Source: Ureibacillus sinduriensis BLB-1 = JCM 15800 (GTDB lineage Bacteria > Bacillota > Bacilli > Bacillales_A > Planococcaceae). From it: DNA of 64,000 nucleotides. The notes under the pieces were generated by a model. It had not been told where the DNA came from. It did not search any database and saw nothing but the letters and a program-made list of their open reading frames with translations. Within the stretch, counting starts at the first letter, position 1. Each line of letters opens with the position of its first letter. Positions 1-64,000 of the stretch are shown one piece after another. The stretch spans positions 1 through 64,000 of the forward strand of contig NZ_JPVO01000051.1 of NCBI RefSeq assembly GCF_000772955.1, written 5' to 3'. A program made the position numbers and the translations under genes.

Positions 1-235
1 CTATAGCGATAGCGTAAACCATCTTTCAACATTTCATCAGGAGAAGAAATGTATTATTCGGTATTAGCCCCGGTTTCCCGGAGTTATCCCCAACTATAGG
101 GCAGGTTGCCCACGTGTTACTCACCCGTCCGCCGCTAACTTGATAAGGAGCAAGCTCCCATCAAGTCCGCTCGACTTGCATGTATTAGGCACGCCGCCAG
201 CGTTCGTCCTGAGCCAGGATCAAACTCTCCATAAA
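1..235 (-). rRNA. rrs: 16S ribosomal RNA, 5' part (cut by window edge)
   Basis: The reverse complement carries the conserved 16S 5' sequence, including the universal 27F primer site (GAGTTTGATCCTGGCTCAG, on the plus strand at about 210-228), followed by the highly conserved GACGAACGCTGGCGGC. The mature 5' end is placed near 235 by comparison with the usual Bacillus start (TTTAT-GGAGAG). Only the first ~235 nt are in the window; the gene continues beyond position 1 on the minus strand. Confidence 0.97.
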
Positions 236-465
236 AGAGAAAATTTGATAAAGCTCAAATTTTTGTATCTGCCGCTTTCGCTTTCGATACATAAAACATT
301 TGCTGGCATCAATTTTGATGTCCAAAATTTTGTTTCTCTAACTTAAATAGAAGAAACGATTTCATTAACGTTTTGTTGTTCAGTTTTCAAGGTTCATTTC
401 TTTCTACTGCCGCATTACCTATCGGCGACTTTTCTATAATACACTGATTTATTCATGAAAGTCAA
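236..465 (-). promoter_or_regulatory. rRNA operon promoter and leader
   Basis: On the minus strand a TTGACT -35 (plus 460-465) and TATTAT -10 (plus 436-441) are separated by 18 bp. About 200 nt of leader follow before the 16S start. The leader includes the sequence CCTTGAAAACTGAACA (plus about 379-394), typical of Bacillus rRNA leaders and spacers. A second upstream promoter, common for rrn operons, was not identified. The adjoining gene at 536 reads the other way, so this intergenic space serves both. Confidence 0.7.
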
Positions 466-535
466 CATTATTTCATAAGTTTTTTATGAGGCTCTATTTT
501 CGTTTTTAAAATTAGCTAATAAAAGGGGTAGATTC

Positions 536-1189
536 ATGGTTCGCAAACTTTTGGCAACAGTTGTATTAGTGGTGATTGTAACCTTATTTGTTTATCCGCA
601 AAGAGAATCAATTATTTCTGTTTTTCGTATGACAGATGAACCACTAATAATTTCAAAAGGAAATTATGGACAATCTTTAATTGTTGAGCTTTCTTTTTCC
701 CATGAAGGACTGGAGGAGTGGTTACAATCGTTAAAACAGCCATATCCATTATTAATGCTTGATGCAGATTGGATTGCCCGTTCCCCTAAAATAGTGGAAC
801 AAATAAAAAAGCAAAATATGCCAACAGGTCTTCTTGGCAAGCAAGGCGCAGAAAATAGTTATAGTATTGAGCAATTTAACAAGGATTTAAAAATTTATGA
901 AAAACATTTTAATAATAAGCCGCTTTGGTTTATGACTTCAGATTACGAGTTTGGAACAAACCTTCAGCAAGCCGTATTCGACCAAGAAATAAATTTACTA
1001 TCCCCTTCTATGATTTACGCGAAAAACAATTATCAAAAAACTGACGGAGCAATTCTCTCGCTCAAACTACATGAAAAAAGCAAACCTAACTTCGAAGAAT
1101 ACACAAAGTTAATCGAAACAGAAAAATTTGTTTCTATAGAGGAAAATGTCTTCGGTTATACCATTAAAACAAAGAAAATTCCGGAGTAA
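536..1189 (+). CDS. Membrane-anchored PdaB-like pseudo-deacetylase (hypothetical)
   Basis: A 217-residue protein with one N-terminal hydrophobic segment (residues about 5-20), so probably exported and membrane tethered. The stretch DADWIARSPKIVEQIKK...TGLLG lines up by eye with the ASWAERHPDIVERIVKDG..IGSMG part of B. subtilis PdaB, a sporulation polysaccharide deacetylase, and the gene sits where pdaB is found, beside kbaA. The deacetylase catalytic motifs are gone: the usual TFD reads VEL and no HxxxH metal motif is visible, so enzymatic activity is unlikely. SD AAAAGGGG lies 7 nt before the ATG. Convergent with kbaA. Homology is inferred from pattern and context only. Confidence 0.6.
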   Translation: MVRKLLATVVLVVIVTLFVYPQRESIISVFRMTDEPLIISKGNYGQSLIVELSFSHEGLEEWLQSLKQPYPLLMLDADWIARSPKIVEQIKKQNMPTGLLGKQGAENSYSIEQFNKDLKIYEKHFNNKPLWFMTSDYEFGTNLQQAVFDQEINLLSPSMIYAKNNYQKTDGAILSLKLHEKSKPNFEEYTKLIETEKFVSIEENVFGYTIKTKKIPE

Positions 1190-1241
1190 TGAGATTTTAA
1201 ATGAAAAAAGCTAGTGCCAGCAATGGCCTAGCCTTTTTCAT

Positions 1242-1937
1242 TTATACATTTACATTGTTTGTGGATTTAGCTTTTTGCTTTAGTTTACGTTCTTTTCTGC
1301 GTTCTTCGAGTCTTTTGCGGTCAGCATCAGATTTTGAATTATATTTCGGTAATAACAATAATTGATATGCATTAACTGCAATTAACGGGAACAATAATAA
1401 AGCAACATATGTATCAATGTTACCCTGACGCCCCATCAACGCGATGATCCATTCAAGGGATGTAATCACGATCATGAAGAAAATCGCCGGTACCAATACG
1501 TGTTTTTTCCCAGTTAACTGAACTTTTTTTATCGCTGTTGCAATAGCCGCAAAGATTAGGAATACTAATAACCCTATGTAAAATAACCAGTCTTTTGCCC
1601 CTTCAGCACCTGGTGCAAAACGAAACACAACTAAATCGACAAGCAGAATAACCACTAATAGCATTTGTACCCAATTCCATAAAGTCAATGTTTTAAATAT
1701 ACCTACACCAACTTGATGTAGCGTTAAATAAGCAAAGAATCCGGCTTGAGCAATAACGCTCATTGTACAGCCCAATAATATCATCCATCCAAAAGCAGCG
1801 AGGAATTCTCCCACTTCACCTGCCGCCAAATATGGCTGGAAGAAGTTCCAGCGCACAAAGATCCCTGCTATACCTGTTACGACACCGCCAATAAGCATAC
1901 ACATTAAGAAGAATTTTACCCAATTTCGTATTGTCAC
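1242..1937 (-). CDS. kbaA: KinB-signalling pathway activation protein KbaA
   Basis: A 231-residue polytopic membrane protein with about six hydrophobic segments and a basic tail (EERRKERKLKQKAK), matching KbaA, which in B. subtilis is needed for full KinB kinase input to the sporulation phosphorelay. The N-terminus (TIRNWVKFFLMCML) and the position next to gerD and salA support the name. The chosen start is a GTG with GGAGG upstream. The C-terminal charged extension is longer than in B. subtilis KbaA (about 198 residues). Convergent with the PdaB-like gene and divergent from gerD. Confidence 0.85.
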   Translation of the reverse strand: MTIRNWVKFFLMCMLIGGVVTGIAGIFVRWNFFQPYLAAGEVGEFLAAFGWMILLGCTMSVIAQAGFFAYLTLHQVGVGIFKTLTLWNWVQMLLVVILLVDLVVFRFAPGAEGAKDWLFYIGLLVFLIFAAIATAIKKVQLTGKKHVLVPAIFFMIVITSLEWIIALMGRQGNIDTYVALLLFPLIAVNAYQLLLLPKYNSKSDADRKRLEERRKERKLKQKAKSTNNVNV

Positions 1938-2313
1938 GACTCAACGTCCTCCATTTTAATAACTTTTATCCGTATTCACGGAAGACTTCCGTTAAATAGG
2001 TAGTTATGACATAAATGCTCGAAGTCTCCGAACGAATTCATTCTGCCGTAAAGCCGATAAAGATTGGCTGGAAATAGTTGATTACTTAGTCCAAGCCTAT
2101 AACGACTATTCCTTTTACTCGAATCCTTAGGAGTAACCCACAATAAACTGTCACGCTGTTTTTGCGAAAACCAGCACCATTTCGAAGTTTCAATTTACAT
2201 TTTAACAATGCAATCTTAAAAAAGCTATCGAAGTCACAATCCAATACATATTATGTGCAGGGATTGTGAACAATAATTGAAAGAGAGAGCCTTTAAGAAA
2301 GGACTGAGAAAAA
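1938..2313. other. kbaA-gerD divergent intergenic region
   Basis: About 375 bp carrying the outward promoters of kbaA and gerD. CATATTA at 2247-2253 fits a forespore sigma-G type -10 (CATWHTA) and lies 61 bp before gerD, which is known to be sigma-G controlled in B. subtilis, but no good -35 partner is seen. A start-less open frame (1996-2130, plus) is present; it has no SD and is treated as unexplained. Confidence 0.35.
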
Positions 2314-2940
2314 TTGTTCAACCGTGTACTTTCCGTACTATTCGTCGTTCTTCTACTTGCTAGCTGTTCCGAGCCAAATAACCAAGCACTTTCATATGAG
2401 GAAGTTAAAAAAATGATGATGGACTCCATACAGACGGAAGATGGCAAGAAAGCGATCCGTCAATTGCTCCAAGATCCAAGTTTCCGGGACTTAATTGTCC
2501 TTGAACACGAAGAAGTACAAACAGCTATTAATACAACTTTATTATCTGAGGAATCAAAGGAATTTTGGAAAAAGCAGTTTGAAAACCCATCATTCCAAGA
2601 AAATATAGCCAAAAGTATGAAAGAGCAGCAAAAAGAAATTATGAAGGAATTGATAAAGGATTCCACATACCAGGAAGATCTTATTTCATTTTTCGGGCAA
2701 GCTGAGATGCAAAAAGAGCTAGAAACAGTTTTAAAAAGTGCTCCTCTGCGAAAACAAATGGAAGAAGTAGTTACCCAGACGATTGAAAGTCCACTTTTAC
2801 AAGCAAAGTGGCAAAAGCTGATTAAAGAAAGCGGCGAGGGTTCTTCTGGAGGGAAATCTGAAGAATCCGGCGGTGGCTCGGGTGGAGAAGAAGGCGGCGG
2901 TGGCGGCTCTGAAGAAGAGTCGGGCGGCGGCGGATCATAA
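2314..2940 (+). CDS. gerD: Spore germination lipoprotein GerD
   Basis: A 208-residue lipoprotein. Signal peptide with lipobox LLAS-C (Cys about residue 18), then a helical, Lys/Glu-rich domain (EEVKKMMMDSIQTEDGKKA; QLLQDPSFRDL) and a low-complexity Gly/Ser/Glu tail (about residues 170-208). GerD assembles on the outer face of the spore inner membrane and is required for clustering of nutrient germinant receptors into the germinosome. The start is TTG, preceded by GAAAGGA. It reads opposite to kbaA and salA, as in B. subtilis, and has its own strong terminator just downstream. Confidence 0.9.
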   Translation: MFNRVLSVLFVVLLLASCSEPNNQALSYEEVKKMMMDSIQTEDGKKAIRQLLQDPSFRDLIVLEHEEVQTAINTTLLSEESKEFWKKQFENPSFQENIAKSMKEQQKEIMKELIKDSTYQEDLISFFGQAEMQKELETVLKSAPLRKQMEEVVTQTIESPLLQAKWQKLIKESGEGSSGGKSEESGGGSGGEEGGGGGSEEESGGGGS

Positions 2941-2951
2941 TTAAAAAAAGA

Positions 2952-2974
2952 ATTGTACCCCTTAGAGGTACAAT
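2952..2974. repeat. Short hairpin repeat, copy 1
   Basis: ATTGTACC-CCTTAGA-GGTACAAT, a perfect 8-bp stem just after the gerD stop. It recurs with one base changed at 3182-3204; the two copies flank the gerD terminator and the element at 3051-3180. Confidence 0.6.
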
Positions 2975-2981
2975 CCGCAGA

Positions 2982-3024
2982 GTGTAGACAAAGTTGATTT
3001 TCGACTTTGTCTACACGTTTTTTT
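2982..3024 (+). terminator. gerD intrinsic terminator
   Basis: A 16-bp stem (2982-2997 with 3001-3016, one G-T wobble) closed by a TTT loop and followed by GTTTTTTT. The stem sequence is nearly identical to the terminator at 5431-5471. Confidence 0.85.
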
Positions 3025-3050
3025 AGGCTATTTCCTTCAATGAAAAATTA

Positions 3051-3180
3051 CCCAGACTGTCTTGAAAACGCTTGGCAGACAAGGCGGGCAATCGAGTGAA
3101 GACCCGTATAGAACATTACGTTCATGAGGGCACGAACGAGACAACCAACGCCGGGTGAAATCGTTAGTCAACAGTCTGAG
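3051..3180. repeat. Possible small non-autonomous element (MITE-like)
   Basis: A segment of about 125 bp, visibly richer in GC than its flanks, bounded by inverted ends CAGACTGT (3053-3060) and ACAGTCTG (3171-3178). No ORF of any length with an SD is seen. The 23-bp hairpin repeats at 2952 and 3182 lie outside it. No clear target-site duplication. Could equally be a small RNA or a decayed repeat; decided only by finding other copies in the genome. Confidence 0.35.
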
Positions 3181-3181
3181 G

Positions 3182-3204
3182 ATTGTACCCCTTAAAGGTA
3201 CAAT
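3182..3204. repeat. Short hairpin repeat, copy 2
   Basis: ATTGTACC-CCTTAAA-GGTACAAT, identical to copy 1 at 2952-2974 except one loop base. It lies 15 bp past the salA stop and may end the salA transcript, but no T-run follows on the minus strand. Confidence 0.6.
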
Positions 3205-3219
3205 CCATTTTTCGCTTCT

Positions 3220-4275
3220 CTATTTTGATAATTTATCGATGATTTTTTGAGCTGCTTCCAAATAGATTTTGCCTGTTGGATGGTCCTGTTCATAAACAGA
3301 CGGTGCAAAATCTTCATTTGTCCAATCCGGTTGTCCTAGTGGTATTTGACCTAATAATTCTGTTCGTAATTCATCGGCAAGCTTTGGTCCACCGCCTTGG
3401 CCAAATACGTATTCACGATCCCCAGATTTTGATTCGAACCATGCCATATTTTCAATCACACCAAGAATATCATGGTTTGTTTGTAATGCCATGGCACCAG
3501 CACGTGCTGCCACAAAAGCGGCAGTTGGATGTGGCGTTGTAACAATAATTTCCTTTGAGGAAGGTAACATTTGATGTATATCCAATGCAACGTCACCCGT
3601 TCCTGGTGGCAGATCTAGCAATAAGTAATCGATATCTCCCCATTCTACATCACGGAAGAATTGGTCCAATACTTTCCCCAGCATTGGTCCGCGCCATACG
3701 ATTGGTGCATTATTTTCCACAAAGAAGCCCATGGAAATCACTTTTACCCCTTTGCGTTCAACAGGATAAATCCGATCTTCCTTGATAACAGGCATATCTT
3801 GGATTCCCATCATATCAGGCACACTAAACCCATAAATATCTGCATCAATCAACCCAACTTTTTTACCGAGTCTACTTAGTGCCACAGCCAAGTTGACAGA
3901 TACGGTTGATTTCCCGACCCCGCCCTTACCTGAAGCGATTGCAAGAAATTGTACAGTCGATAATGGGGATAGTAAGTCATGGACTTCCGATTCTGTAGCT
4001 TTACCTCGGAATTGCTCCAGATTTTCGGCTGATAGTTCTTCGAAACGAATCCCTACAGTGCTAGCCCCAGCTTCTTTTAATGTGTCCACAATTTTCATTT
4101 GCAGTTGCATTTGTTCCGGTGTATTTGTTTTTGCAATTGCCACTTTAACACTTACGTGATTTTTTTCTTCTTTAATGGATACGTTTGTGATGCCATTTGT
4201 TTCAGCAAACGTTCTATGTAAAAAAGGATCTTGTAGTTGTCCTAGTACTTCACGGACCTGTTGTTCGTTTATCAC
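3220..4275 (-). CDS. salA: Mrp/NBP35-family P-loop ATPase SalA
   Basis: A 351-residue protein with an N-terminal MIP18/DUF59 domain (about 1-80) and a MinD-like ATPase domain with the deviant Walker A GKGGVGKST (about 116-124), LIDADIYG and LLLDLPPGTGD. It lacks the CxxC iron-sulfur motif of ApbC-type Mrp proteins (that stretch reads MAWFESKSGDREYVFG), as does B. subtilis SalA, which represses scoC. GTG at 4275 is preferred because GGGGAG lies 8 nt before it; the alternative GTG at 4284 overlaps that SD. In B. subtilis it directly follows cwlD; here about 5.9 kb separates them. Confidence 0.85.
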   Translation of the reverse strand: MINEQQVREVLGQLQDPFLHRTFAETNGITNVSIKEEKNHVSVKVAIAKTNTPEQMQLQMKIVDTLKEAGASTVGIRFEELSAENLEQFRGKATESEVHDLLSPLSTVQFLAIASGKGGVGKSTVSVNLAVALSRLGKKVGLIDADIYGFSVPDMMGIQDMPVIKEDRIYPVERKGVKVISMGFFVENNAPIVWRGPMLGKVLDQFFRDVEWGDIDYLLLDLPPGTGDVALDIHQMLPSSKEIIVTTPHPTAAFVAARAGAMALQTNHDILGVIENMAWFESKSGDREYVFGQGGGPKLADELRTELLGQIPLGQPDWTNEDFAPSVYEQDHPTGKIYLEAAQKIIDKLSK

Positions 4276-4356
4276 TTGAAACACTCCCCTATTTCTTCTG
4301 ATGTTAGTATATCATAGTGTAATTCTACTACTTATTCGAGTTGCACTCCACTATAA

Positions 4357-5202
4357 CTACTCGCCCAGCAGTCGCTTAGTAAAGGAGATGTTGTCAGTAA
4401 AATATCCATCCACATTCAATGCTTTCATTTTTTCCTGTTGTTGTTCCATCGTCTCTAAATCATTAAAAAATACATGCACTTCCTTTCCTTGCCTGTGCAA
4501 GGCGTTGACAATCTCTACAGTGGCATCTGTAGATTCCATTCCAATAGCAGGGAAATCTACTGTTAGTGCTTTCTCTAAATCGAATTCCCCCTTCTTAAAA
4601 AGTAGTGTTAAGGGTAGATCCGGGGCTAGGACCGCCATTTTTTCCAAACTCCTTTCAGAAAAGGACTGTATTGCAACTTTTTCTTTATCTAGTAAGTGGT
4701 ATTCCGACAATAACTTTACCAATACTTCTTCCATGACGGTTTCTCCATAGACTAATCTTGTTTCAATATAATAATTTTGTTTATTACCAAAGGTTTGAAG
4801 AATCTCGGCTAAAGTTGGTATCTCCTCCATCGTAATCTCCCCATGATACTGGCCAAGAGTTACATTCGATTTAATTTCCCTAAGAGTAAGATCACTTACT
4901 CTACCTGTTCCATTTGTAGTACGATCAATGGTTTCATCATGCATAACGATCAATACATTATCCTTTGTCATACGCAAGTCCAATTCAAGGGCATCCACAT
5001 TTTGCTCGCTTGCGATTTTATAGGACGTAATCGTGCTCTCGTTGAATTGATCAATAGCTCCGCGATGAGCAAATATTTTCGGTGATGCTACAATCCCTGG
5101 TTCCGCAGCGGGCTTACTCTTTCCGAGAAATCCGAATATGCCAAGGAGCAACACGACTAAAATGGCGAACACAATCATTTTTCTCTTTTTAAACATTCGC
5201 AA
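4357..5202 (-). CDS. Membrane-anchored glycerophosphodiester phosphodiesterase
   Basis: A 281-residue protein with an N-terminal membrane anchor (about residues 8-26) and a GDPD TIM-barrel domain: FAHRGA, the metal-binding ELDLR and HDETIDRTTNGTG are all present. It should hydrolyse glycerophosphodiesters outside the cell to glycerol-3-phosphate and an alcohol. Its position directly downstream of a ugp-type importer suggests a supply-and-uptake pair. The start is TTG at 5202 (SD GGGAG) or ATG at 5196. Its own promoter candidate lies at 5269-5298, so it is probably separately transcribed. Confidence 0.85.
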   Translation of the reverse strand: MRMFKKRKMIVFAILVVLLLGIFGFLGKSKPAAEPGIVASPKIFAHRGAIDQFNESTITSYKIASEQNVDALELDLRMTKDNVLIVMHDETIDRTTNGTGRVSDLTLREIKSNVTLGQYHGEITMEEIPTLAEILQTFGNKQNYYIETRLVYGETVMEEVLVKLLSEYHLLDKEKVAIQSFSERSLEKMAVLAPDLPLTLLFKKGEFDLEKALTVDFPAIGMESTDATVEIVNALHRQGKEVHVFFNDLETMEQQQEKMKALNVDGYFTDNISFTKRLLGE

Positions 5203-5268
5203 TTTACACTCCCTTATTCATCTCGTTTATTCTATGTATACAACGGCTGGAATTTACTTCACCGGTTA

Positions 5269-5298
5269 ATATTATTTTACACATTAAAGGGAAGTTAA
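5269..5298 (-). promoter_or_regulatory. Candidate promoter of the GDPD gene
   Basis: Minus strand -35 TTAACT (5293-5298) and -10 TAATAT (5269-5274), 18-bp spacer. TTAACT and TTAATG (5282-5287) are spaced 11 bp, resembling two of the TTAACA repeats bound by PhoP, which would suit a phosphate-salvage gene. Only two imperfect repeats, so the Pho assignment is weak. Confidence 0.35.
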
Positions 5299-5430
5299 CG
5301 ATTCCTAGTTATTGACGAAACCTTTATCCGGTCGCTTTCTCACTTAGATGAATGTTTATTTGATACTATGTGGTCATAATATCTCAACCAAAAAAACAAT
5401 GAGTGGCAATCAAATATTCCGTTTATTGCT

Positions 5431-5471
5431 AAAAAAATAGGTAGACAAAGCCGATTTTCGACTTTGTCTAC
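5431..5471 (-). terminator. Terminator of the ugp-type operon
   Basis: Stem 5441-5454 with 5458-5471 (one mismatch, TTT loop), with AAAAAAA at 5431-5437 giving a minus-strand T-run. Nearly the same stem as the gerD terminator at 2982-3024. Confidence 0.8.
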
Positions 5472-5537
5472 ACCATGAAACCAGGGTTGGCTGGCTCTAA
5501 TATCTATTCACGCTTTCGCACAAACGGACTAAATGTA

Positions 5538-6917
5538 TTATTCACCGCGGGCAGCATTGGCTTTCTCAATAGCTGCATTAAATTGTTCGATCGCAGTACC
5601 ATAAGCTTCATCTACATCTCCACCGTTATAAACCGATTCAAGTGCAGTTTCCATAATTTTACGTCCCTCAGGAAGCATATCCATTAGTGCCCCTTGAGTC
5701 GCAAATGATGGCTTTGTATCTTGCAATTGGTCGACTGTAACTTGTAATTGTGGTTTTTCTGCATGCGCATCTTTTACAACTTGTTGTTCATATGCAGCAG
5801 GGTTGATTGCAAAGTAACCAGTCCCAACATGCCACTGAGCTTGTACTTCTGGAGTTTGTAAGTATTTCATGAATTCCCAAGCCGCTTTTTGTTCTTCTTC
5901 CGATTTACCATCAACCATCCAAAGACTAGCTCCTCCGATTACAACACCTTGACGTTCCTTTGCCTCTGGATGTGGCAGGTAGGCAATCCCAACCTCGAAT
6001 GGAGCATTGTCAATCACATCTCTTGAACTTGCGGAAGATTGTAGGAACATAGCCACATCTCCTGCCAAAAATCCTGCAACCATGTTATCCCCATTTGTGC
6101 CATAGTTTGCAAATGTTCCATCATCAACCATTTGTTTTACCCAATTGAAAATTGACTTTCCTTCTTCTTCAGACCAACCAATTTCAGTCGGTGTATCCGA
6201 ACGGCCGTTATCATTATTTAATAATAGTGCTCCTTGGTTAGCTAAAAGTTGTTCCCATAACCAGCCATATGCTTGTAACGCAAAGCCTTTCATCTTTGGA
6301 TTAGCTTTTGTGATTGCTTTATTTGCTTCAATAATTTCTTCAAATGTTTCTGGTGCAGCTTCTGGATCAAGTCCTGCCGCTTCAAATGCATCTTTATTGT
6401 AATACATTACAGGTGTTGAGGAGTTAAATGGCATCGAATAGAACGTACCATCCAACGAATAATAATTCACAATATTTTCTTCCAGTCCGCTCATGTCGTA
6501 TCCATCTGAATCGATAAACTCTTGAATTGGTACGATTTGTCCACTGTTAATCATTGCTTTCGTTCCAATTTCAAAAGTTTGGATCATTGTAGGTGAACTA
6601 TCGCTACCTGCAACCGCATTGAATTTAGTTAGTGATTCGTCATAAGTACCTTGATACTCAGCATTAACTTGAATTTCATCTTGAGAGCTATTGTATGATT
6701 CAACAATCGAATTTAATGCTTCCTGACCTGCTCCACCCATGGAGTGCCAGAACGTTACGACTTGTTTTTCTTTTGAATCCGTTTTTTCCGTTTTTTCATT
6801 TGCATTACCAGAAGCATTTCCCGCTTCTGTTCCTGATGAACTTTCGCTTGAACTACACGCAGCTAGAATGATTACGAGTAACATCATTAAAGATGTTAGT
6901 AAAAAGTTTTTTTTCAT
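5538..6917 (-). CDS. ugpB: ABC importer solute-binding lipoprotein, glycerol-3-phosphate (UgpB) type
   Basis: A 459-residue protein with a lipoprotein signal peptide (lipobox LAAC, Cys about residue 21), a Ser/Thr/Glu-rich linker and a type 1 extracellular solute-binding domain. VVTFWHSMGGAGQEAL and the WPLLW-free sugar-type fold, plus order with UgpA/E/C-like subunits and a neighbouring glycerophosphodiesterase, point to glycerol-3-phosphate or glycerophosphodiesters. A maltose-type sugar ligand cannot be excluded from sequence alone. It is the last gene of the operon, 99 bp after the ugpE-like gene, so it may be expressed at a different level from the membrane parts. Confidence 0.75.
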   Translation of the reverse strand: MKKNFLLTSLMMLLVIILAACSSSESSSGTEAGNASGNANEKTEKTDSKEKQVVTFWHSMGGAGQEALNSIVESYNSSQDEIQVNAEYQGTYDESLTKFNAVAGSDSSPTMIQTFEIGTKAMINSGQIVPIQEFIDSDGYDMSGLEENIVNYYSLDGTFYSMPFNSSTPVMYYNKDAFEAAGLDPEAAPETFEEIIEANKAITKANPKMKGFALQAYGWLWEQLLANQGALLLNNDNGRSDTPTEIGWSEEEGKSIFNWVKQMVDDGTFANYGTNGDNMVAGFLAGDVAMFLQSSASSRDVIDNAPFEVGIAYLPHPEAKERQGVVIGGASLWMVDGKSEEEQKAAWEFMKYLQTPEVQAQWHVGTGYFAINPAAYEQQVVKDAHAEKPQLQVTVDQLQDTKPSFATQGALMDMLPEGRKIMETALESVYNGGDVDEAYGTAIEQFNAAIEKANAARGE

Positions 6918-7016
6918 TTCCCTACTCCTTTTAAGTTCATTTAGTTATTTTCTATATATTTATCCTTTTGTAATTCAAAAGGAATAAACCAAGTTCAACT
7001 TTTACTCTTTAAAACT

Positions 7017-7832
7017 TTACTTTATGGCCCCTTCCGTTAAGCCCTTCTGTAACTGTTTCTGGCCGAGGAACAACAAAATCAACGTTGGGATGATGACGAT
7101 TATGGCACCGGACATTATGACACCCCAGTCATTTAATTGCTCCTGGGTTTGTAGTTGTTTTAAGCCAATTTGCACTGTTCTGACTGTGTCATTTGTTGTT
7201 GAGAGCAGTGGCCACAGATACATATTCCAGGAAGTTAGGAACCCATAGGCGCCAAGTGTAACTAAGCTAGTTTTGGCGACCGGCAAGACAACTTTCAAAT
7301 AAAATTTAAAGTCCCCCATTCCAACAATTTGGCTTGCTTCCCTTAACTCTTTCGGTATTTGCTTAAAGTTTTGACGAAGCAAGAATGTTCCAAATGCCGT
7401 GGCAAAGAACGGGACCGTCAACCCCGGATATTGATCAATCCAATTCAAGTCTCGGATAATATGGAAGTTTGGGATAATCGACGCCTCAAAGGGAACCATC
7501 ATTGTCGCAATAAATAGAAAGAACAGGATATCCCTTCCTTTGAACTCCAAGAATACAAAGGCATATGCAGCCAAACTCGATAGAATCAACTGGCCGATGG
7601 TAATAACAACCGAAACAATCAAACTATTGAATAAATATTTTAATAATGGAAATTGCTCGAAAGCTTTAAGATAGTTATCGAAAGATAAAGATTTCGGCAA
7701 ACTTCCCGTCATAATATCCTTGTTATCCATAAAACTCATGACAAATGCCATTAACGCGGGGGCGAACACGGCAAGTGCCGAGATGATAAGTAAACTGTAA
7801 AATACGATTTTTTTGCTGAGTGGCATGGTCAT
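7017..7832 (-). CDS. ugpE: ABC importer permease, UgpE type
   Basis: A 271-residue inner-membrane protein with six hydrophobic segments, of the carbohydrate-uptake (MalG/UgpE) permease family. The EAA loop that docks on the ATPase is visible (REASQIVGMGDFKFYLKVVLP). It overlaps the end of the upstream permease gene by 4 nt, indicating translational coupling. The partner permease is at 7829-8776. Confidence 0.82.
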   Translation of the reverse strand: MTMPLSKKIVFYSLLIISALAVFAPALMAFVMSFMDNKDIMTGSLPKSLSFDNYLKAFEQFPLLKYLFNSLIVSVVITIGQLILSSLAAYAFVFLEFKGRDILFFLFIATMMVPFEASIIPNFHIIRDLNWIDQYPGLTVPFFATAFGTFLLRQNFKQIPKELREASQIVGMGDFKFYLKVVLPVAKTSLVTLGAYGFLTSWNMYLWPLLSTTNDTVRTVQIGLKQLQTQEQLNDWGVIMSGAIIVIIPTLILLFLGQKQLQKGLTEGAIK

Positions 7833-8776
7833 TGATAATGAACCTTCCTTTCACCAAGCTTGAATTGAATGATTGTCATAATCAGTATGATGATGAATAG
7901 GACAATTGCTTGGGCACTTGCTGTACCAAATTGGTAATTTGTAAATGCTTCTCGGTATATCGAATAAACAATCAGGTTCGTTGAATTTTGCGGCCCACCT
8001 TGGGTTAAAATATCGATTTGCCCAAATGTTTGAAAAGCATTGATAATGGTAACTGTAATAACAAAAAATAATGTAGGGGATAGCATCGGAATTGTGATCC
8101 TTCTTAATTTATGGAAATAGCCCGCCCCATCAATATCTGCACTTTCATATAAGTAGGAATCTATGGATTGCAAGCCTCCCAGTAATACCAAAAAAGTAAA
8201 ACCTAAATTCATCCAGATTGTAGTCACCGCTACAGCAATTAGTGCCCACTTGGGATCTGTTAGCCAACCAATTGATTCCACGCCAAACAGAGACAAGATT
8301 TGATTTAAAAAACCGATCGATGGGTGGAACATATATAACCAAAAAACCGAAGCAGCGGCTACAGATATTCCCATCGTTGATGAAAAGATGGTTCTAAAAA
8401 AGCCAATCCCTTTCAGCTTTTCATTTGCCAATACGGCTAGTAAAAGAGCAATAATAATCGTTGTTGGCACAGTATAAAGAACAAATAGGAATGTCGACTT
8501 CATGCTTTGATGGAAAATTGGCGAAGTGAACATTTCAATATAGTTTTGCAGGCCGACAAACACCGTTGTTTCTCCGCGTGCATTTGTTAAAAAGAAACTC
8601 AAATACATCGTTTTGAACAAAGGATAGAATAGGAAAGCTCCAAATAACACAATGGAAGGTAATAGAAACAGCATTCCTTTTGTAAAGCTCTTCACCCGTT
8701 GTTTCTTTTTGACATTCTCAAAACTAATCTCAGTGATTTCTGTTGACGACGGAATACCAGGATTACTCATACTCAT
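7829..8776 (-). CDS. ugpA: ABC importer permease, UgpA type
   Basis: A 315-residue protein of the MalF/UgpA permease family: a cytoplasmic N-tail of about 30 residues, then six membrane segments, with the EAA loop YESADIDGAGYFHKLRRITI. It forms the heterodimeric channel with the UgpE-type protein. Starts inside the last codons of the ATPase gene (4-nt overlap) and ends inside the start of ugpE. Confidence 0.82.
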   Translation of the reverse strand: MSMSNPGIPSSTEITEISFENVKKKQRVKSFTKGMLFLLPSIVLFGAFLFYPLFKTMYLSFFLTNARGETTVFVGLQNYIEMFTSPIFHQSMKSTFLFVLYTVPTTIIIALLLAVLANEKLKGIGFFRTIFSSTMGISVAAASVFWLYMFHPSIGFLNQILSLFGVESIGWLTDPKWALIAVAVTTIWMNLGFTFLVLLGGLQSIDSYLYESADIDGAGYFHKLRRITIPMLSPTLFFVITVTIINAFQTFGQIDILTQGGPQNSTNLIVYSIYREAFTNYQFGTASAQAIVLFIIILIMTIIQFKLGERKVHYQ

Positions 8777-9885
8777 CTTCTCACTACCTCTTGTTTATGG
8801 GTAAATGTTGCTTCTTGAATTAGATTTCCTGTGTCCTCATCAAAGAAGCACATATTCTCTACAGATATATGTACAGGAACCTTATCCCCTACTTGGATTA
8901 ACCATTGCCCAAGCCATTTTGCGGTCCACAATTCGGTACCGACCTCAAAGGAAATCAACGTTTCGTTTCCTAAATGCTCAACATTGACGATTTCCACATT
9001 TTGAACTTGTTGGTTTTCGTCTCCGTAAGGCATATGCTCTGCACGTATGCCGATGACCAAATTACGGCTTTTTAGATTCTTGGGCATTTCCAGATGCTCA
9101 AATGGAATAGTCAATACGTTTTCAATAATAAGATTGGAGTCCTCTAAAATCGCTTTACCTAAATTCATTTTCGGAGACCCGATAAATGTGGCAACAAACA
9201 AATTTGAAGGTTTGTTGTAAAGGTCGATTGGTTCACCGACTTGTTGAATGATCCCATCATTCAGCACCATAATGCGATCTCCCATCGTCATCGCTTCCAC
9301 TTGATCATGCGTAACATATACCATGGTTAGCCCTAGTCTTTTTTGTAGACGGCGGATTTCAATTCGCATATTTGCCCGGAGTTTGGCATCCAAATTGGAT
9401 AACGGCTCGTCCATTAAGCAGAGAGGGGCTTCACTTACCACCGCGCGAGCCAGGGCCACACGTTGTCTTTGCCCACCCGATAGCTCCCTAGGCTTACGTT
9501 TAAGCAGTTCGTTCAACCCCATCATTTGGGCGGTTTCTTCTAGCCTTTTCTGTTGTATTTCCCTATCTACCTTTTGAGCATTTAGACCAAATAATATATT
9601 TTGTTCGACTGTTAAATGCGGATATAACGCATAGTTTTGGAAGACCATCGATAAATTTCTATCCTTTGGAGGCAGATGGTTCACGATCTTTTCACTTATT
9701 TTGAGGGTGCCCCCAGAGATTTCCTCAAGCCCAGCTATCATACGCAGCAACGTACTTTTCCCAGAACCGGAAGGACCGACTAGAACGAAAAATTCACCTT
9801 TTTCAATTTGCAAATCGATTCCATTCAACACGTTTCTTTGCTTGTTGTATGACTTTGAAATATCCATCAGTTCGATGTAACCCAT
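8773..9885 (-). CDS. ugpC: ABC importer ATPase, UgpC/MsmK type
   Basis: A 370-residue ATPase: Walker A GPSGSGKST (about 38-46), signature LSGGQRQRVALARA, Walker B LCLMDEPLSNLD, H-loop VTHDQVEAM, and a C-terminal TOBE regulatory domain typical of the carbohydrate-uptake family. First gene of the operon. The ATG follows AAGGAGG by 8 nt. ATPases of this family can serve several importers, so it may energise others as well. Confidence 0.85.
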   Translation of the reverse strand: MGYIELMDISKSYNKQRNVLNGIDLQIEKGEFFVLVGPSGSGKSTLLRMIAGLEEISGGTLKISEKIVNHLPPKDRNLSMVFQNYALYPHLTVEQNILFGLNAQKVDREIQQKRLEETAQMMGLNELLKRKPRELSGGQRQRVALARAVVSEAPLCLMDEPLSNLDAKLRANMRIEIRRLQKRLGLTMVYVTHDQVEAMTMGDRIMVLNDGIIQQVGEPIDLYNKPSNLFVATFIGSPKMNLGKAILEDSNLIIENVLTIPFEHLEMPKNLKSRNLVIGIRAEHMPYGDENQQVQNVEIVNVEHLGNETLISFEVGTELWTAKWLGQWLIQVGDKVPVHISVENMCFFDEDTGNLIQEATFTHKQEVVRR

Positions 9886-10168
9886 ACATAAACCTCCTTC
9901 ATAGAACTATATTTATTCAACCATATCCACTTGAACAAAACGACGGTTTTGGTAACTTTTTACACTTATTATCACTTGGTCAATAAAATTTACATTAAAC
10001 AGTACTCTTCTTAATAAAATTAAAAAAACCATCCACAAAATAATGTGAATGGTTTAAGTCCCCTGCTTTTAAAATGATGATCAAGACAATAAGAACGTAT
10101 TATTATGTACAGTTTTGCAGATTGATTGCTGCAATTTGCAACTTCAACATACATAACAATCGTGATAC
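9886..10168. other. cwlD-ugp intergenic region with cwlD terminator
   Basis: Contains the ugp promoter region and the cwlD terminator (separate entry). A possible minus-strand promoter is TTGTTC-17-TAAATA about 35-60 bp upstream of the ATPase gene. An inverted repeat AAAAC-GACG-GTTTT lies at about 9937-9950. No gene seen. Confidence 0.35.
10021..10055 (-). terminator. cwlD terminator
   Basis: Stem 10026-10037 with 10044-10055 (one mismatch); the plus-strand A-run at 10022-10028 gives TTTTTTT on the minus strand. Follows cwlD by about 110 bp. Confidence 0.75.
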
Positions 10169-10903
10169 TTACTCAAACTCCAGATTTACATAACTTTCGA
10201 TTCCACTTACAATTGCATCTGCCATCTTCTCTTGATAATCTTCACTGGATAGCAGTTCACGTTCTTCATTATTGCTTAGGAAACCTGTTTCTACCAATAC
10301 TGCTGGAACTTCCGCTTTCTTTAAAAGATACACTTGTTTAATCGCTAATGCTTCACGCTCTGTATTTTGCAGCGATTCTTTTATTGTCGATTGAATTGAT
10401 TTTGCTAAAAGCTCACTATTTGGATGTCCCTCTTTATGGTAAAAGACTTGGGCACCCCTCCATTTTTCTTCTGGAATAGCATTGGCATGAATCGTGACAA
10501 AAATATCTGGTTCATTTTTTTGTACAAGGTTTGAGCGCAAGAAAATATCTTCTTTTTTCCGCTCCCGTAGTGTTGAAAATTCCTCACTTGGAGCATGTTC
10601 TTCCAACACATCGCCATCTGTTGAACGTGTCATGACAACCGTTGCCCCTAAACGCTTTAATTGCTTTTCAACCTTTTGAGCGACAGCAAGCGTTACATCT
10701 TTTTCTACAATCTCCCCGGATGAAGCACCACCATCAATCCCACCGTGGCCGGCATCAACAACAATCTTAACGCCACCTAATGGTTCTGGTAAAAAGAAAC
10801 TTCGATCGGATGCGCTTGTCTCATAAACAACCAGACCTAAACATCCTAACAGTATGACACCTAGTGCAATCCATCTTTTCAACTGTGACACCACCTTTTG
10901 CAA
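10169..10903 (-). CDS. cwlD: Germination-specific N-acetylmuramoyl-L-alanine amidase CwlD
   Basis: A 244-residue amidase_3 protein with an N-terminal membrane/signal segment (about 10-28). Zinc and catalytic residues are visible: His in VVDAGHGGIDGG, Glu in SGEIVEKDV, His in FVTIHANA and Glu in VLVETGFLSN. CwlD strips peptides from muramic acid during spore cortex synthesis so that muramic-delta-lactam can form (acting with PdaA). Length is close to the B. subtilis protein (about 237). Monocistronic here, ending in the hairpin at 10021-10055. Confidence 0.9.
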   Translation of the reverse strand: MQKVVSQLKRWIALGVILLGCLGLVVYETSASDRSFFLPEPLGGVKIVVDAGHGGIDGGASSGEIVEKDVTLAVAQKVEKQLKRLGATVVMTRSTDGDVLEEHAPSEEFSTLRERKKEDIFLRSNLVQKNEPDIFVTIHANAIPEEKWRGAQVFYHKEGHPNSELLAKSIQSTIKESLQNTEREALAIKQVYLLKKAEVPAVLVETGFLSNNEERELLSSEDYQEKMADAIVSGIESYVNLEFE

Positions 10904-10978
10904 CCTTTAGCACTACTATACGCAAAAAATAGGACGAGTATGCGTGAACTTTTTTACTTCCAAAAAGTGTTTTAGGCA

Positions 10979-11019
10979 TAAAAAAGGACACGCCACACAT
11001 CATATGTTCGGCGTGTCCT
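10979..11019 (-). terminator. Terminator of ABC exporter operon
   Basis: AGGACACGCC (10985-10994) pairs with GGCGTGTCCT (11010-11019); the A-run at 10979-10985 gives a T-run on the minus strand, 47 bp past the stop of the second exporter gene. Confidence 0.85.
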
Positions 11020-11065
11020 AAATATTTACTTATTATGATAAGATTCAAAAATCCGATTCTTCCTA

Positions 11066-12886
11066 CTATCCCATTTGCAATTGATGCTGCAAGGAAGCAT
11101 ATAAACCGTTTTGCTTCATTAAACCATCATGATCTCCTTGCTCCAAAATGGATCCATCCTTTATTACAAGAATCTGATCAGCATTTTCGATGGTTTTTAA
11201 ACGATGTGCAATGACAAAACTTGTACGCCCCTGCATCAAATTCGTTAACCCTTTTTGGATATGCACTTCTGTCATGGTATCGACACTCGAAGTCGCTTCG
11301 TCCAGAATAAGGATATCAGGGTCTTCTAAAATAGCCCGAGCAATCGCGATTAGTTGGCGTTGGCCCTGGCTTAAATTCATCCCCCCTGAAACAAGAATGG
11401 TCTCATAACCTTCAGGTAAATACTTAATGAAGTTATGAGCATACGCAGTTTTCGCAGCATGTTCCACCTCTTCATCAGTAGCGGAAAGTTTACCATAACG
11501 AATGTTTTCCCTAACGGTGCCCGAAAATAAATACGTATCTTGCAGGACCACCCCAATATGATTTCTTAAGTTATCCATAGCATAGCGCTTGATGTTATGG
11601 CCATCTATTAATATTTCGCCGCTTGTTGCATCATAGAATCTGTTAAGCAGTTGAATTATTGATGTTTTACCTGAACCCGTAGGCCCTACAAAGGCTATTG
11701 TATCTCCGGCTTTTGCCCGGAATGTCACATTACGCAGTACGGGCTTGTTCGGTTGATAACAAAAATTGACATTTCGGAACTCCACATCCCCGTTATAACG
11801 GTTTTTAGCAACGGCATCTGGAACATCGGCTGCCTCACCTTGTTCATCAAGTATTTCAAATACACGTTCAGCACCAGCAATAGCCGACTGGAATGTATTG
11901 AAAAGGTTCGATAACTGGTTTATCGGCCGGAAAAATTGTCTGGTGTAGGTAACAAAGGAAGCAATAACCCCCACACTCACACCAAAATTTCCAATCGCCA
12001 GCAATGCTCCGACTCCTATCACCAAACCAATCCCCAGGTTGTTGATAAAGTTATTAATTGGTCCGAGGAATCCCGATGTTATATCGGCCTTTAGAGCAGA
12101 TGCTCTCAATCTCTCATTCGCTTCTTTAAATTGGGAAACCGCCTGTTTTTCTTTCCCGAATAACGCCGTGATATGGGAATTGGATATTGTCTCCTCAATA
12201 AAACCATTTAAACTCCCCAAGTCCCTTTGTCTTTGGGAGAAGTTTTTACTGCTGCGTTTAATAATCTGCTTTGTGGACCAAATAATAATCGGAATAACTA
12301 GTAACGTGACAACTGCCAAAACCCAATTCAAATAAAACATCGCAATACCTGTCCCGACGACAGATAGCACAGTTGAAACGATTTGAATGATACTTTGTGA
12401 TAAAGCGGCATTCAGATTCTCGATATCATTTGTCATCCTGCTCATTAGGTCGCCTTGCTGCCGCTTATCATAAACGGCTATCGGCAAAGATTGGAACTTC
12501 TCAAACAAATGCTGCCTAAGCTCCCGGATCGTTTTTTGCGAAACCCGAATCATCATAAAGATCTGCAACCATATGAATAATGCGGAGATAATATAGGTTC
12601 CAGCAAGCAGCAGAACCATTCTAATGGCTCCGTCAATATTAAACTTTAGTATATAGTCATCGATAATGATCCCGATTAGTAAAGGGCCTAATAAACTTAA
12701 AATCGTCGAAATAATTACAAAGAGAATCGAACTAATGATTCCAATTCGCTGATTTTTCAAATACGACCAAATACGTTTTAATGTTGCTTTTTGATTTTTT
12801 GCTTTTTCTGCCGGGCCGTTAAATCTTGGTCCTGGATGCCTGCCAATTGGTGGGGGGCCGGATGGTCTTCCTTGCGTTTTATTCAT
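11066..12886 (-). CDS. Heterodimeric ABC exporter half-transporter, canonical-site subunit (YfiC-like)
   Basis: A 606-residue type IV exporter half: Gly/Pro-rich N-tail (about 1-30), six membrane segments, then an ATPase domain with Walker A GPTGSGKTS, signature NLSQGQRQLIAIARA, Walker B ILILDEATSSVD with the catalytic Glu, and H-loop IAHRLKT. The signature has Gln in place of the first Gly (LSQGQ), as in the partner half-site of asymmetric exporters. With the preceding gene (8-nt overlap) it should form a drug or lipid exporter of the BmrCD/TM287-288/YfiBC kind. Substrate unknown. Confidence 0.85.
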   Translation of the reverse strand: MNKTQGRPSGPPPIGRHPGPRFNGPAEKAKNQKATLKRIWSYLKNQRIGIISSILFVIISTILSLLGPLLIGIIIDDYILKFNIDGAIRMVLLLAGTYIISALFIWLQIFMMIRVSQKTIRELRQHLFEKFQSLPIAVYDKRQQGDLMSRMTNDIENLNAALSQSIIQIVSTVLSVVGTGIAMFYLNWVLAVVTLLVIPIIIWSTKQIIKRSSKNFSQRQRDLGSLNGFIEETISNSHITALFGKEKQAVSQFKEANERLRASALKADITSGFLGPINNFINNLGIGLVIGVGALLAIGNFGVSVGVIASFVTYTRQFFRPINQLSNLFNTFQSAIAGAERVFEILDEQGEAADVPDAVAKNRYNGDVEFRNVNFCYQPNKPVLRNVTFRAKAGDTIAFVGPTGSGKTSIIQLLNRFYDATSGEILIDGHNIKRYAMDNLRNHIGVVLQDTYLFSGTVRENIRYGKLSATDEEVEHAAKTAYAHNFIKYLPEGYETILVSGGMNLSQGQRQLIAIARAILEDPDILILDEATSSVDTMTEVHIQKGLTNLMQGRTSFVIAHRLKTIENADQILVIKDGSILEQGDHDGLMKQNGLYASLQHQLQMG

Positions 12887-14618
12887 TTAGCGTCCCTCCT
12901 CTTACCAACTGTGTCGAAACGATTTCTTGGTAATGTTTACTGTCTCCCAGCAATTCTTCGTGCGTTCCTTGACCTACAATCACCCCGTCGTCCAAAACCA
13001 ATATCCTGTCTGCATGACGAATCGAAGATATTTTGGAAGAGACAATAAACTTCGTACTTTCCTTGAAGTTTTCTTCAATTGCTCTTTGGATTCTTTTCTC
13101 CGAGATGCTATCCACGGCAGATGTAGTATCGTCCAAGATTAAGATAGCCGGCTTGCGGATAAAGGCACGGGCCATTGCCAGGCGCTGTTTTTGGCCACCT
13201 GATAAATTTGTGGCACCTTGGGTGATCATATGTTGTTCCCTGTTTTCCAGCTGTTCAACAAATTCCAATGCACAAGAAGATTCTAATGCCTCTATTAATT
13301 GGGGCAAGTTTGCTTCGTCGTTGCCGTATTTTACATTTTCTTCAATCGTTCTTGAAAATAAAGTGGCTTTTTGGGGAGTAAAACCGATTGCCGCTCTTAG
13401 AGTTTGCAAATCGTAGTCTTCAATAGGCCGACCATCAATCTTGATGCTTCCTTGGTCCGCCTGAAACATGCGGGGAATCAGTTTGACAATGGAAGACTTC
13501 CCACTCCCGGTCATTCCGATAATTCCGATTGTCTCCCCAGGTTCCGCTCTAAAAGAAATATTTTTTAAGACCGGTTCGTTGTTTTTGTTGTATGCAAAAC
13601 TGACATCTTCAAATTCGACTTCACCTTTTATTGTTATCTTCAATGGATTTTCTATATTTGTAATTTCGGATTTTTCCTCAAGAACGGAAACGATGCGTTT
13701 GGCACTTGGTACTGCACGGGCAATTTGCATCAAAACGTTGGAAGAACTCATCAGCCCCCCCATAATCATCATTAAGTAGTTTATGAACGCTAAAATAACC
13801 CCTACGTCTATTGTGCTGCTTTCTATTTTAATCGCGCCCATCCAAAGAGCAGCAATAATCCCCATATTCACCACAAAGGCTGTTAACGGCATCAAAATAC
13901 CGATAATTTGATCTGCCTGGATATTGCGCTTCATCAATGTTGCATTGACAGTCGTAAATTGCTCTATTTGGTGATCCTTACGGTTATAGGCCTTGATGAC
14001 ACGAATCCCCGCTAAATTTTCTTGCACTTTCGTATTTACAGCATCCACTGCCTCTTGCACTTTTAAAAAAAGGTTTCCGGATAGTTTTGTAAAAAAGAAA
14101 ATCGAGAGCGCTAATATAGGAACCACCACTAATAAAATAGGGAACAATTCTCTGGCCGTAAAAAACACAATAATAATTGCCCCGATAAAAGTAAAAGGGC
14201 CACGTACGAATATTTTTAATAGCATTGTTAGCGCTCTTTGCAACATCTCTACATCGCTCGTGATGTTGGTGATTAATTTCCCTAGCGTAAAATGGTCTTT
14301 GTTGCTGTTTGAAAAGTATGTAATCGTTTCATATAAATCTTGGCGGATATCTGCAGCAAAATTTATGGCCGTCTTGGATGCATAGATGGAACAGCCTGCA
14401 CCTCCCATTAGTCCGATGACCGCACTTAAAATCATAAGTCCAAACATCTGGATGACATACGAGGTATCTTCTTTTGCGATCCCATTGTCGATAATATGCT
14501 GCATAATCGTCGGCTGCACTAAATCCATTGCCACTTCCAGCACCATCATTAAAGGGGCGATAATGGCAAACGCCAAATAAGGTTTAATGTATTTTTTCAA
14601 GGATACTACGGCTTGCAT
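12879..14618 (-). CDS. Heterodimeric ABC exporter half-transporter, degenerate-site subunit (YfiB-like)
   Basis: A 579-residue exporter half with six membrane segments and an ATPase domain: Walker A GMTGSGKSS, signature NLSGGQKQRLAMARA. The residue after Walker B is Asp instead of the catalytic Glu (ILILDDTTSAVD) and the H-loop His is replaced (VSSKISSIRHAD). With the LSQGQ signature of the partner this makes one of the two ATP sites non-hydrolytic, the known asymmetric design. It follows the small protein at 14675-14980 by 56 bp. Confidence 0.85.
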   Translation of the reverse strand: MQAVVSLKKYIKPYLAFAIIAPLMMVLEVAMDLVQPTIMQHIIDNGIAKEDTSYVIQMFGLMILSAVIGLMGGAGCSIYASKTAINFAADIRQDLYETITYFSNSNKDHFTLGKLITNITSDVEMLQRALTMLLKIFVRGPFTFIGAIIIVFFTARELFPILLVVVPILALSIFFFTKLSGNLFLKVQEAVDAVNTKVQENLAGIRVIKAYNRKDHQIEQFTTVNATLMKRNIQADQIIGILMPLTAFVVNMGIIAALWMGAIKIESSTIDVGVILAFINYLMMIMGGLMSSSNVLMQIARAVPSAKRIVSVLEEKSEITNIENPLKITIKGEVEFEDVSFAYNKNNEPVLKNISFRAEPGETIGIIGMTGSGKSSIVKLIPRMFQADQGSIKIDGRPIEDYDLQTLRAAIGFTPQKATLFSRTIEENVKYGNDEANLPQLIEALESSCALEFVEQLENREQHMITQGATNLSGGQKQRLAMARAFIRKPAILILDDTTSAVDSISEKRIQRAIEENFKESTKFIVSSKISSIRHADRILVLDDGVIVGQGTHEELLGDSKHYQEIVSTQLVRGGTLNE

Positions 14619-14674
14619 GAACTACCTTCTTTCTCTTCCACTTAAAAACTAACTTAAATTTGTTCATAAGAGAA

Positions 14675-14980
14675 CTAGTTATCTTCATCCCGCATTAATG
14701 TGATTTCTTCCAGCTCAAAGGCCGCTTTAAAATCATTCATGATCGATTCGGTCGCTTTTAGTTCTCCTGCGATCACTTGCTGAATCGATTGTAATTCCTG
14801 CGATTCCAATTGTTGCTTTAAAGTTTCCCTCTTTACTATGAGTTTTTCATAAAATGCCAGTGCTCTTCCACGCCTAAACGTTTTGGCACCCTGATGGCCT
14901 CTTCCGCCACGTCGATTTTTGCGTTCAACTTGGTTATCTCTCTTCATCTCATCGTTCAGCTCATTTATTTCATTTCCCAT
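14675..14980 (-). CDS. Small charged protein, first gene of ABC exporter operon
   Basis: A 101-residue hydrophilic protein, function not recognised. Basic Arg/Gly-rich N-half (RKNRRGGRGHQGAKTFRRGRA) and a C-half predicted helical and coiled-coil-like (Lys/Glu/Gln-rich, LIVKRETLKQQLESQELQSI). No helix-turn-helix is evident, though its place at the head of an exporter operon is where MarR or PadR regulators usually sit. ATG at 14980 is chosen because AGGTGG lies 9 nt before it; the frame is open upstream but that part lies within the promoter. It lies directly behind the triple GTATAC operator. Confidence 0.65.
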   Translation of the reverse strand: MGNEINELNDEMKRDNQVERKNRRGGRGHQGAKTFRRGRALAFYEKLIVKRETLKQQLESQELQSIQQVIAGELKATESIMNDFKAAFELEEITLMRDEDN

Positions 14981-14996
14981 AAAAACACCACCTATT

Positions 14997-15032
14997 GTAT
15001 ACGATTGTATACATAAGTATACAAATTTACAA
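14997..15032 (-). promoter_or_regulatory. Promoter with triple GTATAC operator
   Basis: Minus-strand promoter: -35 TTGTAA (15027-15032), 17-bp spacer, -10 TACAAT (15004-15009). Three perfect GTATAC palindromes at 14997-15002, 15007-15012 and 15017-15022 repeat every 10 bp, so they lie on one face of the helix and cover the -10 and spacer. This is the layout expected of a repressor site. A direct repeat CAAATTTACAA (15022-15032, 15035-15045) overlaps the -35. The regulator is not identified in the window. Confidence 0.7.
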
Positions 15033-15147
15033 CGCAAATTTACAATACTGCATTTAATAACGACCTTTTTCGGATGCGTCTATAAATACAAGCAGATAGA
15101 AATTCTCTATAATAGAGCTATTAAATAAACTAGAAAGAGGGTTGACC

Positions 15148-16005
15148 ATGAAGTTACGAGTTTCCGCAGTTCAATATCATCTCCACACAATTGATGCATT
15201 TGAGGAATTTGCCCAGCAATGCGAGCACTATATTAAGGCTGCGCTTGAATTTGAAACGGAATTTATATTATTCCCCGAGTTTTTCACAACTCAATTACTA
15301 TCCATTAAAGGGGCCGATGGAAAATCATTGACGATAAATGATCTTCCATCATTCACTGAACAGTACCGTGAATTATTCAGTCAACTTGCAATAATATACA
15401 ACATCCACATTATTGCCGGAACACATGTGGTAAATGTGGATGGGAAGCTACGGAACACAGCCCATTTATTTTATCCGGATGGACGAATGGGTACTCAGGC
15501 AAAGCTCCACATTACACCAACTGAAGTTCATGAATGGAATATGTCTGCCGGGGAAGGTTTAGAGGTGTTCGAAACAGAGAAAGGCACGATTGCCATTCTG
15601 ACTTGTTATGATATCGAGTTCCCTGAAATTGTCCGGATGGCGAAAGCCAAGGGGGCAGATATCATTTTCTGTCCTTCTTGTACAGATGATCGTCATGGGT
15701 TCCATCGTGTTCGCTACACAAGTCATGCCCGGGCAATTGAAAACCAAATTTATGTCGTGTTGACAGGTACGGTAGGTGCATTGCCGACCGTAGACTTCAT
15801 GCGCGCAAATTTTGGCCAGGCTGCAATTATTACTCCAAATGATGTACCATTCCCACCCAAAGGGCTATTGGCTGAAGGAGAAATTAACGACGATATGTTG
15901 GTGACTGCAGATCTTGATATTGAACTACTTGAAAAAGTACGTGAGAAAGGTTCTGTCACTACTTGGAGGGACCGTCGGACAGATTTATATACGGATTGGA
16001 AATAA
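15148..16005 (+). CDS. Carbon-nitrogen hydrolase (nitrilase superfamily)
   Basis: A 285-residue cytosolic amidohydrolase. The Glu-Lys-Cys catalytic triad is visible: Glu in ILFPEFFTT, Lys in AKLHITPTE and Cys in ILTCYDIEFPE. Substrate unknown. ATG at 15148 is preferred (AAAGAGGG 6 nt before it) over an upstream TTG at 15142. With the acetyltransferase that follows it corresponds to the two halves of the single B. subtilis protein YhcX (GNAT then hydrolase, about 513 residues), here as two genes in the opposite order. Confidence 0.85.
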   Translation: MKLRVSAVQYHLHTIDAFEEFAQQCEHYIKAALEFETEFILFPEFFTTQLLSIKGADGKSLTINDLPSFTEQYRELFSQLAIIYNIHIIAGTHVVNVDGKLRNTAHLFYPDGRMGTQAKLHITPTEVHEWNMSAGEGLEVFETEKGTIAILTCYDIEFPEIVRMAKAKGADIIFCPSCTDDRHGFHRVRYTSHARAIENQIYVVLTGTVGALPTVDFMRANFGQAAIITPNDVPFPPKGLLAEGEINDDMLVTADLDIELLEKVREKGSVTTWRDRRTDLYTDWK

Positions 16006-16045
16006 GGTCTATATATGAACTGCATGCGAGAAAGAGGTGGAACAA

Positions 16046-16714
16046 TTGTACAGAAGTGAACAAATAGTATTCGATAAGGAAAAACCCCATCGTGTTATTG
16101 TCCGCAATTATACAAAAGATGATTTTGAACAATTGATTGATATTCAGAAAGAATGTTTTCCGCCCCCTTTCCCGTCTGAATTATGGTGGAACAACGAACA
16201 ATTATTGAACCATGTCTCCCTATTTCCGCGAGGAGCTCTTTGTGTTGAGATCGATGGACAGGTTGCAAGTTCATTGACTGGCGTCTGCACTAATTTCAAT
16301 CCAGCTCATCCGAATCACACATGGGAAGAAGCAACGGATAGTGGATATATCACAAATCATGACCCGAATGGAAATACACTGTACATTGTCGATATTAGTG
16401 TTCGACCAACATTTCGCTCTTTGGGGCTGGGCAAAATAATGATGCAGGCAATGTACCATGTTGTTGTTGAGATGCAATTGGATCGCCTTCTTGGTGGGGG
16501 GAGAATACCAGGCTACCATAAGCAGGCAGGAAATATGTCCGCTCAAAGGTATGTGGATAAAGTCGTTGCTGGTGAATTATACGATCCGGTCATTACATTT
16601 TTATTGAAATGTGGACGTTTGCCAATCGCGGTTGTGGAAAATTATTTAGAGGACGAAGAATCATTAAACTACGGAGTTTTAATGGAATGGAAGAATCCTT
16701 TTAAACTCCTATAA
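16046..16714 (+). CDS. GNAT-family N-acetyltransferase
   Basis: A 222-residue acetyltransferase with the acetyl-CoA binding signature RSLGLGKIMMQAMY at about residues 131-144 and the strand YIVDISVRP before it. The long insert and the GRIPGYHKQAG segment match the GNAT domain of YhcX-like proteins. TTG at 16046 is preferred because AAGAGGTGG ends 5 nt before it; the GTG at 16037 lies inside that SD. It follows the hydrolase by 40 bp, so the two are co-transcribed and probably act on the same metabolite. Confidence 0.8.
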   Translation: MYRSEQIVFDKEKPHRVIVRNYTKDDFEQLIDIQKECFPPPFPSELWWNNEQLLNHVSLFPRGALCVEIDGQVASSLTGVCTNFNPAHPNHTWEEATDSGYITNHDPNGNTLYIVDISVRPTFRSLGLGKIMMQAMYHVVVEMQLDRLLGGGRIPGYHKQAGNMSAQRYVDKVVAGELYDPVITFLLKCGRLPIAVVENYLEDEESLNYGVLMEWKNPFKLL

Positions 16715-16722
16715 TTATAACG

Positions 16723-16758
16723 GAGGCTACTCATGTACTGAGGGAGTCTCTATTTTTT
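16723..16758 (+). terminator. Terminator after GNAT gene
   Basis: Imperfect hairpin GAGGCTACTCA / CTGAGGGAGTCTC followed by TATTTTTTT, 8 bp past the stop codon. Confidence 0.65.
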
Positions 16759-16916
16759 TCTAGATCTACGATACTTTGAATCAATTGATTTATTTACTAC
16801 TTCGTTAATTTACAACTATACAACTATAAAAAAATCATTGTTTAACAATAAGAACCTTACAACGCGATCTAAACTACATTTCACCTTAAAAAAGTTCACG
16901 TGTTTTTCAATTATAG

Positions 16917-17061
16917 ATACATACTAAAACAAAAGAGTTACATGAAGAACTAAAAAAAAATTAAACAGCAACTAAGTACAAATGATAGTAGATTACTTTC
17001 TGAGAATCAGAGTAAAGAAAAGAACTTCACTGAATATCAGTTTTTAAAAGACGCGTATTAA
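16917..17061 (+). pseudogene. Possible decayed small ORF with poly-A frameshift
   Basis: Two frames join across the A-run at 16952-16960: KTKELHEELKK from the first and KQQLSTNDSRLLSENQ to QFLKDAY-stop (stop ends 17064) from the second. Together they read as a plausible helical, charged protein, but there is no start codon or SD. The rest of 16759-17140 is AT-rich and shows nothing else. Confidence 0.25.
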
Positions 17062-17140
17062 ATATTTCTTCTCTTTCTATATTCATTAGAAAACTGGTGA
17101 ACTATATTAAATAGACTATTAACTTACTTTAACCTGAAAA

Positions 17141-17169
17141 AAAGAGTAAATAATAGTTAACATTCTCCC
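17141..17169 (+). promoter_or_regulatory. Candidate regulator box upstream of the secreted protein
   Basis: AAAGAG, 10 bases, TTAACATTCT, one base, CC. The same element with identical spacing (23 of 29 bases equal) lies at 19601-19629 between the Rgg-like regulator and the peptide gene. It ends 59 bp before the ATG at 17229; a TATAAA -10 candidate begins 16 bp after TTAACATTCT. Confidence 0.55.
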
Positions 17170-17228
17170 TGTTAGAAATTACTATAAATTACGATTTAAG
17201 AGAATTACAAATTATAGGAGGGATAAGA

Positions 17229-17897
17229 ATGAGCAAGTTTGGTAAGTTATTTGCATTTAGTCTTGTGTTGCTAGTTGGAGTTTTATTAGGGTTTTCACAA
17301 CCTACAGAAGCTTCGGAAGTTAAATCCTTTAAGGCCCCTGTAGGAAGTATCTTTGTTGAAATTCCTTATGACAAAAATAAAGTTGAATTAGAAAAAATTA
17401 ATTCTACGGACCCAAATGTAGATCAAGTTAATGTCTACGACAAAGAAACTAATGAATTGATTACAGAAATCAAAGTCGAAGAAGAGCCACTAGTACAAAC
17501 AAATGGTTTTAGTACTAACGCTACAACAAATAGTTATACACAAATGACGGTTACTCAATCAACAGGTACTAGTTATGGTAAAGCTTTTTTGAAGGCTAGA
17601 TTAAATGTATACTCTTCTGGTTCTTTCCGTCAGATTAATGAAGTAAATACTACTTGGTGGGAAGCAAGTAGTGGAATGGCCTATTTAGAACAACAAAACT
17701 CAAGTGCTATCTCTACTACAGGGAAATACCCAACAACAAAAATAAATGTATCAGGTGCTGCAACACTTACTGCAGAGATTAGTAACGATTATACAGTTGG
17801 ATTTGAAGCTGCTGGATTTAGCATATCTGGTGGTGCAAGTGGTACTTATTACGCGCGTAAAAATGTATCACATTCTTACACTTATTCTCTATATTAA
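17229..17897 (+). CDS. Secreted protein of unknown function
   Basis: A 222-residue protein, family not recognised. Signal peptide (MSKFGKLF, hydrophobic core, cleavage near EAS) then an acidic region (about 30-95) and a Ser/Thr/Gly/Tyr-rich region of alternating polarity (about 96-222) that looks all-beta, ending in HSYTYSLY. No cysteine in the mature part and no enzyme motif. SD AGGAGGG lies 7 nt before the ATG. Because of the shared upstream box it may be an output of the peptide-Rgg system; a secreted bacteriocin or surface protein is possible but unproven. Confidence 0.75.
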   Translation: MSKFGKLFAFSLVLLVGVLLGFSQPTEASEVKSFKAPVGSIFVEIPYDKNKVELEKINSTDPNVDQVNVYDKETNELITEIKVEEEPLVQTNGFSTNATTNSYTQMTVTQSTGTSYGKAFLKARLNVYSSGSFRQINEVNTTWWEASSGMAYLEQQNSSAISTTGKYPTTKINVSGAATLTAEISNDYTVGFEAAGFSISGGASGTYYARKNVSHSYTYSLY

Positions 17898-17920
17898 TAA
17901 AAATAAATACAGGAAGCTTA

Positions 17921-17965
17921 ATTTTTCACCCCTCGGTGATTCCATTAGGAATTTTCGGGGGGTAA
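17921..17965 (+). other. Imperfect hairpin after the secreted-protein gene
   Basis: TTTT-C-ACCCC pairs with GGGGGGT-AAAA around an inner ATTCC-ATTA-GGAAT stem. No T-run follows, so it is an unproven terminator or mRNA 3' stabiliser. The remaining bases to 18105 show no other gene. Confidence 0.4.
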
Positions 17966-18105
17966 AAGCATTTCTAAATTAAGATATAGAGTGTATTCTA
18001 ATTTATTTTAAATTCTTCATGGACTACTTTTAACTTTATCTTTAGAATCTAAAATAATTCATATTATTTAGATATTACTTTAAATACCAAACGAGGGGGC
18101 ATACT

Positions 18106-18612
18106 ATGAATAGAACCATTGGATTTTTTTTAAGCAGCTTGATATGTTTATTAGTATTAGTTGGATGTAGTGACAAAGAAGAAGATGTCGCTGGTGAGTT
18201 TCTTTTAGGAAATTTTGGCTTCACCCCTAATGAAAATGAAACTTACCATATCGTTGTACCAATTGAATGGACAGGTAAGGAGCCTGTTAACATAGTGTCA
18301 TTAGAGTTAATAAAAGGCGAAGAAGAGCCAATTACTCTCGAAGAAGATGGTATTAGCTATGAATTTTTTGGAGCCGACCCTTTAAAAACAACAGGAATAT
18401 ATGGTGATTCAGATATTGGAGATTTAACAAATTTGAAAAACTTAGTAATCGATGGCGAAGGGAAGTTAGTGCTCAAACTTAAAACTTCAAAAGTACAGGC
18501 AGACAATGAACGCAGAGTAAAAATCAAATTTAGTATTAATAGCAAAGAAATAGAAAAAATCGTTAAATGGAAAACACTTGAACAATTAACTACGAAACAA
18601 CAAGGAAATTAA
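18106..18612 (+). CDS. Lipoprotein of unknown function
   Basis: A 168-residue lipoprotein with signal peptide and lipobox LVGC (Cys about residue 21). The mature part is acidic and beta-rich (YHIVVPIEWTGKEPVNIVSLELI), like a small Ig-like adaptor domain; no known family recognised. SD GAGGGGG lies 7 nt before the ATG. Monocistronic, ending in the bidirectional terminator at 18628-18668. It lies between the secreted protein and the Rgg-like gene but does not carry the shared box. Confidence 0.75.
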   Translation: MNRTIGFFLSSLICLLVLVGCSDKEEDVAGEFLLGNFGFTPNENETYHIVVPIEWTGKEPVNIVSLELIKGEEEPITLEEDGISYEFFGADPLKTTGIYGDSDIGDLTNLKNLVIDGEGKLVLKLKTSKVQADNERRVKIKFSINSKEIEKIVKWKTLEQLTTKQQGN

Positions 18613-18627
18613 GCCAAATGGCCATTT

Positions 18628-18668
18628 AAAAAATCACCAACTCAATTGAGTTATGGTGATTTTTTTTA
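18628..18668. terminator. Bidirectional terminator
   Basis: AAAATCACCA / TGGTGATTTT stem around CTCAATTGAG, with an A-run on the left and TTTTTTTT on the right. Serves the lipoprotein (plus) and the Rgg-like gene (minus). Confidence 0.85.
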
Positions 18669-18725
18669 TTATGAAAAAGATAGAATATAATCTTTCTTTG
18701 CTATATCGAAATGTTTAAGTATTAG

Positions 18726-19583
18726 TTACAGCTGATACAATTTTTTGACCTTGTGATAGAAGGTATAGCACTGATCTTCTTTTGAAGATAGTTCCAAGAA
18801 GTTAAAGGTACTAATAATCTTCATGATAACTTCATTTCTATCTTGGCCGTCTATCATTTCTACTATCGCTGAGAAGTATTTGATCATAGCTTGTATATAC
18901 ATATTGTCCAGCACATCATTTTTTATTTTCTTCAATTCCACTAAGTAAAATTTAGCTCGCAATGTATCTTTAACTATTATAGTTTTTTCCAAAATATTAA
19001 ATAACATTAATGCAATTTCATTTCTGTATCTTTTTAAATTTTTTAATAATAATAGTGTATTAATTGCACGCGAATAAACTGAGTCTATCAATTCAAGTGA
19101 ATGAAAAGCGATAGTATTTGTAAATAAAGTAATTTCATAATATCCCCAAGTGTTACATCCCATAAGGTAGTCTCTAATTATAACTTGTTCATTTTCATTT
19201 TCATGATTGTCCTTTAGTTGGTCTATAAGCAGTAGAACTATTGCTTGGTAATGCCGGTATTTAACATTACCTGTGAATTCAAAATCTTTTTTAGCACCTT
19301 GCGCTATTTTACGCAATTCATCAATATTTTTATTATAATACGCTTCAGCGTATTGTTTAGTATACTGAAAGTCCTTATTTTCTGCTTTATAATAAAGCAC
19401 TTCAAATTCCTCTAAAGTAATATTCAATGCCTCCAAAATTAAGAAGAACTTTTCAACAGAAGTATCGCTTAGGCCTTTTTCAAATTTTGCTATCGCAGGT
19501 CTAGTTAAAATATTTCTATAAACTTTATTGGAAGGGATATTTTTACTCATTCGTATCTCTTTTATCACTGTTCCGATTTGCAC
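18726..19583 (-). CDS. Rgg/GadR/MutR-like transcriptional regulator
   Basis: A 285-residue protein with an N-terminal helix-turn-helix of the XRE type (about 5-60: VIKEIRMSKNIPSNKV, LTRPAIAKFEKG, SVEKFFLILEALNITLEEF) followed by an all-helical TPR-like domain (about 75-285). This is the layout and size of Rgg regulators of the RNPP class, whose C-terminal domain binds a re-imported peptide pheromone. GTG at 19583 is preferred (7 nt after AGGAGG); TTG at 19586 is the alternative. It is divergent from the peptide gene at 19695. Base composition is AT-rich compared with neighbours, hinting at acquisition. Confidence 0.8.
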   Translation of the reverse strand: MQIGTVIKEIRMSKNIPSNKVYRNILTRPAIAKFEKGLSDTSVEKFFLILEALNITLEEFEVLYYKAENKDFQYTKQYAEAYYNKNIDELRKIAQGAKKDFEFTGNVKYRHYQAIVLLLIDQLKDNHENENEQVIIRDYLMGCNTWGYYEITLFTNTIAFHSLELIDSVYSRAINTLLLLKNLKRYRNEIALMLFNILEKTIIVKDTLRAKFYLVELKKIKNDVLDNMYIQAMIKYFSAIVEMIDGQDRNEVIMKIISTFNFLELSSKEDQCYTFYHKVKKLYQL

Positions 19584-19600
19584 CAAAATACCTCCTAAAT

Positions 19601-19629
19601 AAAGAGTTAACTATGATTAACATTCTACC
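19601..19629 (+). promoter_or_regulatory. Candidate regulator box in the Rgg-peptide intergenic region
   Basis: AAAGAG (19601-19606), 10 bases, TTAACATTCT (19617-19626), one base, CC; matches the box at 17141-17169. It also contains the inverted repeat GTTAA-6-TTAAC (19606-19621). It ends 65 bp before the peptide ATG and lies beside the SD of the regulator, so it could control both directions. Confidence 0.55.
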
Positions 19630-19694
19630 GTATTTTACCTTTTATTTGAAATAATAGGAATATATTTAACTGATAGGAAAGGGGGTATTTAGAG

Positions 19695-19775
19695 ATGCTA
19701 GAATTTATAATGTTTTTACAAACTTCCGTGCCAACAGATTTAATAACTTTAACTTGGGATATTATAGGATATTAA
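19695..19775 (+). CDS. Short hydrophobic peptide, candidate Rgg pheromone precursor
   Basis: ATG to TAA, 26 residues, too short for ordinary gene calling. SD AAAGGGGG lies 9 nt before the ATG. The peptide begins MLEFIMFLQTS and ends in DLITLTWDIIGY, hydrophobic with an Asp and a Trp near the C-terminus, the general look of streptococcal SHP and XIP pheromone precursors, where the mature signal is the C-terminal 8-10 residues. It is divergent from the Rgg-like gene, the usual layout of one class of Rgg/SHP pairs. Unlike most SHPs its N-terminus is not basic. Function is inference from layout. Confidence 0.6.
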   Translation: MLEFIMFLQTSVPTDLITLTWDIIGY

Positions 19776-19853
19776 ATTACTAGTTCAATATAAAGAACCT
19801 ATAAAACATGATTCCTGGGTGAAAGCCGTTTTGGTGTAATAAATATTGCTAAA

Positions 19854-19910
19854 CAAAAACATCCCCGTTTTTTCTTATATAATAAAAGTCAAATTCGGGG
19901 ATGTTTATTT
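19854..19910. terminator. Terminator between peptide gene and tiny Cys ORFs
   Basis: AAACATCCCCG (about 19857-19867) pairs with CGGGGATGTTT (19895-19905) across a long AT-rich loop, followed by ATTTTTT on the plus strand and TTTTTG on the minus strand. It can end both convergent transcripts. Confidence 0.7.
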
Positions 19911-19911
19911 T

Positions 19912-19968
19912 TTATCTATTCTCTAGCCCATTACATTTTTCACATTTTCTTTGTGTGATTGATTCCAT
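19912..19968 (-). CDS. 18-residue CxxC micropeptide
   Basis: MESITQRKCEKCNGLENR, with a CxxC pair. GGAG lies 8 nt before the ATG, and the ATG shares one base with the stop of the preceding 59-codon frame (TAATG), suggesting translational coupling. Function unknown; the CxxC could bind metal or be redox active. Too short to be certain. Confidence 0.35.
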   Translation of the reverse strand: MESITQRKCEKCNGLENR

Positions 19969-20147
19969 TAAAAACACTCCAAATTTTTTTTACTTAAAAC
20001 AACAAACAAACACTTCTTTAAGCAAATGTTCTTGTTGGATTCATCTTCAAGATTCCCATCATGTTCCTTGATATGTATACTTAATGCACTAGCCAGGGCT
20101 AATGCAGCTTCCTTTTTTCCGCAATAAAAACAGGAAAGCCTTCCAAT
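19968..20147 (-). CDS. 59-residue Cys-containing small protein with ATT start
   Basis: An open frame that can start only at ATT (20147), 9 nt after AAGGAGG (20157-20163); an in-frame TAA lies two codons upstream. The product reads MGRLSCFYCGKKEAALALA, an acidic middle (EHDGNLEDES) and a C-terminus with three more Cys (NICLKKC, NLECF). The CxxC near the N-terminus suggests a metal or thiol site. The strong SD and coding-like residues argue it is real; ATT starts are rare (infC is the classic case), so a mutated start in a dying gene is the alternative. It follows the SASP gene by 32 bp. Confidence 0.45.
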   Translation of the reverse strand: MGRLSCFYCGKKEAALALASALSIHIKEHDGNLEDESNKNICLKKCLFVVLSKKNLECF

Positions 20148-20179
20148 AAGTTAACACCTCCTTAATAAACAAACCACTC

Positions 20180-20446
20180 CTACAAACTTTGATTCTTTTT
20201 TAAATCCTCTTGCGCCATTCTAACAAGTTCCTTTACCATGCTGCCACCCAGTCGGCCCCCAACTTTTCCGGCTTGTTCCGAAGTGAGCTTCCCATTATAG
20301 CCTTCTTTTAATGGTACGCCTACTTCATCTGCAATTTCATATTTCGCTTGCTCGGGATCAGTTGTCCCGGCAACTTTTGCTTTTAGTAAATCCAGTCCTT
20401 GTCGTGCTTCGGGAATCAAAATTTTATTTCTCTTTCTTCTTGCCAT
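20180..20446 (-). CDS. Alpha/beta-type small acid-soluble spore protein
   Basis: An 88-residue SASP: KYEIADEVGVPL contains the GPR protease site, and GGRLGGSMVKELVRMAQ is the conserved DNA-binding second half. It coats spore DNA in the forespore, protecting it from UV, and is degraded at germination. ATG at 20446 is preferred: AGGAGGGG is 7 nt before it, while the ATG at 20452 is too close. The N-terminus (MARRKRNKILIPEAR) is more basic than in SspA. Downstream lie the tiny Cys ORFs. Confidence 0.9.
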   Translation of the reverse strand: MARRKRNKILIPEARQGLDLLKAKVAGTTDPEQAKYEIADEVGVPLKEGYNGKLTSEQAGKVGGRLGGSMVKELVRMAQEDLKKNQSL

Positions 20447-20472
20447 AATCATTCCCCTCCTTTACATATATC

Positions 20473-20670
20473 ATGTCCCAAAGCAGGCATAAGCATGTTT
20501 TAATATTAAAAGTATCCGACCAAAATCACTCTCTTCAATATAGGAAAAAATATACATTTTGTTCTCATTCATTATTAGAAGAAGGAATAGAAAATTTTTT
20601 TGTTGAATTAATAAAACAAGGAAGAAATTACTTTTTGATAACTTCCGAATTCAATAAAAGGAGCGGATGA
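20473..20670 (+). CDS. Short ORF ahead of the intracellular protease (doubtful)
   Basis: A 65-codon frame (SLLEEGIENFFVELIKQGRNYFLI) ending inside the SD of the protease gene, 3 bp before its ATG, which would give coupling. No SD precedes its ATG and nothing is recognised in it. It overlaps the region where the SASP promoter must lie. More likely an open leader than a gene. Confidence 0.25.
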   Translation: MSQSRHKHVLILKVSDQNHSLQYRKKYTFCSHSLLEEGIENFFVELIKQGRNYFLITSEFNKRSG

Positions 20671-20673
20671 AAA

Positions 20674-21648
20674 ATGATTCAAAAACCGTTACAAGTCAGA
20701 TTGATTCCTTACACTATTCAGTCGGTTGTAGAGAACACAAACGAAATACCAAAAGGGATTGAGTTAATACAGGCACCCGATATTTGGGAAGATAGTAATC
20801 AAGGTGAAGGCATTGTAATTGCAGTTATTGATACTGGTATTGAAACCGATCATCCCGACCTCCAAGATCAAATTATCGACGGAAGAAACTTCACTTCCGA
20901 TTATGATGGCGATCCCAATATATTTGAGGATAACAATGGACATGGTACCCATGTATCAGGAACGATTGCTGCTAGCCTAAATAACGCGGGGGTTGTTGGG
21001 GTCGCCCCCAAAGCCAAAATCCTAAGTTTAAAAGCACTAACCGGGGAGGGGTCCGGTAATTACGAGTGGATTATCAATGCCATTAAATTTGCGACAGAGT
21101 GGCGTGGTCCCGACCAGGAACGAGTCCGCGTAATTTCAATGTCATTGGGTGGTCCTGAAGATGTTCCAGAAATGCATAAAGCTATTCAAAAAGCAGTTAG
21201 CCAAGGTATTTCCGTCGTAGTGGCTGCTGGAAACGAAGGGGATAATAGTGAAGACACTTTCGAGTATTCTTATCCTGGAAAATACAATGAAGTGATCCAA
21301 GTGGGAGCTGTTGATAATAATTTAACACTCGCTCCGTTTTCGAATACAAATGAAGAGATAGACTTGGTTGCCCCCGGAGTAGAAGTTGTCTCTACGTACT
21401 TGGGCAATAAATATGCTTCCCTGTCCGGCACTTCTATGGCAACTCCTCATATCGCCGGTGCTCTGGCACTTCTTATTGTTTTGAGCGAAAAAGAGTTTGG
21501 CCGTACTTTGAGCGAAGCAGAAATTTATGCCCAGCTTATTAAACGGACTTTACCAATCGGAAATCGTAAAAGTTCCGAAGGGAATGGTTTCCTGAACCTT
21601 AACCTAGTTGAAAGAATTCAAGAGATGATGACTGCGGCCCATTCTTAA
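20674..21648 (+). CDS. isp: Intracellular serine protease (subtilisin ISP family)
   Basis: A 324-residue subtilase without signal peptide. The short N-terminal pro-region carries the LIPY motif (residues about 10-13) that blocks the active site of ISP zymogens. Catalytic Asp53 (VIDTG), His90 (NGHGTHVSG), oxyanion Asn187 (AAGNEG) and Ser254 (GTSMATPH) are all present. ISPs turn over cytosolic protein in stationary phase and sporulation. SD AAAAGGAGCGG lies 7 nt before the ATG. Size matches B. subtilis IspA (about 319). Confidence 0.93.
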   Translation: MIQKPLQVRLIPYTIQSVVENTNEIPKGIELIQAPDIWEDSNQGEGIVIAVIDTGIETDHPDLQDQIIDGRNFTSDYDGDPNIFEDNNGHGTHVSGTIAASLNNAGVVGVAPKAKILSLKALTGEGSGNYEWIINAIKFATEWRGPDQERVRVISMSLGGPEDVPEMHKAIQKAVSQGISVVVAAGNEGDNSEDTFEYSYPGKYNEVIQVGAVDNNLTLAPFSNTNEEIDLVAPGVEVVSTYLGNKYASLSGTSMATPHIAGALALLIVLSEKEFGRTLSEAEIYAQLIKRTLPIGNRKSSEGNGFLNLNLVERIQEMMTAAHS

Positions 21649-21681
21649 CATTAGTTCAAGTAGATTTCATTAAACTCAGAT

Positions 21682-21724
21682 CTAAGTTAGAGCACACTTC
21701 TTGAGAAATTGTGCTCTAACTTAG
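21682..21724. terminator. Strong hairpin between convergent isp and SDR genes
   Basis: Perfect 15-bp stem 21682-21696 with 21710-21724 and a 13-nt loop. No good T-run on either side, but it lies between two convergent stop codons and probably separates their transcripts. Confidence 0.55.
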
Positions 21725-21777
21725 TGTACTTTGTGGCTTTAAACTTAAGATTGCCTTCCCATATTGGAAATTATGAC

Positions 21778-22545
21778 TTAGTCCATGACGAGTCCACCGT
21801 CAACTACTAGATTTTGCCCCGTAATCGCTCTTCCCCAAGGCGATGCAAAAAATAGGGCTACATCCGCCAGCTCCCGCGGTGTCGTTACTTTTTGCAGAGG
21901 TGTAGAGGATTCAATAATCTGGAATACTTCGGCAGATGTGACTTTACTTGCGTCAGTCTGTCTTAAAAGCCCCCCAGACATCATATTCACCGTTATCCCA
22001 TAAGCACCTAGCTCCTTTGCCATATTGCGCGTTAAGCCTACTAATGCCGCTTTGGCTGTTGTATATTCATGATAGGCCACCACAGGATTTTGAAAAAGGT
22101 TGGTCCCAATATTGATAATCCGTCCAAAGCCAAGCTCTTTCATATCATCCAAGCAAGCTTGAACACTATTTAGTGCGCCCTGGATCGTCCCTTCAAATTG
22201 TTTTGCAAAATCCGCCCAGCTTAGTTCCGCTACATTTTTTTGAGTAACTGGATTAAATTCAAAATCAATTAACGCATTATTAACAATTGTGGTAATAGGG
22301 GTTTTAAAGTATTGTTTGGCCTCTTCAACCATCTTATGAACCTCCTGTGATTTGCGAATATCCGCTTGCAAGGCTATCGCCTTATCACCCAGTTCATTTG
22401 ACAGGTTTTCCGCTTTATCTTGACTCTTATAGTAATTAATGATGACATTCGACCCTTCTTTTGCAAATGCCCGTGCCAGCTCTTCCCCGACTCCTCTGCT
22501 AGCACCTGTTATTAACACCGTTTGTTCACGTAATTCCATCATCAT
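21778..22545 (-). CDS. Short-chain dehydrogenase/reductase (FabG-like)
   Basis: A 255-residue SDR: cofactor motif TGASRGVG near the N-terminus and the YxxxK pair in YTTAK. The usual catalytic Ser about 12-13 residues before the Tyr is not seen; the segment reads INIGTNLFQNPVVAYHEY, with a Thr at that place. The start overlaps the thiE stop (ATGATGATG after GGGGAG), so it is the last gene of the thi operon. A role in thiamine metabolism is suggested only by position. Confidence 0.8.
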   Translation of the reverse strand: MMMELREQTVLITGASRGVGEELARAFAKEGSNVIINYYKSQDKAENLSNELGDKAIALQADIRKSQEVHKMVEEAKQYFKTPITTIVNNALIDFEFNPVTQKNVAELSWADFAKQFEGTIQGALNSVQACLDDMKELGFGRIINIGTNLFQNPVVAYHEYTTAKAALVGLTRNMAKELGAYGITVNMMSGGLLRQTDASKVTSAEVFQIIESSTPLQKVTTPRELADVALFFASPWGRAITGQNLVVDGGLVMD

Positions 22546-23165
22546 TTCTCCCCACTTAGTGCTCGTATTGTTTTATTTATATCTGAACTTTCACAAATGA
22601 CGGAAATAACAGCTACTCCGTCCGCGCCAGCTGATCGAACTTCCGCTGCATTCTTTTCATTAATGCCACCAATCCCGACAATGGGAAATTGGGGGTACAG
22701 GCTTCTGGCTTTTTGTAAAAAGTTCACCCCTGCAGGTGGTTTTGCATTGCTTTTTGACTTCGTCTGATAAATCGGACCGATTCCAACATAATCTGCCCCA
22801 CTTTTTACAGCATGGTGCAGCTCCTGTTCATCATGCACCGAAACCCCGATGATTTTGCCATTCGCCTGGGCGCGAAATTCAGTAATCGCCAAATCGTCCT
22901 GTCCAACATGAATCCCATCAGCATCCAGCTTCAATGCCAAGTCCACATCATCATTTACAATAAACGGAACATTATATGCCCTGCAAAGGTTTTGACATTC
23001 CTTCGCAAATGCCTCATAGGCTGCCCCCTTTAAACAGCCTTCTCCTTTTTCACGAATTTGGAAGCAAGTAATGCCTGCCTGTAGTGCTTTTTCAAGGGTT
23101 TCCAATGGTTGCTTGCTATTTGATGTCCCCATAATAAAATACACACTCAAGTCATTACGATTCAT
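22542..23165 (-). CDS. thiE: Thiamine-phosphate synthase ThiE
   Basis: A 207-residue TIM-barrel enzyme joining HMP-pyrophosphate and thiazole phosphate into thiamine phosphate. Motifs: CFQIREKG, FIVNDDVDLALKLDADGIHVGQDD, YVGIGPIYQTKSK, PIVGIGGI and GADGVAVISVI. It overlaps thiD by 11 nt and the SDR gene by 4 nt. In the TPP-riboswitch operon. Confidence 0.92.
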   Translation of the reverse strand: MNRNDLSVYFIMGTSNSKQPLETLEKALQAGITCFQIREKGEGCLKGAAYEAFAKECQNLCRAYNVPFIVNDDVDLALKLDADGIHVGQDDLAITEFRAQANGKIIGVSVHDEQELHHAVKSGADYVGIGPIYQTKSKSNAKPPAGVNFLQKARSLYPQFPIVGIGGINEKNAAEVRSAGADGVAVISVICESSDINKTIRALSGEK

Positions 23166-23970
23166 GGATAGCTACCTCACAATTCCCGCCTGCACGCTTA
23201 TACGCAAAATGGTTTGTCGGACCATGACCATTACCAATCGATAAAGGGGTTGAAATCGCTAATTGGATAAATCTCTTCGCCTCAATTATTGCTGCTTCCA
23301 CAGATAATCCTTTTGCTAAGTGGGCCGTGATTGCTGCTGAAAATGTACAACCTGTTCCATGCGTATCCTTTGTTTGCACACGTGGAGTTTTCATCGCGAA
23401 GTAACCATCTTCCCAATAAATTGCATCTACCGAAAATTCACCGTGTAAGTGACCACCTTTTATCACGACATACTGCACACCGAGGGCCAAAATTTTTTTC
23501 GCCGCTACCTCGATATCACTCTCACTATTAATTGCCATTCCCGTAATCACTTCCGCTTCAGGAATATTTGGTGTGCAGATGGTTGTAAGAGGAAGCAGCT
23601 TAGTTATTAATGCTGTAACTGCATCTTCCTTTAATAATCCTTCGCCGCCTTTAGCGATCATGACCGGGTCAACAACAAGGGGAATGTCTTGCATTTTCAT
23701 GACATCCGCTACCGCCTCAATAATTTCTGCCGAATAAAGCATCCCCGTCTTAATGGCTCGTACATTGAAATCCGCCAGTACCGAGTCAATTTGTTGTTTC
23801 AGAAATGCCGGTGATACCTCAAAAATACCGTGTACACCAAGAGTGTTTTGGGCTGTTAAAGAAGTAATCGCCGTTGTACCAAAAACTCCAAGTTCTTGGA
23901 AGGTTTTAGTATCCGCCTGAATTCCCGCGCCCCCACCAGAATCGGAACCGGCAATAGTTAAAGCAATCAT
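23155..23970 (-). CDS. thiD: Hydroxymethylpyrimidine/phosphomethylpyrimidine kinase ThiD
   Basis: A 271-residue ribokinase-family enzyme phosphorylating HMP twice. N-terminal ALTIAGSDSGGGAGIQAD binds the pyrimidine; the C-terminal DTHGTGCTFSAAI holds the anion hole and catalytic Asp. Overlaps thiM by 4 nt and thiE by 11 nt. With ThiM and ThiE it forms a salvage route from HMP and hydroxyethylthiazole; no thiC or thiG is present in the window. Confidence 0.93.
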   Translation of the reverse strand: MIALTIAGSDSGGGAGIQADTKTFQELGVFGTTAITSLTAQNTLGVHGIFEVSPAFLKQQIDSVLADFNVRAIKTGMLYSAEIIEAVADVMKMQDIPLVVDPVMIAKGGEGLLKEDAVTALITKLLPLTTICTPNIPEAEVITGMAINSESDIEVAAKKILALGVQYVVIKGGHLHGEFSVDAIYWEDGYFAMKTPRVQTKDTHGTGCTFSAAITAHLAKGLSVEAAIIEAKRFIQLAISTPLSIGNGHGPTNHFAYKRAGGNCEVAIHES

Positions 23971-24707
23971 AAACGTCCCTCCGCTATCCTTTGTAGAGTG
24001 TTGATAAAATGAGCCGGAAACATCCCCAATTCTGTGCCGCTTTGTTCACTCGCTATTTTGTATTCTTTTAATGCAGATGCTAAATTCTGCAACGGTTTCT
24101 CGCTGCATGCCAGTACAGCCGCACAGATCGCGCTCAATAGACAACCTGTTCCTGTTATGTGTGTTGCATGGATATTGCCCCCCTGCACTTGCATAATCTC
24201 TTGTCCATCTGTCACAATGTCGGTTGCTCCTGTGACCACCACGATACATTCATACTTTCGTGCAACCTCTTTTGCTGCAGCGATGGTGTCCATTTCACCA
24301 TTGCCACTATCGACACCACGGGATTCCCATGTAACACCATGGATTGAAGCAAGCTCTCCTTCATTACAGCGCAGCACATCAATACTTACCTGTTCAAGCA
24401 GTTGCATGACAACACTTTTTCGATAGGGTGTTGCTCCTACTCCCACAGGGTCCAATACAACCGGCACCTCGCACTCATTCGCCTTTCGCCCAGCAACAAG
24501 CATTGCATCATGGGTACGGGCATTCACCGTCCCAATATTTAATAACAATGCATTGGCTATCGCCACCATGGCTGCCGCATCTTCTGCTTCGTCCGCCATA
24601 ACTGGTGAAGCACCAATGGCCAGTAGCCCATTTGCTGTAAAATTGGCCACGACATAGTTCGTTATACAGTGTACCAATGGTTTGGTTTGATTAATTTTCG
24701 CCAGCAT
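23967..24707 (-). CDS. thiM: Hydroxyethylthiazole kinase ThiM
   Basis: A 246-residue kinase that salvages hydroxyethylthiazole. Motifs PLVHCITNYVVANFTANGLL, PVVLDPVGVGATPYR and the GTGC anion-hole motif in ATHITGTGCLLSAI. First enzyme gene of the operon; its GGGGGTG SD lies inside a 23-codon leader ORF that overlaps the thiM start. Controlled by two upstream TPP riboswitches. Confidence 0.93.
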   Translation of the reverse strand: MLAKINQTKPLVHCITNYVVANFTANGLLAIGASPVMADEAEDAAAMVAIANALLLNIGTVNARTHDAMLVAGRKANECEVPVVLDPVGVGATPYRKSVVMQLLEQVSIDVLRCNEGELASIHGVTWESRGVDSGNGEMDTIAAAKEVARKYECIVVVTGATDIVTDGQEIMQVQGGNIHATHITGTGCLLSAICAAVLACSEKPLQNLASALKEYKIASEQSGTELGMFPAHFINTLQRIAEGRL

Positions 24708-24762
24708 ATCGCTTCACCCCCGGGTTTCGCAGTCCGTTTCCGACTTCTATAAGCAATATCAT
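24691..24762 (-). CDS. 23-codon leader ORF overlapping thiM
   Basis: ATG at 24762 has AAGGAGG 7 nt before it, a better SD than thiM has. The frame (MILLIEVGNGLRNPGVKRYAGEN) runs 17 nt past the thiM ATG in another frame. Translation through it would open the thiM start region, so it may be a coupling leader peptide. Could be chance. Confidence 0.35.
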   Translation of the reverse strand: MILLIEVGNGLRNPGVKRYAGEN

Positions 24763-24789
24763 GTTTCTTCCTCCTTATTATTGGAGAGC

Positions 24790-24819
24790 AAAAAAGCCTC
24801 TACTATAGAAAGTAGAGGC
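24790..24819 (-). terminator. Expression-platform terminator of the proximal TPP riboswitch
   Basis: GCCTCTACT (24796-24804) pairs with AGTAGAGGC (24811-24819), then a minus-strand T-run (24790-24795). Confidence 0.85.
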
Positions 24820-24845
24820 CAAAAAAGGTAAATTACACCCTTGAT

Positions 24846-24924
24846 TGCTCCCTACGTCAGTGTTAACTGTCAGGTTCTAAGGGTCAGGTTTTAACCTTCT
24901 CAACACAGATTGTGTCCCCCCGCA
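24846..24924 (-). promoter_or_regulatory. TPP riboswitch, proximal copy
   Basis: Minus-strand THI-box features in order: GGGGGGACACAATC, TGTTGAGAAGG, ACCCTTAGAACCTGA, a short P4/P5 stem CAGTTAACACTG, and CGTAGGGAGCAA. These are the conserved TPP aptamer segments (CUGAGA-type loop and ACCUGA...GGGA). It is followed by its own terminator at 24790-24819, so TPP binding should stop transcription before thiM. Confidence 0.92.
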
Positions 24925-24940
24925 ATTAAAGTAATTTTGC

Positions 24941-24971
24941 AAAAGAAAAGCCCTCCAAAATATGGAGAGCA
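24941..24971 (-). terminator. Expression-platform terminator of the distal TPP riboswitch
   Basis: Minus strand GCTCTCCA-TATTT-TGGAGGGC (one wobble) followed by TTTTCTTTT. Confidence 0.8.
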
Positions 24972-24995
24972 TACAAGCACACGAATAATATGTAC

Positions 24996-25077
24996 GTTGC
25001 TCCCTACGCCCGTATTAACGGATCAGGTTCTAAGGGTCAGGTTTTAACCTTCTCAACACCAATCGTGTCCCCCTGCA
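24996..25077 (-). promoter_or_regulatory. TPP riboswitch, distal copy
   Basis: Second complete THI-box: GGGGGACACGATTGGTG, TTGAGAAGG, ACCCTTAGAACCTGA, stem CCGTTAATACGG, CGTAGGGAGCAA. The core is almost identical to the proximal copy, while the P3 and P4 arms differ but stay paired. Upstream (25078-25140) is AT-rich and must hold the promoter; no clear -35/-10 pair was chosen. Confidence 0.92.
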
Positions 25078-25155
25078 AAACATTTAACTATAGTCTATAT
25101 TACATCAAATATAGAATTAATCTACACTAATTTAAAATATTTGGGAAACAGGCAA

Positions 25156-25189
25156 GAAAAAAAGCCCTTCCCACATAAGTGGAAAGAGC
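25156..25189 (-). terminator. rpsI terminator
   Basis: GCCCTTCCCAC (25164-25174) pairs, with wobbles, with GTGGAAAGAGC (25179-25189); T-run on the minus strand at 25157-25163. Confidence 0.85.
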
Positions 25190-25203
25190 CTTGAAACGCA
25201 AAA

Positions 25204-25596
25204 TTAACGTTTTGAGAACTGAGGCGCACGACGCGCGCCTTTAAGACCGTATTTTTTACGTTCTTTCATACGTGGGTCACGAGTTAGTAAACCTGCAGAT
25301 TTTAGTGCTGGACGGAAATCTGGGTCAACTGATAGTAACGCACGAGCGATACCATGACGGATTGCACCGGCTTGACCTGTGAATCCACCACCGTTTACGT
25401 TTACGAATACATCATAGCTACCTTTAGTTTGAGTTGCTTCTAATGGTTGGTTGATGATTAAGTGTAAAGTTTCGAATGGTAAGTACTCTTCGATGCTACG
25501 GTTGTTGATAACAATTTTACCTTCGCCTGGTACTAAACGTACGCGAGCTACTGAGCTTTTACGGCGACCTGTGCCGATATATTGAACTTGTGCCAA
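25204..25596 (-). CDS. rpsI: 30S ribosomal protein S9
   Basis: A 130-residue S9: [17 protein letters not shown] at the N-terminus and the basic [16 protein letters not shown] tail that reaches the P-site tRNA. 22 bp after rplM, forming the usual rplM-rpsI pair; ends in a terminator. Confidence 0.98.
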
Positions 25597-25618
25597 GGGT
25601 ATATCCTCCTCTTAATAA

Positions 25619-26056
25619 TTATCCGCGAAGCGTATAGCTTTCTGGTTTTTGTGCTGCATGTGGGTGTTCTGCTCCAGCGTAAACGTTTAGTTTACCGAAC
25701 ATTTTACGTCCTAAAGAGTTTTTAGGAAGCATCCCTTTAACTGCTAATTCGATCATTTGTGTTGGGTATTTATCTTTCATTTCGCCAGCTGTACGTTGTT
25801 TTAAACCACCAGCGAATTGAGTGTGACGGTAATAAATTTTACCTTCTAATTTGTTACCTGTTAAATGAATTTTGTCAGCGTTGATTACGATAACAAAGTC
25901 ACCTGTGTCTACGTTTGGTGTGAATGTTGGTTTATGTTTACCGCGTAAGATAGCAGCTACTTCAGAAGCTAAACGTCCAAGCGTTTGGCCTTCTGCGTCA
26001 ACTACTAACCATTTACGATCTACTTCGTGACCTTTAGCCATGAATGTTGTACGCAT
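25619..26056 (-). CDS. rplM: 50S ribosomal protein L13
   Basis: A 145-residue L13: [30 protein letters not shown] and [13 protein letters not shown] are family hallmarks. SD AGGAGG lies 9-10 nt before the ATG. The 130-bp leader upstream may carry an L13 autoregulatory element, but I could not fold one with confidence. Confidence 0.98.
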
Positions 26057-26186
26057 TTATATATCCTCCTAATCGATTCAATTACCGTTATTTTTCATTA
26101 GTATACACTTATAAGTTTCGGGGCTTATTTGTGGTGGTAATGAAAATACCATATGTCATCTTATAATATATTTATACATAAGTCAA

Positions 26187-26218
26187 GAAAAAAAGCAACA
26201 CACCTGGTAGTGTTGCTT
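26187..26218 (-). terminator. Terminator between truA and rplM
   Basis: AAGCAACAC (26193-26201) pairs with GTGTTGCTT (26210-26218), followed by T-run on the minus strand. Ends the ecf-truA transcript; it could also take part in rplM attenuation. Confidence 0.8.
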
Positions 26219-26281
26219 ATTTATTTTAGCACACATTTCGTTTAAGTGCACGCCCAGATTTTGGACTTATAAAATTTAGAT

Positions 26282-27022
26282 TTAATAGAAGACTTTTTCC
26301 AGATAGAGACCATGGGCAGGAGCGGTTTTGCCAGCTCTTCCACGATCCATGGAAGCAACAATTCCCTCCAGGTCCTTAACCTCACGCTTCCCTATGCCAA
26401 CTTCCCACAAGGTTCCCGCAATGATCCGTACCATGTTATATAAAAAGCCATTGCCTTCTATTACCATATGCAGTTCTTCCCCTTGCCAAGAGAAGCTCAA
26501 GGATTGAACAGTTCGAACTTTATCCACTACACTTGTATTGGCCGCGCAGAAGCAGGAGAAATCATGTGTTCCGACAATATAGTTTGCAGCAGCCTGCATG
26601 TCTTCAACATTTGGCTTCAGACCATTGGTTTCAACGGAATAATGCCGGCGGAAGGGACTTTGTTGTTCCTCACAGTTCCAAATATATCGATACTGTTTGC
26701 CTGAGACACTGTATCTTGCATGAAAATCTGCAGCTACTTCCTCCACTGCCAGTACACGAATATCCCGAGGTAATTGGACGTTTAACGCTTTTTTATAACG
26801 ATCTACCGGAATTGTAAGGGTTGTATCAAAATGAATGACCTGTCCTGTTGCATGGACACGGGCATCCGTACGACCACTCGCCGTAATTTTCACTTTTTCC
26901 CCTTTATGCATTTTGGTTAATACATTTTCAAGTTCAAGCTGTACAGTGCGCTCCCCTGGCTGAACTTGATAACCGGCAAAAAGGGTGCCATCGTAACTAA
27001 TGGTCGCCTTTAAACGTCTCAA
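26282..27022 (-). CDS. truA: tRNA pseudouridine(38-40) synthase TruA
   Basis: A 246-residue enzyme isomerising uridines in the anticodon arm. Catalytic Asp in GRTDARVHA; YDGTLFAGYQVQPGERTVQ, KQYRYIWN and NGFLYNMVRIIAGTLWEVG are family motifs. It follows ecfT by 22 bp, the same order as in B. subtilis. Confidence 0.95.
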   Translation of the reverse strand: MRRLKATISYDGTLFAGYQVQPGERTVQLELENVLTKMHKGEKVKITASGRTDARVHATGQVIHFDTTLTIPVDRYKKALNVQLPRDIRVLAVEEVAADFHARYSVSGKQYRYIWNCEEQQSPFRRHYSVETNGLKPNVEDMQAAANYIVGTHDFSCFCAANTSVVDKVRTVQSLSFSWQGEELHMVIEGNGFLYNMVRIIAGTLWEVGIGKREVKDLEGIVASMDRGRAGKTAPAHGLYLEKVFY

Positions 27023-27044
27023 TGAACTTCACCTCGCCTATTGA

Positions 27045-27842
27045 TTAATTACGATAAAATACTAATAATACAGTCATGACGGCTAGTACAACTAAGCTGG
27101 TTGTATCCCGCCAATCCCATTTTAACTGTCGATATCGCGTCCGTCCTTCGCCCCCGCGATACCCACGGACTTCCATCGCCGTAGCAAGATCCTCCGCGCG
27201 TTTAAACGCACTGACAAATAGAGGGACCAATAGCGGGACAACCGCTTTTATACGCTCTTTTAAAGGTCCGGCACTTAAATCCGAACCGCGTGCCATTTGC
27301 GCTTTCATGATTTTATCCGTTTCATCCATTAATGTTGGGATGAAACGAAGGGCGATGGACATCATTAAAGCTAATTCATGAACAGGCATTTTCATCTTTT
27401 TTAAAGGGTTTAACAGTACTTCAATCCCGTCCGTTATGGAAATAGGTGATGTCGTTAACGTCAATATGGATGTCATGAGTACCAGTACCAAGAAGCGGAT
27501 CGAGATAAAAATACCTTGCCTCAACCCTTCCTCATAGACTTTTAAGAACCCTAGCTCAAAGAGGATGTCCCCTTCTCTAGTAAACAAAATATGAATTAAA
27601 AACGTAAATACCAATAGAATCATCACCGGCTTTAATCCATTGATCAAGAAGTACACGCGAATACGGGACATTAGAATGACCAGTAATGTAAAAGCCAATA
27701 GTAAAGCATAAGTGATTATATTATTCGCCAAGAAAACAACCAAGATAAAAGCAAATACAAAGACAAGCTTGGAACGCGGGTCCAATCGATGAACAAATGA
27801 ATCCCCAGGAATATAACGGCCAAATATCATTTTCTCCATCAT
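27045..27842 (-). CDS. ecfT: ECF transporter transmembrane protein EcfT
   Basis: A 265-residue membrane protein, the shared T component of group II ECF vitamin importers. About five membrane segments and two coupling-helix ARG-type motifs (MARGSDL and MEVRGY) that contact the EcfA ATPases. N-terminal FGRYIPGDSFVHRLDPRSKL is typical. 4-nt overlap with ecfA2. Confidence 0.93.
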   Translation of the reverse strand: MMEKMIFGRYIPGDSFVHRLDPRSKLVFVFAFILVVFLANNIITYALLLAFTLLVILMSRIRVYFLINGLKPVMILLVFTFLIHILFTREGDILFELGFLKVYEEGLRQGIFISIRFLVLVLMTSILTLTTSPISITDGIEVLLNPLKKMKMPVHELALMMSIALRFIPTLMDETDKIMKAQMARGSDLSAGPLKERIKAVVPLLVPLFVSAFKRAEDLATAMEVRGYRGGEGRTRYRQLKWDWRDTTSLVVLAVMTVLLVFYRN

Positions 27843-28711
27843 TTTGCTTCACGCCCCTCTCGTAAGGCATGTGCAACTTCTAAAGCCAGCTCTTCTTCCG
27901 TTAAACAAATTTTGGATAATGATCTATTGATTAATTTTTCTATCTTCCTTTGGAAGCGGACTATATGCGGCAGTTCCAAACGGTATTTTTCGAGTGTTTC
28001 CGCATCAGAAAATATTTCATGAGGTGTTCCATTCAATACACATCGTCCTTCATGCATAATGGCAATGGCATCAGCGTAACGGGCAGCATCTTCCATACTA
28101 TGTGTAACAAGGATCGTTGTTAGGCCGCGTTCTTTATGAAGGGCATAAAACATGTCCATAATTTCTTTTTGTCCACGGGGATCAAGCCCCGCGGTCGGTT
28201 CATCCAACACAATTACCTCGGGTTCCATTGCAAGCACCCCAGCAATCGCTACACGGCGCATTTGGCCTCCTGACAAATCAAAGGGTGATTTGTTTAAAGT
28301 ATCCTCTGGTAAGCCTACTAGATGTATCAGCTCGCGTGCCCTTTCTTCCGCAACTTCTTCCGACACACCAAAGTTCATCGGACCAAACATAATATCCTTC
28401 AGCACGGTCTCTTCGAACAGTTGATGTTCAGGGAACTGAAAGACAATTCCAACTTTTTGGCGAACAGGTTTTAGTTCCTTGGCTTTTTTCCCGGCAACTA
28501 TAACCCGGTCTCCAATATGTACTTGTCCTTTTGATGGCTTTAAAAGACCATTAAAGTGCTGAAGGATGGTAGACTTGCCCGATCCTGTATGCCCGATAAT
28601 CGCCTGATAGGTTCCATGAGGAATTGTTAAATCAACATCGAATAACGCATATTTTTCAAAAGGAGTCCCCATTGAATACGCATAACTTACTTGTTGAAGT
28701 TTGATGTCCAT
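27839..28711 (-). CDS. ecfA2: ECF transporter ATPase EcfA2
   Basis: A 290-residue ATPase: Walker A GHTGSGKST, signature LSGGQMRRVAIAGVLA, Walker B VIVLDEPTAGLDP, H-loop VTHSMEDAA. Pairs with EcfA1 and EcfT to drive vitamin uptake with varied S components, none of which lie in the window. Overlaps ecfA1 by 25 nt and ecfT by 4 nt. Confidence 0.93.
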   Translation of the reverse strand: MDIKLQQVSYAYSMGTPFEKYALFDVDLTIPHGTYQAIIGHTGSGKSTILQHFNGLLKPSKGQVHIGDRVIVAGKKAKELKPVRQKVGIVFQFPEHQLFEETVLKDIMFGPMNFGVSEEVAEERARELIHLVGLPEDTLNKSPFDLSGGQMRRVAIAGVLAMEPEVIVLDEPTAGLDPRGQKEIMDMFYALHKERGLTTILVTHSMEDAARYADAIAIMHEGRCVLNGTPHEIFSDAETLEKYRLELPHIVRFQRKIEKLINRSLSKICLTEEELALEVAHALREGREAK

Positions 28712-29532
28712 AAATCATTCACCAACTCTTCTTCTGACATATGTTGTCCTGCTAATAACACACCATTTTCTTGAAAAAGTTTTGTCATACGCATTGCAAA
28801 AGGGAGCTCCAAGCCAAATTCAACAAGCTTATCACCAAGAGCAAAAATTTCGGAAGGTGTTCCTTCAGCGTATTTTTTTCCGTCATTCATAAATAGTACT
28901 CGATCTGCAAATATTGCTTCTTCTACATCGTGCGTAATGGAAAGAACGGTCAAGCCAATTTCTTCACGAAGGGCACGAACGGTTTTCAATACCTCATCTC
29001 GTCCCTGGGGATCAAGCATTGATGTTGCTTCATCCAAAATTAAAAGCTTAGGTCGCATAGCTAGTGCACCTGCAATAGCGACACGTTGTTTTTGTCCACC
29101 AGATAGGTGGTGAGGTTCATGGTTTAAGAACTTGTCCATCTTCACTTGTTCAAGTGATGAGTGAACACGTTCAACCATATCTTTATATGGTACACCGCTA
29201 TTTTCCAATGCGAATGCTACATCATCCTGTACTGTAGCGCCAACAAATTGATTATCCGGGTTTTGGAAAACCATCCCGATATTTGAACGAGCTTCCCAAA
29301 GATTTTCTTCCGTTAAAATATTTCTCATCACGCGCACTTCTCCTTCTTGTGGAAAGAGTAGTCCGCTTACTAGCTTGACCATCGTTGATTTTCCAGAACC
29401 GTTATGTCCTACAATCGCTATCCATTCCCCTTCATTAATTGAAAACGAAACATTCTGAACAGCTTTCCTGTGTTCCGGGCTATCTGGTGTATATGAAAAA
29501 CTTACATTACTAAACGATAAAATCTCGGTCAC
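28687..29532 (-). CDS. ecfA1: ECF transporter ATPase EcfA1
   Basis: A 281-residue ATPase: Walker A GHNGSGKST, signature LSGGQKQRVAIAGALA, Walker B LLILDEATSMLDP, H-loop ITHDVEEA. First gene of ecfA1-ecfA2-ecfT-truA. The S10-spc-alpha transcript ends upstream at 29996-30041, so this operon has its own promoter, and its leader contains the structured element at 29734-29832. Confidence 0.93.
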   Translation of the reverse strand: MTEILSFSNVSFSYTPDSPEHRKAVQNVSFSINEGEWIAIVGHNGSGKSTMVKLVSGLLFPQEGEVRVMRNILTEENLWEARSNIGMVFQNPDNQFVGATVQDDVAFALENSGVPYKDMVERVHSSLEQVKMDKFLNHEPHHLSGGQKQRVAIAGALAMRPKLLILDEATSMLDPQGRDEVLKTVRALREEIGLTVLSITHDVEEAIFADRVLFMNDGKKYAEGTPSEIFALGDKLVEFGLELPFAMRMTKLFQENGVLLAGQHMSEEELVNDLWTSNFNK

Positions 29533-29620
29533 TGATCTTAGCTCCTCTCTATCTCTACTAACTAAATTACACTGTTTTAAACCGCAATGCTACCTTTTCA
29601 TAAGGCGTCGTCATATATAA

Positions 29621-29675
29621 AAATAAGGTACGTTTGCATATCAGAAAAACACCGATCGAAACGTACATTATTTTT
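29621..29675. repeat. Inverted repeat in ecfA1 leader
   Basis: AATAAGGTACGTTT and AAACGTACATTATT pair over a 23-nt loop (one mismatch), with T-runs on both sides. It lies about 90 bp before ecfA1 and could be a second attenuator or a bidirectional terminator. Confidence 0.5.
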
Positions 29676-29733
29676 GTATATGTATGGTTAAATGAAAAAC
29701 AGTCTATTGCTCACTGACTCTTTTTTGGAAATA

Positions 29734-29832
29734 AAAAAGCGCGCACCTCATTCGAAAGAAATGCGCTTTACTACTACATTTGTTTACAAGAACACGGCTG
29801 CTCATTTCCGTGCTCTTGATGAATGAGGTGCG
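29734..29832 (-). ncRNA. Candidate structured leader RNA (attenuator-like) upstream of ecfA1
   Basis: Minus strand: CGCACCTCATTC (29832-29821), an inner hairpin AAGAGCACGG / CCGTGTTCTT (29817-29788), then AAAGCGC (29769-29763), GAATGAGGTGCG (29753-29742) and GCGCTTTTTT ending at 29734. The 12-mer can pair with the first 12-mer, or stay in the loop of the AAAGCGC/GCGCTTT terminator hairpin. The two pairings compete, the logic of a transcription attenuator. I recognise no known riboswitch class. Confidence 0.45.
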
Positions 29833-29995
29833 GAGAGCTAGACGAGACGCCATCAACTAGTGATCCGCTCATTATAACGCTCAAGCCATTTTATTGTCGT
29901 ATAAATCATTATGATTATTAGAAAAACACGATTCCCGATATCGAAAATCGACGTTTTTCTACCACTAATGAAGGTGAAATCGAATACCCATCAGT

Positions 29996-30041
29996 GAAAA
30001 AAGAGAGGGGTCCGGGTTCAACCGGTGAACCGGACACCCTC
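29996..30041 (-). terminator. Terminator of the S10-spc-alpha cluster (after rplQ)
   Basis: 16-bp imperfect stem (30005-30020 with 30026-30041) and a T-run on the minus strand, 25 bp past the rplQ stop. Confidence 0.9.
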
Positions 30042-30065
30042 ATACCTGTTAATTAAGAATCCGTA

Positions 30066-30446
30066 TTAAACTAATTCAATAATTACTACAGGTGCACCGT
30101 CACCACGGCGAGGTCCTACTTTAAGGATACGAGTGTAACCACCTTGACGCTCAGTGTAACGTGGCGCAACATCATTAAATAACTTTTGAAGTGCAAATGA
30201 AGTTGTTTCGTTACCTTCTGCATCAGTAGTTGTTACTAGTTCACGACGGATAAATGCAGCCGCTTGACGACGAGCATGTAAATCTCCACGTTTACCTAAA
30301 GTAATCATTTTATCAACTACAGAACGTAATTCTTTCGCACGTGCTTCAGTAGTTTCGATGCGTTCGTTAATGATTAAGTCAGTAGCTAAATCACGTAATA
30401 ACGCTTTACGTTGAGAACTTGTACGACCAAGTTTTCTGTAACCCAT
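30066..30446 (-). CDS. rplQ: 50S ribosomal protein L17
   Basis: A 126-residue L17: [25 protein letters not shown] and the C-terminal [15 protein letters not shown] are typical. Last gene of the alpha cluster, 47 bp after rpoA, before the terminator. Confidence 0.98.
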
Positions 30447-30493
30447 GGATGTTCCCTCCTTTAATCTAGACTGCTATAAGTAGATTTACTTGA

Positions 30494-31438
30494 TTAGTCT
30501 TCCTTACGTAATCCTAAACCTAGCTCTTCTAATTTAGCTTTTACTTCTTCTAGTGATTTACGACCAAGATTACGTACTTTCATCATGTCGTCTTCTGATT
30601 TATTCGCAAGTTCTAGTACCGTATTGATACCAGCGCGTTTTAAGCAGTTATACGAACGAACTGAAAGATCTAATTCCTCAATCGTCATCTCTAAAACTTT
30701 TTCTTTTTGATCCTCTTCTTTTTCGACCATGATTTCAGCAGTTTGTGCTTCATTCGTTAAGCCTACGAAGATATTAAGGTGCTCAGTTAAAATTTTTGCT
30801 CCGAGCGATATCGCCTCTTTTGGACCGATGCTACCATCTGTCCACACATCAAGTGATAACTTGTCGAAATCAGAGTTCTGTCCAACACGAGTGTTCTCCA
30901 CTTGAAAATTAACGCGTGAAACTGGAGTGTAAATAGAGTCGATCGGGATCACGCCAATAGGAAGATCCTCACGTTTGTTTTGATCAGCAGGAGTATATCC
31001 ACGGCCACGACGAGCATACATGCGCATACGTAGATGACCATTTTTAGCGATTGTTGCAATATACAAATCTGGATTTAATATTTCAACGTCACTGTCATGT
31101 GTGATATCAGCAGCTGTAACCGTTCCATCACCTTTCACATCAATCTCAATAACTTTTTCTTCGTCAGAGTAGATTTTAAGTGCAAGTTTTTTGATATTCA
31201 AAATGATTGAAGCAACATCTTCTACTACGCCTTCGACAGTAGAGAATTCATGTAATACACCATCAATTTGAATAGATGTAACAGCAGCTCCTGGTAATGA
31301 AGACAGAAGGATACGACGTAAAGAATTACCCAAAGTGTTTCCGTATCCGCGTTCAAGCGGTTCTACAACAAACTTGCCATATTTGGAATCTTCGCTGATC
31401 TCAACAGTTTCAATCTTTGGTTTTTCAATTTCGATCAT
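30494..31438 (-). CDS. rpoA: RNA polymerase alpha subunit
   Basis: A 314-residue alpha subunit: N-terminal assembly domain (about 1-230; [20 protein letters not shown]) and a C-terminal DNA/activator-binding domain (about 250-314; [28 protein letters not shown]). Same length class as B. subtilis RpoA (314). 138 bp after rpsK, a longer gap than others in this cluster. Confidence 0.98.
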
Positions 31439-31576
31439 TCAATTTACCCTCCTTCAAAACATCGAATGTATAGGTTCATAACATCATAATAGTCAAAATG
31501 TATTGACTTTATAAGATTTGCACAAGATTTTGTTTTGTACAAGCAATGATGAACTCAAAAGTTTGAGATGCACCCA

Positions 31577-31984
<408 letters not shown>

Positions 31985-31991
31985 TTACTTA

Positions 31992-32357
31992 TTATTTTTT
32001 CTTGTTCGCTACAGTTTTACGAGGACCTTTACGCGTACGCGCATTGTTTTTCGTATTTTGACCACGAACAGGTAAACCACGACGGTGACGGATACCACGG
32101 TTAGAACCGATTTCCATCAAACGTTTAATGTTAAGTGAAATTTCGCGACGTAAGTCACCTTCCACTTTATAAGTATCTAATTGTTCACGGATTTTGTTTA
32201 ACTCATCTTCAGTAAGATCGCGTACACGAGTATCTCCATTGACACCAGCAGCAGCTAATACTTTTTGAGATGTAGTTTTACCAATTCCGTAAATGTAAGT
32301 TAATGAAATTACCACGCGTTTGTCGCGAGGAATGTCAACTCCAGCAATACGTGCCAT
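31992..32357 (-). CDS. rpsM: 30S ribosomal protein S13
   Basis: A 121-residue S13: [26 protein letters not shown] and the basic tail [19 protein letters not shown]. 22 bp after rpmJ. Confidence 0.98.
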
Positions 32358-32379
32358 TCGCTACAGCACCTCCTTTTAA

Positions 32380-32493
<114 letters not shown>

Positions 32494-32530
32494 CTAACCC
32501 AACCTCCTTAATAGTCCGGAGTGCAAAAGA

Positions 32531-32749
32531 TTATTTAAAACGGTATGTGATACGACCGCGAGTTAAATCGTACGGAGATAACTCAATAGTAACCTTATCT
32601 CCAGGTAAAATACGGATAAAGTGCATACGAATCTTTCCAGAAACGTGTGCAAGCACCGTGTGCCCATTTTCTAATTCTACCTTAAACATCGCGTTTGGCA
32701 AAGTCTCAACAACTGTTCCTTCGACTTCAATTACATCGTCTTTCGCCAT
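32531..32749 (-). CDS. infA: Translation initiation factor IF-1
   Basis: A 72-residue S1-fold protein ([41 protein letters not shown]) that binds the A site with IF-2 and IF-3. The frame is open upstream, but the ATG at 32749 gives the family length. Directly downstream of the decayed map gene. Confidence 0.97.
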
Positions 32750-32823
32750 CAACCCTGTCTCCCTTCTATATGCGTTTTTCGATTCTCTAACATACACGAT
32801 AAAGAGAATCTATGCAACTGTTT

Positions 32824-33050
32824 TTATTCAATAGAAGCAACTTCACCAACATATGCTTGGATTGTATGAGAGATGTTCGAAAGACGCTCGTCTGGTTTCG
32901 CTTCACACAATCCAGGGAATGACTACTTCAGATAAAAGAAATGCAATCATTTCTTTACTCGTTATCCCGGAATGCCTTGGATGAGAGATTCATACCCGTT
33001 ACAAAGATGCTTCCACGAAACCCATAACACTTACCACAAAATAGATTTTA
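32824..33050 (-). pseudogene. map: Remnant of type I methionine aminopeptidase gene (map)
   Basis: On the minus strand three frames hold fragments of MetAP I in the correct order: GFRGSI (near 33010-33023), then E-SLIQGIPG-stop-RV matching the EELVHGIPGKRV part, then CEAKPDERLSNISHTIQAYVGEVASIE-stop (ends at 32824) matching the region after the first metal ligands. Frameshifts, internal stops and loss of the C-terminal half mean no product. It lies exactly where map is found in B. subtilis, between adk and infA. The rest of the gap to 33175 shows no gene. Confidence 0.8.
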
Positions 33051-33175
33051 TCACATTTGTGTCTCGTGTATACCGGGCACAATATGCTTTTGCAACTCTC
33101 AATAAAGTTTTTATTCTGTTGCACCCGCAAAGTCTCCCGCTATAAAGCAGTTTGACTTTCGTCTAATGCCGGGTT

Positions 33176-33895
<720 letters not shown>

Positions 33896-35191
33896 TTATT
33901 TCATAAAGCCTTTATAATGACGTTTTACAAGTTGAGCTTCTAATTGCTTCATTGTTTCCAAAGCAACACCGACTACGATAATGACACTAGTACCACCAAT
34001 TTGCGCCGAGGCAGGTAGGTTCATGAAATTAATAAATAGGATCGGCAATACTGAGATAACAATTAAGAATAGTGCACCCACAAATGTTAAACGGTATAGA
34101 ACTTTTGTTAAATAACTTTGCGTATCGTTACCAGGACGTATGCCAGGAATATACGCACCTTGCTTTTTCAGGTTGTCGGACAAGTTTTCAGGATTCACTT
34201 GTATAAATGCATAGAAATACGTAAACGCAACAATCAATGCAATATAGATAATCATCCCGACAGGTTTATTATAGTCAAACGTGTTTAGGATGAATGTAGT
34301 GAAACCATTTTGACCGAAGAACGTAGCTAAAGTTTGAGGTGTAACAAGAAACGCAATCGCGAAGATTACCGGAATAACCCCTGCGGCATTTACTTTTAAC
34401 GGTAAATGTGTTTGCTGTGCACCAGCTTGTTGCGAACGTCCTGCAACTCGTTTTGCATATTGAATTGGAATTTTACGCAACGCTTGTTGTATATAAATAA
34501 CTCCAACTACAACGGCAAGCATAACTAAAGCAAGTAATACCAGGATAGCGATTTTAATGAATAGCTGATCTCCAGCATCCTCGATTTGTTGTGCATAGAT
34601 TTGATTCACAGTTGTTGGAATTGCAGCAACAATCCCTGCAAAGATAATGATTGAAATACCATTACCAACACCGTGAGAAGTGATTTGCTCACCTAACCAC
34701 AACAGGAAAGATGTACCCGCAGTAAGAACGATTGCAATAGTCAAGTATGATAACACGCTCGTGTCGGTGATCAAAGAACCACCGTACATTTGGTTGAAAC
34801 CAAATGACATTGCAAATGCTTGAATGAAAGCTAAAATGATTGTTAGGTAACGAGTAAATTGTGCCAACTTACGTCGACCAACATCACCTTGTTTTGCCCA
34901 CTCCGCAAACTTCGGTACAACATCCATTTGTAATAGCTGAACAATAATCGAAGCAGTAATGTAAGGCATAATCCCCAATGCAAAGATCGAGAAATTTGAC
35001 AAAGCACCACCGCCGAAAGTATTAAGGAAACCAATTAAGTTAAACTCATCGGCAACCTTTAATACTTGTGAGTCGACGTTTGGTACTGGAATGAATGTTC
35101 CAATACGGAAGACGATCAACATTAATAATGTAAAGATGATTTTATTTCGTATATCTCGAACGCGCATAAAGTTAGAGATCATTTGAAACAT
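33896..35191 (-). CDS. secY: Preprotein translocase subunit SecY
   Basis: A 431-residue, ten-span channel protein. N-terminal RDIRNKIIFTLLMLIVFRIGTFIPVP and plug region, GVGNGISIIIFAGIV, and the cytoplasmic loops that bind ribosomes and SecA (AGRSQQAGAQQTHLPLKVN). It shares one base with rplO. Confidence 0.97.
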   Translation of the reverse strand: MFQMISNFMRVRDIRNKIIFTLLMLIVFRIGTFIPVPNVDSQVLKVADEFNLIGFLNTFGGGALSNFSIFALGIMPYITASIIVQLLQMDVVPKFAEWAKQGDVGRRKLAQFTRYLTIILAFIQAFAMSFGFNQMYGGSLITDTSVLSYLTIAIVLTAGTSFLLWLGEQITSHGVGNGISIIIFAGIVAAIPTTVNQIYAQQIEDAGDQLFIKIAILVLLALVMLAVVVGVIYIQQALRKIPIQYAKRVAGRSQQAGAQQTHLPLKVNAAGVIPVIFAIAFLVTPQTLATFFGQNGFTTFILNTFDYNKPVGMIIYIALIVAFTYFYAFIQVNPENLSDNLKKQGAYIPGIRPGNDTQSYLTKVLYRLTFVGALFLIVISVLPILFINFMNLPASAQIGGTSVIIVVGVALETMKQLEAQLVKRHYKGFMK

Positions 35192-35631
35192 TAAATCACC
35201 TCAGTTGTTCCGCCAGCGTTCTCGATTGCTTCTTTAGCTGAAGCTGAGAACTTGTGAGCTTTTACTGTAAGCTTTTTGTTAAGAGTTCCATTACCTAGGA
35301 TCTTAATTCCAGCTTTTTCATTACTCACAATACCAGTTTCTAGTAATAATGCAGCTGTTACTTCTGCACCATCTTCAAAACGGTTTAATGCATCAAGGTT
35401 AACGATTGCGAATTCTTTACGGTTGATGTTCGTAAAGCCGCGTTTTGGTAAACGACGGAAAAGTGGGTTTTGACCCCCCTCGAATCCAGGACGAACGCCG
35501 CCGCCAGAACGAGCGTTTTGACCTTTATGACCTCTACCTGCAGTTTTACCGTTACCAGAACCGATACCACGACCAACACGGTTACGCTCTTTACGTGATC
35601 CTTCTGCTGGTTTTAACTCATGAAGTTTCAT
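35191..35631 (-). CDS. rplO: 50S ribosomal protein L15
   Basis: A 146-residue L15: [22 protein letters not shown] and the glycine-rich [15 protein letters not shown]. Between rpmD (33 bp) and secY (1-nt overlap). Confidence 0.98.
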
Positions 35632-35664
35632 ATGGGTGGCACCTCCTTGTTCAATGTTTGAAAA

Positions 35665-35847
35665 CTAATTTCCTTTTACAGTAACTAAGTGAGCTACTTT
35701 ATCTAACATACCGCGAATAGCTGCGTTGTCAGCTTGTTCGACAGTTTGGTTCATTTTACGTAAACCTAAAGCTTCAACAATTTTACGTTGCTGAGGCTTA
35801 GTACCGATCAAAGATTTAGTAAGGGTAATTTCTAATTTGTTTGCCAT
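35665..35847 (-). CDS. rpmD: 50S ribosomal protein L30
   Basis: A 60-residue L30: [28 protein letters not shown], the usual length for the bacterial protein. Between rpsE and rplO. Confidence 0.97.
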
Positions 35848-35861
35848 TATAATTCCCCCCC

Positions 35862-36362
35862 TTATCCTAATAATTCTTCCACTGATTTACCGCGTAGTTT
35901 TGCAACGTCCTCTGCGCGTTTAAGTTCATTCAGACCAGACACAGTAGCACGTACCATGTTGATTGGTGTGTTAGAACCTAAAGATTTTGAAAGAATATCA
36001 GTAATACCAGCAAGTTCAAGTACGGCACGTACAGGACCACCAGCGATAACTCCAGTACCTGGAGCTGCAGGTTTAATTAAGATTTGACCTGCTCCGAAGC
36101 GACCAACAACATCATGTGGAGTTGTTCCACCAACACGTGGCACTTCGATTAAGTTTTTCTTCGCGTCTTCAACAGCTTTACGGATCGCGTCTGGAACCTC
36201 TTGAGCTTTACCAGTACCGAAACCTACATGACCGTTTTTATCACCTACAACAACTAGTGCTGTAAAGCGGAAGCGACGTCCACCTTTAACAACTTTAGCA
36301 ACGCGGTTAATTGTAACTACGCGTTCTTCAAGTTCAAGTTTGTTTGCGTCAATGCGACTCAT
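35862..36362 (-). CDS. rpsE: 30S ribosomal protein S5
   Basis: A 166-residue S5: [37 protein letters not shown] and the C-terminal [19 protein letters not shown]. Part of the decoding-fidelity region with S4 and S12. 14 bp before rpmD. Confidence 0.98.
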
Positions 36363-36383
36363 GAAGTATGTCCCTCCTTCTTA

Positions 36384-36743
36384 TTAAAATTCTAAGCCGT
36401 TTTCACGTGCAGCTTCAGCTAAAGCTTTCACACGTCCATGATATAAGTAACCACCGCGGTCAAATACAACAGCAGTAATATTTTTTTCCGCAGCGCGTTT
36501 AGCGATTGTTTCACCGATTTTTGCCGCAGCTTCTACATTGCTACCTGCACCCTCAAAACCATTTTCTTGAGAAGATGCACTAACAAGTGTTACACCAGCA
36601 ACATCGTCAATAAGTTGTGCATAAATGTGTTTGTTTGAACGGAATACGTTTAAACGTGGACGCTCAGCAGTACCCGAAATTTTTGTACGAACACGCACAT
36701 GACGTTTTTTACGAACTTGATTTTTATCTTGTTTCGTAATCAC
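36384..36743 (-). CDS. rplR: 50S ribosomal protein L18
   Basis: A 119-residue 5S-rRNA-binding protein: [36 protein letters not shown] and the C-terminal [22 protein letters not shown] at 36743 is preferred, 8 nt after AAAGGAG and giving the family N-terminus; the longer frame start overlaps the SD. Confidence 0.96.
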
Positions 36744-36775
36744 AGAGGTCACTCCTTTCTAATGCTTAGGCAGCA

Positions 36776-37315
36776 TTATTTACCTGTTTTACCTTCTTTA
36801 CGACGTACAAATTCGCCTTCATAACGAATACCTTTACCTTTGTAAGGCTCTGGTGGGCGAACATCACGAATGTTTGATGCTAATGCACCAACACGTTCTT
36901 TGCTAATACCTTTTACGATTACTTTTGTGTTTGAAGGAACTTCGATTTCTAGACCTTCTTCAGGTGTGAACTCTACTGGATGAGAGTAACCTACGTTAAG
37001 TACAAGTTTTTGACCTTGTAATTGCGCACGGTAACCTACACCGATAAGTTCTAGAGAGCGAGAAAATCCTTCAGAAACACCAGTAACCATGTTTGCTAGT
37101 AGCGCACGAGTTGTACCATGAATAGTACGGTGTTGTTTTGAATCAGAAGGGCGAACAACATTGATGATGTTACCTTCTAATTCAATTTTCATATCTTGGT
37201 TGAATTGACGAGTTAATTCGCCTTTAGGTCCTTTAACAGTAACAGTGTTATCGTCAGAGATAGTCAACGTTACGTTAGCAGGCACCTCGATTGGTTTTTT
37301 ACCTACACGAGACAT
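36776..37315 (-). CDS. rplF: 50S ribosomal protein L6
   Basis: A 179-residue L6: [15 protein letters not shown], the [20 protein letters not shown] region and the C-terminal [15 protein letters not shown]. Between rpsH and rplR. Confidence 0.98.
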
Positions 37316-37345
37316 TTAGTTGCACCTCCATTCTTTTATTGCTTA

Positions 37346-37744
37346 TTACCAAATGTAAGCTAAGATTTCTCCGCCAACTTTTTTAGCACGTGCTTCTTTA
37401 TCAGTTAATAAACCTTGAGAAGTTGATACTAAAGCGATACCTAAACCGTTAAGTACACGAGGTACTTCGTCAGTTTTAGCATATACACGTAAGCCAGGTT
37501 TTGAAATACGTTTTAAGCCAGTGATAACACGCTCGTTTTCTTTTCCATATTTTAAGAAGATACGGATGATACCTTGCTTATTATCTTCAACATACTCTAC
37601 ATCACGAACGAAACCTTCGCGTTTTAAAATTTCAGCGATTTCTTTCTTTAAGTTTGAAGCTGGTACTTCTAACTTCTCGTGACGAACCATGTTAGCATTA
37701 CGAATGCGTGTTAGCAAATCTGCGATCGGATCTGTCATTGTCAT
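37346..37744 (-). CDS. rpsH: 30S ribosomal protein S8
   Basis: A 132-residue S8: [20 protein letters not shown] and the C-terminal [20 protein letters not shown]. The ATG at 37744 lies 8 nt after GGAGG. 29 bp after rpsN. Confidence 0.98.
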
Positions 37745-37773
37745 AAATTTTACCTCCTTCCCAATTTAGGGGA

Positions 37774-37977
<204 letters not shown>

Positions 37978-37980
37978 TTA

Positions 37981-38520
37981 TTACTTTTGGAACGGCATAC
38001 CGAATTGTGTCAATAACTCGCGAGCTTCTTCATCAGAATTCGCAGTTGTTACGATCACGATGTCCATACCGCGTACTTTTGAAACTTTATCGTAATCGAT
38101 CTCTGGGAAAATTAATTGTTCTTTAACACCTAGAGTGTAGTTTCCACGACCATCGAATGATTTTTTAGAAACACCGCGGAAGTCGCGTACACGTGGAAGT
38201 GCGATAGCGATTAATTTGTCCAAGAATTCATACATACGTTCACCACGTAGTGTAACTTTTGCACCGATAGGCATTCCTTCACGTAGACGGAAACCAGCGA
38301 TTGATTTTTTCGCTTTAGTTACAACTGGTTTTTGTCCAGTGATGATTGTTAATTCTTCTACAGCAGCATCTAATGCTTTGGAGTTTTGTACAGCGTCACC
38401 AACACCCATGTTGATAACGATTTTGTCTACTTTAGGCACTTGCATTACTGATTTATATTCAAACTTGCTCATAAGAGCAGGAGAAACTTCATTTAAATAT
38501 TTTTCTTTTAGGCGGCTCAT
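37981..38520 (-). CDS. rplE: 50S ribosomal protein L5
   Basis: A 179-residue 5S-rRNA-binding protein: [41 protein letters not shown] and [17 protein letters not shown]. 28 bp after rplX. Confidence 0.98.
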
Positions 38521-38548
38521 GTTCGTACCTCCCTTCTCAAATTTCTTA

Positions 38549-38857
38549 TTAGTCGATTACTGCACCTGATTTTTTTGCAACACGAACTTTTTTGCCATCT
38601 TCGATTTTGTAACCTACACGAGTCGGCTCGCCAGATTTCGGATCGATTAGCATTACGTTCGATACGTGGATTGCTGCTTCTTGGCTTACAATACCACCTT
38701 GTGGGTTTAACTGGTTAGGTTTAACGTGTTTTTTAACAATGTTGATACCTTCAACAAGAACTCGGTCTTGTTTAGGGAAAGCAGCTAAAACAACGCCTTC
38801 TTTACCTTTATCTTTACCAGTGATAACTTTAACTTTGTCGCCCTTTTTTACATGCAT
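38549..38857 (-). CDS. rplX: 50S ribosomal protein L24
   Basis: A 102-residue L24 with an N-terminal KOW motif ([20 protein letters not shown]) and the [15 protein letters not shown] loop. An assembly-initiating protein of the large subunit. Confidence 0.98.
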
Positions 38858-38893
38858 TAGTGTCGCACCTCCTTGATTGGTACTATCATGAAA

Positions 38894-39262
38894 TTAAAGA
38901 ACTTCTGGAGCTAATGAAACGATTTTCATGAAGTTGCTATCACGTAATTCACGTGCAACAGGTCCGAAAATACGAGTTCCGCGTGGTGACTTATCGTCTT
39001 TGATGATTACGCAAGCATTTTCGTCAAATTTAATATAAGTACCATCTTTACGGCGTACACCAGATTTTGTGCGAACGACAACAGCCTTAACAACGTCACC
39101 TTTCTTGACAACGCCCCCTGGTGTTGCTTTCTTAACTGTTACAACAACGATATCACCGATGTTAGCAGTTTTACGGCCAGAACCACCAAGTACTTTAATT
39201 GTTAACACTTCGCGTGCACCTGAGTTGTCAGCAACTTTCATACGACTTTCTTGTTGGATCAC
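38894..39262 (-). CDS. rplN: 50S ribosomal protein L14
   Basis: A 122-residue L14: [19 protein letters not shown] and [20 protein letters not shown]. First gene of the spc cluster proper; contacts 16S rRNA in bridge B8. Confidence 0.98.
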
Positions 39263-39305
39263 TTAGGTTACCTCCCTTCGGAATTCGAATGTTTCCGAAA
39301 TGTTA

Positions 39306-39569
39306 TTAAATAATAACAGCCTTTTCTACGACTTCCACTAGACGGAAGCGTTTTGTAGCTGATAACGGACGAGTTTCCATGATACGTACGATATCACCGA
39401 TTTTCGCTTCGTTTAGCTCATCATGAGCCTTGAATTTTTTAGAGTACTTTACACGTTTACCATATAATTTGTGTTTCTTATAAGTTTCAACAAGAACAGT
39501 AACTGTTTTGTCCATTTTATCTGAAACTACACGGCCTGTGTAAACTTTGCGTTGATTACGCTCAGTCAT
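39306..39569 (-). CDS. rpsQ: 30S ribosomal protein S17
   Basis: An 87-residue S17: [19 protein letters not shown] and the OB-fold [16 protein letters not shown]. 18 bp after rpmC; last gene of the S10 cluster. Confidence 0.98.
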
Positions 39570-39587
39570 ACTAAAGAACCTCCTTTA

Positions 39588-40212
<625 letters not shown>

Positions 40213-40214
40213 TA

Positions 40215-40871
40215 TTATTTGCCTCCTTCCACAGAGCTCTTCTTCGTTGGAAGGACTTCACCACGATAAATCCATACTTTAACACCTAATTTACCATAAG
40301 TAGTGTCAGCTTCTGCGTGAGCATAGTCGATGTCAGCACGAAGAGTATGAAGTGGAACAGTTCCTTCACTGTAATGCTCAGCACGCGCGATATCAGCGCC
40401 ACCTAAACGACCAGATACTTGTGTTTTAATTCCTTTTGCAACAGCGCGGATTGTGCGTTGGATTGCTTGCTTTTGAGCACGGCGGAATGATACGCGGTTC
40501 TCAAGTTGACGAGCGATGTTTTCAGCTACTAAACGAGCATCAAGATCAGCTCTTTTGATTTCTACGATGTTAATGTGTACACGTTTACCAGTTAGTTCGT
40601 TAAGGTATTTACGTAAGTTTTCAACTTCCGTACCGCCTTTACCGATTACCATACCTGGTTTCGCAGTATGAATTGTAATATTTACGCGATTTGCAGCGCG
40701 CTCGATTTCTACTTTAGAAACAGATGCTTCTTTTAATGCAGATTCGATATATTTACGAACTTTGATATCTTCGTGTAATAGAGTCGCATAGTCTTTCTCA
40801 GCGTACCATTTTGACTCCCAATCACGAATAATACCAACTCGCAGTCCTATTGGATGTACTTTTTGACCCAC
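40215..40871 (-). CDS. rpsC: 30S ribosomal protein S3
   Basis: A 218-residue S3: [14 protein letters not shown], the KH motif [15 protein letters not shown] and the mRNA-entry region [17 protein letters not shown]. Three bp after rplV. Confidence 0.98.
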
Positions 40872-40874
40872 GGA

Positions 40875-41219
40875 TTAACCCTCCTTCTTCTCAGATACCA
40901 CTAGAGTGATGTGGCTTGTGCGTTTGTTAATTGCGCTTGCACGTCCTTGTGCACGTGGACGGAAACGTTTTAATGTTGGACCTTCGTCAACAAAAACTTC
41001 AGAAACAACTAGGTTGTTTACATCTAAATCATAATTATGCTCAGCGTTTGCAACTGCAGATTTTAATACTTTCTCAACGACTGGAGACGCCGCTTTTGGA
41101 GTATGACGTAAAATTGCAACTGCTTCACCAATTTGCTTGCCTCGGATTAAGTCTACTACTAGACGTACTTTACGAGGAGCGATGCGCACTGTGCGAGCGA
41201 TAGCTTTAGCTTGTGTCAT
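40875..41219 (-). CDS. rplV: 50S ribosomal protein L22
   Basis: A 114-residue L22 lining the exit tunnel: [21 protein letters not shown] and the beta-hairpin [18 protein letters not shown]. No insertion or deletion in the macrolide-resistance loop is apparent. Confidence 0.98.
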
Positions 41220-41241
41220 TAGGATTTACCTCCTCTCAAAA

Positions 41242-41520
41242 TTAGCGTCTTGTTTTCTTGTCATCTGCACCGTGACCTTTGTAAGTACGTGTCGGTGCGA
41301 ATTCGCCTAGTTTGTGACCTACCATATCTTCTGTCACGTATACAGGAACATGTTTGCGTCCATCATATACAGCGATAGTTAAACCGATGAAGTTCGGGAA
41401 AATAGTAGAACGGCGTGACCAAGTTTTAATAACTTGTTTTTTTTCTGAACTCTCTTGTGCTTCAACTTTTTTCATTAAGTGATCATCCACAAAAGGTCCT
41501 TTTTTCAAGCTGCGACCCAT
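41242..41520 (-). CDS. rpsS: 30S ribosomal protein S19
   Basis: A 92-residue S19: [35 protein letters not shown] and [15 protein letters not shown]. Between rplB (60 bp) and rplV (22 bp). Confidence 0.98.
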
Positions 41521-41580
41521 TTAGGAACCTCCCTCCGTGACTCCACCACGGCCCTGTATTCGAACCGTAGTACAATCACA

Positions 41581-42411
41581 TTATTTTTTACGAGAACGAA
41601 TGATGAACTTACTTGTTTTGTTTTTCTTTTTACGAGTTTTGTAACCAAGAGCTGGTTTGCCCCATGGTGTCATTGGTGATTTACGTCCGATTGGAGAACG
41701 TCCTTCACCACCACCGTGTGGGTGATCGTTAGGGTTCATTACAGATCCACGTACAGTTGGGCGTTTACCTAACCAACGAGAACGACCTGCTTTACCAATG
41801 TGGATAAGTTCGTGTTGCTCGTTACCTACTTGACCGATTGTAGCACGGCAAGTTGCAAGTACTAAGCGAACTTCACCAGATTGTAAACGAACGATTACGT
41901 ATTTACCTTCACGTCCAAGTACTTGCGCAGAAGTACCAGCTGAACGTACTAATTGTCCGCCTTTACCAGGTTTTAACTCGATGTTATGGATTGTAGTACC
42001 CATTGGAATGTTTGCTAATGGTAAAGCGTTACCTACTTTAATATCTACATCTGGACCAGATACGATTGTTTGACCAACTTCTAATCCTTTTGGAGCTAAG
42101 ATGTAACGTTTTTCACCGTCAGCATAATTGATTAATGCGATATTCGCAGAGCGGTTTGGATCATATTCAATAGTAGCAACGCGTCCTGGGATTCCATCTT
42201 TGAATCGTTTGAAATCGATTACGCGGTATTGCTTCTTATGACCACCACCATGATGACGAACAGTAATTTTACCCTGGTTATTACGACCAGCTTTGCGTTT
42301 AATTGGTTCTAATAAAGACTTTTCAGGCTTATTAGTTGTGATTTCCGCAAAATCAGATGACGTCATGTTACGACGGCCATTTGAGGTTGGTTTATACTTT
42401 TTAATCGCCAT
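41581..42411 (-). CDS. rplB: 50S ribosomal protein L2
   Basis: A 276-residue L2: [35 protein letters not shown] and the peptidyl-transferase-proximal [19 protein letters not shown] with its conserved His. 46 bp after rplW. Confidence 0.98.
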
Positions 42412-42457
42412 GTGTATTCCCTCCTTCTTGAATGTTCGATTCTTTCCTTATCGGAAA

Positions 42458-42742
42458 TTAGATATCAAAAATTTCGATTTCTTTGCTATCAGCAGTTAAT
42501 TTAACGATTGCTTTACGACGTTTGTTTGTGTATCCGCCGAATTTACCAACACGTTTAAATTTACCTTTGTAGTTCATGATGTTTACTTTATCAACTGTTA
42601 CGCCAAAGATTTCTTGCACAGCATCTTTAACTTGAGTTTTATTAGCGCGCACATCAACTTCAAAAGTGTATTTTTTCTCAGCCATAAGCTCAGAAGAACG
42701 CTCAGTAATGACCGGACGTTTTAGAATATCACGTGCTTCCAT
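42458..42742 (-). CDS. rplW: 50S ribosomal protein L23
   Basis: A 94-residue L23: [20 protein letters not shown] and [19 protein letters not shown]. Docking site of trigger factor and SRP at the tunnel exit. Shares one base with rplD. Confidence 0.98.
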
Positions 42743-43365
42743 TATCCAAGCACCTCCTCAACTTTTTCTACTGCAGCTTTTGTGAAAACAACTTTTTCAT
42801 GACCTAAAAGATCAAGAACATTGATTCCAGTAGCTGATACAACCGTTACGCCAGGGATGTTGCGAGCAGATAATGCCACGTTCTCATCTAATTCAGCAGT
42901 AACGAATAATGCTTTCTTTTCGATTTTAAGGTTACCTAAAATCGCTTTGAAATCTTTTGTTTTTGGTGCTGCTAATTGCAATGCATCAAGAACTAAGAAA
43001 TTTTGTTCTCCAACTTTAGCTGAAAGAGCAGATCTAAGAGCTAAGCGACGAACTTTTTTCGGCAACTTGTAGCTATAGCTACGTGGAGTTGGTCCGAATA
43101 CAGTACCACCGCCACGCCATTGTGGAGAGCGGATAGAACCTTGACGAGCACGACCAGTTCCTTTTTGACGCCATGGTTTACGACCACCACCAGCAACTTC
43201 AGAACGGTTTTTAACTTTATGATTACCTTGACGTAGAGAAGCGCGTTGAGCAACTACTGCGTCGAATAATACTGCTTCATTTGGCTCAATTCCGAAAACT
43301 AAGTCGTTTAACTCGATTTCACCTACAGAAGCGCCTGTTTGACTAAGTACAGATACTTTTGTCAT
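42742..43365 (-). CDS. rplD: 50S ribosomal protein L4
   Basis: A 207-residue L4: tunnel loop [19 protein letters not shown] and [14 protein letters not shown] are intact. 26 bp after rplC. Confidence 0.98.
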
Positions 43366-43391
43366 TCCTGTTTCCTCCTTTCTTCGAGAAA

Positions 43392-44021
43392 TTATTTAGA
43401 TTTTACAGCAGTTTTCACTGTAACTAATGCTTTACGAGAACCAGGAACATTACCTTTAACTAGTAGCAAGTTACGTTCAACATCAACCTTAACGATTTCG
43501 ATGTTTTGAATTGTAACTACATTGCCACCCATTTGACCAGGTAAATTCTTTTGTTTAAATACGCGGTTCGGAGCAACTGGACCCATTGAACCAGGACGAC
43601 GGTGGTAACGAGAACCATGGGCCATAGGACCACGAGATTGTCCGTGGCGTTTAATAACACCTTGGAAACCTTTACCTTTAGTAACTCCTGTTACATCTAC
43701 TACATCGCCTTCTGCGAAAATTTCTACTTTGACTTCTTGACCAACTTCGTATTCTTCCACGTTTACATTGCGGAATTCACGAATGAAGCGCTTAGGAGCA
43801 GTATTCGCTTTTGCTACGTGACCTTGTTCTGGTTTGTTTGAAAGCTTAATACGCTTGTCTTCGAAACCAACTTGAATTGCTTCGTAACCGTCTGTTTCAA
43901 CAGTTTTCTTTTGAAGAACTACGTTTGGAGTAGCTTCGATAACTGTTACAGGGATTAAATCACCATTCTCAGCGAAAACTTGTGTCATACCAACTTTTCT
44001 ACCTAAGATTCCTTTAGCCAT
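43392..44021 (-). CDS. rplC: 50S ribosomal protein L3
   Basis: A 209-residue L3: [20 protein letters not shown] and the central loop [18 protein letters not shown] near the peptidyl-transferase centre. 47 bp after rpsJ. Confidence 0.98.
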
Positions 44022-44068
44022 TTGTCACACCTCCTGTGATTATTAAAAAGTTCTATTTGTTTTTACCA

Positions 44069-44690
<622 letters not shown>

Positions 44691-44725
44691 AATGTAAAAT
44701 CGCTCCCCAACCCATGGGAAGCGAT
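44691..44725 (-). terminator. bceAB terminator
   Basis: Minus strand ATCGCTTCCC / GGGGAGCGAT stem followed by TTTTACATTTT, 64 bp past the permease stop. Confidence 0.75.
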
Positions 44726-44788
44726 CTCCTATACTAATAGAATATTTATATTGTATGCCTCTGTATGCAATATCGAGTTCCTTCTATA

Positions 44789-46771
44789 TTATAATGATTC
44801 TTTTACAACTCTCTTATAATATTGGATGGACAATATTGCAAACATCGTATACATGATGACATACAGCGTCATTGTGATCACTAATGGCGCAACCAACTCC
44901 GATCCAAATAAGAACCAACCGGATTTTACAGCAAAGTAGCTGTGCAATAAACCTATTGCCAAAGGCATCCCAAAGTTAAAGGCTTGTTTTGCATATATTC
45001 CCTTCAGAAGGTCGTTTGTCGAGAAACCAATCTTACGAAGAATTTTATAGGACTCTCTCTCCTCCTCTGCTTCAGCCATTTGCTTGAAGTAAAGAATACT
45101 GCCTGTTGTAAGTAAAAAGGCAAGTCCTAAGAAGGCTGTTACAAAAATCGTTAATCCCAGAGAGGTAATATTGTTTTTCCTAACCTCTTCATATGATTGC
45201 TGAATAAAACTGTCATCGTTACTTTCATTTGCGATTGCTCTTTTGTCGGCCAAGTTCTGATAAATCTCTTCTGCTTTTTCCGTATCTTTGCTATCAGCAA
45301 GATTTATGCCAATTTGAGATGTGAACTTGAACTCCTCTGCTGCGTTATCCAGTCGTATCTTATCGAAGGTCTCATCCGTTACCACCAAAATTGGACTGCC
45401 CATTGTGACTCTGCCGGATACAAGATTGTCTTCACGGACATCCGTAATATATAGAGGTATTTCACTTTCCCCAGCTTTCACTTTAATATCCCGCCCTGGA
45501 TGGATCGGCAAAACCTCTGCTAAAACACTCACATAACTCGTTATCAAAGCCTCTCCCTTTTCCAACTGTACATCAGGCGCTACCTGTTGAAAATCACTTA
45601 AAGAGACAACAGTAGTTTCAGAATCTCCACTGACCAAAGTGATTTCCTTTAAATGATTCGATACTAGCTCACTAATATCCAACATGACATTTGAAATTTG
45701 ATATGTGTCCTGTTCAAATTCAATACCTTCACGCTCCAGCTGATCGATAAATTCCGTTCCTTGATTATTTAATAGAATATAGTCATATGGCGAGACCTGC
45801 CTTGCATTCTCTCCTGCAGAGTAATACGAAATATAGGATAAGCTCATAATTCCAACTGCCAGTCCTGTTAATATCGTGATGAGCGTTAATGACTTGGAGT
45901 TCCCTTTCATCCTATGCATAATGGGCGTAACTGCCATTACATCCCTTACCTTTAAGTGACCACTTTTCTTTGCTCTTATCAAATTCATGATGAGCGAAAC
46001 GGAGTACCGGAAAAATAAAAATGTCCCGAGCACTGTGGAACCAAGTATGATAATCATGTGCAGAAATAAATTATTAAAGATCCCTTGCTTCTCTACATCA
46101 AATAATAAGGTAGATTGATAATATCCAAAAGCTATAAGCAACAATCCCAGCAATCCTACTACCGACTGGAAGATACTGAACCGCTTCACACGTTCATCGG
46201 CTTGTTTTGCAGCACTAAATAGAGACAATAGCGAAACTCGGCGCACCATCCATACCAGCTGCAATATGATGACTACTAAAAGAATAGCAAAAATAATAAC
46301 CGATTGCTTCAATGCTTCTTGGGAGAACGAAAGTTGGATTACAAAATCGATCTCCAGCAATTTCATTAAGATCATGGCAAATAAACGGGAGCTAAGAAAC
46401 CCTAGAATCATCCCAATACAAACAGCCAATATAAAAAGTACAATATTTTCTAAAGCAATCAACCGCACTACTAACCCTTTTGTCATACCGATCAGTTGAT
46501 AAAGACCAATCTCTTTACTTCTTCTTTTCATAAACAGCTGGCTTGCATAAAGTACAAATAAGGTGATAATTACATATAAAATATAGCTTGCCACAGTGAA
46601 GCCTGCAGAAGCTGTCCCACTTAGCCTAAGCGCTTCAACTACACTCGGATTATACTGAAGTGTGGTGAATGAAAAACAAAGCGTCACACTAAAAATAAGC
46701 GCAAAGAAATATAAATAGTATTGTTTGAGGTTTTTCCGCATACTTCGAAATACCAACCGACTAAGCGTCAT
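44789..46771 (-). CDS. bceB: BceB-type ABC permease for peptide-antibiotic resistance
   Basis: A 660-residue FtsX-fold permease with ten predicted membrane segments and the large extracellular domain (about residues 310-530) between segments VII and VIII that marks Bce permeases. Such permeases sense and free lipid II-cycle intermediates from antibiotics such as bacitracin or lantibiotics and signal to the BceS kinase. ATG at 46771 is preferred (AGGTGG 8 nt before); the gene overlaps the end of bceA. Confidence 0.87.
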
Positions 46772-47522
46772 AACCATCACCACCTAGTACACTTTGAGTA
46801 CTCATAATTTGCTGGAAAAATTGCTGCCTTGTTTTATCTCCTCTGTAAAGTTCTGTATAGATAGCCCCATCCTTCAGGAATAAGACTCTTGAGCAGAAGC
46901 TGGCTGCAACTGAATCATGGGTAACCATCATAATGGTTGCGGATTTTTGTTGATTGATCTTTTCCAAATTGGTTAGTAACGCAGTTGCCGATTTCGAATC
47001 AAGCGCACCTGTTGGTTCATCTGCAAACACTAATGTCGGATTTGTAATCAACGCACGTGCGGCAGATGTTCTTTGCTTTTGACCTCCTGATATTTCGTTT
47101 GGATACTTATTCAAGATATCTGAAATGCCGAGCAAGGCAACAAGCTCTTTTAATCGGCTATCCGCAACCGCTCTTGGCAGCTTGCTAATCGAGAATGGAA
47201 GTAGAATGTTTTCTTTAACTGTAAGTGTATCGAGCAGATTATAATCCTGGAAGATAAATCCGAGCTGCTCCCTTCGAAACTTGGCCAACTCCTTTTCTTT
47301 CATGCCCCTTAAACTCTGCCCACTAATTTCAACAACCCCTTCTGTTGGGTGATCAATCGAGCACAGGACATTTAACAGCGTCGTCTTACCAGAACCGGAT
47401 GGTCCCATGATTCCGACAAATTCCCCTTTACTAACTTCTATATCAATACCTTTCAACACTTCTTGTGCTGTTGATTTTTTCCCAAATACTTTTCTAATTT
47501 TTCTACCAACCAAAACTGACAA
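46761..47522 (-). CDS. bceA: BceA-type ABC ATPase
   Basis: A 253-residue ATPase: Walker [10 protein letters not shown], signature [16 protein letters not shown], Walker [15 protein letters not shown]-loop VTHDSVAAS. Start is TTG at 47522, 9 nt after AAAGGGG. Pairs with the permease that overlaps its 3' end. Confidence 0.88.
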
Positions 47523-47622
47523 TTTGTTTCGCCCCTTTCCTTTACTATTTTCATTTTACAGTTCCGGATATATTCCTACCTCCGATTTACATGACAAAAA
47601 GAAATGGTAGGTGACATTTCTG

Positions 47623-48642
47623 TCATCTACCATAACTTTTTTGATACTCATTTTGAAGCGGGAATTTCAGAGTGAATTTGGATCCCACATTTAAAGTTGA
47701 TTGTGCATATATAGCTATTCCGAGACTCTCGGCTGCATTTTGTGCTAAGTATAATCCCATACCTGTCGATTGAACCGATTCCCGGCCGATTGTTCCGGTA
47801 TACGATTTTTGAAAAATGCGCGGTAAATCCTCAGGACGAATACCGACTCCATGGTCCTCAAAATGCAACAGCAAGTGAGAGGAATCATCCATTTCCGTAT
47901 ATATGGAGATTTCACTATTACCATGACTATATTTTATGGCATTTGATAAGATTTGACGTACTATAAAACATAACCATTTTCTATCGGAAATTACTTTTTG
48001 ATCCAATCCCTCCGTCTGAAAACCTATCCCCTTCTCCATGCACCATGTCTGAAACTCCCTTATTTCATTAAAGATTACAGATTTTAATACTATGTTCTCC
48101 AAACGGTTGTCCTTCTCTATTGATGCTAATCTTGTATGGTGAAGTTGTTGGTCCAGTAATAAATGTATTCTCATCCACTCATTTTCAAGCCTGTGACGGA
48201 GCCTGATATCCTCAACCTGTTCAATCATCAACTTCAGAGCAGTAAGTGGCGTTTTCATCTCGTGTACCCAGGCAAGAAGGGCTTCCGTATCTTCAAGTAG
48301 CTTTACGTTCGACTGATTGAGCAAAACTTCTTTTTGTTCGATGACATTTTGAAATTCTTCAAAATATTTGCGTTGGAAAGGAGAGAGGGCTGTATCTTGT
48401 CTATATAAGAACTCTCTAGCATTCGACAAATTTCCCAGGAAATGATTTACCCCTTGTGTTTCCTTTATACAGCGCCAAAATAGAAAGGATACGACCAAAA
48501 CAGTTGTGACTATATTAAAATAGCTGGTTGATATACCAGAAAATCCTGCATCCAGAAAGAATATTATATTTATGAAAGATATGAGTATGAAAATGAAGGC
48601 AATCCATGCCAAACGCTCTTTTAAAAACAATAAAAAACCCAT
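47623..48642 (-). CDS. bceS: BceS-type intramembrane-sensing histidine kinase
   Basis: A 339-residue kinase: two membrane helices (about 10-30 and 38-57) with almost no outside loop, H-box VHEMKTPLTALKLMIEQ, N-box ILSNAIKYSHG, and GTG-type ATP-lid motifs (DHGVGIRPEDLPRIF; GMGLYLAQ). With so small a sensor, the stimulus comes from the BceAB transporter. Three bp after bceR. Confidence 0.88.
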   Translation of the reverse strand: MGFLLFLKERLAWIAFIFILISFINIIFFLDAGFSGISTSYFNIVTTVLVVSFLFWRCIKETQGVNHFLGNLSNAREFLYRQDTALSPFQRKYFEEFQNVIEQKEVLLNQSNVKLLEDTEALLAWVHEMKTPLTALKLMIEQVEDIRLRHRLENEWMRIHLLLDQQLHHTRLASIEKDNRLENIVLKSVIFNEIREFQTWCMEKGIGFQTEGLDQKVISDRKWLCFIVRQILSNAIKYSHGNSEISIYTEMDDSSHLLLHFEDHGVGIRPEDLPRIFQKSYTGTIGRESVQSTGMGLYLAQNAAESLGIAIYAQSTLNVGSKFTLKFPLQNEYQKSYGR

Positions 48643-48645
48643 TCG

Positions 48646-49335
48646 TCACCTCTTTACCGTAATTGCCATATAACCGAGTCCCTTTTTAGTGACAATAACG
48701 TCTTTTAAACCAATCTCTTCAAGTTTCATTCTTAACCGATTGATATTCACAGTTAACGTATTATCATTAACGAATCTTTCATCATCCCAAAGTTTACGCA
48801 TTAATTCATCCCTTGATACTACTTTATCCAACTGTTGCAAGAGCAACCTTAATATAAATAGTTCATTTTTTGTCAGCTCACACGAATGATTGTCAAACAA
48901 GACGGTCCCTTTGGCATAATCGACCGTTGCATTATTCCAGCGCACCAATTCAGTTTGCTCATCTGTATAGTCATAGGTGCGACGCAAAATCGCTTGAACC
49001 TTCGCCAACAAGACATCCATGTGAAAAGGCTTCTGCACAAAGTCGTCTGCCCCCATTTGCATGGCCATGACCATATCCATTGGATGGTCCCGGGAAGATA
49101 AAAAAATAATAGGCACTTTTGAAACTGTTCGTATTTCTCTGCACCAATGGAACCCATCAAATGCAGGTAATTGAATATCTATAATTACTAATTGGGGGCT
49201 TTCTGCGATAAAATAATCCATCACTTTTTGAAAGTCAGGGGGGCCAATGATATGCATGTCCCAGTTGATAAATCGCTCCTGTATCATTTCAAAAATTGAT
49301 TGATCATCTTCAATTAATAGCACCTTTGTTACCAT
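48646..49335 (-). CDS. bceR: BceR-type OmpR-family response regulator
   Basis: A 229-residue regulator: receiver domain with the acidic pair (IEDD), phospho-acceptor Asp in VIIDIQLPAFDG and Lys in VQKPFH, then a winged-helix DNA-binding domain (about 130-229). ATG at 49335 is preferred, 7 nt after AGGAG; the TTG at 49350 overlaps the SD. First gene of bceRS-bceAB. Confidence 0.88.
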   Translation of the reverse strand: MVTKVLLIEDDQSIFEMIQERFINWDMHIIGPPDFQKVMDYFIAESPQLVIIDIQLPAFDGFHWCREIRTVSKVPIIFLSSRDHPMDMVMAMQMGADDFVQKPFHMDVLLAKVQAILRRTYDYTDEQTELVRWNNATVDYAKGTVLFDNHSCELTKNELFILRLLLQQLDKVVSRDELMRKLWDDERFVNDNTLTVNINRLRMKLEEIGLKDVIVTKKGLGYMAITVKR

Positions 49336-49414
49336 ATCATCACTCCTCAAGTTTATTGTAACATTGGTGGGAGTTTCTAAGTAAAAATTTTACAAAAAGC
49401 AGGAATTTCATTAA

Positions 49415-49451
49415 ATAAAAAACCAATTCGCGAGCGTCCCCACGAATTGGT
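49415..49451 (-). terminator. tuf terminator
   Basis: ACCAATTCG (49422-49430) pairs with CGAATTGGT (49443-49451); T-run on the minus strand. It isolates the bce module from the str operon. Confidence 0.88.
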
Positions 49452-49471
49452 CAAAGTCGTTATAAACTTTA

Positions 49472-50659
49472 TTATTTTTGGATTGAAGCTACTACTCCAG
49501 CTCCAACAGTACGGCCACCCTCACGGATAGAGAATTTTGTACCTTCTTCAAGAGCGATTGGAGAGATTAATTCAACGTTCATTTCGATGTTGTCACCAGG
49601 CATTACCATTTCAACGCCTTCTGGTAAGTTGATAACACCAGTTACATCAGTTGTACGGAAGTAGAACTGAGGACGGTAGTTTGAGAAGAATGGAGTATGA
49701 CGTCCACCCTCTTCTTTTGATAATACATAAACTTCTGCTTTGAAAGTTGTATGTGGAGTGATTGAACCTGGTTTAGCTAATACTTGACCACGTTGGATGT
49801 CTTCACGAGCAACCCCACGAAGTAAAGCACCGATGTTGTCACCAGCTTCAGCATAATCTAATAATTTACGGAACATTTCTACACCAGTTACAGTTGTAGA
49901 TTTAGCTTCTTCGTCGATACCAACGATTTCAATTACGTCACCAACTTTAACTTGACCACGTTCAACACGACCTGTAGCAACAGTACCACGACCAGTGATA
50001 GAGAATACGTCCTCTACTGGCATCATGAATGGTTTGTCAGTTTGACGTTCTGGAGTTGGGATGTACTCGTCAACAGCGTTCATTAATTCAACGATTTTTT
50101 CTTCCCATTCTGCTTCGCCTTCAAGAGCTTTAAGAGCAGAACCTTTGATTACTGGAAGATCGTCACCTGGGAAATCGTATTCAGAAAGTAAATCACGTAC
50201 TTCCATTTCAACTAATTCTAGTAATTCTTCGTCATCAACCATATCACATTTGTTTAAGAATACTACTAAGTAAGGTACACCTACTTGGCGTGATAAAAGG
50301 ATGTGCTCACGAGTTTGTGGCATTGGGCCATCAGCAGCAGATACTACTAAGATACCGCCGTCCATTTGAGCAGCACCAGTGATCATGTTTTTAACATAGT
50401 CAGCATGTCCTGGGCAGTCAACGTGCGCATAGTGACGAGATTCAGTTTCATATTCTACGTGAGAAGTGTTGATAGTGATTCCACGTTCTTTTTCTTCTGG
50501 AGCGTTATCGATATCAGCGTATGATTTAGCTTCTCCACCCATTTTTTTTGAAAGAACTGTAGCGATTGCAGCAGTTAATGTAGTTTTACCATGGTCAACG
50601 TGTCCGATTGTACCAATGTTAGCATGCGTTTTCGAACGGTCAAATTTTTCTTTAGCCAT
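49472..50659 (-). CDS. tuf: Translation elongation factor EF-Tu
   Basis: A 395-residue GTPase: [15 protein letters not shown]-loop, switch [22 protein letters not shown] and NKCDMVDD. Last gene of the str operon, 127 bp after fusA; that gap holds a CTGGCTG/CAGCCAG hairpin (about 50709-50737) without T-run. Confidence 0.99.
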
Positions 50660-50786
50660 TAGAGTTAGCCTCCTAAATATGAGTTTATTATTTTTTATGT
50701 TATAACTGCTGGCTGAAAAGGGCCCTTAGCAGCCAGTCAATCATAGCTTACAAATTATTTATACTTGAAACAAGATGAAATTTCAA

Positions 50787-52865
50787 TTATTCACCTTTAT
50801 TTTTTTTGACGATCTCTTCTGAAATAGATTTTGGTACTTCTTCATAGTGATCAAATACCATTGAGAATACACCACGCCCTTGCGTTGCAGAACGTAAAGT
50901 TGTTGCATATCCAAACATTTCAGCAAGTGGAACCATCGCACGAACAACTTGAGCATTACCGCGAGCTTCCATACCTTCTACACGTCCACGACGAGAAGTG
51001 ATGTTACCCATGATATCACCAAGATATTCTTCTGGAATTACAACTTCTACTTTCATAACTGGTTCTAATAGAACTGGGTTACATTTTGAAGCTGCAGCTT
51101 TAAGAGCCATAGAAGCGGCGATTTTGAAGGCCATTTCGTTTGAATCGACATCATGGTAAGAACCATCGTATAATTTTGCTTTAATGTCGATTAATGGGTA
51201 TCCTGCGATAACACCGCGGTCTAGAGAGTCACGAAGACCCGCTTCAACAGCTGGAATGTATTCACGTGGTACAACCCCACCAACTACTGCGTTTTCAAAT
51301 TCAAAACCTTTACCTTCTTCATTTGGAGAGAATTCAATCCAAACGTCTCCGTATTGCCCACGACCACCAGATTGGCGTGTGAATTTACCTTGTACTTGAG
51401 CTGAACCACGGAAAGTTTCACGGTAAGAAACTTGTGGAGCACCCACGTTAGCTTCTACTTTGAACTCACGTTTCATACGGTCAACCAAGATATCAAGGTG
51501 AAGCTCACCCATACCAGAGATGATTGTTTGACCAGTTTCTTGGTCTGTATGTGCACGGAAAGTTGGATCTTCTTCTTGAAGTTTTTGTAAAGCTTGTCCC
51601 ATTTTATCTTGGTCAGCTTTAGATTTTGGTTCTACAGATAAAGAGATAACTGGCTCAGGGAATTCCATAGACTCTAAGATAACAAGATTTTTCTCGTCAC
51701 AAAGAGTGTCACCAGTAGTAGTATCTTTTAGACCTACAGCTGCAGCGATATCTCCAGAGAATACTTTTGAAATTTCTTCACGAGAGTTAGCGTGCATTTG
51801 CAGGATACGACCTACACGTTCACGTTTACCTTTTGTAGAGTTTTGTACGTATGAACCTGATTCTAAGACACCAGAGTACACACGGAAGAATGTTAATTTA
51901 CCAACATAAGGGTCCGTCATAACTTTGAACGCTAATGCTGCAAATGGCTCTTCATCGTTAGAATGACGTACCATTTCATCACCAGTGTCAGGATCGATAC
52001 CTTTGATTGCTTCTACGTCAGTTGGAGCTGGTAGATAGTCAATTACAGCATCAAGCATTAATTGAACACCTTTGTTTTTGAATGCTGTACCACAAATAAC
52101 TGGGTAGAATTGTACAGATAATGTAGCTTTACGGATACCAGCTTTAAGCTCTTCAAGAGTGATTTCTTCACCAGCGAAGTATTTCTCCATTAAATCTTCA
52201 TCAAGTTCTGCAACAGCTTCTACTAATTTTTCACGGTATTCTTCAGCTTGTGCTTTGTGTTCTTCTGGGATTTCACGTACTTGGATGTCAGTACCAAGGT
52301 CGTTACCATAGAAGATTGCTTTCATTTCAACTAAATCGATAATTGCTTCGAATTCATCTTCAGCACCGATTGGTAGTTGAATTGGGTGAGCGTTGGCTTG
52401 TAGACGGTCATGAAGAGTGCCTACAGAGTAAAGGAAGTCTGCACCGATTTTATCCATTTTGTTAACGAATACGATACGAGGAACTCCATAAGTTGTCGCT
52501 TGACGCCATACAGTTTCAGTTTGTGGCTCAACACCTGATTGAGCATCAAGTACTGTAACTGCACCATCAAGTACACGTAAAGAACGTTCAACTTCTACAG
52601 TGAAGTCTACGTGTCCTGGTGTATCGATAATGTTAACGCGGTGACCATTCCATGCAGCTGTTGTCGCAGCAGAAGTGATTGTAATACCACGTTCTTGCTC
52701 TTGCTCCATCCAGTCCATTTGAGAAGCACCTTCGTGAGTTTCACCGATTTTATGAATCTTACCAGTGTAATAAAGGATACGCTCAGTTGTTGTTGTTTTA
52801 CCAGCATCAATGTGAGCCATGATCCCAATATTACGTGTATTCTCAAGTGAGAATTCGCGTTTCAT
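50787..52865 (-). CDS. fusA: Translation elongation factor EF-G
   Basis: A 692-residue translocase GTPase: [44 protein letters not shown] and the C-terminal domain IV/V tail ([14 protein letters not shown]). Length equals the Bacillus protein (692). Confidence 0.99.
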
Positions 52866-52958
52866 AGGAAATTTCTCCTTCCATATTGGGTGTTACTATT
52901 GTTTGAATATATATTTAAATCTACGTACTAGCAAGCAGCTAGCACGTAGTTTAAACTA

Positions 52959-53429
52959 CTACCAACGATAGTGTGCGAATGCTTTGTTTGCTTCTGCCAT
53001 TTTGTGCATATCTTCACGTTTCTTAACTGAAGCACCTGTGTTGTTAGATGCATCAAGGATTTCGTTAGCTAAACGCTCTTCCATAGTTTTCTCACCACGA
53101 AGACGAGAGTAGTTAACTAAATAACGAAGACCTAAAGTAACACGGCGTTCTGGACGTACTTCTACTGGTACTTGGTAGTTAGAACCACCAACACGGCGAG
53201 CACGTACTTCAAGAACTGGCATAATGTTGTTTAAAGCAGCTTCGAATACTTCGATTGGATCGTTACCAGAACGTTCTTTAACTAATTCGAACGCACCGTA
53301 TAAAATCTTTTCAGAAGTACCTCTTTTACCATCAATCATCATTTTATTGATTAAACGAGTTACTAGTTTTGAATTGTAAATTGGATCTGGTAACACGTCA
53401 CGTTTGGAAACAGGACCTTTACGAGGCAT
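52959..53429 (-). CDS. rpsG: 30S ribosomal protein S7
   Basis: A 156-residue S7: [18 protein letters not shown] and the [20 protein letters not shown] loop. Between rpsL and fusA; a small palindromic hairpin (about 52922-52951) follows its stop. Confidence 0.98.
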
Positions 53430-53578
53430 GTGTTTTCCTCCTTTCGATAATTATCTCATTTATATAATCAAGTTGCCATTTGTATTTAATACTGAGATTT
53501 TGAACCGTGCGCACGTTTCATATGAATTCAGATTCTCATACAAACTACAGAATGGTTATACGTTATTGGGAAACTAAA

Positions 53579-53998
53579 TTATTTTTTCTCTTTTGGACGT
53601 TTTGTACCGTATAGAGAACGTGATTGCATACGACCGTTTACACCGGCAGTATCAAGAGCACCACGTACGATATGGTAACGTACCCCTGGTAAATCTTTTA
53701 CACGACCACCGCGGATTAATACTACGCTGTGTTCTTGTAAGTTATGGCCTTCACCAGGAATGTAAGCTGTAACTTCAATTTGGTTAGTTAAGCGTACACG
53801 CGCATATTTACGTAACGCTGAGTTTGGTTTTTTAGGTGTCATAGTACCAACACGAGTACAAACACCACGTTTTTGTGGAGAATTAACATCTGTTAAAGAT
53901 TTTTTAAAGCTGTTATATCCCTTATTTAACGCTGGTGAATTTGATTTCGTAGTTTTGGATTTACGAGGCTTACGTACCAATTGGTTAATTGTAGGCAT
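53579..53998 (-). CDS. rpsL: 30S ribosomal protein S12
   Basis: A 139-residue S12: [15 protein letters not shown] and the streptomycin-related [18 protein letters not shown] and [17 protein letters not shown], both wild-type in appearance. First gene of the classic str operon. Confidence 0.98.
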
Positions 53999-54096
53999 CG
54001 GTTTTTCCTCCCTTCATTTATTCCTTTTTAATACCACACATCCAGGTGGTTCATTTTTAGGGTAAAAACAAAGTCTTTGTGTTCTATACACAAAAA

Positions 54097-54348
54097 CTAA
54101 CTTGCAGCGATTGCAACAACCGCAGCTCCAACGTGAATACCACAAGCTTTGCCAAGTTCTTTTTTCGACTCAACGAGACTCACTGGTACGCCGACTTCTT
54201 TTGCAAGAATAACCACTGGATCGGTTACCCAATTGTCTGCATCGAGTGCGACAAAGAGTTCTGTAACTTGACCAGCCCGGATTGCTTTCACTGCTTGCTT
54301 TGTACCTATGATTGTTTGACTAGCCTGTTTCACTCTTTCATAAGACAT
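54097..54348 (-). CDS. rplGB: L7Ae-family kink-turn RNA-binding protein (YbxF-like)
   Basis: An 83-residue L7Ae-fold protein: [26 protein letters not shown] and [18 protein letters not shown]. Aligns well with B. subtilis YbxF (82 residues), a k-turn binder associated with ribosomes, in the same place between rpoC and rpsL. ATG at 54348 is preferred, 8 nt after GGAGG. Confidence 0.9.
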
Positions 54349-54433
54349 TTTCATATCCTCCAAAGTACAGACAGTTAACTATCAACCTTAAGTATATTAA
54401 CATTATCAATTTAAACTGTCAAATATTTTTATT

Positions 54434-54473
54434 AAAATTCTCTTGGGAGCTAAGTAATCTCCCAAGGAATTTT
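54434..54473 (-). terminator. rpoC terminator
   Basis: AATTCTCTTGGGAG and CTCCCAAGGAATT form a long stem with one bulge, followed on the minus strand by AT-rich sequence with short T-runs. Confidence 0.7.
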
Positions 54474-54498
54474 ATCTATCATTCATAAAAATGAATAA

Positions 54499-57400
54499 TT
54501 ATTCTGCTGAAGTAAGTTCTTCTAGCTCTTCGGATTCTTCAATACGAATTTGACGGTAACGCTGCATACCAGTACCAGCCGGAACAAGTTTACCGATAAT
54601 TACGTTCTCCTTCAGACCTAGTAGTTCATCACGCTTACCTTTAATTGCAGCATCCGTTAACACACGAGTTGTTTCCTGGAATGACGCGGCAGATAAGAAT
54701 GATTCCGTTTCAAGAGAAGCTTTCGTAATACCAAGGATAACAGGACGACAAGTTGCCGGTACTTTACCACTTAGAATTACATCTCTGTTTGCCTCGGCGA
54801 ATTGGTGGATATCCAATAATGAGCCAGGTAATAGATCTGTATCGCCCGCTTCAATTACACGCACTTTACGAAGCATTTGGCGAACCATTACTTCGATATG
54901 CTTATCCCCAATTTCTACCCCTTGCATACGGTATACTTTTTGCACTTCTTTTAGCAAGTATTCTTGAACAGTGGCTACATCCTTAACTTTTAGCAATTGT
55001 TTTGGATCAATAGAACCTTCTGTCAGAATTTGACCAGGTTTAATCACATCGTCTAACTGTACTTTTAAGCGGGCATTATATGGCGCTTGGTACTTACGAG
55101 TTTCAATTTCACCTTGGATTGTAATTTCTTTTAAGCCTTCACGAATTTCTTCAATTTCAGATACTTTACCTGTAATTTCGGAGATTACCGCTTGCCCTTT
55201 AGGGTTACGTGATTCAAAAATCTCCTGGATACGTGGAAGACCTTGTGTAATATCGTTTCCAGCTACCCCACCAGTATGGAATGTACGCATTGTTAATTGC
55301 GTACCAGGCTCACCGATTGATTGAGCAGCGATGATACCAACCGCTTCCCCAACTTCAACCTCTTCCCCTGTCGCCAGGTTAATACCATAACATTTTTTAC
55401 ATACGCCATGTTTTGTATTACATGTGAATGCCGAGCGAATCGTCACTTCAGTGATACCCGCATCTTCAATAACACGAGCAATATCTTGAGTGATCAACTC
55501 GTCACGATCTAAAATGACAGCGCCAGTTTCTGGGTGGAATATTGTTTTCTTCGTATGGCGTCCGATGATACGTTCATCCAATGTTTCAATAACTTCCGTG
55601 CCTTCCATTAAGGCACCGATAGTTAAACCACGGTCAGTTCCACAGTCATCTTCACGTACGATAACATCTTGTGCAACGTCAACTAGTCGACGTGTTAAGT
55701 AACCTGAATCGGCAGTTTTTAACGCTGTATCTGCAAGACCTTTACGAGCACCATGAGTGGAGATGAAGTATTCCAATACGGTTAAACCTTCACGGAATGA
55801 AGATTTGATCGGAAGTTCGATAATACGACCGGCCGGGTTGGCCATTAATCCACGCATACCAGCAAGCTGGGTAAAGTTAGATGCGTTACCACGGGCACCA
55901 GAGTCACTCATCATGAAGATCGGGTTAGTATCCGGTAGAGAGTCCATCAGTTTGGATTGAATTTCATCTTTTGCTGCTGACCAGCTCGAAATGACACGGT
56001 CATAACGTTCTTCTTCCGTTATTAAACCACGGCGGAATTGAACCATTACTTTGTCAACTTTTTTCTGTGCTTCTTCCAGAATTTCAACTTTTTCAGGTAA
56101 TACCACGATATCTGAAATCGCAACGGTAATACCGGCTTTAGTTGAATATTTAAATCCTAGGTCTTTCATTCGGTCAAGCATTTTAGACGTTTCTGTAATA
56201 TGGAATCGTTTAAATACTTCCGCAATGATATTACCCAAGAATTTCTTGCGGAATGGGCTGATTGTTTTAACAGAAGCAAAATGTTTCACTAATACCGCAC
56301 GACGTTCTGCCTCAACTTTTTCACCTTCCGAAAGTTCATTGTATCCTTCGGTAGCTTGTAGGTGCTGTAATGTTTCCTCATCAATCGTTAAAGATGCAAA
56401 GTATTGTTCTGGTGTTTTTTGCTCTAAGTTCACATCAGTAGGTTCATTAATGTAAGGGAAAGATTCAGGAAGAATTTCATTGAAAATCACCTTACCAACT
56501 GTCGTTAATAAGAACTGTTTATTTTGTTCTTCAGTAAAAGTCGGGTTGTTTAATGAACTTGCTTTAAGTGCAATACGTGTGTGCAAATGCACATTCCCCG
56601 TTTGGTATGCGATTAGCACTTCATCCGGACCATAGAAAACGGAACCTTCACCACGTGCTCCTTCACGCTCAAGAGTTAAGTAATAGTTTCCTAACACCAT
56701 ATCTTGAGATGGAGTAACAACTGGTTTACCGTCTTTCGGGTTCAAGATGTTTTGAGCAGCTAACATAAGTAAGCGCGCTTCTGCTTGAGCTTCAGCTGAT
56801 AACGGAACGTGAACCGCCATTTGGTCACCATCGAAGTCAGCGTTGTATGCTGTACATACTAATGGGTGAAGACGAATTGCACGACCTTCTACCAATGTAG
56901 GTTCGAACGCTTGGATACCAAGTCTGTGAAGCGTTGGTGCACGGTTAAGCAACACTGGATGCTCACGAATAACATCTTCCAATACATCCCAGACCTCATT
57001 GTGCATACGTTCGATTTTACGTTTTGCACTCTTGATGTTATGGGCAAGGCCACGTTCAACAAGCTCTTTCATTACGAAAGGCTTGAATAGTTCAATTGCC
57101 ATCTCTTTTGGAAGACCACATTGGTACATTTTCAAGTTTGGACCTACTACGATAACTGAACGACCTGAATAGTCTACACGTTTACCAAGCAAGTTTTGAC
57201 GGAAACGTCCTTGTTTCCCTTTTAGCATATGTGAAAGGGATTTAAGCGGACGATTACCAGGTCCTGTTACAGGACGACCACGACGGCCGTTATCGATCAG
57301 TGCATCCACCGCTTCTTGTAACATACGTTTTTCGTTTTGTACGATGATGCTAGGAGCACCAAGGTCAAGAAGACGTTTTAAACGGTTGTTGCGGTTAATT

Positions 57401-58182
57401 ACACGGCGATATAAATCGTTCAAGTCTGAAGTAGCAAAACGACCACCGTCCAATTGCACCATAGGACGAAGCTCCGGTGGAATAACAGGAAGTACATCCA
57501 GGACCATCCACTCTGGTTTATTGCCAGAATTACGGAACGACTCGATTACTTCAAGACGTTTAATCGCACGAGTACGGCGTTGACCTTGAGCAGACTTCAA
57601 CTCTTCTTTTAAAGTATTTGTTTCATCTTCTAGATCGATTTGTTCCAGAAGTTTTTTAATAGCTTCCGCACCCATTGCCGCTTCGAAAGTTGCACCGAAT
57701 TTTTCACGGTATGCGCGATACTCTTTTTCGGATAAAAGTTGCTTTTTATCTAAACTAGTATCACCAGCTTCGATTACGACATATGAAGCGAAGTAGATTA
57801 CTTCTTCCAATGCACGAGGTGACATATCAAGAATAAGTCCCATACGGCTTGGAATACCTTTGAAATACCAAATATGTGAAACAGGCGCTGCAAGTTCAAT
57901 ATGGCCCATACGTTCACGGCGAACTTTTGCGCGAGTTACTTCAACACCACAGCGGTCACAAACGACACCTTTATAGCGGACACGTTTGTATTTGCCACAG
58001 TGGCATTCCCAGTCTTTAGTAGGTCCGAAAATGCGTTCGCAGAACAGACCATCTTTCTCTGGTTTTAACGTACGATAGTTAATTGTTTCAGGTTTTTTTA
58101 CTTCTCCATAAGACCAAGAACGAATCTTATCGGGTGAAGCTAAACCAATTTTCATATATTCAAATTCATTAACGTCTATCAA
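54499..58182 (-). CDS. rpoC: RNA polymerase beta' subunit
   Basis: A 1227-residue subunit: N-terminal zinc ribbon [20 protein letters not shown], the catalytic magnesium motif [12 protein letters not shown] at residues 447-458, and the second zinc site [11 protein letters not shown]. Slightly longer than B. subtilis RpoC (about 1199), the excess being at the C-terminus ([18 protein letters not shown] onward is normal, then an acidic tail [12 protein letters not shown]). 122 bp after rpoB. Confidence 0.98.
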
Positions 58183-58257
58183 GGAGCCTACCTCCCTTTA
58201 GTATAAGTCCTCTAACGACTTTTCGAAGCTCAACAATTAATTCATTTATTTATAGCT

Positions 58258-58296
58258 AAAAATCGGGCAGGCAGAATGTACTTCCTCCTGCCCGAT
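58258..58296 (-). terminator. Terminator-like hairpin between rpoB and rpoC
   Basis: ATCGGGCAGG (58262-58271) pairs perfectly with CCTGCCCGAT (58287-58296), followed by TTTTTAG on the minus strand. GC-rich with a U-run, so it should cause partial termination between two genes normally made in equal amounts. Confidence 0.65.
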
Positions 58297-58304
58297 GCAT
58301 GAGA

Positions 58305-61300
58305 CTACTCTACAGACTCTACAGCATCTTCTTTTTCACTAGCAGGTAAAATATTTAGTGCATCAGTTGGTTGAAGCTCATCTTCGTCATCTAAATCGCG
58401 AAGTTCAACTTCTTCGTCATTGATTGTTAACATTTTTACATCCAAACCTAGTGATTGAAGCTCTTTGATTAAAACTTTGAAAGACTCTGGAACGCCTGGT
58501 TCCGGAACACTTTCACCTTTAACGATTGCTTCATAAGTTTTTACGCGTCCAACAACATCGTCTGATTTGATTGTTAAGATTTCTTGAAGAGTATATGCAG
58601 CACCGTATGCTTCAAGTGCCCATACCTCCATCTCACCAAAACGTTGTCCACCAAACTGTGCTTTACCACCAAGTGGTTGTTGTGTAACAAGTGAGTAAGG
58701 ACCTGTAGAACGGGCGTGAAGTTTATCATCAACCATGTGGGCTAATTTAATCATATACATGATTCCAACAGATACACGGTTGTCTAATGGTTCACCTGAG
58801 CGGCCATCATAAAGAATGGTTTTACCATCACGGTTCATACCAGCTTCTTCCATCGTTTCCCAAACATCTTCTTCATTAGCTCCATCAAATACCGGTGTAG
58901 CCATATGAAGACCCAAGTAGCGAGCAGCCATACCTAAATGAAGCTCCAATACTTGTCCGATGTTCATACGAGAAGGTACCCCAAGTGGATTCAACATGAT
59001 ATCAACTGGTGTTCCATCCGGCATGAACGGCATATCTTCTTCAGGAAGAATACGTGAGATTACCCCTTTGTTACCATGACGTCCGGCCATTTTGTCCCCA
59101 ACGCGGATTTTACGTTTTTGAACAATGTAAGCACGTACCAATTGGTTAACGCCCGGTGGCAGCTCATCGCCATCTTCACGGTTGAAGACTTTAACATCTA
59201 GTACAATTCCGCCTGCACCATGAGGTACACGTAGAGATGTATCACGAACTTCACGAGCTTTTTCACCGAAGATAGCGTGTAATAAGCGCTCTTCAGCAGT
59301 TAACTCTGTTACCCCTTTAGGAGTTACTTTACCTACAAGAATATCACCATCACGAACTTCCGCACCGATGCGGATAATTCCACGGTCATCCAAGTTGCGA
59401 AGAGCATCTTCACCTACGTTTGGAATATCACGCGTGATTTCTTCAGGCCCTAGTTTTGTATCACGGGATTCTGATTCATATTCTTCAATATGAACAGATG
59501 TGTATACATCATCTTTTACAAGACGTTCGTTCATGATTACAGCATCTTCATAGTTGAAACCTTCCCAAGTCATGAAAGCAACTAAAACGTTACGACCAAG
59601 TGCCAGCTCACCCAGTTCCATTGAAGGACCATCAGCGAGGATATCTTTTGGTTTAACGCGATCGCCGACTTTAACGATTGGGCGTTGGTTAATTGAAGTA
59701 CCGTGGTTGGAACGAGTGAATTTTTGAAGTTTATATTTCGTTAATTCACCTTTAACTTCCTTGCCATCAATCTCTTCAATACGACGAACGTGAATTGAAC
59801 GAGCTTCTACATGTTCAACGATTCCGTGGAATTTGTTGACCACAGCAGCACCTGAGTCACGAGCGTCTACGTGTTCCATACCAGTACCAACGAAAGGAGC
59901 TTCCGGGTTTAATAAAGGAACCGCTTGACGTTGCATGTTCGCACCCATCAAGGCACGGTTTGAGTCATCATTTTCCAAGAACGGGATACAAGCTGTCGCA
60001 GCTGAAACTACTTGTTTCGGCGATACGTCCATATAGTCAACACGATCTCTTTTGAATACCGTGTTATCCCCTCGGAAACGTCCTAAAACTTCTTCGTTAA
60101 CAAAGGATCCATCAGGATTTAATGGTGAGTTTGCTTGCCCAACGATATAGTTATCCTCTTCATCAGCTGTTAAGTAATCAATATGCTCTGTTACTTTGCC
60201 TGTTTCAGGATCCACACGACGGTACGGTGTTTCGATGAAACCGAATTTATTGACCTTTGCATATGATGACAGTGAGTTAATTAACCCAATGTTCGGACCC
60301 TCCGGTGTCTCGATCGGACACATACGGCCATAGTGGGAGTAGTGGACGTCACGTACTTCCATACCAGCACGTTCACGAGTTAAACCACCAGGCCCTAAAG
60401 CAGAAAGACGACGTTTGTGCGTTAACTCTGCCAATGGATTGGTTTGGTCCATGAATTGCGATAATTGTGAGCTACCAAAGAACTCTTTAATTGATGCAAT
60501 TACAGGACGGATGTTGATTAATTGTTGAGGTACGATTGACGCCGTGTCATTGATAGACATACGTTCACGTACAACACGCTCCATACGGGATAACCCGATA
60601 CGGAATTGATTTTGTAACAGCTCACCTACAGAACGTAAGCGACGGTTACCTAAATGGTCGATATCATCCGTATTTCCTACGCCATACAATAAGTTGAAGA
60701 AATAAGACATTGAAGCTATTACATCCGCAGGCGTAATATTCTTCACTTCTTCGTCAATATAGGCGTTAGAAATAATGTTGATTTCTTTTTGCGCTTCATC
60801 ATTGGGCGCGTAGATTTTAATCGATTGGATTGTTACATCTTCTTCTAACACACCGCCGACTTGCGACAATGTACGGAAGCCGATGCCATTTTCCAAATAT
60901 GGAATAATGCGATCCAAATTTCGGCGGTCCAATGTTGTACCCGCTTCGACTAAGATCTCTCCTGTTTCTGGATCCACAAGAGTTTCAGCAATCGTTTGGT
61001 TGAATAAACGATTTTTAATGTGAAGCTTTTTATTCATTTTATAGCGTCCAACGTTTGCTAAATCATAGCGTTTAGCATCGAAGAAACGTGAATATAATAA
61101 GCTTTTTGCACTTTCAACCGTTGGTGGTTCACCTGGACGAAGACGCTCGTAGATTTCTAAAAGCGCTTTTTCAGTGCTATCAGTATTATCTTTTTCAAGC
61201 GTATTTCTTAGGTACTCGTTATCGCCAAGGATATCAATGATTTCTTGGTCTGAACCGAATCCTAATGCACGCAATAATACTGTGACAGGTAATTTACGTG

Positions 61301-61859
61301 TACGATCAATTCGTACATAAACTACGTCCTTCGCATCTGTTTCATACTCTAACCATGCACCACGGTTTGGAATTACAGTAGCACCAAAGCCTTTTTTACC
61401 GTTCTTATCAGTTTTATCATGGAAGTAAACGCTTGGAGAACGAACTAATTGTGATACAATTACGCGTTCGGCACCGTTAATTACAAACGTGCCTGTTTCG
61501 GTCATTAATGGGAAATCCCCCATGAAAACATCTTGCTCTTTCACTTCATCTGTTTCTTTGTTGTGGAGACGCACTTTTACGCGCAATGGAGCTGCATAAG
61601 TTACGTCGCGTTCTTTACATTCATCGACATCATATTTAGGTTCACCTAAACTATAATCGATGAATTCAAGTGAAAGATTACCTGTAAAATCTTCGATTGG
61701 AGAAATGTCGCGGAACATCTCACGCAACCCTTCTTCAAGGAACCACTCGTAAGATGCTGTCTGAATCTCAATTAAATTCGGAAGCTCCAGCACCTCTTTA
61801 ATACGCGCAAAGCTTCTACGCTGGCGGTGTTGTCCGTACTGAACTAGTTGACCTGTCAA
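58305..61859 (-). CDS. rpoB: RNA polymerase beta subunit
   Basis: A 1184-residue subunit. The rifampicin region [27 protein letters not shown]-like stretch (Met at residue 470) looks wild-type; later conserved parts [13 protein letters not shown] and [18 protein letters not shown] are present. TTG at 61859 gives the Bacillus N-terminus TGQLVQYG and has GAGGGG 8 nt before it; the ATG at 61868 is only about 3 nt from that SD. Confidence 0.98.
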
Positions 61860-62058
61860 CTCATTCACCCCTCATTAAAGCGATAATAGGTCTTTGCAAA
61901 ACCATCTAAATGGTGTATGATTTCGAAAGACAAAAAGAAAACGAGTCTTTTCTCAAGAATCATTTTCGGTTAAACTAAACTTATTCGTGGTAAGTATACC
62001 CACATAAAATGCATTGCATACAAAAGGGCAAACTCCCACAAAATAATAATTTTGCATT

Positions 62059-62087
62059 TTATTATGTTATCATAGCCATTTTGTCAA
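62059..62087 (-). promoter_or_regulatory. rpoBC promoter
   Basis: Minus-strand TTGACA (62082-62087), 17-bp spacer, TAATAA (62059-62064). About 195 nt of leader precede rpoB. It gives rpoBC a promoter separate from rplJL; the rest of the leader (61860-62058) shows no gene. Confidence 0.75.
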
Positions 62088-62152
62088 GTCAATATTTTAT
62101 ACTCTCCGAACTTTTATTTCCACCTACAATTGTTGCGGCAATGAAAATAAAA

Positions 62153-62755
62153 CTATTTTTTCGCTCGTATAATCCAATAACCCTTCTTCTTCTCGACTAC
62201 TTCAACTTCTGCAAATTTTTCATCCAAGTAATTCATCGTAGATGGCGCACCTTGTTTCTTCTGAATGACAATCCACAATTCTCCACCCGTAGATAACTTT
62301 TCATAAGCACCGTCATAAAATTTAAAAACAGTTTCCTTACCTGCACGAATTGGTGGATTTGTTAAAATTGCGGCAACTTGTAATCCTTCTTCAACGGAAG
62401 CAAGACCATCACTTTCAAAAATTCGTACATTTTGAACTCCGTTAGTTTGCGCATTTTTCTTTGATAACGCAACTGCCCTTTCATTGATATCCATCATACA
62501 GATGAGGCGGTCCTTATATTGTTTAGCGATTGACAACCCAATCGGGCCATAGCCGCAACCAACATCCAGGATTGCACCTTCCAGTTCTGGCAGTCTAAAA
62601 GTTTCAATCAAGACACGGGATCCAAAATCTACTTCGCTTTTACTAAATACTCCTGAATCCGTTTCAAACAAAAACGAATTTCCGAGCAACGTAAATTTCC
62701 ATTGGCGTGGTTTACTTTCAGTTTGAGGCTTATTTGAATAATAGTGTTCAGACAT
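62153..62755 (-). CDS. ybxB: Class I SAM-dependent methyltransferase (YbxB/RsmC-like)
   Basis: A 200-residue methyltransferase: SAM motif DVGCGYGPIGLSIA, acidic MDINERAVALSKKNA, and motif IV NPPIRAGKE, typical of N-methyltransferases on rRNA bases such as RsmC (16S G1207). It lies between rplL and rpoB as YbxB does in B. subtilis. SD GGAGGG before the ATG. Confidence 0.88.
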   Translation of the reverse strand: MSEHYYSNKPQTESKPRQWKFTLLGNSFLFETDSGVFSKSEVDFGSRVLIETFRLPELEGAILDVGCGYGPIGLSIAKQYKDRLICMMDINERAVALSKKNAQTNGVQNVRIFESDGLASVEEGLQVAAILTNPPIRAGKETVFKFYDGAYEKLSTGGELWIVIQKKQGAPSTMNYLDEKFAEVEVVEKKKGYWIIRAKK

Positions 62756-62783
62756 CTTAACGTGCCCTCCTCAAAGAAAAATG

Positions 62784-62812
62784 AAGAAAGCTCGTCAAAA
62801 AGACGAGCTTTC
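62784..62812 (-). terminator. rplL terminator/attenuator
   Basis: GAAAGCTCGTC (62786-62796) pairs perfectly with GACGAGCTTTC (62802-62812); the following minus-strand run is TTCATTTTTC, an imperfect T-run, so read-through into ybxB is likely. Confidence 0.7.
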
Positions 62813-62842
62813 TTTATTTATTGAAAATAAGGTAGTCAGAAA

Positions 62843-63205
62843 TTACTTAACTTCGATTGAAGCGCCAACTTCTTCAAGTTTAGCTTTCATTTCTTCTGCT
62901 TCTTCTTTAGATACGCCTTCTTTTAATGCTTTAGGAGCGTTATCTACTACTTCTTTAGCTTCTTTTAAGCCAAGACCAGTGATTTCACGAACCACTTTGA
63001 TTACTTTGATTTTTTGGTCACCAGCAGATGCTAGTACTACGTCAAACTCAGTTTTTTCTTCAGCAGCAGCTGCACCAGCGCCACCTACTACTGCTACAGG
63101 AGCAGCAGCTGTTACACCGAATTCTTCTTCGATTGCTTTTACTAAATCGTTTAATTCAAGAACTGTCATAGCTTTGATAGCTTCTAAGATTTGATCTTTG
63201 TTCAT
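62843..63205 (-). CDS. rplL: 50S ribosomal protein L7/L12
   Basis: A 120-residue stalk protein: N-terminal dimerisation helix ([20 protein letters not shown]), Ala-rich hinge (about 36-52) and C-terminal factor-binding domain [20 protein letters not shown]. 81 bp after rplJ. Confidence 0.98.
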
Positions 63206-63286
63206 TATATTTTCCTCCTATATGGATGTTTGTAGTTTTGTTAGGCAATTTGCCTTAATGTTGTTACTTTGAAGTTTAGGCAACTA

Positions 63287-63787
63287 TTAAGCGCCTTGCT
63301 CTTCTTTTTGTTCTGCAACAGCTTTTGTTGCAAGCGCGAAATTGCGCATTGGAGCTTGAAGTACAGATAAAAGCATAGATAGTAAACCTTCGCGTGATGG
63401 AAGTTCAGCAAGAGCTTTCACATCATCAGCCGAAGATACGTTACCTTCAATGATACCTGCTTTAATTTCAAGAGCTTCGTTCTTTTTAGCGAAATCATTG
63501 ATGATTTTCGCTGGAGCTACCACGTCTTCGTTAGAGAACGCTACAGCGTTTGGACCAGTTAAGAATTCGTTAATTCCTTCAACACCAGCGATTTCAGATG
63601 CACGACGAGTTAAAGTGTTTTTGTATACTTTGAACTCAACACCAGCTTCGCGAAGTTGTTTACGAAGTTCTGTAACTTGACCAACAGTTAAACCACGGTA
63701 ATCCACTACAACTACTGAAGCTGCAGCTTGGAATTTATCAGCGATTTCTTGTACAACTGCTTTTTTTGTTTCGATTACAGTGCTCAT
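63287..63787 (-). CDS. rplJ: 50S ribosomal protein L10
   Basis: A 166-residue stalk base: [39 protein letters not shown], and a C-terminal helix ([18 protein letters not shown]) that carries L7/L12 dimers. ATG at 63787 is preferred, 8 nt after AGGAGG; the longer start overlaps the SD. Controlled by the leader upstream. Confidence 0.97.
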
Positions 63788-63799
63788 GATTGACACCTC

Positions 63800-63970
63800 C
63801 TATTAGAATGGGTCATTTATACCGACAAAAGAAAGCCTCTAGCCATACTTAAGTAGACTAGAGGCGGAAAATTCATCATCTTAAAAGAATCCGATTTCTG
63901 TGTCCTCGGTAGGGAGATTTAAGTGCTAGGCACCCCTACTGTCTACGGTACAAATGGATATTCACAACGT
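63800..63970 (-). promoter_or_regulatory. L10 ribosomal-protein leader (autoregulatory)
   Basis: Minus-strand sequence CCGTAGACAGTAGGGG, then TAAATCTCCCTACCGAGGAC, matches the conserved core of the Bacillus L10 leader that binds the L10(L12)4 complex. It is followed by a terminator hairpin GCCTCTAG / CTAGAGGC (63835-63865) with TTTCTTTT. Confidence 0.85.
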
Positions 63971-64000
63971 CATTCATCTTATCAAGAAAGATAATCGTTG

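Follow-up and report, generated by a model that had tools for sequence, protein, structure and literature searches.

A predicted Rgg/pheromone gene pair with a conserved W-D-x-I-G peptide core in Ureibacillus sinduriensis

Two described types of peptide signalling pair an Rgg-family receptor with a tiny peptide gene: the streptococcal Rgg/SHP systems, and the RopB systems with their leaderless communication peptides (LCPs). One account defines SHPs by a conserved Asp or Glu and gives mature forms such as DILIIVGG (PMC3679016). LCPs have mostly 8-10 residues, aliphatic and aromatic, a few longer exceptions being allowed (PMC10518010), and RopB/LCP pairs have been reported in Bacillaceae, including B. 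cereus and Lysinibacillus sphaericus (Aggarwal 2023, PMC10518010). A 2025 paper described the Rgg clade as confined to non-spore-forming Lactobacillales. Because LCPs of the RopB clan have been reported in Bacillaceae (PMC10518010), spore-formers are not an entirely new setting for Rgg-type signalling, and a preliminary description of our locus was only partly right in stating that such circuits had not been described for them. We analyzed a stretch of 64,000 nucleotides of U. sinduriensis BLB-1 (the window) and found a gene for an Rgg-family regulator divergent from a 26-codon ORF, with an operator-like dyad upstream of the ORF and a second copy of it before another gene (Table 1).

The regulator gene and the divergent small ORF

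The regulator combines a helix-turn-helix with an Rgg C-terminal domain. It is matched by the Pfam models Rgg_C (PF21259; 1.3e-36, 126.4 bits against a cut-off of 27) and HTH_3 (PF01381; residues 8-61, 2.5e-6, 27.8 bits against 23) and by the NCBIfam model TIGR01716 (1.3e-27, 96.9 bits against 36.9). The C-terminal domain models score above their curated cut-offs and the N-terminal helix-turn-helix is present, which places the protein in the Rgg/GadR/MutR family and bears out its first description as an RNPP-type regulator with an XRE helix-turn-helix and a peptide-binding-like domain. Its sequence relatives in the PDB include RopB and the entries 9lth, 4yv6, 4ryk, 7zcv, and 10lg, whose titles name NrpR, Rgg2, a Listeria regulator, Rgg144, and Rgg3, respectively; among solved receptors, NrpR of S. 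salivarius K12 (9lth) scores highest. A shallow AlphaFold model (2 sequences; pLDDT 72, pTM 0.60) retrieved 17 chains with Foldseek at E<=0.001, which belong to Rgg2, Rgg144, NrpR, and the Listeria regulator. Since the model is shallow and its TM scores with these 17 best chains are only 0.34-0.43, it backs the family and not the pocket. We regard the product as a predicted pheromone receptor.

A gap of 108 nt separates the small ORF, with its Shine-Dalgarno sequence AAAGGGGG, from the regulator gene. The coordinates of both genes were correctly given in the preliminary description. The peptide ends in TWDIIGY, with the C-terminal core W-D-I-I-G, and contains neither Lys nor Arg; a basic N-terminus is absent, as had been noticed before, and most relatives are alike in this. 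Transcription of the peptide gene may terminate at the inverted repeat behind the ORF, which the terminator scan did not call; its loop exceeds the limit of 8 set in that scan. Between the peptide ORF and the repeat the window has no long same-direction ORF. Rfam models gave no match at the gathering score over 16500-21000, and an RNA element between the genes was rejected on this ground. A sigma-70 scan stayed at shuffle level (20 found versus a mean of 16.1, sd 4.0). Further along the window, an alpha/beta SASP gene at 20180-20452 suggests a spore-forming host.

Table 1. Features of the locus and of the related Lysinibacillus locus L027
Feature	Position	Strand	Remarks
Rgg-family regulator gene	18726-19586 (stop included)	minus	286 aa, TTG start
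Putative peptide pheromone precursor ORF	19695-19775	plus	26 codons, MLEFIMFLQTSVPTDLITLTWDIIGY
Ribosome-binding site of the peptide ORF	19678-19685	plus	AAAGGGGG, nine bases 5' of the ATG
Operator-like box (candidate)	19601-19629	none	29 nt around the 16-bp dyad
16-bp dyad	19606-19621		GTTAACTATGATTAAC (GTTAA-N6-TTAAC-like); 89 nt from dyad start to peptide start
Second box copy	17141-17169	none	23/29 identical to the first box
Second dyad	17146-17161		GTAAATAATAGTTAAC; 83 nt from dyad start to the ATG of the 17229-17897 gene
Predicted target gene, 222-aa protein	17229-17897	plus	Box upstream; signal-peptide-like N-terminus (by eye)
Inverted repeat, then T-rich tail	19857-19906	plus	AAACATCCCCG...CGGGGATGTTT, read by eye
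RiPP-like precursor ORF, 43 aa, Lysinibacillus sp. ZYM-1	L027:532-663		Dyad 81 nt upstream
Genes after the ZYM-1 precursor	L027:742-5413		Flavin oxidoreductase, PLP decarboxylase, unassigned 431-aa protein, MFS transporter

Conservation of the peptide core, the dyad, and the receptor clade

The preliminary description had made conservation of the peptide beside orthologues of the regulator one of the checks on which its proposal should stand or fall, and there the frame is conserved. In the first relative, Lysinibacillus sp. ZYM-1 (loci L005 and L027; L numbers denote loci), which belongs to the same genome family as the window and is placed in Bacillaceae by NCBI, the receptor is 64% identical and a 30-codon ORF in the matching place ends in IWDLIGG. 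On a plasmid of Jeotgalibaca (Carnobacteriaceae) the receptor is 34% identical and the peptide ends in VWDIITGR; the frame is kept beside receptors down to about 33% identity. Of the 14 clade loci, 11 carry, no more than 300 bp from the start of the regulator gene, a small divergent ORF whose product ends in [W/F]-D-[I/L/V]-I-(x)-G; the set includes the near-identical L028 and L029, and L034 could be searched over 213 bp only. Such an ORF turned up in one of 14,000 dinucleotide shuffles of the searched stretches and in none of 3,157 other 300-bp windows of those loci; because the motif was taken from the tested sequences themselves, the window and L005 having suggested it first, this test is partly post hoc. 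The motif ORF is missing from L030, where a transporter gene occupies its position, and from L034 and L038. A search of 261 genomes of the family at E<=1e-20 gave 18 matches in 14 genomes; the motif ORF accompanies 10 of them and is missing from eight, among which L002 is a fragment without a start and L013 has only 213 bp upstream.

Codons of the core differ synonymously (GAT/GAC, ATT/TTA/TTG/GTT, ATA/ATC/ATT, GGA/GGG/GGT) while the residues are constant. In the longer peptides, such as the 26-30 residues of the window, L027, and L028, the N-terminal half varies and the C-terminal core is conserved, as would befit a pheromone precursor. Asp, which is part of the search motif, occurs in all 11 peptides and is preceded by an aromatic residue in 11/11; GRAVY values are 0.78-1.89. 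Lys and Arg are absent from seven of the 11 if starts are chosen by Shine-Dalgarno sequence and from six if the longest ORFs are taken. The L027 peptide has one basic residue, at position 3, and longest-ORF starts give L031 and L033 an N-terminal Lys. Starts are uncertain in L031, L032, and L033, whose longest ORFs encode 25, 26, and 30 residues and whose internal starts, picked for a better Shine-Dalgarno sequence, give 19, 15, and 14. The precursors of L035, L036, L037, and L022 have 15-16 residues under either choice, and lengths among the relatives range over 14-30 residues. A G-rich stretch precedes the other 10 peptide ORFs too, the start having been chosen by this stretch in L031, L032, and L033. 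As far as sequence comparison can tell, the 26-codon ORF of the window is confirmed to be more than chance.

The preliminary description had overlooked the operator-like dyad, including the copy that precedes the 17229 gene. In the 130 bp next to the start of rgg on its upstream side, a fixed dyad pattern is present in 12 of 14 clade loci, namely all 11 with the peptide and L030; it is missing from L034 and L038, which both lack the peptide ORF, and occurs in two of 30 non-clade Rgg loci. From dyad start to start codon the distance is 72-95 nt over the 11 peptide genes, and in L030 the dyad starts 91 nt before the transporter gene. A joint pattern with up to three mismatches found two sites only in the 4.02-Mb genome (one match for a backwards control pattern), which, because the pattern was built from both sites, shows only the absence of a third close copy. 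In 4 Mb of Markov sequence, no site reached 23/29 and one reached 22. Within 14 kb of ZYM-1 sequence there are two copies of the identical 16 bp (expected 0.01), one ahead of the peptide and the other ahead of a putative precursor ORF, each at a distance of 81 nt.

Per-locus box scans are weak on their own, an 18/24 match of the window region arising in 3/60 shuffles, and the operator case weighs on the 29-nt version and the whole-genome scan. A pattern from the first site alone, at three mismatches, gave a site on contig C42, with six control matches versus two real ones, and an 18-nt dyad pattern at three mismatches gave six matches in the window versus 3.0 expected. An ORF with a Shine-Dalgarno sequence follows at 65-110 nt in 15 of 36 strand-wise dyad matches. 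One of these 15, the match at -7911 in L031, is probably due to chance. Box-like sequences also lie between rgg and the next gene in L035 (about -1042) and L037 (about -985 from the rgg start), two species of one genus; they agree with their own boxes at 20/24 and 17/24 positions, lack the strict dyad, and have different genes behind them.

For the 222-aa protein encoded behind the second box, Pfam and NCBIfam gave nothing over cut-off and the PDB nothing at E<=1; homologues occur in two other genomes of the 261 in the family. The 43-aa ORF of ZYM-1 matched no NCBIfam model, and we call it RiPP-like from the ORF and its neighbours. A same-direction gene follows the peptide ORF at short distance in L031, L032, L033, and L036. 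The proteins in L031 and L032 have signal-like starts and no Pfam match, that of L036 is 70% identical to that of L032, and L033 encodes proteins of the ATP-grasp amino-acid-ligase type; in L028 an ATP-grasp protein follows at greater distance. Between the predicted target and rgg, the window also holds a lipoprotein-like ORF of 168 residues without a Pfam match (18106-18612).

In a tree of 43 rows, from which L029 was left out as near-identical to L028, the ten motif-bearing receptors form one clade of 13 rows with L030, L034, and L038 (support 100/97). The SHP-type rows L063, L064, and L068 fall outside this clade, as do the LCP-like rows L020, L024, and L058, RopB itself not being in the tree. 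The tree leaves its deeper forks open and contains several long rows, so it does not fix the closest outside relative of the clade. Among Shine-Dalgarno-preceded upstream ORFs of 30 non-clade Rgg loci (24 new places of the 1e-12 class search and six other Rgg loci, ten further places lying outside the set) there was no W-D-x-I-G peptide; three SHP-type peptides (L063, L064, L068) were recovered as positive controls of the pipeline.

Occurrence is patchy, with relatives in 14 of the 261 genomes of the family, and other Bacilli are thinly sampled. Within the genus, one of 25 genomes, that of the window, has the regulator gene. A class search of 398 genomes found three at E<=1e-30, namely that of the window and two more from its family, and 28 at 1e-12; a search of 382 genomes of a neighbouring order found one at 1e-20 (25% identity), the centre genome itself; the order-level search ran over the 261 genomes already covered by the family search and made no additions. 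A phage origin was rejected: of 100 pattern matches in a profile scan of viral contigs none was a confirmed relative, and phage records gave eight weak Rgg matches (23.5-24.8% identity).

Several other loci came to light. L034 and L038, clade members with neither peptide ORF nor dyad (L034 with 213 bp of upstream contig), are possible eavesdroppers or decayed circuits. The genome of the window carries a 5'-truncated Rgg remnant (L002, C54:1295-1750), 58-59% identical to the regulator and adjoining a run of tRNA-like genes (by eye), and a second Rgg gene (L003, C42:126164-126907) with a divergent 36-codon ORF, MKKTSSIFKLVAVAAVAIIATTNPEIRAMMWFIGYD, that has a basic N-terminus. L018, its sister in the tree, has an ORF of 39-40 codons ending in DHWWLVKP, and the two ORFs possibly represent another pheromone type. 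On the lactocin S plasmid of Latilactobacillus sakei (L024), an LCP-like 9-codon ORF, MYLIGLFLL, is divergent from an Rgg-type regulator gene. Within the window's family, L020 and L021 share a separate 16-aa peptide type, MGGWIDIFYVITLFIF, perhaps the one reported as an LCP of L. sphaericus in PMC10518010.

A proposed circuit and its alternatives

In our view the locus very probably forms an autoinducing Rgg/pheromone circuit. Translation of the small ORF would yield a hydrophobic precursor from which the C-terminal part, perhaps 7-10 residues with W-D-I-I-G, would be released and leave the cell; the peptide would re-enter through an oligopeptide permease and bind the adjacently encoded Rgg. 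This would act at the dyad before the peptide gene and at the second copy, and the peptide-bound form would switch on its own pheromone and the secreted-type protein of the 17229 gene. Translation, export, processing, import, binding, and the direction of regulation are steps that we infer, positive autoregulation from the position of the dyad ahead of the peptide and target genes and from streptococcal cases. Mature SHPs start at the Asp/Glu, leave the cell by PptAB, and re-enter it by Ami/Opp. The genome encodes EcsB, which we take to be the counterpart of PptB, and many Opp-type binding proteins, both generic and expected in a Bacillus-like cell. Counting against such a circuit are the precursors of 15-16 residues (L035, L036, L037, L022), very short for export and cleavage, the lack of Lys and Arg in the window peptide, the absence of the motif from 3/14 clade loci and 8/18 family matches, and the restriction of the regulator gene to one of 25 genomes of the genus.

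It is unlikely, while deserving serious attention, that the peptide is instead a leaderless communication peptide of the RopB/LCP type, with little or no processing and export outside the PptAB/Eep route. Four relatives do encode just 15-16 residues whichever start is chosen, the solved receptor that scores best by sequence, NrpR, appears to be an LCP-responsive regulator of S. salivarius, and LCPs are on record for Bacillaceae (Aggarwal 2023, PMC10518010). However, the variable N-terminal half and conserved core of the window, L027, and L028 peptides form the pattern of processed precursors, their 26-30 residues exceed the 8-10 of most LCPs (PMC10518010), and the conserved Asp and Gly recall SHPs.

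It is quite improbable that the ORF serves a downstream gene as leader peptide or attenuator, as the close same-direction genes in L031, L032, L033, and L036 might suggest: the window has no such long ORF ahead of the inverted repeat, the conserved C-terminal residues with synonymous codon change fit a protein product, and the dyad is also found apart from such ORFs. The hydrophobicity of the 11 peptides would suit a small membrane toxin or antimicrobial peptide, a very improbable reading given that conservation falls on W-D-x-I-G rather than on a membrane span, for which the 15-16 residues of four relatives are few, and given the empty Rfam search and the pairing of the ORF with one Rgg clade and its dyad. 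That the frame is open by chance, with a regulator that senses something else, is barely conceivable: short ORFs are common and eight of 18 family matches lack the motif, but the shuffles and control windows gave almost none and the motif carriers are confined to one clade.

If the circuit is accepted, the same peptide ending beside the same receptor in relatives points to a real, little-known form of bacterial communication, and the locus and its relatives argue against an Rgg clade confined to non-spore-forming Lactobacillales, as held in 2025. In its strict mode, a published detector accepts only peptides that have a Sec signal or fit the SHP profile (PMC10075063), and detectors of this kind would be expected to miss W-D-x-I-G peptides. 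The operator rule, a dyad whose start lies 72-95 nt ahead of the start codon, makes genome sequence a testable target list and already flags the secreted-type protein here and the RiPP-like operon in Lysinibacillus. The spread of precursor lengths offers a route to studying how a processed signal might turn leaderless.

Comparison with described peptide systems

A literature search that included literal strings found no description of a W-D-x-I-G pheromone, subscription papers and supplements (that of Aggarwal 2023 included) lying outside its scope. PlcR/PapR, NprR/NprX, and Rap/Phr of Bacillales share with the locus a cytoplasmic TPR-type receptor and an adjacent peptide gene; their pheromone genes, however, lie immediately downstream and use Sec-type export (PMC9765709), whereas the window regulator matches Rgg_C. 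We rejected the PlcR/NprR/Rap and XIP/ComS readings on the match to Rgg_C and the W-D-x-I-G ending of the peptide.

RtgR/RtgS resembles the locus in the divergent, Trp-containing, SHP-like pheromone of an Rgg. RtgS has Trp-Gly-Trp and lacks the conserved Asp/Glu (PMC7018657), whereas the window-clade peptides lack Trp-X-Trp and have one aromatic residue, W or F, beside an invariant Asp. With RopB/LCP systems the locus shares the Rgg-family receptor and a tiny, often divergent peptide gene; it differs in its ORF of 26 residues (14-30 in relatives), outside the 8-10 residues of LCPs, and in the conserved Asp and Gly.

The Rgg/SHP systems (streptococcal Rgg2/Rgg3, Rgg1358, Rgg144) have in common with the locus the receptor family and the divergent gene for a small hydrophobic peptide. 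As in SHP groups I and II, the ORF is adjacent to rgg and divergent and carries a C-terminal Asp, and the SHPs DILIIVGG and EGIIVIVVG (PMC3679016) show an acidic residue followed by aliphatics and Gly, as does the window peptide. The clade differs in the aromatic residue before Asp in its W/F-D-x-I-(x)-G core, in a host family that is spore-forming, and in that its receptors do not group with the streptococcal SHP-associated Rggs. The likeness to SHP and XIP precursors first proposed thus holds as far as SHP-like; since the basic N-terminus that precedes a hydrophobic stretch in SHPs is mostly absent, precursors go down to 15-16 residues, and the receptors form their own clade, the peptide is neither an SHP proper nor a XIP. 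On balance we favour a distinct class of Rgg pheromones, defined by the W-D-x-I-G core, its own receptor clade, and a portable 16-bp operator. It would occur in Lysinibacillus-related spore-formers and on a Carnobacteriaceae plasmid and control secreted proteins and peptide-product clusters, one of them RiPP-like; with precursors that span 30 to 15-16 residues within one clade (or 14, should the internal start of L033 be right), it would bridge processed SHPs and leaderless peptides.
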